Shown here piece after piece: positions 1 through 27,384 of a stretch of 27,384 bases of DNA. Made by a program: the position numbers and the translations under genes. The notes under the pieces were generated by a model. It worked only from the letters and a program-made list of their open reading frames with translations. It was not told the origin of the DNA and searched no databases. This DNA is from a virus. Every line of letters starts with the position of its first letter. Position 1 is the first letter of the stretch. The stretch lies in the IMG/VR virus record IMGVR_UViG_3300049856_000189, positions 1 to 27,384 of that record. One strand, written 5' to 3'.

Positions 1-89
1 CGACCGGCTCCGGCCAGAATGTTGTTGGCAATATCCCAAAATCCATTAAATTGGGTAGGGGAAATATTGCCAATTTGCTCAGACCTCAC
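1..89 (-). CDS. Possible 5' part of a leftward gene cut by the window edge
   Basis: An open leftward frame runs off the left edge. From a GTG at 89 it reads VRSEQIGNISPTQFNGFW and then DIANNILAGAG, which looks protein-like, with a balanced mix of residues. There is no clear ribosome binding site at the expected distance from the GTG, so the start is uncertain and a second frame (LAIFPLPNLMDF) is also open. It would be the third gene of the small leftward group that starts behind the promoter at 532-560. No family is recognised. Confidence 0.25.
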   Translation of the reverse strand, partial: MRSEQIGNISPTQFNGFWDIANNILAGAG

Positions 90-115
90 CAACCAGAATA
101 TTAGGTAAAACCTTA

Positions 116-313
116 TTAAACTTTTTCATCAACAGTAGCCAATTCGAAACCATTTATTTTTAGACATTCCTTATGCCCAAATTTACCCACTTTATTCCCA
201 CCATGCGAAGGAGTCCATTGCTTGTAATGATGGTCGCAACGATTTCCGCATACTTCGCAGTTTCCGTACCACTCAAAGCCCTTCCCTGTGTTTTTAATGA
301 TTAAGGTGATCAT
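116..313 (-). CDS. Small Cys/His-rich protein, probable zinc-binding fold
   Basis: A 65-aa protein of unknown function. The visible signature is a cluster of possible metal ligands: CEVCGNRCDHH in residues 19-29, and later a His-Lys-Glu-Cys stretch (KFGHKECLK), which fits a small treble-clef or zinc-ribbon type fold. Such proteins are common among phage accessory genes. It follows the 46-aa leftward gene by 43 bases and probably shares its promoter. No convincing Shine-Dalgarno sequence precedes the ATG at 313, so translation may depend on the upstream gene or the start may differ. The zinc-binding idea is inferred from Cys/His spacing only. Confidence 0.55.
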   Translation of the reverse strand: MITLIIKNTGKGFEWYGNCEVCGNRCDHHYKQWTPSHGGNKVGKFGHKECLKINGFELATVDEKV

Positions 314-356
314 GCGGTTAAAATCATAATATCGCTGTTTTTATTCCATTTAAACT

Positions 357-497
357 CTACAAATCGGCCTTCCATTCCTGGGCCCGGCTGGAGAGTAGGC
401 AGGTTACAAAGCATTTTGTTTCAGATGTCACGCAGATTTCACAGCCATCGTGGTAAACCATGCCGGTTTTTAAGTCTTTAGCTTTTATAGTTGCCAT
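357..497 (-). CDS. Small hypothetical phage protein (46 aa)
   Basis: A 46-aa protein starting MATIKAKDLKTGMVY. The Lys-x-Lys-Asp-Leu-Lys-x-Gly pattern followed by alternating beta-like residues suggests a small beta-barrel or strand-rich fold, and three Cys lie in the second half. The start at 497 is preferred over the longer open frame from 560 because GGGG lies about 9-10 bases upstream of it, and because the longer frame would begin inside the -35 element of the promoter at 532-560. It is the first gene of a short leftward transcript heading off the window. No function is recognised. Confidence 0.55.
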   Translation of the reverse strand: MATIKAKDLKTGMVYHDGCEICVTSETKCFVTCLLSSRAQEWKADL

Positions 498-531
498 TTT
501 GTCATCCCCGGTTTGCGTTGTTGTTGAGATA

Positions 532-560
532 ATAATAGGCAGTAACGCGTGACTATTCAA
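532..560 (-). promoter_or_regulatory. Leftward sigma70-like promoter
   Basis: On the minus strand TTGAAT (560-555) is followed by exactly 17 bases and then TATTAT (537-532). Both hexamers are close to the consensus and the spacing is optimal. Transcription would start near position 525, about 28 bases upstream of the ATG at 497. It lies in the divergent gap between the leftward small genes and the rightward late region. Confidence 0.6.
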
Positions 561-658
561 GCTCTTTCAGCGCAATATGTAAAATAAAAACCTGAATCTT
601 TGTATTTCAGTAAAATATGGTAAACTTCGGCAAAATAACTTTGTCAAGAGCCTGCCCT

Positions 659-1168
659 ATGAGTGAATCAATTGAACAAGAAATCGTTGAAAAGGGCCTA
701 ACTGCCCCACGTGTGACACCTGCCGATATTGAAGCCAATATTGATGGTGAGTATTACTTTACAGCCGGTGACGCAGTGTCGCCCGAAGTAACTGAAGAAA
801 TGGTTGGGCGCTTTTTAACATGGAAGCTTCCTAGTGATTTTGCGCCTGATGGCGGTATTTCATTCGTCAGTCCAAACAGGTCAGAGTCTGGATTTGGGCC
901 AGTTGGAACCAATCTTCTCACTGCTCAGCAAGCAAAAGAAATGCTTTATCATGCTATTGGCACTCCTGAAATTCATCGCTCAATTACTCTTCTAACCTTC
1001 TGCGTGCTTGTTTTGCGCAATGGGTTCACGGTAACAGGAGAAAGCGCGTGCGCCAGCCCTGAGAACTTTGATGCTGAATTGGGCCGAAAGATTGCTCGCC
1101 AGAATGCAGTGAATAAAATCTGGCCGCTTATGGGTTATGAGCTACGAACTCAACTGGCAAAGGATTAA
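659..1168 (+). CDS. N4 gp49 / Sf6 gene 66 family protein
   Basis: A 169-aa protein of the phage family named after N4 gp49 and Sf6 gene 66 (PF13876). The family-like part is the C-terminal half, roughly residues 85-165, with LLTFCVLVLRNGFTVTGESA and then a helix ending in AVNKIWPLMGYELRTQL. The N-terminal half is acidic and poorly conserved. The molecular role of this family is not established; it is common in podoviruses. The start at 659 is chosen over an in-frame ATG at 617 because AGAG lies 8 bases upstream and because the remaining MSESIEQEIVEK start is typical. It is the first rightward gene and is followed after 3 bases by a short basic peptide gene. Confidence 0.75.
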   Translation: MSESIEQEIVEKGLTAPRVTPADIEANIDGEYYFTAGDAVSPEVTEEMVGRFLTWKLPSDFAPDGGISFVSPNRSESGFGPVGTNLLTAQQAKEMLYHAIGTPEIHRSITLLTFCVLVLRNGFTVTGESACASPENFDAELGRKIARQNAVNKIWPLMGYELRTQLAKD

Positions 1169-1171
1169 TTT

Positions 1172-1294
1172 ATGCGAATCACTAAGCCGTCAAAGCCACG
1201 CACGAGAGATTTACAGAAAGGCAAAGGCAAGGCGCCCGCAAAGACTGCATACAGCCCGATTTCAAGGGTTTCTAGTCCGCGCAAGGGGCGCTAG
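1172..1294 (+). CDS. Short basic peptide (40 aa)
   Basis: A 40-aa Lys/Arg/Pro-rich peptide beginning MRITKPSKPRTRDLQ and ending SSPRKGR. AAGGA sits 7 bases before the ATG, one of the best ribosome binding sites in this area, so translation is likely despite the small size. The strongly basic, low-complexity composition would fit nucleic-acid or membrane-surface binding, but no family is recognised. Codons 4-9 lie inside a repeat whose second copy is at 9171-9203 in the same reading phase. The stop is 2 bases before the next start. Confidence 0.55.
   Translation: MRITKPSKPRTRDLQKGKGKAPAKTAYSPISRVSSPRKGR
1181..1211 (+). repeat. Dispersed repeat, copy 1
   Basis: The 18 bases ACTAAGCCGTCAAAGCCA occur here and again at 9171-9188. 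Similarity continues through an imperfect GCAC..GAGAGATT tail. This copy lies within the 40-aa peptide gene and codes for TKPSKP. Confidence 0.75.
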
Positions 1295-1296
1295 CT

Positions 1297-1719
1297 ATGC
1301 GCTGGTTTCCATTTCTTTTAGTCGTCTTGAGTGGCGTTTCCCCTATTGAGCAGATGGCCGATACACTTGAGGGCGAATTAATAATTCGTTCATCATGGTC
1401 GGTGCTCCTTGTTGTTTCCCTATACTTTTGCATTAACGTTAAAAGGTTAGCGCTGATACTTTGTTGCGAATTTTTGTCAATCACTTATAATTTGGCTATA
1501 GCGCTTGGGTATTTTTTCACGGACAAAGACCTAACGGCGCTATACGAGCCTTTGATGCTGTTTTTATTTGGCATTGAGATAATTGCAGTACTGCCAGGGC
1601 GTACCCGACGTGACAGCAGATACAATGGAAATAGTGGCCGTAGTGTACGTAAGCGCGCATATGGTCATCACAATTTGGCTACTAGCAATCAAGTGCAGGT
1701 GGCTACATGCAAAATATAA
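1297..1719 (+). CDS. Multi-pass membrane protein of the lysis region
   Basis: A 140-aa protein with hydrophobic stretches at about residues 2-15, 33-48, 50-70 and 83-98, and a polar, basic C-terminal tail of about 40 residues. It sits just upstream of a holin-like gene and the endolysin, so a part in lysis (holin, antiholin or regulator) is plausible, but no family is recognised. GGGG lies about 9 bases before the ATG. Its last ~110 bases overlap another open frame encoding a single-span membrane peptide, so one of the two 3' ends may not be biologically meaningful. Confidence 0.5.
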   Translation: MRWFPFLLVVLSGVSPIEQMADTLEGELIIRSSWSVLLVVSLYFCINVKRLALILCCEFLSITYNLAIALGYFFTDKDLTALYEPLMLFLFGIEIIAVLPGRTRRDSRYNGNSGRSVRKRAYGHHNLATSNQVQVATCKI

Positions 1720-1738
1720 TTCTTGGCGGAGGCGATGA
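1610..1738 (+). CDS. Small single-span membrane peptide nested in the lysis cassette
   Basis: An open frame of 42 codons from a GTG at 1610 (37 codons from the ATG at 1625). It has one hydrophobic segment of about 20 residues (IVAVVYVSAHMVITIWLLAI) followed by a basic tail ending KYNSWRRR. This positive-inside arrangement is typical of real small membrane proteins. The stop at 1738 is 1 base before the GTG of the next gene, as expected for coupled genes. It overlaps the 3' end of the upstream membrane gene in another frame. AGGG lies about 10 bases before the GTG; the ATG has no clear binding site. Function unknown; an accessory lysis peptide is a guess from position. Confidence 0.4.
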   Translation: MTADTMEIVAVVYVSAHMVITIWLLAIKCRWLHAKYNSWRRR

Positions 1739-1739
1739 C

Positions 1740-2051
1740 GTGCATCAATCGTTAATAGCCTGGTTTTTACAGTCAAAAGCTTTGACTATTACCGCAACAA
1801 CATCCGCCGTTACATATCTCACAGCATATTCAACCGACCTAGGGCAAGCCGCCCAAAGCGTACCTCAGGTAATAAATTTCATCGGCACCCATGGCCCAAC
1901 CGCACACATGAGTTGGGCAGATGTAATGGCCTGGTTTTCGTTCATGCTGGTCGTTACAAATTTGGCTATAGGACTGCATAAAATTGGCTCCGGAATAATT
2001 TCAAAAGTTCGCGTCTGGCGGAAGAAGCCACGGCGTAGGGTGAATCGATAA
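1740..2051 (+). CDS. Holin-like membrane protein
   Basis: A 103-aa protein with two predicted membrane segments, about residues 12-30 and 60-85, and a short, very basic tail (KVRVWRKKPRRRVNR). That layout fits class II holins, which form membrane lesions that let endolysin reach the cell wall. It ends in a TAATG overlap with the endolysin gene, the usual holin position. The GTG at 1740 is preferred because GGAGG lies 7 bases upstream; an in-frame ATG at 1707 would add 11 residues and has only a close-spaced AGGTGG. Family assignment is by layout and context, not by a recognised motif. Confidence 0.6.
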   Translation: MHQSLIAWFLQSKALTITATTSAVTYLTAYSTDLGQAAQSVPQVINFIGTHGPTAHMSWADVMAWFSFMLVVTNLAIGLHKIGSGIISKVRVWRKKPRRRVNR

Positions 2052-2557
2052 TGGCCAGCTTTGACGTAGCAATCACTAAAACCCTGAATTTTGAGGGCGG
2101 TGACAAATACACAGAAACCCCAGGCGATACCGGCGGGGCTACTAAATACGGAATTAGCCAGCGCGCATACCCGCATCTGAACATCAAGACACTGACCGAA
2201 GCTGACGCCAAGGCGATTTACAAGCGAGACTACTGGGACAAAATACAGGGCGACTCGATCGGCAATCCGTATGTCGCAGAATCAATATTTGATTTCGCAG
2301 TTAATTCCGGCGTATCAACAGCATCAAAAGCGGCACAGGTGGCCGCATCACTGGTTTTATATACATCAATTAATGCAGACGGCGTAATCGGCCCAAAAAC
2401 TGTTGAGATGCTAAACAGGGTCGATGGCGGGTATTTTCTAGCCGTGTTTGCGCTGCAAAAAATCACTCGATATGCCGCCATCTGCAATAAAAACCTCGTC
2501 CAAAGCAAGTTTTTGCTGGGTTGGGTTAATCGCACTTTGCAGGAGTGGACGCAATGA
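2051..2557 (+). CDS. Endolysin, GH108-type N-acetylmuramidase
   Basis: A 168-aa peptidoglycan hydrolase of glycoside hydrolase family 108 (PF05838) with a C-terminal PG_binding_3-type segment. The proposed catalytic Glu is E15 in the LNFEGG motif, the family's N-terminal Glu-Gly-Gly signature. GDTGGATKYGISQ around residues 25-37 and AIYKRDYWDKI around 55-65 are also typical. The second half, from about residue 80 (FDFAVNSGV, then DGVIGPKT), matches the peptidoglycan-binding part. There is no signal peptide, so release should need a holin, and holin-like genes overlap it on both sides. It cuts glycan strands of the host wall at the end of infection. Confidence 0.88.
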   Translation: MASFDVAITKTLNFEGGDKYTETPGDTGGATKYGISQRAYPHLNIKTLTEADAKAIYKRDYWDKIQGDSIGNPYVAESIFDFAVNSGVSTASKAAQVAASLVLYTSINADGVIGPKTVEMLNRVDGGYFLAVFALQKITRYAAICNKNLVQSKFLLGWVNRTLQEWTQ

Positions 2558-3021
2558 GCATTTTGTCAAAGGTTGCCAACTTTGTTGGTGGTGACGTGTT
2601 TGGGGCAGCTAAAGAGCTGGCTTTAAAGTATTTCCCCTCAGATATGACCCCCGAGCAGCGCGCCGAATTTGAATTTAAATATGCAGACTTGGCGCGCCAA
2701 AAATCGCTAGAGGCTGGAACGCTGGCTAATGCTCAGCTTGAGATTGAGTTGGGCGACGTAAAAGACGCCCGCCAGGCCCATTCCATGAGCGTCATGCCCG
2801 CCGTTGTCACAGTAATGCTCACGGCCATGGTGTGCGCGCTGCTGTATGCAATTATTTTCGTTGAAATTCAGCCCGGCAGCCGTGAATTAGCCCTAACGCT
2901 ATTCGGTACGGTGTTCGCCTTGTGGGGAGCGTCAATCACGTATTGGGTGGGAACAACAAGAAGCAGCGGTGAAAAAAGTAACGTCATTGCTCAGCTGCAA
3001 CCTAAAGATACACCCAAGTGA
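2554..3021 (+). CDS. 3TM-type holin-like membrane protein
   Basis: A 155-aa protein starting MSILSKVANFVGG. It has an amphipathic, acidic N-terminal half (ALKYFPSDMTPEQRAEFEFK) and two hydrophobic segments in the second half, about residues 80-102 and 110-130, the latter followed by YWVGTTRSSGEKS. This resembles the 'holin of 3TMs' family of phages and gene transfer agents (PF11351). The ATG at 2554 overlaps the endolysin stop (ATGA) and has GGAG 8 bases upstream, so it is preferred over the ATG 9 bases earlier. Two holin-like genes flank the endolysin; one may act as antiholin or pinholin partner. Confidence 0.65.
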   Translation: MSILSKVANFVGGDVFGAAKELALKYFPSDMTPEQRAEFEFKYADLARQKSLEAGTLANAQLEIELGDVKDARQAHSMSVMPAVVTVMLTAMVCALLYAIIFVEIQPGSRELALTLFGTVFALWGASITYWVGTTRSSGEKSNVIAQLQPKDTPK

Positions 3022-3102
3022 TTAAAAATCATTCAAATTGGCGCGCTAACATAGTCGAAATTCGCGACAGTACCGAAAAACACGGGTTTATACCGGGCAA
3101 TC

Positions 3103-3111
3103 TGCTAAAAT
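3103..3111 (+). promoter_or_regulatory. Candidate extended -10 promoter before the packaging genes
   Basis: TGC followed by TAAAAT makes an extended -10 element in the 137-base gap between the lysis cassette and the small terminase gene. No good -35 element lies 16-18 bases upstream, which extended -10 promoters can do without. Start of transcription would be near 3118, about 40 bases before the gene. Weak evidence. Confidence 0.3.
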
Positions 3112-3158
3112 AGTGTTACTTTATAACATCGACTTGATGGGGAAAAAACGGGCCAACC

Positions 3159-3581
3159 ATGGCTAAATTCGGCAAAAATAATCAACCGCCAAATGAGCAC
3201 AAGCGGCTGCCAAAATTTAGAACGCGCATGATTGACGCACTAAAGGCACGGGGCGTAGACGAACAGGGCTTTGTTGCTTTGCTGGTGTCAAAAGCTCTTG
3301 ATGGAGAAGGCAACAACGGCGTTTACATCAGCGAGCTTTTAAAGCGCTACGCTCCAATAACTAAAGCAACACTTGAGCCGGTAGACATTGCCAATTTTCC
3401 ACAGGAAGGAACTCCGCTACAAAAGGCCGAGGCAGTTTATAATGCAATGGCAGCAGGAGAAATCCCGCCCGACGTTGGGCAGATTTTTATCGACTCGATC
3501 AGCAAATTATTAGCCATCGAGGAAATCACAGAGTTAAAAGCGCGCCTCGATAAATTAGAGGCAATCGTTAACAAGAATTAA
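3159..3581 (+). CDS. Probable small terminase subunit
   Basis: A 140-aa protein lying upstream of the large terminase, in the terS position. The N-terminus is basic (KFGKNNQPPNEHKRLPKFRT), as in DNA-binding small terminase or DUF5681-type proteins. A central helical part contains LLKRYAPITKATLEP, and the C-terminus is a helix and short coiled coil (ITELKARLDKLEAIV) suited to oligomerisation. Small terminases form rings that recognise the phage packaging site and hand DNA to the motor. It differs from the usual arrangement because a 604-aa adhesin gene separates it from terL. The assignment is from sequence style and position. Confidence 0.6.
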   Translation: MAKFGKNNQPPNEHKRLPKFRTRMIDALKARGVDEQGFVALLVSKALDGEGNNGVYISELLKRYAPITKATLEPVDIANFPQEGTPLQKAEAVYNAMAAGEIPPDVGQIFIDSISKLLAIEEITELKARLDKLEAIVNKN

Positions 3582-3592
3582 ATGGCAAGAAA

Positions 3593-5407
3593 ATGGCAAG
3601 TTTGGCAGCTGGGCTAACATCAAAAGTATTAATCAGAGCAGGCAATGTTTTGCGTGTGGCCGGAGTGGCCGAGATAAAAATTTCAAATCAGCAAACTAAT
3701 GTCAGCAGTGCTGGTAGTTTTGGCCCTTTTGACTTTAATACAGACGTAGATATAAAAGCAGTTGGGAGCGTAATTTTTTGGATAACCGAAATTGATGGAG
3801 GAACGTCGGTCGAGGTTCGGCCACCATCTGAAGTATGGGCGTTCCCGCTTAACAGTGCTGGTGTGCAAGCGGCAATAGATGCCGTGTCCGAAAGTGGTCA
3901 GCCAGCAACTGTGCGATTGCATCCGGTGGCGTATGAAATAACGTCAAAAATAGTGCCAAAATCCGGCGTTAGTTTACGCGGGGTGCAAGGGACTAAAGTG
4001 CATAACACAGGATCAAACGTACCGGATTTTTGGATGCCCGGCGGCGGCACTATATTTGATATTGCTCCCGGAGTTACCGCGATAGGATTTAATGATACTG
4101 ACCTTGGCAGTTTACCTGCTGGCGGGGTAATGGCAAAAGCGCTTCAAGAATTCCACATCTACGGCATTACTGCTGTAGGCGGAGATAAGTTTTTAAAAAT
4201 TGGTGCCGTGAATAACCCCGGATGTTTCTGGGGAAGCATTGACCAATGTTCGGCATATAACCAAACTGCGATAAATGGGTACGCAATTGATATTTGCAAT
4301 TCAATGTTTTTTACCCACGGTGAAGTTAATGTCCTAAACAACGACCCCAATGCAGTTGGTGGAAATTATCGCATATGCAGCAATTTGCCGAAGGCGACAT
4401 TAATTTGCGGAGACTCCCACGTTCATCAAATATTTAGCAGAGTTGAGAGCCGATTAAGAAAGGGAGTTGTTTTTGAAGCTGGAGGTGTTGCCGCCGCAGA
4501 GCTGAATGATGTCAAAGTAATCGGTAGAATCCATTCATCCAGATATAACACTCCTGCGACACCTTATACCGCGTCATTTGTTACAACTATTAATGACCCA
4601 AACATTTCCGTACCAGCAGACGCAGATTTTAATTTGTGCCAGGTGGGTATGCCGTTTAGGTGGATAAGTACTGTACCCGACTTTTTAAATAATGGAGTTA
4701 CTTATTTCGTTATTTCAAGAAATACCAGTAATAAAACAATTCAAATATCTGAGGCCGAATGGGATGTTGCAATAACACCGCTTAATTCTGGTACACACTC
4801 GGTTTATATTTCTGGATGGCCAACTTTCATGGCCAGGGCAGATACAGGCAGCGATGTTAAAAACTGTAATTTTGGGGATTTAGCGTGTGAAGCTACCGGT
4901 AGTATCGGAAATTTATACTTTTCAATTACAAATAATTGCAATGCGCACAATAACAACCCATCGATAAGCTACACAGGAACCTCAATAATCTGTAGGAACG
5001 CGCAAATTGGGATAACGTATTCAGGTAGCCCAGATGTAACACAGGATGCAAGTACTCTAACGTACGGGCAATGTAATTTTACTAACCTGGCGGGGGGAGT
5101 TTACCGTCACACTAGTGGCAATATAACTCTCACCCCAAGCTGGAATGGGAGACAAGTCAGGTATTCCGGTTCTGGTGCTATTACTGTAACAATACCCCGC
5201 TACCTCCCTGCTGGGTTTGCTGTGTCATTTATAACAAGCGGCACGGGGATAATAACGTTTGCATTGGCTGGAAGCTCAAACTTATCTTTACTATCGACAG
5301 GAAGTCCAGGTGCACCACAGCTTAGATCAACTGGGCAGAACAGCAAAGTAAGCTTAGAGCAAATTGACCAGGGAACATACTTCCTTAGTGGCAATACACA
5401 AGTTTAA
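3593..5407 (+). CDS. Beta-helix adhesin or tailspike-like protein inserted between terminase genes
   Basis: A 604-aa, Gly/Asn/Thr/Ile-rich protein. Residues ~85-130 (AGVQAAIDAVSESGQ through SGVSLRGVQGTKV) resemble the entry of a pectate-lyase-type right-handed beta-helix, which then continues to about residue 490. The last ~100 residues (NITLTPSWNGRQVRY to the QGTYFLSG end) resemble the beta-rich C-terminal adhesin or trimerisation modules of phage tailspikes and fibres. It lacks the P22-type head-binding domain found in the protein at 19715; its first ~75 residues are another beta-rich module. A role in surface polysaccharide binding or cleavage is inferred. The position between terS and terL is not the standard P22 plan. 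No strong Shine-Dalgarno is visible. Confidence 0.7.
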   Translation: MASLAAGLTSKVLIRAGNVLRVAGVAEIKISNQQTNVSSAGSFGPFDFNTDVDIKAVGSVIFWITEIDGGTSVEVRPPSEVWAFPLNSAGVQAAIDAVSESGQPATVRLHPVAYEITSKIVPKSGVSLRGVQGTKVHNTGSNVPDFWMPGGGTIFDIAPGVTAIGFNDTDLGSLPAGGVMAKALQEFHIYGITAVGGDKFLKIGAVNNPGCFWGSIDQCSAYNQTAINGYAIDICNSMFFTHGEVNVLNNDPNAVGGNYRICSNLPKATLICGDSHVHQIFSRVESRLRKGVVFEAGGVAAAELNDVKVIGRIHSSRYNTPATPYTASFVTTINDPNISVPADADFNLCQVGMPFRWISTVPDFLNNGVTYFVISRNTSNKTIQISEAEWDVAITPLNSGTHSVYISGWPTFMARADTGSDVKNCNFGDLACEATGSIGNLYFSITNNCNAHNNNPSISYTGTSIICRNAQIGITYSGSPDVTQDASTLTYGQCNFTNLAGGVYRHTSGNITLTPSWNGRQVRYSGSGAITVTIPRYLPAGFAVSFITSGTGIITFALAGSSNLSLLSTGSPGAPQLRSTGQNSKVSLEQIDQGTYFLSGNTQV

Positions 5408-5446
5408 CGCGAGCATGAGCTATTCTGCAACTGGTGACCTTGTTTA

Positions 5447-7129
5447 ATGATGTCCTACCGCCAATCCCTAGCCAGGCTTTCAAAGCTCGAAGAGGAGATT
5501 AACGAAAGCACTGGTCAAAAATACAGTACCGTTTTCGGTATTGTATCGGCGCCTGGTGAGTTGGTTCGGCGGGTTAAGTACGTCGGTGGTTCGTGGATTG
5601 AGGTAGATGAAAAGCCGGAGATTTACATTGCTGAGCGGTTGGAGTGCGTTTTATATAGCAAGAAGCGGATGGTTATCGTTATCGGAGGACGTGGCTCTGC
5701 AAAATCGGTAGGAGTTCACGACATAGTTTTGAGCCGGGTGCGTGATCGCGGTGACAAGGCCATGTGTATGCGGGAATTCCAGGCCTCTATTTCTGACTCT
5801 GTGCACTCCCTGCTAAGTGAGGAAATCGACCGCCTGAGTATGAGCGGGTTCGACGTGCAGGAAAAGAAAATACTAAGCGAGAGCGGCGGCAGTGTCCGTT
5901 ACAGGGGACTTTCGCGCAATCCAAGCGGAGTAAAGTCCGCAGCAGGGTTCAATATCTTCTGCGTTGAAGAGGCCGACAACCTGAGTGCAAATTCAATAAA
6001 GACGCTTACCCCCACGGCCCGGAACAAGGCGCTGTTCGGAACTCCGGCTGAGATTGAAGAGCAGATCAAAGCAGCGAACGATGAAGAAGACCACTTCCAA
6101 AACGTGCAGATGTTTTTCATCGCGAACCCAAAGTCACAGGCCGACCCATTTTCTCAGCGCTTCATCAACCCATATTTAGACGAGCTAATCAGAAAAGGAA
6201 TTTACGAGGACGATCTTCACCTGATCGTCATGATGAATTATGACGATAACCCATGGTACCGGTTCAGTGGGTTGGAAGCCGAACGCGAGCACGACAAAGT
6301 AAACTGCTCGACTGCCATGTATCAGCACATTTGGAAGGGTGATTTCTTGGATGAGGTGGAAGATTCGATCATCAGCCAGGACTGGTTCAACGCCGCGATT
6401 GATGCCCATGTGAAGTTAGGATTCAAGCCAACAGGGGCAAAAGTGGTGGCATTCGACCCGGCAGACACCGGCAACGACGCCAAGGCAATAACCTACCGCC
6501 AAGGATCAGTCATCCTCGATGCGCGGCAGACCAAAGACGGGGACTTTCACACGGCTACACTTTGGGCGTGCGACTTCGCCAGGGAAATACAGGCCGATCA
6601 CTTTGTTTGGGACGGCGGAGGCATGGGCGCCACGCTGCGAAATGAGATCACCCGGCAACTGGCCGGTACACGAATTGAAGTGTCGATGTTCAACGGCGCC
6701 TCCGGTGTTCGCGCTCCTGAGGCGGTTTACTCGTTTGAGAATAAAGGCGTTCCGATTCAAAACAGCAAGCCGAATAAGGACACCTTTTCAAACCTGCGCG
6801 CCCAGAAGTATTGGGAGTTGCGGGATCGCTTCTATGCCACCTACCGGGCGGTTGTACACGGCGAATTAACCGACCCCGATAAACTCATCAGCATTAGCTC
6901 AAGCATTGAAGATTTAGACCTACTCCGCGCTGAAATGTGCCGCATTCCCCGCGATAGAGAAAACAATGGGAAAATCAAAATTATGGGCAAAGACAAAATG
7001 CGCGAGAAGAAGCTAAAAAGCCCCAACATGGCCGACTCTGCTATGATGAGCCTTGACATTCCAGATACAATGAGAGCAAGAACGCCAACTGCGGCACCTC
7101 GCCCAATCCAGAGATTCCCGACGCGATGA
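5447..7129 (+). CDS. terL: Large terminase subunit (ATPase and nuclease)
   Basis: A 560-aa packaging motor. The Walker A motif GGRGSAKS is at residues 80-87 and the Walker B FCVEEAD at about 171-177, followed by a coupling region with FFIANPKS near residue 225. The C-terminal RNase H-like nuclease begins with VVAFDPADTG, acidic D337 and D340, then FVWDGGG (D389) and a late MADSAMM segment. This is the Terminase_3 / PBSX-Sf6 type. It translocates DNA into the prohead through the portal and cuts it. Adjacent ATGs lie at 5447 and 5450; GGTGA lies about 10 bases upstream. The stop overlaps the portal start (ATGA). Confidence 0.93.
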   Translation: MMSYRQSLARLSKLEEEINESTGQKYSTVFGIVSAPGELVRRVKYVGGSWIEVDEKPEIYIAERLECVLYSKKRMVIVIGGRGSAKSVGVHDIVLSRVRDRGDKAMCMREFQASISDSVHSLLSEEIDRLSMSGFDVQEKKILSESGGSVRYRGLSRNPSGVKSAAGFNIFCVEEADNLSANSIKTLTPTARNKALFGTPAEIEEQIKAANDEEDHFQNVQMFFIANPKSQADPFSQRFINPYLDELIRKGIYEDDLHLIVMMNYDDNPWYRFSGLEAEREHDKVNCSTAMYQHIWKGDFLDEVEDSIISQDWFNAAIDAHVKLGFKPTGAKVVAFDPADTGNDAKAITYRQGSVILDARQTKDGDFHTATLWACDFAREIQADHFVWDGGGMGATLRNEITRQLAGTRIEVSMFNGASGVRAPEAVYSFENKGVPIQNSKPNKDTFSNLRAQKYWELRDRFYATYRAVVHGELTDPDKLISISSSIEDLDLLRAEMCRIPRDRENNGKIKIMGKDKMREKKLKSPNMADSAMMSLDIPDTMRARTPTAAPRPIQRFPTR

Positions 7130-9159
7130 AAAAAGAGCTAGAAGAGCTAAAAGAAGATTTCGAGCGGGACAAAGAGTGCAACCAGGACACCCGCCAAGAA
7201 GCGCAAGACCTGCTGCACTTTTATTACATCAGCCACTACACCGAAGAGTGGCGCAATTCATTACCTCTCAAGTTTCAGGGCCAGTTTGACAACATCAAAA
7301 AGGCCGGGCGTAAGATTATCAGCGACCTGAGCAGCCAGGACATTCAAGCCGATTTTGCGCCCAAAGACGGTACCGACCCTGCGCTGTCGAATGTTATGGA
7401 TCGCCTATTCCGCACTGACGCCCGAAAAAACTCATCCATAGAGGCATTTTACAACGCCACGATTGAGCAAGTTCCCTGCGGTATTGGCGGCTGGCGGCTG
7501 GTCAACGAATGGGAGTCGGACAAGATAGGCGACCGCAATCAGTCCATTAATCGCATACCAATTCACGAATTCAACTCGTGCGTGTTCTTTGATTCATCCG
7601 CCCGCATGCAGGACAAGAGCGACGCCAAGCGCTGCCACATCGTCAGCGGTTATAGCTGCGAGGATTACGAAGACCTGCGCGAAGAGTTGACCGGTGAAGA
7701 TAGTGAGGACGAGGAAACCGAATCTAAAACCGGGCCGTCACCGGTCACCAGCTATGGCACAACCGTAAATAATGGCAAAGACGTTTACATCGTTGAGAGC
7801 TATTACCGGGAGAAAGTGAACCAAGTCGTTGAGTTCTACCGGGACGACGAAGGCAAGGTTTACGCATACGAAAAGGCCGAGGCCAAGAAGTTTGCCGCCA
7901 CCCTGGCAGAAGAGGGGAAAACCTTTTTCGACCGCAAGACAATCAAACTTTGGAAGGTAAAGAAATACACCTGGACTGACACTGAGGTTTTAAAAGAGGG
8001 CTACATTGCAGGCCCAAATATTCCCGTGGTGCCACAGTACGGCGAGCGCGTTTACGTGGATGGGATTGAGCATTACGAAGGAATTACCCGAGGCGCTAAA
8101 GATGCCGCACGCCTGCGCGATTTCATGTATTCCTACATGGCAGACATTGCCACCAGTTCGCCCAGGGAAACCCCAATATTTTTTGCTGAGCAAATTGAAG
8201 GCCTAGAGTGGCAATATCAAGAAAATGGCGTTGATGGATCCCTTCCGTACCGGACAATGAACCGAGTGGCAGCTGATGGTACGCCATTGCCCTTGGGGCA
8301 AATTGCTACGCTACCACCACCACAACTGCCGCCTGCGCTTATAGGTGCCATGCAGGGCATTAACGAAAGCCTGAGCGAGTCAACATCAAGCGGTGCGCCC
8401 AACTCTATTGCTGACGTATCTATGAGTGGTACCGCAGTAAGCCAAGTGCGGGCCATGCTCGATGAGAACTCTATTATATTCCGCAATGGGGCCAAAATTG
8501 CCAAGCGCCGCGATGCTGAAATTTGGTTGGGTATGGCAACCCAGGTTTACGGTGTTAAGCGCAAGGTAACCCTAACGAACAAAGACGGCACCACAACCGA
8601 AGAGTGGCTACAGGAGACAGAATACGACCTGGAGACCGGCGAAGAGCGCGTCCTGAACAATCTGGCCGAGGCGAGCTTTGACCTAGCGGTTGATATAGGG
8701 GAATCCTTTGGCAGTCAGCGCCAGCAGTCCAGGCAGGAAATCGGCGCGCTACTGCAAAGCCTGCAACCTGGCACAAGTGAATACATGATGCTGCTGCACA
8801 AGTACCTGGAGCTTACCGACGGAGAAGCAACGAGCGACATTCGCAAGTACAGCCACAAGCAGCTGCTATTGATGGGCGTGCGAGAGGCCGAGACCGAAGA
8901 GGATATGGCCGCGCTGGAAGAGGCCAAACAGGAACAAGGGCAACCGGATCCTGCGCTTGAGCTTGCAAAGGCCGAGCAGATGAAGGCCCAGAACGGCGCA
9001 GAGAAGTTAAAAATAGACATGTACAACGCAGAGACCGCCCGCATGAAAGCCATGCAGGATGGAGCAAAAATACAGGCCGACGTGGAGAATCTGCATACTA
9101 AAACTGCGGGAAACCACATTGATAATGTGCAGAAGGCTTATGGTGGGCGGGCTAATTAA
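7126..9159 (+). CDS. Portal protein, P22 type
   Basis: A 677-aa protein of the P22 portal family (PF16510); P22 gp1 is 725 aa. Family features are the N-terminal helical part (LLHFYYISHYTEEWRNSLP), the IKKAGRKIISDLSSQDIQAD segment around residue 57, a mid-region (EYDLETGEERVLNNLAEASFDLAVDIGESF, near 500-530), and a long charged helical C-terminus from about residue 600, comparable to the portal barrel. Twelve copies normally form the unique vertex through which DNA enters and leaves. Translation is coupled to terL by a 4-base overlap, and scaffold and coat follow. Confidence 0.92.
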   Translation: MKKELEELKEDFERDKECNQDTRQEAQDLLHFYYISHYTEEWRNSLPLKFQGQFDNIKKAGRKIISDLSSQDIQADFAPKDGTDPALSNVMDRLFRTDARKNSSIEAFYNATIEQVPCGIGGWRLVNEWESDKIGDRNQSINRIPIHEFNSCVFFDSSARMQDKSDAKRCHIVSGYSCEDYEDLREELTGEDSEDEETESKTGPSPVTSYGTTVNNGKDVYIVESYYREKVNQVVEFYRDDEGKVYAYEKAEAKKFAATLAEEGKTFFDRKTIKLWKVKKYTWTDTEVLKEGYIAGPNIPVVPQYGERVYVDGIEHYEGITRGAKDAARLRDFMYSYMADIATSSPRETPIFFAEQIEGLEWQYQENGVDGSLPYRTMNRVAADGTPLPLGQIATLPPPQLPPALIGAMQGINESLSESTSSGAPNSIADVSMSGTAVSQVRAMLDENSIIFRNGAKIAKRRDAEIWLGMATQVYGVKRKVTLTNKDGTTTEEWLQETEYDLETGEERVLNNLAEASFDLAVDIGESFGSQRQQSRQEIGALLQSLQPGTSEYMMLLHKYLELTDGEATSDIRKYSHKQLLLMGVREAETEEDMAALEEAKQEQGQPDPALELAKAEQMKAQNGAEKLKIDMYNAETARMKAMQDGAKIQADVENLHTKTAGNHIDNVQKAYGGRAN

Positions 9160-9170
9160 ATCGTTCTATA

Positions 9171-9203
9171 ACTAAGCCGTCAAAGCCAAGCACTGGAGAG
9201 ATT
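9171..9203 (+). repeat. Dispersed repeat, copy 2, in the portal-scaffold gap
   Basis: This matches 1181-1211: 18 identical bases, then GCACTGGAGAGATT against GCACGAGAGATT. Read in the same phase it gives RSITKPSKPSTGE, against RITKPSKPRTRD in the 40-aa peptide, but no start codon precedes it here (an in-frame TAA is at 9153-9155). It may be a relic of the small gene or a shared DNA element. Confidence 0.65.
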
Positions 9204-9271
9204 GTCAAGCACTTATTTGTGAAAAGATCAATAAGGTTATAACATTACGTTACGCGGCGGCGGTGTCACGC

Positions 9272-9298
9272 AAACCCTACCGGAGGGCACCCGGGTTT
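9272..9298 (+). other. Possible hairpin in the scaffold leader
   Basis: AAACCC (9272-9277) can pair with GGGTTT (9293-9298) across a 15-base loop that contains GGAGGG. An alternative hairpin pairs CCCT (9275-9278) with AGGG (9284-9287). Both lie 22-49 bases before the scaffold ATG. The stems are short. The rest of the 161-base gap holds the repeat copy and a weak TTTGTG...TATAAC promoter-like pair, and nothing else that I recognise. Confidence 0.25.
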
Positions 9299-9320
9299 AT
9301 CGTTCATAGCGAGTAAAACT

Positions 9321-10316
9321 ATGTCAGAAGTGCAGTCATTAGAAGAGCTGAAGGCTCAAATTGCAGCGGAAGAAGCGGCCCAGGCTCAACAGCCAGAAGT
9401 CGAAGAAATTGATGCAGAGAGCGAGGATTTAGAAGTTGATCCGCCGGAGACAACCGAAGGCGATGAGACAGAAGAACCTACAGAAGATTGGCTCAAAGAA
9501 GACGGCGCAGACGAGGAAGAAAAAAAGCAAAGCGATTTAGTGCCAGCTGCGAAACATGCAGAAATGCGCCGCAAGTTGCGAGGCGAAGTTAGCGAGAAAG
9601 ACGCTGAGATTCAGCGCCTAAAAAGCGAGCTGGATCAAGTCAAGGCGAGTCCTGCGGCAAGTAATGCGCAAGATTTAGAGCTTGAGATAGCTGTTGAATC
9701 CTGGGAATACGAGGGCGACAACTACGCACGCTACAAAGCCGAGCTAGACGCACGTAACGCCCGCAAGATCATGCAAGCCGAAAGTGCCCACGCACAGCAG
9801 GTGCAGCAGATCGAGCAAGAGCAGCGCGAAATTGCCGAGCAGTTTAACCAACACTATGACCGCGTTGAGGCGTTGGTTGCCAGTGGGAAAATAACCGTCG
9901 AGAAGTTCAAAGCGGCTGAGGCCAATTTGCTCGCAAAGCTCGACCAAATGACCGGCGCTGGTGAAGCGGTGATGAAGAAATTCGTTGCCGGCATTGGCGC
10001 AGGATCGGAAAAGGTTATTACCCACCTAGGCACAAACGGCGCAGCGCAACAGCGGCTAGAGCAAGAATTAAAGCGCGACCCTTCAGGCATTGCAGCAGCA
10101 ATTTACCTGGGCGGACTGCGTGAGAAGTTCAACTCTGCCCCTGTGAATAAACCCAAAACAGCCCCAGCCCCCGACGTGGCGCTGAAAGGCAAGGCACCTG
10201 CAACGTCGTCTCACTACAAAGCTTATGAAAAGGCCGTAGCTAAAGATGACCCAACAGCCATGCTAGAAGCCAAGCGCGACGCCAGGGGAGCGGGAATAGA
10301 TACTTCAAAATGGTAG
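9321..10316 (+). CDS. Scaffolding protein
   Basis: A 331-aa protein between portal and coat, as P22 gp8 (303 aa). The first ~75 residues are extremely acidic (Glu/Asp runs), residues ~85-200 are predicted coiled-coil helix (Glu/Lys/Gln-rich), and the last ~35 residues are a basic helical segment (YKAYEKAVAKDD, then LEAKRDARGAGID). The last part corresponds to the coat-binding helix-turn-helix at the C-terminus of P22 scaffold. It guides coat assembly into proheads and leaves before or during packaging. GAG lies 7 bases before the ATG. The stop TAG is part of the ribosome binding region of the coat gene 10 bases later. Confidence 0.8.
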   Translation: MSEVQSLEELKAQIAAEEAAQAQQPEVEEIDAESEDLEVDPPETTEGDETEEPTEDWLKEDGADEEEKKQSDLVPAAKHAEMRRKLRGEVSEKDAEIQRLKSELDQVKASPAASNAQDLELEIAVESWEYEGDNYARYKAELDARNARKIMQAESAHAQQVQQIEQEQREIAEQFNQHYDRVEALVASGKITVEKFKAAEANLLAKLDQMTGAGEAVMKKFVAGIGAGSEKVITHLGTNGAAQQRLEQELKRDPSGIAAAIYLGGLREKFNSAPVNKPKTAPAPDVALKGKAPATSSHYKAYEKAVAKDDPTAMLEAKRDARGAGIDTSKW

Positions 10317-10326
10317 GTAAAATTTT

Positions 10327-11613
10327 ATGGCTACATTAAGTGCAGGCAAGATCGTCGCAACTTATTTAGAAGAGGCGGCAAAATCATTCGAATCTCAGCG
10401 CGGCATGTTGGATTACGTAAAAGTAATGACGCCAGACCCAGCTGACATGCAAAACTCATCTAACAGCGTGCTTCGCCGTGTTAACCAGCAAGGCGCTTCA
10501 ATCGCTGGTTTTGACTTGACTGGCCTTGAAACTGGCTTGATCCAAGAGTGCTACGTTGCAGGCTTGGGAACCCCAGACAACGCCTTTGTCAGCCTTCGCG
10601 CCGACGATTTACGCGATATTAGCTACGTCCGCGACCAAGCTGTAATTGACGGCGAGAAGCGCGCAAGCGTGCTTAACAAAGCCATCACTGATTCAATTCG
10701 GTTGACCGGCTCAATGTTCTACCGCACAAACGTAACCTCCGGTTACGACGCAATCAGCCTTGCTCAAGCGGCGATGAACAAGCGCCAAATCCGCAAGTCT
10801 GGCCGCATCATGGCTCTGAATGACAGCGATTTACAGCTGTACAGCAAAGACCTAGCTTCGCGCTCAAACCTTGTTGGCCAGCCCGAGAAAACATTTCAAA
10901 CTGGCCAATTATTTAAACAAATCGCCGGATTTGAATCGGTAATTGCAAACTCTTCTCTATCTGCTTTAGTGGGTGGCGCTGACCCTGCAACAACTGTTAC
11001 CGGCAACCAATCGTTCTCACCGATCCCCGTCGGCACCGTAACAGCAGCAACCAATACGGTTGTGAACGCCGACTATCGCACTGCAACTATTCCCGTTGCA
11101 GCGTCTGCGTCTTACAACATCGGCGACCGGGTGAACTTTGCCAATGGCGGTACCACTGTTAAAGCAGTTGGCCGTGATGACAAAACCGTAACTGATGAGG
11201 CGATGAGTTTTGTTATCGTGTCCAAGCCAAGCGGCACCTCGATTGAAGTATGGCCAAAGCCAATCGCTGCGGATGACCCAGCTTTGTCAACGCTCGAAAA
11301 GGCCTATGCAAACATTAACACCCGCATTTTGAACGCGGCCACTGTTAACCGTTTGAACATTGATGCAAGTAATCAGCCAAATATATTCTGGCAAAAAGAC
11401 AGCATCGAGGTATTTGCTGGCACCATGCCGATCGAGAAATTGGCCGAGTGGGGCGGCATGAAAACTGCTCGCGAGCGTTTAACCGACGATCTTTACATGT
11501 ACATGCTCTATGATGCGAATATCGCAAGCTTGCAGGCTCGCTGGCGTATGTTTGTTTGGTGCGGCGTGAACAACGCCCGTCCAATGGATAACGGCGCGTT
11601 CGTAAGCTTTTAA
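10327..11613 (+). CDS. Major capsid protein, P22 coat type
   Basis: A 428-aa HK97-fold coat protein of the P22 family (PF11651); P22 gp5 is 430 aa. Recognisable parts are the N-terminal arm (YLEEAAKSFESQRGMLDYVK), the NSVLRRVNQQ segment, the LRADDLRDISYV region around residue 90, and the C-terminal FAGTMPIEKLAEWGGMKT and RWRMFVWCGVNNARP. A beta-rich stretch at about residues 210-330 corresponds to the inserted I-domain typical of P22 coat. It forms the capsid shell. A strong terminator follows 9 bases after the stop. Confidence 0.95.
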   Translation: MATLSAGKIVATYLEEAAKSFESQRGMLDYVKVMTPDPADMQNSSNSVLRRVNQQGASIAGFDLTGLETGLIQECYVAGLGTPDNAFVSLRADDLRDISYVRDQAVIDGEKRASVLNKAITDSIRLTGSMFYRTNVTSGYDAISLAQAAMNKRQIRKSGRIMALNDSDLQLYSKDLASRSNLVGQPEKTFQTGQLFKQIAGFESVIANSSLSALVGGADPATTVTGNQSFSPIPVGTVTAATNTVVNADYRTATIPVAASASYNIGDRVNFANGGTTVKAVGRDDKTVTDEAMSFVIVSKPSGTSIEVWPKPIAADDPALSTLEKAYANINTRILNAATVNRLNIDASNQPNIFWQKDSIEVFAGTMPIEKLAEWGGMKTARERLTDDLYMYMLYDANIASLQARWRMFVWCGVNNARPMDNGAFVSF

Positions 11614-11622
11614 TTTCCCATT

Positions 11623-11643
11623 GGGGCTTCGGCCCCTTTTTTT
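11623..11643 (+). terminator. Intrinsic terminator behind the coat gene
   Basis: A GGGGC stem (11623-11627), TTCG tetraloop and GCCCC (11632-11636) are followed directly by seven T. The UUCG-capped stem with a T-tract is a textbook Rho-independent terminator. It lies between coat and the gp4-like genes, so downstream genes need read-through, antitermination or another promoter. Confidence 0.88.
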
Positions 11644-11654
11644 AGGTTAAAATT

Positions 11655-11927
11655 ATGGCTATTCAAGTTTATAAGGCTGGCGAAACGCACGAAGTTGACG
11701 GACTAAAATGCACTATTATTACGTGTGACATTGGCGATTATGCAGATCATAAAGCCTCCGGCTGTGTTGACGATGCAAAAGAGCTTTACCCCGAGTTATT
11801 CCAGGTTTCAGAGCCAGAGGAAATACCGGTAGAGGTGCAAATTGACTTGGTGGATGTTGCAAATGCTCCCGAGTTTTTAACTCAGAACATCCCGGTTGAT
11901 AAGGCCGACAAAAGCAAAAAGAAATAA
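11655..11927 (+). CDS. Small acidic protein after coat
   Basis: A 90-aa acidic protein (MAIQVYKAGETHEVDGLKC start) with a Lys-rich end (VDKADKSKKK). The N-terminal half reads like a small alpha/beta domain (IITCDIGDYADH), and the second half is rich in Glu, Val and Pro. It lies in the head region where several P22-like phages carry small head or neck accessory genes, but no family is recognised. AGG lies about 9 bases before the ATG, directly after the T-tract of the terminator. A structural or assembly role is only inferred from position. Confidence 0.6.
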   Translation: MAIQVYKAGETHEVDGLKCTIITCDIGDYADHKASGCVDDAKELYPELFQVSEPEEIPVEVQIDLVDVANAPEFLTQNIPVDKADKSKKK

Positions 11928-11941
11928 TCTAGGTGACCGCT

Positions 11942-12643
11942 GTGAAAACAAAAATCGAGCTGGTGAATGGTGCGTTTGCAGAGCTTAGAATCAGCGGCCT
12001 CACTTCTGCTACTGATGCAGAGGATATTGAATTAGGTCTGGCTGCGCTTGAAGACGTGATGCACGACGTTAATTTGTCGCTGCCATTTAATTTTGAGGAG
12101 CTGCCAGACCCTAACACCGAATCAGGCTTGCCCGAGTTTGCCACGCTGGCGATTAAACTAAAGTTGGCCGAACGCTTGGCCCCAAGTTATAACAAGTCAT
12201 CTGCTATTCCTGGGCTTCCGTCTGCATGGTCGCGATTAATCACCCGACTATCGCAGCCAAAATACCTACAGCCATCAGCACTTATGCCTTTGGGCCGTGG
12301 CAACCGCCCGTATTTTTGCAGCAATAACTACATGCCTGCGCCGGTTAATTTGCCGTCCGGCACAATTGAGCTAAACATCAACGATGCGGCAATGCTGCCC
12401 CCTATAGATTTTGGCGATTATCTTCAACCCGGGGAAGTCATTAGCTCAGTAACCGATACCGCCGAGGCAGGGGTAACAGTTTTGAGCGATGCAATAACTG
12501 GCGACTCGTACAACATTGAGGTGCAAGCCGGTACAGCCACGGGACTAACCCGCATTAAGCTGGACATGGTAGGCGACATGGGCAGCAAGCGCACTCGCTA
12601 TATTTATTTGAATATCGTTGACGGTACTTCTGCAAATGGGTGA
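11942..12643 (+). CDS. Head-to-tail adaptor, P22 gp4-like, with a C-terminal beta domain
   Basis: A 233-aa protein. Residues 1 to about 130 match the P22 gp4 type (PF11650): MKTKIELVNGAFAELRISG at the start, helices with AALEDVMHDVNLSLP, and LAIKLKLAERLAPSY. These adaptors dock under the portal ring and close the head. P22 gp4 has only 166 aa; here about 95 extra residues from GTIELNINDAAMLPP form a beta-rich, Ig-like tail resembling phage fibre-tail adaptor modules. The GTG at 11942 is chosen over the GTG at 11933 because AGGTGA lies 5 bases upstream and the result matches the family N-terminus. Confidence 0.8.
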   Translation: MKTKIELVNGAFAELRISGLTSATDAEDIELGLAALEDVMHDVNLSLPFNFEELPDPNTESGLPEFATLAIKLKLAERLAPSYNKSSAIPGLPSAWSRLITRLSQPKYLQPSALMPLGRGNRPYFCSNNYMPAPVNLPSGTIELNINDAAMLPPIDFGDYLQPGEVISSVTDTAEAGVTVLSDAITGDSYNIEVQAGTATGLTRIKLDMVGDMGSKRTRYIYLNIVDGTSANG

Positions 12644-12827
12644 TGTAATCCCGCTACGAAAGCCAAAAACCGAGCGCTTCACGTTGACGTGCTCTTGCGG
12701 ATGTGACGAGATGGTGTTTTCAATAGAGCATGATTACGGGATGTATTTTCAGTGCCTATCATGCGGAAATGACACCAAGATAGATGGCGCCATCGCAGTA
12801 TTGATGGAGTGCCTAGAAAATGGGTGA
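12636..12827 (+). CDS. Small zinc-ribbon-like protein
   Basis: A 63-aa protein starting MGDVIPLRKPKTERF. It carries LTCSCGCDE and, about 20 residues later, FQCLSCGND: two Cys-knuckle-like pairs consistent with a zinc ribbon. The frame also opens earlier from a TTG at 12618, but the ATG at 12636 overlaps the adaptor stop in the usual coupled manner. It sits between two neck protein genes. Such small zinc proteins are widespread in phages without known function; a virion role is possible but unsupported. Confidence 0.6.
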   Translation: MGDVIPLRKPKTERFTLTCSCGCDEMVFSIEHDYGMYFQCLSCGNDTKIDGAIAVLMECLENG

Positions 12828-14214
12828 GCTAACCATACCAATCATTGGCGGCGACCAGGTATTGAGTAATGCCGATTACGCCGACGCGATACCCATCAAC
12901 ATGCTTGCGGTGATACGCGACATCAAGGGCAACCCAGGGTATTTAATTTCGCATGATGGGCTAACCCAAACGCACACAGGCCAGGGCGTTGACCGTGGCG
13001 CTTTGTTTAATGAGCGGTGGGGGAGGTCGTTTAGGGTATCCGGTGAAAAACTGATTGAAATTGTGGGCGGTTCGGTTGTCGTGATTGGTGATATTCCCGG
13101 AGCTGACCGTGTGCGCATGGCCTATGGGTTTAACTCAATGATGATCGTTGCTAGCGGCAGCGCGTACCGCTACGACGGCACCACATTAACGCTAATGACT
13201 GACCCAGATTTCGGCGTACCGATAGATGTTATCTGGCTTGATCAGTACTATCTATTCACAGACGGTGAAAACCTTTACCACACCGACATTGGCGACGAGA
13301 CAAGCATTAACCCGCTTAAATTCGCCACTTCTGAACTTAGCCCGGATAAAACCAAAGCTGTTGGCCGCACCCAGGACAATTTACTAATTGCTATCAACCG
13401 CTACACAACCGAGTATTTTGTTGACCAGGCCAATGAGAATTTTGCGTTCACCCGCATCAACCAAAAAGCCGTTAACTGCGGCATTGTAAGCACTGGAGGA
13501 TGGATTGAGACAGGCGGACGGGTGTACATGCTTGGTGGGGCCAAAAACGAGCCGGTGACGTTTAAGCTGCTTGGCGCTGCTCAGGCCGAGACAGCCGCCA
13601 CCGACTACATTGAGCGGATCATTAACAGCTACAGCGAGGCCGATTTATCAACAGCTTATTTGGAAGGCAGATCATGCGCCCGCGATCAGCTTGTTTACAT
13701 TCAACTGCCAAACCATACGTTACTTTATAACGTCTTTGTAGCGAATAAATTTGGGCCACAGTACGCATGGTCAGAACTACGCAGCGGAGAAGAAGCTTGG
13801 CGGGCCTGTAACGGCGTTTATGATACCAACCTTGGCAAGTGGATATTTGGGGATAAGCTTGGTACAACTATTGGAAAACTCGATGACACATTGGCCTCAC
13901 ATTATGGAGCCTCTGTGACTTCGCAATTCCAGACCGCGTTGATCCCAATGGAATCCGTCAGTGTTTCAGAGCTTGAGCTAAACGTGGTCAGCGGCTACGG
14001 CGAAGACACCGCTCTTTTTGTCAGCACCACGCAAAACGGCAGCTATCACGGCGCAGAATGGTCTAAATATATCGCTATGGCCCTAATGTACAACTACCGG
14101 TACATAGTTCGCCGCCTATGTTATGTCCGCCAGCAAATAGGCTTTAAATTCCGCGCACTGAACAAGTCAAAAATCAACGTGTCAGGCTTGAAGGTTACGC
14201 ACGATGGTGACTAA
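12820..14214 (+). CDS. Tail hub / packaged DNA stabilisation protein, P22 gp10-like
   Basis: A 464-aa protein of the P22 gp10 family (PF11134, Phage_stabilise; P22 gp10 is 472 aa). Typical are the N-terminal LSNADYADAIPINMLAV and GNPGYLISHDGLTQ, then repeated beta-strand blade-like segments (VIWLDQYYLFTDGENLYHT, NLLIAINRYTTEYF), and a C-terminal part containing RRLCYVRQQIGFKFR. It forms the hexameric hub beneath the adaptor ring and stabilises packaged DNA; tailspikes and the needle attach around it. It overlaps the upstream zinc-ribbon gene by 8 bases and the next gene by 11. Confidence 0.88.
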   Translation: MGELTIPIIGGDQVLSNADYADAIPINMLAVIRDIKGNPGYLISHDGLTQTHTGQGVDRGALFNERWGRSFRVSGEKLIEIVGGSVVVIGDIPGADRVRMAYGFNSMMIVASGSAYRYDGTTLTLMTDPDFGVPIDVIWLDQYYLFTDGENLYHTDIGDETSINPLKFATSELSPDKTKAVGRTQDNLLIAINRYTTEYFVDQANENFAFTRINQKAVNCGIVSTGGWIETGGRVYMLGGAKNEPVTFKLLGAAQAETAATDYIERIINSYSEADLSTAYLEGRSCARDQLVYIQLPNHTLLYNVFVANKFGPQYAWSELRSGEEAWRACNGVYDTNLGKWIFGDKLGTTIGKLDDTLASHYGASVTSQFQTALIPMESVSVSELELNVVSGYGEDTALFVSTTQNGSYHGAEWSKYIAMALMYNYRYIVRRLCYVRQQIGFKFRALNKSKINVSGLKVTHDGD

Positions 14215-14842
14215 GGCATCGCAGTATTACGTGAGTGATACCGACATTGCTCAGCTGATGAATATTAGCGGCCTGCCAGATCAGTTTAAGCGTCTTTTTG
14301 TGCGTGACTATTCTGCTTTAAAGCGTGATGTTGGGGGTGATAAAGATGCCATTACAACGCTTGAGGTTCGCGCAGACGAGACCGATGATCATTTAACAAT
14401 AATTGATGCGCAGATAGTCGCCATTGATTTGCGGGTTACTACAGCCGAGGGTGATATTTTAGACCTGGCACTTCGGGTAACTCAGAACGAGAGCGACATA
14501 GCCGACAACAGAGCTGATTTTGATGCGCATGTTATTGATACTACTACGCACGGTACAGCCGGTGAAATTGTTGGCACTGGTAACTATGCCAGCGGCGCAA
14601 TAGGCGGAACTGTTTTGTTGGCCGCTGCCGTTGCTGATGCGGTTGCTAGCGCAGCCAATGCGGCCCTAAATCCTAATGCCGCTGGGCTGGCGTATTTGCA
14701 AGCAGACGCTGCAACATGGGTGGCGATGCTAAACGAGCACAAAGCTCAAATTAATCTCCTAAAAACTGATTTAAATCTGGCGATTACCCAATTAAATGCG
14801 CTGCTAGCATCAGAGCGCACCGCTAAACAGTTGGCCCCATGA
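14204..14842 (+). CDS. Trimeric coiled-coil protein, candidate tail needle
   Basis: A 212-aa protein in the position of P22 gene 26 (needle, 233 aa). After an N-terminal stretch (YYVSDTDIAQLMN), residues ~40-100 are a heptad-like coiled coil (DHLTIIDAQIVAIDLRVTTA and a second block RVTQNESDIADN). Then comes a fibre-type junction (DTTTHGTAGEIVGTGNYA), an Ala-rich helix, and another helix-forming C-terminus. Needle proteins plug the hub and help penetrate the outer membrane. The coiled coil and position support this; a short fibre is the alternative, because the DTTTHG motif is common in fibres. Confidence 0.55.
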   Translation: MVTKASQYYVSDTDIAQLMNISGLPDQFKRLFVRDYSALKRDVGGDKDAITTLEVRADETDDHLTIIDAQIVAIDLRVTTAEGDILDLALRVTQNESDIADNRADFDAHVIDTTTHGTAGEIVGTGNYASGAIGGTVLLAAAVADAVASAANAALNPNAAGLAYLQADAATWVAMLNEHKAQINLLKTDLNLAITQLNALLASERTAKQLAP

Positions 14843-15399
14843 ATTTTAAAAAAATTGGTATCAGCTTTGACGTTTCAGAATTACATGAAGCACTGCTTAA
14901 AAGCGATGCCTGGGATTTATACCCGCAGCGGCGAATGGGTGCCAGTCCTCACGCAGAAATGGTTGATATTTGGGCGCGCTTTGCTGACATTTCCGATGGT
15001 GATATGTCGCGCATTGGTGGGCCACATGAGGCCGTGTGGTACCCGTGCGCTGATAAGCTAGCGAACCTAAAATCCATCTGCAATGCCGTTTTCGAGTTTG
15101 TTGGGGGTGAATATTTGGGCGGAGTATTAATCACTCGCCTTCCCCCTGGTGGTGAAATTAAACCGCACACCGATAGCGGCTGGCACGCCGCAGAGTACGA
15201 AAAAATTCATCTATCCATTGCAGCGCCAAAAGGGTCAGCCTTTTATTTTGAAGGTGAAGGCTATGAAAGTGAACCTGGGGACTGTTATTGGTTCCGAAAT
15301 GACGTGACGCACTGGGTTAAAAACGACAGTCAAGAAGAGCGAATATCAGTTATAATTTGCGTGAAAACCAATCAATTCGAGGCGCTAAAATGCAAGTAG
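14839..15399 (+). CDS. Aspartyl/asparaginyl beta-hydroxylase-like 2OG-Fe(II) oxygenase
   Basis: A 186-aa protein resembling the Asp/Asn beta-hydroxylase family (PF05118). These enzymes use Fe(II), oxygen and 2-oxoglutarate to hydroxylate side chains. Probable iron ligands are H110 and D112 in the PHTDSGWH motif and H158 in DVTHWV; R168 in EERISVII is placed to bind 2-oxoglutarate. All key residues are present, so an active enzyme is expected. The substrate is unknown. It is coupled to the needle-like gene by ATGA and to a cupin gene by a 10-base overlap, in the position of P22 gene 14. Confidence 0.82.
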   Translation: MNFKKIGISFDVSELHEALLKSDAWDLYPQRRMGASPHAEMVDIWARFADISDGDMSRIGGPHEAVWYPCADKLANLKSICNAVFEFVGGEYLGGVLITRLPPGGEIKPHTDSGWHAAEYEKIHLSIAAPKGSAFYFEGEGYESEPGDCYWFRNDVTHWVKNDSQEERISVIICVKTNQFEALKCK

Positions 15400-15743
15400 A
15401 AGAAGTTCAGTTGCCAGAGGTTGAATGGTATATCGACGATCGCATTTTTGTTAAGCAGATGCTTATGGATAAAGCTGGCATCTACGTTCCGAAGCACAAG
15501 CACGATTATGATCACTGCTCAATGCTAGCTACCGGCTCTGTCCGTGTTTGGCACGATGATCAATTAAAAGGAGATTTTAAGGCTCCAATGCCGCTAATAG
15601 TAAAAGCCGGTATTTTTCACACCTACATGAGCTTAGAGCCAAATACTCTGGTGTACTGCATTCATGCCACCAAAGACGATGAGGTAGAAATCTCAGGGCA
15701 TCAAACAGAAGTTAATCCGGCGATACTCGCCGAGGGGGTTTAG
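15390..15743 (+). CDS. Cupin-type protein coupled to the hydroxylase
   Basis: A 117-aa single-domain cupin-like protein. Motif 1 appears as PKHKHDYDHCSML, with H36, H38 and H42 as candidate metal ligands, then a glycine turn (ATGSVRVW). Motif 2 appears as VKAGIFHTY with H77. The end includes LEPNTLVYCIH. A small beta-barrel with one metal site is likely. The ATG at 15390 has GAGGCG about 7 bases upstream and overlaps the hydroxylase stop, so the two are probably made together. Enzyme or sensor function cannot be told. Confidence 0.7.
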   Translation: MQVEEVQLPEVEWYIDDRIFVKQMLMDKAGIYVPKHKHDYDHCSMLATGSVRVWHDDQLKGDFKAPMPLIVKAGIFHTYMSLEPNTLVYCIHATKDDEVEISGHQTEVNPAILAEGV

Positions 15744-15745
15744 GT

Positions 15746-16450
15746 ATGCCTTGGGGTGTAGCAGCAGCAGCGGTAGTAGGCGCAGGGGCGTCAATTTATA
15801 GTGCGAATAAGCAAAAGCAGGGCGCTAATCAAGCAACCCAGTTAAGCAGCGAGCAATATCAGCAAGGCTTAGAAACCACTGCGCCTTTTCGGCAGCTTGG
15901 CGTAAGTGCTATTCCAGGCTTGCAGGCACAAGTCAATCAGTCCGTTAGTCCGTTTAAATTCCGCGATGCGGGATCATTTCTTGGGGATTATTTCAAAGGG
16001 CCAGAATACCAAGCTCTAAACGCACAGGCACAGGATCAGATATTGCGTAATGCTGCGGCCACGGGTGGATTTAGAAGTGGTGGAACTCAGGCTAATTTGG
16101 CGGAGATTGCGCCAACTCTTGGCATCCAGGCTTTACAACGTCAGAACTCGCTAGATTTGCAGGAATACGGAACAAACCAAGCGGCTAATGCAGACCGATT
16201 CAATCAGCTTTACGGAATTACAAACCTAGGCGCTAACATATCCACTGGAAATGCAAACTCAGGGGCTAACTTCGCCTCACAGGCTGGGCAAAACGCCATC
16301 GCCGCAGGTAATGCAGCCGCCCAGGGGGCATTGGGTGTCGGGCAGTCAATCCAGGGGGGAATTGGTGACTACATGGGCCTAAAACTATACAACCAAAACA
16401 GGGTTAATGCTCAGCAGCCGATGCTGGATAACAACCAGAGGGTAGTGTAA
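15746..16450 (+). CDS. Ejection (DNA transfer) protein, gp7-like
   Basis: A 234-aa protein (P22 gp7: 229 aa) in the gene 7 position. It begins with an Ala/Gly-rich hydrophobic segment (VAAAAVVGAGASIYSANKQK), followed by Gln/Ala/Asn-rich helical sequence (DQILRNAAATGGFRSGG, LGIQALQRQNSLDLQEYG), typical of podoviral internal virion proteins. These are released with the DNA and help it cross the cell envelope. The GTTTAGGT stretch gives a weak binding site, and the stop overlaps the next start (TAATG). Support comes from size, order and composition. Confidence 0.7.
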   Translation: MPWGVAAAAVVGAGASIYSANKQKQGANQATQLSSEQYQQGLETTAPFRQLGVSAIPGLQAQVNQSVSPFKFRDAGSFLGDYFKGPEYQALNAQAQDQILRNAAATGGFRSGGTQANLAEIAPTLGIQALQRQNSLDLQEYGTNQAANADRFNQLYGITNLGANISTGNANSGANFASQAGQNAIAAGNAAAQGALGVGQSIQGGIGDYMGLKLYNQNRVNAQQPMLDNNQRVV

Positions 16451-17661
16451 TGGCCGGAATATTGGGGCAATCAATAAACGTCGCGCAGGGCTTGCAGGGC
16501 TTGGCGATGAACCGTATGAACATGGAGCAGGCGCAGAAAGAAGAGCAGCAAAAGAAACTAGCTTTTGAGGCGTTGAAGCGCTATCAGGATACATCAGCAA
16601 CCGGTGCTCCTGACATGTCGGCGCTCAATGTTGCGATTCTAAACTCACCAGAAATGGCAACCAAATTCCAGGCTAGCACCGGGCTGCAAGATCGCATAAC
16701 CAAGCAAGACGCCGCTCAGTTTGCAATCAATGCCGCCAAGGTTCTGGATAACCCAGACGAATTCAGACGCCTAGCTCAAGAGCGAATTGCACGAATTCAA
16801 GCCCGAGGCGGAAATCCAGAGCAGACCGTTGGCATGCTTCAGGCTTACGAACAAGGTAATAAAGATCAGGTTAAAAACGGCCTGACCGGTGTTGCCGCCT
16901 CGCTTGTTGCTACTGGCGACCTACAGCCCAAGGCCTATGAATTGGCTTTTGGCCCTGCGCCTGGCTCGCTTACTGAAGACCAAAAGCAAAAACTGGAACT
17001 GGAAAAACAAAAGCTTGGAATAATGCAGAACAAATCAGCTCAGGATAACAGTTATTACACGTACACCGGAACTCCCAGCGGATTAGTGCGATTAGATTCC
17101 CGAGGCGGGCCTCCTGTTTTGGTGACAGACCCACAAGGAAATAGCATTACAAAATCAGCAGATGATCCAGGTTTGCAGTCGAAATTGGCAGAGGCAAAAA
17201 CAAGCGGTAAAACTATTTCTCAAGCAAAAGCTAATCTTCCTAAAGTGGAATCTGCCAGCAAATTTGTTCTTGGTCACGTCGATTCAATTCTAAATCACCC
17301 TGGACGCCCATGGTCTACCGGGTTGCTATCACTATCCCCAACAGTTAGGGGAACTAGGCAGGCTGACTTTAGAAACCGACTAGCGCAAATTGGAGGATCG
17401 TCATTCTTAACGGCATTTGAAACATTAAAAGGTGGCGGGCAAATAACTGAAGTTGAAGGCCAAAAAGCGACAGCGGCAGTTAATAGAATGAAAGATTCCA
17501 CAAGTGATGAAGAATTCAATGCCGCTGCAAAAGATTTTAAAGATGTTGTAATGTCGGCCCAGAAAAATGCGCGTGATTTGGCCAGCGGAAAGACTCTATC
17601 AACGCAAGATCTGCCAGCACAGCCAGCATCTAGCAAGTACAAAATCGAGGTAATGCAGTAA
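16450..17661 (+). CDS. Ejection protein, gp20-like
   Basis: A 403-aa protein in the P22 gene 20 position (P22 gp20: 471 aa). It is rich in Gln, Ala and Lys: an N-terminal helix (NMEQAQKEEQQKKLAFEALK), a coiled stretch near residue 180 (LTEDQKQKLELEKQKLGIMQ), and a C-terminal domain with FETLKGGGQITEVEGQKATA, a motif that recurs in phage DNA-injection proteins. It should travel inside the capsid and enter the periplasm or membrane with the DNA. GAGGG lies about 7 bases upstream; starts and stops overlap on both sides. Confidence 0.7.
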   Translation: MAGILGQSINVAQGLQGLAMNRMNMEQAQKEEQQKKLAFEALKRYQDTSATGAPDMSALNVAILNSPEMATKFQASTGLQDRITKQDAAQFAINAAKVLDNPDEFRRLAQERIARIQARGGNPEQTVGMLQAYEQGNKDQVKNGLTGVAASLVATGDLQPKAYELAFGPAPGSLTEDQKQKLELEKQKLGIMQNKSAQDNSYYTYTGTPSGLVRLDSRGGPPVLVTDPQGNSITKSADDPGLQSKLAEAKTSGKTISQAKANLPKVESASKFVLGHVDSILNHPGRPWSTGLLSLSPTVRGTRQADFRNRLAQIGGSSFLTAFETLKGGGQITEVEGQKATAAVNRMKDSTSDEEFNAAAKDFKDVVMSAQKNARDLASGKTLSTQDLPAQPASSKYKIEVMQ

Positions 17662-19718
17662 TGCCAACCTATCAGGTCACCGATCCAAAAACCGGCTTAA
17701 AGGTAAAGCTGACCGGTGACACGCCACCAACCGACGCCGACCTTGATGAGATTTTTGCGGGGTTGGCTAAGCAGCCGACACAGGCGCAAGAAAAAACCTT
17801 TTTGCAATCGGTTAGAGATACCGCGCTTGAGGGCATGGCCGCATTTAACCGTGGCGCGCTTGATATTGCCGGTCTGCCTTCTGAGCTTATTCGCATTCCT
17901 GTTAATGCCGGACTGCAAGCAGCTGGCGTTGATTATCAAATCCACCGTGCATCGCAGGCAATCCAAGATGTAACAGGTATAGGCCAGGGCGGATATATGG
18001 AGCCAGGAACCGCTCGCGATATAGTGCGCGCCACTGGTGAGGCTATTCCTGCCTCTGTGGCTGTTGGGGCCGGATTAATTGGTGCCGCGAGTAGATTGCC
18101 CGCTTTGACCGCATCCAGCGAAGGAGTGCTGCACGGGGCGCTTAGGGCAGCTGGGCAGTCAACAGCCGCACAGAATGCTATTTATGGTGCGCTTGGCGGT
18201 GGCGGTGCGGTAGTAGGTAAAGAGGCGGGGCAAGCCATAGGCGGTGATGTTGGTGGTGCCATCGGTGAGATTGCTGGAGGTGTCGCAGCCCCAATGATTC
18301 CAAGCCTTGCATCGTCAGCTGTTAAGGGGACGGCGAGTGCTATTTTTGGAGCGCGCGACCAATCTAAAGCACGACAAATTGCTGAAGACTTCGCCACCTT
18401 CGACGCGCAGCCAACGGTTGGCTTAGTTTCTGGCCGACCAGGTTTACAAGCTACCGAAACAGTTATGGGAAGCGCACTAGGTGGAAGCCCTATCTCCAAT
18501 GCCCGCGAGTCTATCGCAACGGCAATGCAAGCAAAGCTGAAGAGAATCGCTGGGTCAATTAGCGATGTTCGCGGGGCCGAAGACGCCGGTCTTGTTGTAC
18601 AAAAGGGCATCACTGAAAAAGGCGGATTTATTGACCGGTGGAAGAATGGGCAGGCAGCCCTATGGGGCAAGGCTGATCAACTAATAGCTCCACAAGGCCC
18701 GGTGGACTTAAATAACACCCAGCAAGCATTAGACGGAATAGTTCAAGGTGGCCGGTTCGGCTCAATTCTTGACAATCCAAAGCTATCACAAATAAAACAG
18801 GCATTAGATGAAGGTGCAACGCTGCAATATGACGAAGTGCGGAAATTGCGCTCACAGCTTGGCTCTATGCTGTCTAATCCTAGCCTAGCTGCCGATATAC
18901 CACGCGGTGAAGTTAAGCGTGTCTATGGCGCATTGAGCGAAGATATTAGGTCTCTAGCGACTAACAGTGGGCCAGAGGCGGCTAAAGCTTTCAACCGTGC
19001 TAATGCTTATACCAGATCAGGGCATGAGCGAATTGATGATTACCTTGAGGGAATCGCCAAGAAGGTAAACCCTGACGAGGTATTCCAGGCCATCGCCAAA
19101 GGTGGAGAAGGTGTAAAACGCCTTAACTCAATCAAGCGCAGCCTAAAGCCTGAAGAGTGGGATGTGGTTGCATCAAATGTTGTTTCACGCCTTGGCCGCG
19201 CTTCTCCAGGGCAACAAATTGCTGAAGGCGAACAAGCGGCTGGGGATGTCTTCTCTATCAATAAGTTTGCAACGGACTGGGAAAGGTTAGGCCCAGCACG
19301 TAAAGTTCTATTCACCGGCACAGAAAATACGAACAAATACGCCAGCGATTTAAATGCTATTGCGCGGGCTGCTGGAGCTTACAAGCAGGCCGCCTCGCAA
19401 GGTGCTAATTACTCAGGAACCGCTCAGGCTGGGGCACGCTATGGAGCTGGCATTGGTCTTGGCACAGCTATTGTAACCGCAAATCCAGTTACCGCAGCGG
19501 CAGTTCTTGCGCCTATCTCGTTAAACTATGGTGCATCGTCACTTATGACGAATCCGCGCTTCGTGTCGATTATCGCCAAAGGCATTAATTCTAATTTGTC
19601 GCCTAATTCAATCGCCGCACAGCTTAGCGTTCTGGCTAAAAATTCAACGGCTGAAGACGCCGCTATAATTTACAATTACCTACAAGATTTAGAGACCCAA
19701 CAAGGGGCCGCACAATGA
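17661..19718 (+). CDS. Ejection protein, gp16-like
   Basis: A 685-aa protein in the P22 gene 16 position (P22 gp16: 609 aa). The first ~35 residues (YQVTDPKTGLKVKLTGDTPP and TDADLDEIFAGL) match a short N-terminal module common on phage ejection proteins. Gly/Ala-rich hydrophobic stretches near residues 125-220 and 590-635 are potential membrane-inserting segments; the middle is helical and charged (EVRKLRSQLGSMLSNPSLAA). P22 gp16 is needed for DNA passage through the envelope. The stop overlaps the tailspike start (ATGA). Confidence 0.72.
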   Translation: MPTYQVTDPKTGLKVKLTGDTPPTDADLDEIFAGLAKQPTQAQEKTFLQSVRDTALEGMAAFNRGALDIAGLPSELIRIPVNAGLQAAGVDYQIHRASQAIQDVTGIGQGGYMEPGTARDIVRATGEAIPASVAVGAGLIGAASRLPALTASSEGVLHGALRAAGQSTAAQNAIYGALGGGGAVVGKEAGQAIGGDVGGAIGEIAGGVAAPMIPSLASSAVKGTASAIFGARDQSKARQIAEDFATFDAQPTVGLVSGRPGLQATETVMGSALGGSPISNARESIATAMQAKLKRIAGSISDVRGAEDAGLVVQKGITEKGGFIDRWKNGQAALWGKADQLIAPQGPVDLNNTQQALDGIVQGGRFGSILDNPKLSQIKQALDEGATLQYDEVRKLRSQLGSMLSNPSLAADIPRGEVKRVYGALSEDIRSLATNSGPEAAKAFNRANAYTRSGHERIDDYLEGIAKKVNPDEVFQAIAKGGEGVKRLNSIKRSLKPEEWDVVASNVVSRLGRASPGQQIAEGEQAAGDVFSINKFATDWERLGPARKVLFTGTENTNKYASDLNAIARAAGAYKQAASQGANYSGTAQAGARYGAGIGLGTAIVTANPVTAAAVLAPISLNYGASSLMTNPRFVSIIAKGINSNLSPNSIAAQLSVLAKNSTAEDAAIIYNYLQDLETQQGAAQ

Positions 19719-21775
19719 GCTACAGCGTTCAATTAGATGTAAACCACGCGCTAGATACTGCGCAATTCAAGGCTTTAGCGGGTGGCAAAGTTTGGATTGG
19801 CGTACCTGATGGCAGCCCGGCTACTGTGCCGGGTGATCGCATTCAAATCTATTTGGCTCGCCAGGGTTTGGCAGATTTAGCGATCGCGCAGCCGCTCGAT
19901 ATTGGCCCTGGCGGCCAGGTCATGTATAGCGGAACACCTGCGCAGATTAAAGTGCTGGTGCCGTACTGCGTGCAGATAATGAATTCTTTGGGGGTGCAGA
20001 AATACTACACTCCAAAAAGTAACGGTTATATCGAAAAATTCATTGCTCTTGATGCTGTAAATGCATCTCAGGACATTGAGATAAATAAACGCATAAAAAC
20101 CGTCGCCACCTTTGCTGATTTGTCTGCCGACGCTACGCCAATTGGTGGGCAGATTTCACTTTTGGGCCATTCAATTCAAGGAATCGGTGGTGACCTATTT
20201 GATGTTGTAAGTGCATCTGGGCTTACCGCCAACACAGGAACAATTGTGGTAAATGGGCTAAAAGCCTATTTAAGAAAACAGAAACGAATTATTGTTGAGG
20301 ACTTTGGCGCTATCGGTGACGGGGTAACAATAAACAATACCGCAATACAAAATGCAATTGATTATTTATACTCAATCGGCGGCGGCATTTTAAAATTTAG
20401 CGCAGGAAAAACCTATTTGTTAGAAGCGCTTCCTTACTATACCGATGCTGGGCCAGTACTTGGCGCGCACTGTATAAAACTTAAAGATGGCGTGATATTA
20501 GAGGGTGAGGGGTCATCTAGCGTTTTAAAGTTAAAAAACGGAGCTTATGGGCCTGGCGCGTTTTTCAGAATGATCTCATCAAAGGATGGTACCAGACTAT
20601 CAAATAGCGGCCTTTATAATATCGCAATTGATGGAAATGTCGCCAATCAAGTAGCGAGCGTTCAATGCTCTAATGTTGTTCTTGAGGCTCTAACCAATGT
20701 ATTTGCAGTCCGAGTGCTTAGCTATAACTGCAACGGCAATGGGATAATGATTAGAGGAACCACAACGCAGTACGCTACAAACATTTTATTTTGCCAAAAC
20801 GTCGTTTCCGGCTGCACGTCAATTGGCATACAGAGCTCACAATTCAATGGCCTTGTGATCGCAGATAATAGCGTGTCCTCAACGGGCGATAACTTAATTG
20901 ATATTTATGGAGAAAATGGAACGGTGTCAACCCATGGCAATCGATTCATAGTGCATGGAAATAATGTTTCAGGCGGTTTAACTGGAGTTTTTTGTGAAAC
21001 GGTTTCGCAGGGCATTGTTGGAGTTAATACTGTCCAAAGTTGCTCGGTTGGGATTATTGTAAACAGGATAAATGGGATGCCGCGCTCGGTTAAAATTTGC
21101 GATAATATGATTATTGCGTGCCAGATACCCGTTCGCATAACCGGAGACTGCTACAGCGTTAGCATAACGGAAAATACTTTAGACAATTTCTCTTCATCCG
21201 GCATTCAGCTTGGAGGTGGCGGAAACTGCTCATATATCGATGTTAGCCGCAACACATTTATTCCTGCAACAAACACAACCCCGTGCATTCTCACATCTGG
21301 CGCGACGGTTTCATTCTGTACGGGGCGGGATAATGTCGTTATTAGTAACGGTATAACCGCTGGGTATCTATTAATTAAAACAGCCGCCACTCACGTAAAT
21401 GTAAGTATAGGAGGTTTTAGAGTTCTTCCAAACCAAGTTGGCCCAGATGCCTACGGAGAATTAGCGCAATTTACTCAGCTAAACTTACAAAACGGAACTG
21501 CCAATAATACAGCTGGCCCAGTTGTAATTTCTATTCCCGATGGATATGCAGGACAGCTGCACATTACCTCTAGGCAGTCAGGCACAGGAAAATCGTACTG
21601 GGCTATCCCGTTTGTTAAATCGGGCGGAGTTCTGGCGCTTGGAACTGCTGTTAAGGCCTTTATAACAGCTGACCCAATTACATCTGCAACCGTATCTGCA
21701 AATAACGTATCTATGGCTCTAGGGGCTGACAACACGTATCTGCAGTGGGGGCTACAAGCAACAGCTGTAACCTAA
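19715..21775 (+). CDS. Tailspike with P22-type head-binding domain
   Basis: A 686-aa protein (P22 tailspike: 667 aa). Residues ~20-110 match the P22 head-binding domain (PF09008): GGKVWIGVPDGSPAT, the QPLDIGPGGQVMYSGTPAQI strand pair, then LGVQKYYTPKSNGY. After a linker, residues ~190-235 give the pectate-lyase-type beta-helix entry (EDFGAIGDGVTINNTAIQNA, then GGGILKFSAGKTY). The right-handed beta-helix continues to about 540, with a beta-rich C-terminal part after that. It should attach to the hub and bind or cleave host surface polysaccharide. It ends by overlapping a leftward gene by 4 bases. Confidence 0.88.
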   Translation: MSYSVQLDVNHALDTAQFKALAGGKVWIGVPDGSPATVPGDRIQIYLARQGLADLAIAQPLDIGPGGQVMYSGTPAQIKVLVPYCVQIMNSLGVQKYYTPKSNGYIEKFIALDAVNASQDIEINKRIKTVATFADLSADATPIGGQISLLGHSIQGIGGDLFDVVSASGLTANTGTIVVNGLKAYLRKQKRIIVEDFGAIGDGVTINNTAIQNAIDYLYSIGGGILKFSAGKTYLLEALPYYTDAGPVLGAHCIKLKDGVILEGEGSSSVLKLKNGAYGPGAFFRMISSKDGTRLSNSGLYNIAIDGNVANQVASVQCSNVVLEALTNVFAVRVLSYNCNGNGIMIRGTTTQYATNILFCQNVVSGCTSIGIQSSQFNGLVIADNSVSSTGDNLIDIYGENGTVSTHGNRFIVHGNNVSGGLTGVFCETVSQGIVGVNTVQSCSVGIIVNRINGMPRSVKICDNMIIACQIPVRITGDCYSVSITENTLDNFSSSGIQLGGGGNCSYIDVSRNTFIPATNTTPCILTSGATVSFCTGRDNVVISNGITAGYLLIKTAATHVNVSIGGFRVLPNQVGPDAYGELAQFTQLNLQNGTANNTAGPVVISIPDGYAGQLHITSRQSGTGKSYWAIPFVKSGGVLALGTAVKAFITADPITSATVSANNVSMALGADNTYLQWGLQATAVT

Positions 21776-21927
21776 TAAACGTCCCACTTCCTGAGCGCCG
21801 CCGCATAGTAAGTGCCAAGCGGTGTCATCTTCCGCCCAGTATCCCGGCTGCTGCGGTGGTAATACGCAACGCCGCCACCCTTGGCGGTTTTCCACTTCCT
21901 GGCGACCATGTTGTGCGGCAGTTTCAT
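21772..21927 (-). CDS. 51-aa protein resembling the N-terminal arm domain of a tyrosine integrase
   Basis: A 51-aa basic protein, MKLPHNMVARKWKTAKGGG and then VAYYHRSSRDTGRKMTPLG, ending AAALRKWDVY. The order LP-x-N, YY-x-R, a TGK/TGR turn, a Leu-Gly step and an Ala-rich helix ending in KW resembles the small arm-site binding domain at the start of lambda-type integrases. The core-binding and catalytic domains are absent: the stop falls at the tailspike's 3' end. Codon usage in this frame (many GNC/RNY codons) is better than in the two competing frames. It starts in an ATGA overlap with the frame upstream. A truncated integrase or a stand-alone DNA-binding protein are both possible. Confidence 0.45.
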   Translation of the reverse strand: MKLPHNMVARKWKTAKGGGVAYYHRSSRDTGRKMTPLGTYYAAALRKWDVY

Positions 21928-22052
21928 CGAACGCTTCTAAACCTGGGCATATTACTGGGCGATTCAATCTTTGGGTTTGGATTGGCATTTTTAACGTGGT
22001 GCCAAGTGGTAGCTATGGTGCCGTAATGGCGATACCAATGCACAATGCCTGC
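21924..22052 (-). pseudogene. Out-of-frame 3' continuation of the Cys-rich gene
   Basis: These 42 codons plus stop (AGIVHWYRHYGT... to PRFRSVR) lie one base out of phase with the 71-aa frame. They show strong purine-first codon bias (GTT AAA AAT GCC AAT), and end in an ATGA overlap with the 51-aa gene, the junction style used throughout this operon. The join would be near 22053. Confidence 0.45.
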
Positions 22053-22206
22053 CTTGGCCGCACTGATCGCAAACCCAGTGCATCCGCCTACATGCAGAGC
22101 ACAGCGGGCCAACCTCTTTGTTGGGATATTCAATAAAAATTGATCCATCACCACGTCCGGCGTTCCCTGTCGGTTTTTCGCACTCTGCGCATAATTCAAT
22201 GCTCAT
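21991..22206 (-). CDS. Small Cys-rich zinc-binding-like protein, probably frameshifted near its end
   Basis: A 71-aa open frame, MSIELCAECEKPTGNAGRGD then GSIFIEYPNKEVGPLCSACR, with CAEC, CSAC and CDQC pairs and a further Cys: a likely treble-clef or double zinc-knuckle fold. GAGG lies about 11 bases before the ATG. After residue 51 (CDQCGQ) coding character is lost in this frame, while the frame reached by skipping one base reads AGIVHWYRHYGTIATTWHHV and on to 21924, giving a 93-residue product that overlaps the next gene by ATGA. Either the reference sequence has an extra base or the gene is truncated. Function unknown. Confidence 0.6.
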   Translation of the reverse strand: MSIELCAECEKPTGNAGRGDGSIFIEYPNKEVGPLCSACRRMHWVCDQCGQGRHCALVSPLRHHSYHLAPR

Positions 22207-22208
22207 AT

Positions 22209-22277
22209 CTAACCATCCTCAAGGAAAGCCGCAGAAAACAGCGCGGCGTATATTGTTATGAAAAGTGCTGTGATCAT
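22209..22277 (-). CDS. 22-aa hydrophobic peptide
   Basis: MITALFITIYAALFSAAFLE plus two residues: a single membrane-spanning stretch. The ATG overlaps the stop of the ASCH remnant (TCATGA) and the stop is 2 bases before the next ATG, so the spacing fits a coupled gene. Very short open frames arise easily by chance, so this is tentative. Confidence 0.3.
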   Translation of the reverse strand: MITALFITIYAALFSAAFLEDG

Positions 22278-22474
22278 GATTCCACCCGCTTGAATTCAAT
22301 CACCCAAACCCACGGGTTTAAATCCCATGAACCTTCGCCGTTTATTGACCGCCAGAGCTTTGTGAATTGCTCCTTTGGAGTAGCTGAATACATATATCCC
22401 GGTATTGATCCATGCCCGCCACTACAACCTTCAGCCCCAGCATCTTCATCGCTAATATCATTCAGCCGCTCACA
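22274..22474 (-). pseudogene. C-terminal remnant of a phage ASCH-domain-type gene
   Basis: The open frame between TAG (22477-22475) and TGA (22274) encodes 66 residues without a good start: ERLNDISDEDAGAEG, then TPKEQFTKLWRSING, and NPWVWVIEFKRVES at the end. This is the usual C-terminal end of phage ASCH-superfamily proteins, where 'ERL-DIS-EDA-AEG' and 'W-SING-SWD-NPWVWVIEFKRVE' recur. The expected N-terminal half (normally opening with a KTQTRR-type motif) is missing: the upstream sequence belongs to an unrelated 143-aa gene. An internal ATG (22393) could give a 39-aa peptide. Best read as a gene stump after deletion or replacement. Confidence 0.6.
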
Positions 22475-22901
22475 CTATCTCTCCCCAATATCCCCAGTCT
22501 TTGACGTGTGCTTTGTTTCGTTTTTTAAGCGCTTCTGGAATAATTAATTTTTCTATTTCATCTTCCAGCCGTTGCATTTGGCAAACCTTATCAATAACCG
22601 GCAGAAGATAAATATATTCTTCGTCGTATTCAGTCTGGCAATTAATCGTTATGTACACGCGCCATCGAATATCTATTTGCACTAGAGCGCCGCAAGCGGT
22701 GTCTATATCTCCATTAAGTAAATTAACAATCCTTTCCATTCCAGTTGGGTAATACTGAGCATCGCTTCCCCATGAGCTGTTGTACGCAACCGTAGCCCCT
22801 TTAAGGGCGCTCCTTATTTTGAAATCAGCAAGGCGCAAGACTCTTGCTTTGTTCTGCTGAGCTTTTGCTGCTGCGTTGTACTTTTTGCGAACACTAGCCA
22901 T
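22470..22901 (-). CDS. Hypothetical early protein (143 aa)
   Basis: A mixed alpha/beta protein of 143 aa. The N-terminus is very basic and helical (MASVRKKYNAAAKAQQNKAR), the centre has strands (ALVQIDIRWRVYITINCQTE), and the C-terminal part is a charged helix (MQRLEDEIEKLIIPEALKKR). No family is recognised. It starts 2 bases after the stop of the preceding gene, and its end lies on the ASCH remnant, so the present junction may have been created by a deletion that also removed the ASCH 5' half. Confidence 0.65.
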   Translation of the reverse strand: MASVRKKYNAAAKAQQNKARVLRLADFKIRSALKGATVAYNSSWGSDAQYYPTGMERIVNLLNGDIDTACGALVQIDIRWRVYITINCQTEYDEEYIYLLPVIDKVCQMQRLEDEIEKLIIPEALKKRNKAHVKDWGYWGEIV

Positions 22902-22903
22902 CT

Positions 22904-23278
22904 TTAAATTTCGCTTTCTTCTTTTTCAAATATGGGCTGCAACAGCGTCGCTAACTTTTCACGCTCGATGTCGATAAAGTCTGCCATATCTGTAATTAAA
23001 TCTTCACCGGTATACCCATCGTAGGCTTTTTCAAGAAACCACGATGCTAGCTCTTCAAAGCAAGGACTTTCGTCATACTGCCCTACGACACTTCCTACTG
23101 CCTCCAGTATTTCCGCGCAGTTAATGCACTGTTTAAAAGCGTTCGGCTCTCCATCCCATATTCCGCTTGTAAACGAATACATCTCGCCTTTTACAATAAC
23201 TTTTCGGCACTCACAGCACTTGTGCTCTTTTCGCGCTTTTCGATTTCGCGCTGTAATACATGTTGGTTGTTCGCTCAT
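22904..23278 (-). CDS. Zinc-finger-like phage protein
   Basis: A 124-aa protein. The N-terminal 50 residues contain HKCCECRKVIVKGEMYSFTS and, after a Gly-Glu-rich loop, FKQCINCAEI: two CxxC pairs about 30 residues apart, a pattern common in small phage proteins of unknown function. The rest is acidic and helical (GEDLITDMADFIDIEREKLA). The ATG at 23278 is preferred over an upstream TTG at 23287. Its start overlaps the previous gene's stop by 4 bases, as usual in this operon. A DNA- or protein-binding role is possible. Confidence 0.65.
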   Translation of the reverse strand: MSEQPTCITARNRKARKEHKCCECRKVIVKGEMYSFTSGIWDGEPNAFKQCINCAEILEAVGSVVGQYDESPCFEELASWFLEKAYDGYTGEDLITDMADFIDIEREKLATLLQPIFEKEESEI

Positions 23279-23499
23279 TCTTGCCAAGCCTCGCTAGCGT
23301 CATCTGTTCCAAAAAATAACCACACAGCAACACTTAATTCATGCTCGTAGGATTCGTTAATGCACACCGTGCGGCCATCAAAATCAACAACGTGGCGACC
23401 GCGTGCGATTTGGCCAAAACCGTTATCGACAATCTTCTGTCCAAATACCCGGTAATCAAGCTGAGACCAAAACCAATTGGGCGAGTATTTGCTAGCCAC
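23275..23499 (-). CDS. Hypothetical early protein (74 aa)
   Basis: A 74-aa protein from a GTG at 23499, SKYSPNWFWSQLDYRVFGQK and so on, rich in aromatic residues, with a beta-rich middle (GRHVVDFDGRTVCI) and a Trp-containing end. GGCGG lies about 6 bases before the GTG. The frame stays open to a TTG at 23544, which would give 89 aa with a hydrophobic N-terminus, but that stretch overlaps a 27-aa membrane peptide in another frame. No family recognised. Confidence 0.5.
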   Translation of the reverse strand: MASKYSPNWFWSQLDYRVFGQKIVDNGFGQIARGRHVVDFDGRTVCINESYEHELSVAVWLFFGTDDASEAWQE

Positions 23500-23575
23500 G
23501 GAAAACCGCCACGGCAAACATAAAACAAATAACGCAGGCTGCAAAAAATAATACCCTGGACTCTGGCGTGTTCAT
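23492..23575 (-). CDS. 27-aa membrane peptide
   Basis: MNTPESRVLFFAACVICFMF then AVAVFRG: a short polar start, one hydrophobic span of about 17 residues and a basic end. It starts 7 bases after the preceding gene, with purine-rich sequence (AAAGAG, AAGAAG) upstream, and ends in an 8-base overlap with the GTG of the next gene. The spacing favours a real coupled gene. Function unknown. Confidence 0.4.
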   Translation of the reverse strand: MNTPESRVLFFAACVICFMFAVAVFRG

Positions 23576-23582
23576 CTTCTTT

Positions 23583-24089
23583 TCACTCTTTAATTGCAAT
23601 TAACTTCTGCCCATCTTCTAGCGCATCAATTCCTTCTACACGCTTAAATTCACCGCTTCCGCCTTTGTTGTAGACTTTTACGGTGTAGGTTTTTTGCTGC
23701 GCTGGCATTGGCGGCATGGCGTAGAGCGGGTAAGCCTCTCCTGTTTTCATCCAGTGCTCTGCAATTTCTTTGTCTGTTGTGTGGGTTCCGCAACAGCGGT
23801 GAGATGTTACTCTCCAGGAATCCGGCTCCTGCTTCTCCGCAGTCTCTATGCATGCTCGCAATGAATAGATGGTTTCCTGCCTTAATTCCGCTAGCGTAAT
23901 CTCTGCATCATGCAATTTTTTAAGCTCGCCCAGCTCAACAATAACTGCGGCCAAGCGTTGGTTTTGCTCGTCAATGATCTTCTTCATTCGCTCACGATCG
24001 GCAGCATGATCTGAGAACAAAACAATATCGCCGTCCGGCTCTTCTGCCCAATTCTCGTCACATCTATTAAAAATATATCGCTTAATCAT
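23583..24089 (-). CDS. Mosaic early protein with Ea22-like C-terminal part
   Basis: A 168-aa protein made of two parts. Residues ~30-90 are coiled-coil helix (DRERMKKIIDEQNQRLAAVI onward). Then a segment EPDSWRVTSHRCC...TDKEIAEHWMKTGEAYPLYAMPP is of the kind found in Ea22-like and related early phage proteins, where a Trp-rich strand is followed by 'A-W---G-PLYA-PP'. The last 40 residues are a beta-rich tail. Such proteins are modular and of unknown function. The start overlaps the upstream stop by ATGA. Confidence 0.6.
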   Translation of the reverse strand: MIKRYIFNRCDENWAEEPDGDIVLFSDHAADRERMKKIIDEQNQRLAAVIVELGELKKLHDAEITLAELRQETIYSLRACIETAEKQEPDSWRVTSHRCCGTHTTDKEIAEHWMKTGEAYPLYAMPPMPAQQKTYTVKVYNKGGSGEFKRVEGIDALEDGQKLIAIKE

Positions 24090-24451
24090 CGTGCTTTCAT
24101 CCGCGCTTCAAGGTTAATTTGCTCCTGTGTTTTCGCCGCCTGCATCCTTGCGGTTTGCTCGCTGTAAAACCCCTTACGTGAGATTTTAAGTGAGCCTTGG
24201 TAGATATGGTAAAGGCCCGAAGCTTTGCAGTATTTAACCTCTGCCGTTTCCTTGCTGTCTTTTTTTGTCCTTAGCTGAACCTCTTCGAATTCCTTTTTTG
24301 AAGTGTTAAGGCTGAATTGCTTGCAGGCTTTAACCGGAGTTTTTTTAAGCGGCTCTATTTTGATTTTACCGCCGCCCTTTAGAAAAGATTCAATATCGCT
24401 TTGCAGGCTTTGTCGCAGCTCTGCCGCTGGGTTATGTATCGCTTGCATCAT
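24086..24451 (-). CDS. Basic hypothetical early protein (121 aa)
   Basis: A Lys-rich protein starting MMQAIHNPAAELRQSL, with a long basic central region (KIKIEPLKKTPVKACKQF) and a helical C-terminus (ARMQAAKTQEQINLEARMKA). Nucleic acid binding would suit the charge but no family is recognised. AGGA lies 5 bases before the ATG at 24451, which is preferred over a TTG at 24481; it begins 20 bases inside the preceding gene. The ATG directly after it (24448) is an equally spaced alternative. Confidence 0.55.
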   Translation of the reverse strand: MMQAIHNPAAELRQSLQSDIESFLKGGGKIKIEPLKKTPVKACKQFSLNTSKKEFEEVQLRTKKDSKETAEVKYCKASGLYHIYQGSLKISRKGFYSEQTARMQAAKTQEQINLEARMKAR

Positions 24452-24908
24452 TAAGATCCTTTGCTGATTTCGAGTTTGCAAGACCGGACTGATGCTGACT
24501 ATGGGCCATATTGGTCATGGCGTTGATACGGCGCACCTTCTGCGCGAACGTTTCAGTGGTAGTGTTGATAGCGTTATTACTCATTAAGGCGCTATTGTTC
24601 TGACCGATGTTATAAGCGTTAATAATATGTTGTCGTCGGTCTAGCTCCTTGTTTAAAACGGAATTCTCGTGATCTAAAAACGCCTCGTGGTCAGTGGAGT
24701 TTTTAAGCTGCCACTTGACGTGCTTTAATTCTCTCCTGAATGCGTCAAGCGCATTCATCATGTCGCACTGTATAGCGTTGTTGCGAATGTGCCCTACTAG
24801 CCAGCCAATAAAAAATGTAGCCAACTGAATGAACGCAATTACCGCCACCGGCTGGACGTTCTCGTGTAGAAAATCCAAAAATAAAACAAGATAAAAATAA
24901 GTGTCCAT
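24432..24908 (-). CDS. Membrane-anchored coiled-coil protein (158 aa)
   Basis: A 158-aa protein with a hydrophobic N-terminus: a short segment at residues 4-14 and a clear membrane span at about 20-40 (VAVIAFIQLATFFIGWLVGH). It is followed by a coiled-coil helix (ALDAFRRELKHVKWQLKNST and on) and an Asn/Ser-rich polar tail. The layout suggests an inner-membrane anchored early protein, possibly an interaction partner of host functions such as exclusion or membrane stress. That is inference; no family is recognised. GAG lies 6 bases before the ATG. Confidence 0.6.
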   Translation of the reverse strand: MDTYFYLVLFLDFLHENVQPVAVIAFIQLATFFIGWLVGHIRNNAIQCDMMNALDAFRRELKHVKWQLKNSTDHEAFLDHENSVLNKELDRRQHIINAYNIGQNNSALMSNNAINTTTETFAQKVRRINAMTNMAHSQHQSGLANSKSAKDLNDASDT

Positions 24909-24920
24909 AAGTTTCTCGAT

Positions 24921-25028
24921 TTAGTTAAATTGGTGCCCTGTATTGAACGCCCCAGGGCAGGGCGGAGCCATCATCTTAATAAAATCAGCAGAGTTACCAG
25001 CCGCACAAGAACCATTCCCGCCGCCCAT
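24921..25028 (-). CDS. Small hypothetical protein (35 aa)
   Basis: MGGGNGSCAAGNSADFIKMM then APPCPGAFNTGHQFN, 35 residues (39 from an in-frame ATG at 25040). GGGG lies 6 bases before the preferred ATG, and the codons are strongly purine-first, which supports coding. It competes with a hydrophobic frame (24971-25123) read over the same DNA. The protein has no recognised family; the Gly-rich start and the Pro-Pro-Cys-Pro turn are its only features. Confidence 0.4.
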   Translation of the reverse strand: MGGGNGSCAAGNSADFIKMMAPPCPGAFNTGHQFN

Positions 25029-25123
25029 AAAACGCCCCATTTACCCAGGAGGTAACGCGATGAACCTGAAAAGACTGGCACGGCGGTAGTTATATTTAAA
25101 GTCGCAAGTACATCTATGCACAC
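24971..25123 (-). CDS. Alternative 50-aa hydrophobic frame after the exonuclease
   Basis: From a GTG at 25123, this frame encodes a polar N-terminal half and a strong membrane span (GVLWAAGMVLVRLVTLLILL) ending in Arg. It follows the exonuclease stop after 21 bases in the same frame. It overlaps the 35-aa gene out of frame for 58 bases. No good ribosome binding site precedes the GTG. Only one of the two frames may be used, or both. Confidence 0.3.
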   Translation of the reverse strand: MCIDVLATLNITTAVPVFSGSSRYLLGKWGVLWAAGMVLVRLVTLLILLR

Positions 25124-25144
25124 CGCTAACCGACTGCCCTCGCT

Positions 25145-26797
25145 TTAAGCCGTTAAATATTCTTTAAATGCGCTCACAATTACTGACTCTGCCGTGTTTG
25201 CATCACATCCAAAGTGCATGGCTATAATGTTTACAATGTCGTCTGCGGTTGCGGTAAATATTCTGTTTTGTTGTTTCGGGGAGCTGGGGGCTATTGCAAC
25301 TTTTTGAATTGATATTTCGTCATTTGACGCAGCAGGAGCAAATGCCTGTTTTCCGACAAATGCGGGGGCTTCAACTATTTCAGAATCCGCAACTCGCTTG
25401 GCCTCAGCCGCAACGCGAGCCGCTTCCTCAGCTATTTTTGCATCGGCAATGCGTTTGGCTTCTTCCTCGATGCGGGCCTTTTCCTTGGATTCGTATTCGC
25501 TTATGCGCTGCTTGATGATTGCGGTTAATGAGTCGCCCTCTTTCTGGATAAGTGCCTGCAAATCGTTAAATAGGAATTTATGATTTACCGCAATTTCGTT
25601 AAACAAAACTAAATTGGCCTGTAGTTTTTTCAGAACAATAGTTGAATCTATTTTTGCCTGCGCTAGCACGTCATTAATTGCGCTGCGGTATGTATCTATC
25701 GTGCGCTTGCTTTTACCTGCTGCGGCGAAGTCCACAGCTATGTGAGGCATTGATACGCGGTATGCAATGTCGCTGTGCGATAAGCTAAGGGCCTCATTAC
25801 ACTCTGCAATGTGCTTTCCCAGTGAATCATTCGCAGCCCGCACCGCTTCATATTTACGATTACTTTTTTCTGATTCGATCAGTTTTGACAGCATTAATCG
25901 CGTTTTTCTGTGCTCTTCGGATATATAATCAATAGTTAAGAGCACTTCGTTAACGCTAATTGCCTGGGATAAAACCTGTTTTTTAGTAACAACTAGTTCC
26001 TTCTCTACGCGGTCACAAAACTTAACAACGCCCTCGGCATCGGCAAAATCTTGATCCGTTTGAAGATCCTTATTAACGCTACCGATAAATTTAAGTGCAT
26101 AGTCTTGATAAATAGACAGGTTGGAGGATTTAACCTGTCCTGAAATTTCAACCACAAGCGCTGGTAAATCTTTTATTGTTTTCCCCTCAAACTTTGGTGC
26201 CGAATCTTGATGCACGTAGGTTTCTAAATCCTTATCGAATAGCTTCCATCCTTCGATTAATTGGGCGCGACGATTGGGTACAGAGTAATAAATGCACTCA
26301 GCATAATTTTTCTCCGTGCCATCAGAAACAGCAAAAATGCACCATTCGTTTTCGCTTACCGCAAGCTGGTGCTCAAGCTGCCAGTATATTTTTGGTGGCA
26401 GCGCTGCATCGGCGGTAACCAGAGCAAACAGCTCTTGATTCATCTGCTTGTGCTCCCAGTGTGGCTTGTACAGCGGGGCTGTGATTCCATCATAGGAGGC
26501 GAGCAGCTCAAGCCCGTCGATAGCATTTACGGCAACAACAGGGTAAAGCTCATCACCGAGAATTGCCTCTGCAATTGGGCGCGCTAGGGCTTCTGTTTCG
26601 TGGCCTTTATTGAAAACGAATTTTTCTACCCATTCGTTTATTTCACGCTCGATGCCGGACGATTTAAGTCGCAATAATTCGTCGCGAGAGATTTGTGGCG
26701 ATGCGCCCATCATTACCGGTGCTTCTGATGCGCATTTATATTTACGGCGCACCTCTTTCCAGGCATCAGAGCCTTGTTCAAGGTTAAGAATTTGCAT
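25145..26797 (-). CDS. YqaJ/lambda-exonuclease-type recombinase with long coiled-coil C-terminus
   Basis: A 550-aa protein. Residues 1 to ~200 are a YqaJ-like viral exonuclease domain: GSDAWKEVRRK start, KCASEAPVMMG, the active-site SYDG (D103) and WEHKQ (E115, K117), and YWQLEHQLAVS around 138-148. This enzyme trims 5' ends of double-stranded DNA so that an annealing protein can load. Residues ~200-420 resemble DUF1351-like helical sequence, then an Ala/Glu/Lys-rich coiled coil (EEAKRIADAKIAEEAARVAA) and a short C-terminal domain. Lambda exonuclease is 226 aa, so over half is extra. It overlaps the bet gene by 14 bases; AAGGAG precedes the ATG. Confidence 0.82.
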   Translation of the reverse strand: MQILNLEQGSDAWKEVRRKYKCASEAPVMMGASPQISRDELLRLKSSGIEREINEWVEKFVFNKGHETEALARPIAEAILGDELYPVVAVNAIDGLELLASYDGITAPLYKPHWEHKQMNQELFALVTADAALPPKIYWQLEHQLAVSENEWCIFAVSDGTEKNYAECIYYSVPNRRAQLIEGWKLFDKDLETYVHQDSAPKFEGKTIKDLPALVVEISGQVKSSNLSIYQDYALKFIGSVNKDLQTDQDFADAEGVVKFCDRVEKELVVTKKQVLSQAISVNEVLLTIDYISEEHRKTRLMLSKLIESEKSNRKYEAVRAANDSLGKHIAECNEALSLSHSDIAYRVSMPHIAVDFAAAGKSKRTIDTYRSAINDVLAQAKIDSTIVLKKLQANLVLFNEIAVNHKFLFNDLQALIQKEGDSLTAIIKQRISEYESKEKARIEEEAKRIADAKIAEEAARVAAEAKRVADSEIVEAPAFVGKQAFAPAASNDEISIQKVAIAPSSPKQQNRIFTATADDIVNIIAMHFGCDANTAESVIVSAFKEYLTA

Positions 26798-27384
26798 TTT
26801 CTAATTCTCCTTCGATTGGGGCGTTAATAGATTCAATTATGTCTAGCTGAGACTGGGTTAAAACGCCTCTTTTGCTTAGCGTTGCAATCCACTCCTCCTT
26901 CTTAGATGTTCCTTTTTCTACAGCCTCTTTCCATTTTGTGAAATTTTTATCAAATGCAGCTTGCGGGTATTCCGGCAATTCTTTTGGTTGTTCCGGCTCT
27001 TTCTCCTTCGGCGGAGTAATATCCTTTTCCGTAATTCGCTCCGCTTCGTCTTCGTCGTAAATTCCGGAAAACCCAAACGCAATGCGCGAGGCCTGAATTA
27101 ATGATTTGTGTCTGTGCATACGCTTTGGGTGAGAATCCCATGGAGTAACAAAAGTAACAGAGCGGCAAACCTCGTCGAAATATTCTCGAATCACCGTTGG
27201 CCTGTCACGATCCTTGCGATACAAAATGCACTCAATCCATGCGTGCGCCAGCTTGCCTTTGTGAGCTACGGTTTCTTCTGAGTAATTAAATTCAACACCA
27301 TTAAATTGCGGGTGCTCGTTAATTATTCGGCTCCATCCGTCAACGCCAACCACGGGAACAATTCCGTTTTTCGTGTCCGGGTAG
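26784..27384 (-). CDS. bet: Bet/RecT-type single-strand annealing protein, 5' end outside the window
   Basis: The frame is open to the right edge, reading YPDTKNGIVPVVGVDGWSRI there, so the N-terminus lies outside. Visible family features are the VDGWSRIINEHPQFNG segment, WIECILYRKDRDRPTVIREY, the SHPKRMHRHKSLIQASRIAF motif and AFGFSGIYDEDEAERI, all typical of the Bet/RecT superfamily. After ~85 residues of linker and helix a ~50-residue C-terminal domain (FTKWKEAVEKGTSKKEEW) follows. It anneals complementary single strands made by the neighbouring exonuclease. Confidence 0.88.
   Translation of the reverse strand, partial: YPDTKNGIVPVVGVDGWSRIINEHPQFNGVEFNYSEETVAHKGKLAHAWIECILYRKDRDRPTVIREYFDEVCRSVTFVTPWDSHPKRMHRHKSLIQASRIAFGFSGIYDEDEAERITEKDITPPKEKEPEQPKELPEYPQAAFDKNFTKWKEAVEKGTSKKEEWIATLSKRGVLTQSQLDIIESINAPIEGELENANS

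Follow-up and report, generated by a model that had tools for sequence, protein, structure and literature searches.

The window, by which we mean the whole 27,384-nucleotide stretch of the IMG/VR virus record IMGVR_UViG_3300049856_000189 that was analysed, carries a gene slot between a needle-like gene and the first ejection gene in which a predicted oxygenase and a cupin are encoded. The slot and its flanking genes are arranged as follows.

12820..14214, + strand: P22 gp10-like head closure/stabilisation protein, the left flank of the slot (Pfam Phage_stabilise, 2.7e-45; phrog_578, 2.1e-79).
14204..14842, + strand: needle-like gene, whose stop codon marks the left boundary of the exchangeable slot (weak match to phrog_1219, E 0.013).
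14839..15399, + strand: PF05118 2-oxoglutarate/Fe(II) oxygenase, 186 aa (Pfam, alignments, AlphaFold and PDB fold matches).
15390..15743, + strand: metal-site cupin, 117 aa (alignment of 36 relatives, ligand census, AlphaFold and cupin fold matches).
15746..16450, + strand: P22 gp7-like first ejection protein, starting MPWGVAAAAVVG, the proposed substrate (PF25688, 4.8e-9; phrog_598, 4.6e-32).
15746..15757, + strand: Met-Pro-Trp-Gly codons of the gp7-like gene, in which Pro2 tracks the presence of the oxygenase.
16450..17661, + strand: second ejection protein, gp20-like, starting MAGIL (phrog_2534, 'released from the phage upon host infection', 1.7e-20).
17661..19718, + strand: third ejection protein, gp16-like, starting MPTYQ (position; phrog_36512, 4e-13, unknown function).

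Both open reading frames of the slot were found where the original prediction had placed them. The cupin ATG at 15390 gives a 10-base overlap with the oxygenase gene, and the ATGA at 14839-14842 couples the needle-like gene to the oxygenase gene. The pair had also been said to occupy the place of P22 gene 14, and a check of the P22 gene order, in which gene 14 lies between genes 26 and 7, showed the same slot. A gene is indeed present to the left of the slot, as had been predicted, but its assignment as a needle gene is weak. The gp7-like gene belongs with P22 gp7 by its PF25688 and phrog_598 matches together with the gene order hub, needle, slot, gp7. To our knowledge, no biochemical function has been established for the slot before the first ejection protein, which is occupied by gene 14 in P22 and by gene 13 in T7.

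The oxygenase scored 42 bits against the Pfam family Asp_Arg_Hydrox (PF05118), above the curated cut-off of 22.6 (E 1.1e-10). The predicted iron ligands H110, D112 and H158 and the predicted 2-oxoglutarate-binding residue R168 were all present, and none of them varies among nine diverse relatives; across an alignment of 60 sequences, H110 and D112 were invariant, and H158 and R168 were at least 90% conserved. Judged by profile and by its HxD...H triad, the protein is a member of the PF05118 2-oxoglutarate oxygenase superfamily with predicted 2-oxoglutarate turnover. A further set of invariant residues (R31, H38, D43, R47, H63, W67, W115, H116, Y120 and K122) is largely not retained in the divergent phage oxygenases of loci L003 and L004. 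The AlphaFold model was confident (pLDDT 96.9). In Foldseek, the top match was L-proline cis-4-hydroxylase (E 4e-10), followed by a nucleoside-antibiotic hydroxylase, with human AspH lower (6e-7), and the VIA-align Z scores of the nucleoside hydroxylase (16.3), proline 3-hydroxylase (15.8) and proline cis-4-hydroxylase (15.7) were tied, with AspH slightly lower (14.8). The modelled fold does not separate proline hydroxylases from AspH or the nucleoside hydroxylase. With PF05118 proteins (AspH, LpxO, L-proline cis-4-hydroxylase relatives), the phage enzyme shares the double-stranded beta-helix, the HxD...H motif and the 2-oxoglutarate-binding Arg (Z 14-16); unlike them, it is small, stand-alone and tied to the first ejection gene. 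L-proline cis-4-hydroxylase (4p7w) and proline 3-hydroxylase (1e5r), although among the best fold matches, are only ~14-16% identical to it, and they act on free proline, whereas the proposed target of the phage enzyme is the N-terminal Pro of a protein.

The original prediction named the enzyme an Asp/Asn hydroxylase, which would modify Asp or Asn side chains of the needle, hub or ejection protein. While the Pfam name of PF05118 and the presence of AspH among the fold matches fit this reading, the iron site of human AspH consists of two His with no carboxylate (PMC10947486, PMC13168262), whereas D112 of the H-x-D motif is invariant in the 60 phage relatives, and proline hydroxylases match the fold as well or better. 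Since the Asp ligand is present here and absent in AspH, and since the folds tie, we treat 'Asp/Asn beta-hydroxylase' as a family label and not as a specificity; the predicted specificity found no support, and Asp/Asn hydroxylation of a virion protein is considered quite improbable.

The LpxO lipid A hydroxylase was ruled out as an identity of the enzyme by its NCBIfam score (21.1 bits against an equivalog cut-off of 500 bits). More generally, the two genes might be a small-molecule or envelope pair that sits in the late operon by chance, serving LpxO-like lipid A or amino-acid hydroxylation or the drawdown of 2-oxoglutarate. The weak LpxO match (21 bits), the use of free amino acids or nucleosides by the enzymes that are the top fold matches, and the 2-oxoglutarate manipulation proposed for cyanophage oxygenases (PMC3037559) are consistent with this, but the LpxO score lies far under the cut-off, and both the link to Pro2 (see below) and the position right before the first ejection gene in unrelated phages would be left unexplained, making such a role improbable.

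In the cupin, the predicted metal ligands H36, H38, H42 and H77 were confirmed and are invariant in 36 relatives, in which K22, C90 and H92 are also conserved. On its own, the window cupin stayed below the curated Cupin_2 score (13.6 bits, cut-off 27.2, E 0.058); its homologues in the same slot reached up to 36.7 bits (E 3.6e-9). The PDB fold matches of its AlphaFold model (pLDDT 88.7) were cupins with the double-stranded beta-helix. A ligand census showed that H36, H38, H42 and H77 are intact in 84 of the 84 distinct cupins located within 2 kb of an oxygenase. Oxygenase-less phages carry homologous cupins in the same slot, in which H36 and H77 are mostly gone. For example, the phrog_12032 cupins of Thalassomonas phage BA3, Vibrio phage VPMS1 and Dickeya phage Amaethon have a homologous fold and the same position before the DNA ejection gene, but these phages are without the oxygenase, H36 and/or H77 are lost, and the ejection protein starts with MS and not MP. 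Proteins of this group bear the annotation 'short tail fiber' or 'tail fiber adhesin' (L115 5914-6465, L117 5896-6390 and their relatives in phrog_12032); they are related to the window cupin and have its fold, but have lost metal ligands, and they lie directly before the DNA ejection gene. The annotation 'short tail fiber' is probably misleading. Intact-site cupins with no visible oxygenase were found in L157 and L237, both of which start near a contig end, and in L019, plus a weak match in L404. L019, which has an intact cupin, an MPWS ejection protein and no oxygenase in the 7.9 kb upstream, is a true exception. Together, the ligand census and the few exceptions indicate that the metal-site cupin, the oxygenase and Pro2 of the first ejection protein co-occur.

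Cupins that stay in the slot without an oxygenase, despite the loss of two metal ligands, also fit a reading in which the proteins of the slot serve the ejection protein as assembly factors or chaperones and their enzyme folds are relics. Metal-less cupins elsewhere are described, at annotation level, as short tail fibres or structural proteins, and P22 gp14 carries the annotation virion stability/morphogenesis factor. In oxygenase-bearing phages, however, both proteins keep their catalytic residues, which a relic does not need to retain, and we regard a chaperone role of this kind as highly improbable.

Oxygenase loci were collected from viral contigs and genomes with single-protein and profile searches, seeded from the window's own protein, and the set was thinned to less than 90% identity, giving 71 and later 104 phage or prophage loci; the contig scans used closer subsets, the alignments A1 and A8 being too diverse. 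Prophages of two cultivable hosts, Variovorax boronicumulans NBRC 103145 and Undibacterium sp. TS12, were among those found. The loci are mostly metagenomic fragments in which partners and starts were called automatically and the exceptions alone were inspected. A cupin gene adjoins the oxygenase gene in 66 of the 104 loci, on its upstream or its downstream side depending on the lineage. The adjacent gene encodes a sulfotransferase-like P-loop protein of 150-175 aa (best Pfam match Sulfotransfer_3, 4e-6) in 22/104 loci and a GNAT protein in 2/104, and no partner gene was found beside the oxygenase gene in 14/104. Cupin and sulfotransferase-like genes were never found together among the 104 loci. 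On a tree of 94 oxygenases, the partner state changed at least 18 times by parsimony; the starred branches alone require four or more changes of the cupin label and three or more of the sulfotransferase label. What stays constant in the cassette is the oxygenase, its partner is exchangeable, and the gene after the cassette is nearly always the first ejection gene.

The sulfotransferase-like partner has the motif G/S-L-P-R-S-x-[ST]-x-W and takes the cupin's place, upstream of the oxygenase gene, in L028, L029, L030, L037, L046, L056, L057, L064, L101 and others, and one such protein is labelled 'hydrolase' in PHROGs. Beside the oxygenase gene of L061, L102, L009 and L072, where no cupin was found, lies a conserved protein of ~65-75 aa with a motif like 'FDMYFASxxSMQVHPGAGT'.

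A search for the oxygenase and cupin genes at this site in other phages had been suggested as a check, and they are kept as a unit there in unrelated phages, in either gene order; because of this recurrence, the pair does not fall to the objection that it is unconserved. The idea of a two-component system holds in part, since the oxygenase/cupin linkage recurs but the cupin may be swapped for a sulfotransferase-like protein or a GNAT. An obligate oxygenase-cupin unit is ruled out by the loci with these other partners or with no partner found.

The gene after the cassette begins with Met-Pro, usually MPWG, in 99 of the 102 assessable oxygenase loci, 94 of them identified by script (MP[W/F/L/A]) and five by inspection (L041, L112, L072, L035 and L092). 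The ejection proteins of L041 and L112 start with MPVGW, and the ejection genes of L072, L035 and L092 start with MPWG and carry in-frame TAG codons. L042 reads VIPFG with no clear start codon, and the divergent oxygenases of L003/L004 (DC33, PfAn1; 28-31% identical, GNAT partner) precede ejection proteins starting with MG and MV. As a control, the two genes that follow were examined and have Pro2 in 20% and 25% of cases, and upstream genes have it in 10%. The 94 proteins, in which Pro2 is the most conserved residue (94/94, with Trp3 in 84/94), were selected with a search pattern that includes Pro2, so that it is the short list of exceptions that carries the information. The remainder of these proteins falls into 15 families not joined by BLAST, and their second codon is CCA in 38, CCT in 35, CCG in 15 and CCC in 6.

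Several in-frame TAGs interrupt the ejection gene in L072, L035 and L092, and in L092 the oxygenase region as well; some stand at Gln positions of the relatives, as if TAG were read as an amino acid. Limnohabitans phage DC33 (PQ492659.1) is filed under Inoviridae, yet its 39 kb genome resembles that of a tailed phage, and its taxonomy is probably wrong.

Relatives of gp7 were also sought by profile, using one N-terminal and one internal pattern. In a tree of gp7 relatives found with a profile of the protein, 46 had both the oxygenase and Pro2, 26 had neither, and none had Pro2 without the oxygenase; the 26 start with MS, MT, MA, MG or ML. Eight rows appeared to have the oxygenase without Pro2: six of them (L072, L092, L025, L016, L012 and L013) match away from the start of the first ejection gene, L042 is ambiguous and L004 is real. 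In the search with the two patterns, Met-Pro proteins occurred solely with an oxygenase upstream, the MPWG exception L157 beginning too near the contig edge. The gp7 tree offers four well-supported independent contrasts (eight in all), with nearly every pairing concordant; the four fall short of significance in a sign test (p 0.125). Furthermore, in a context-blind DNA scan for MPWGAA starts, 32 of the 33 ejection-like matches among the 120 stretches listed have an oxygenase just upstream, the sole exception being a microvirus pilot protein (L249), and a parallel scan for MSWGAA starts gave none with an oxygenase among the matches listed. A phrog_598 survey for gp7 in 369 bacterial genomes yielded four matches and was not used.

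The microvirus pilot protein (L249 2689-3340) starts with MPWGAAAAVIGG; no oxygenase was found in the fetched stretch, and microviruses are unrelated. The C-terminus of P22 gp7 (L113 9369-10058), TPWGAAIGGGIGLLGSLF, is similar to MPWGAAVGAGIGLLG at the N-terminus of ejection proteins from Variovorax prophages, as though the hydrophobic segment sat at the opposite end.

Where the oxygenase is absent, Trp3 stays and Pro2 does not, as seen in MSWG of Amaethon, VPMS1, ZP9 and Vibrio phage 1.061.O and in MTWG of L130; T7 gp14 starts with MCWAAA. Trp3 was rejected as the oxygenase target, being less conserved than Pro2 and persisting when the oxygenase is absent.

An exchange of the slot is seen in a close relative, L139, which is 82.6% identical in nucleotides to the window across the hub and needle genes as far as 14842, where the needle gene stops. 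One gene of ~120 aa with GNAT motifs stands there in place of the oxygenase and cupin genes, and the gp7-like protein, whose body is 64% identical, starts with MALGSALAAPQ, compared to MPWGVAAAAVV in the window. The nucleotide similarity picks up again at 15996. Because the exchanged segment takes in the first ~80 codons of gp7, the new N-terminus could be a passive passenger. This bears on the main rival to modification of Pro2, namely linked inheritance, in which the cassette recombines along with the first codons of the ejection gene, Met-Pro is a mere marker, and the oxygenase has its substrate elsewhere, in a virion or host protein. Such co-recombination fits the span of the L139 exchange, which includes the gp7 start, and the number of well-supported independent contrasts, which is only four. 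However, Pro2 is kept across 15 mutually unrecognisable families and is written with all four proline codons; it stays when the partner genes between the oxygenase and gp7 genes are swapped or reordered; and it is more conserved than Trp3 and, in gp7 relatives, never found without the oxygenase. Linked inheritance is rather unlikely in our view.

No GNAT call was made for the L139 slot protein by Pfam alone; a profile of this protein and the Sortsne-type slot proteins matched the N-acetyltransferase structure 8iym (5.9e-5). In GNAT-slot phages, the ejection proteins carry Ala, Gly, Ser or Val after Met, which are residues accepted by N-terminal acetyltransferases. This correspondence suggests that the slot enzyme may be matched to the N-terminal residue of the ejection protein. 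P22 gene 14 (DUF2824) and T7 gene 13 share this genomic position, each immediately preceding the gene for the first ejection protein (P22 gp7 and T7 gp14, respectively), but they belong to other Pfam families, and no relationship in sequence was found between them and the slot proteins of the cupin or GNAT type; profile-profile comparisons of P22 gp14 and T7 gp13 as candidate GNATs, made with shallow alignments, gave nothing.

The almost complete confinement of the Met-Pro start to phages with the oxygenase suggests a dedicated chemical modification of the ejection protein tip. We tentatively propose that the first ejection protein encoded alongside the slot enzymes is modified by them at its N-terminus, with the oxygenase acting on Pro2, a reading that we hold to be a serious possibility, somewhat short of an even chance. 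The starter Met of a protein is normally cleaved before Pro, Ser, Thr, Ala, Gly, Val or Cys. Its removal from the gp7-like protein (MPWG...) would expose an N-terminal Pro, leaving it to an enzyme of proline-hydroxylase-like fold, and the oxygenase would hydroxylate this Pro before the protein is packed into the head. The candidate substrate peptide is PWGVAAAAVVGAG, with Pro1 as the predicted target. The cupin may act on the same N-terminus, either by a second oxidation or by binding the segment and handing it over. We infer the ejection protein as the substrate, Pro2 as the hydroxylated residue and this role of the cupin from comparison of the loci. The original prediction had left the target as a virion or host protein; the comparative evidence makes a virion protein, the ejection protein, the most likely target and points to Pro2 of the gp7-like protein, not to an Asp or Asn residue. 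A role in opening the outer membrane, and the presence of membrane-spanning elements, have been proposed for the first ejection protein (PMC8954989), which makes its hydrophobic N-terminus a plausible site of modification.

A wider and more doubtful proposal, which we nevertheless consider possible, is that the slot holds an exchangeable set of N-terminus-modifying enzymes, comprising the oxygenase with a metal cupin or a sulfotransferase-like protein, or else a GNAT, each matched to the N-terminal residue of the ejection protein; the oxygenase version would carry out N-terminal Pro hydroxylation. The cassette was not described in the literature searched (phage hydroxylases, cupins with ejection proteins, and phage N-terminal proline hydroxylation), a search that most subscription journals lay outside.

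If the proposal is true, modification of the ejection protein tip would explain why this gene position recurs across podoviruses. Phage biology would gain a case of N-terminal proline hydroxylation in a virion protein, and the DNA-ejection machine would undergo post-translational maturation of a new kind, with a clear prediction for hundreds of environmental phages as well as for cultivable Variovorax and Undibacterium prophages.
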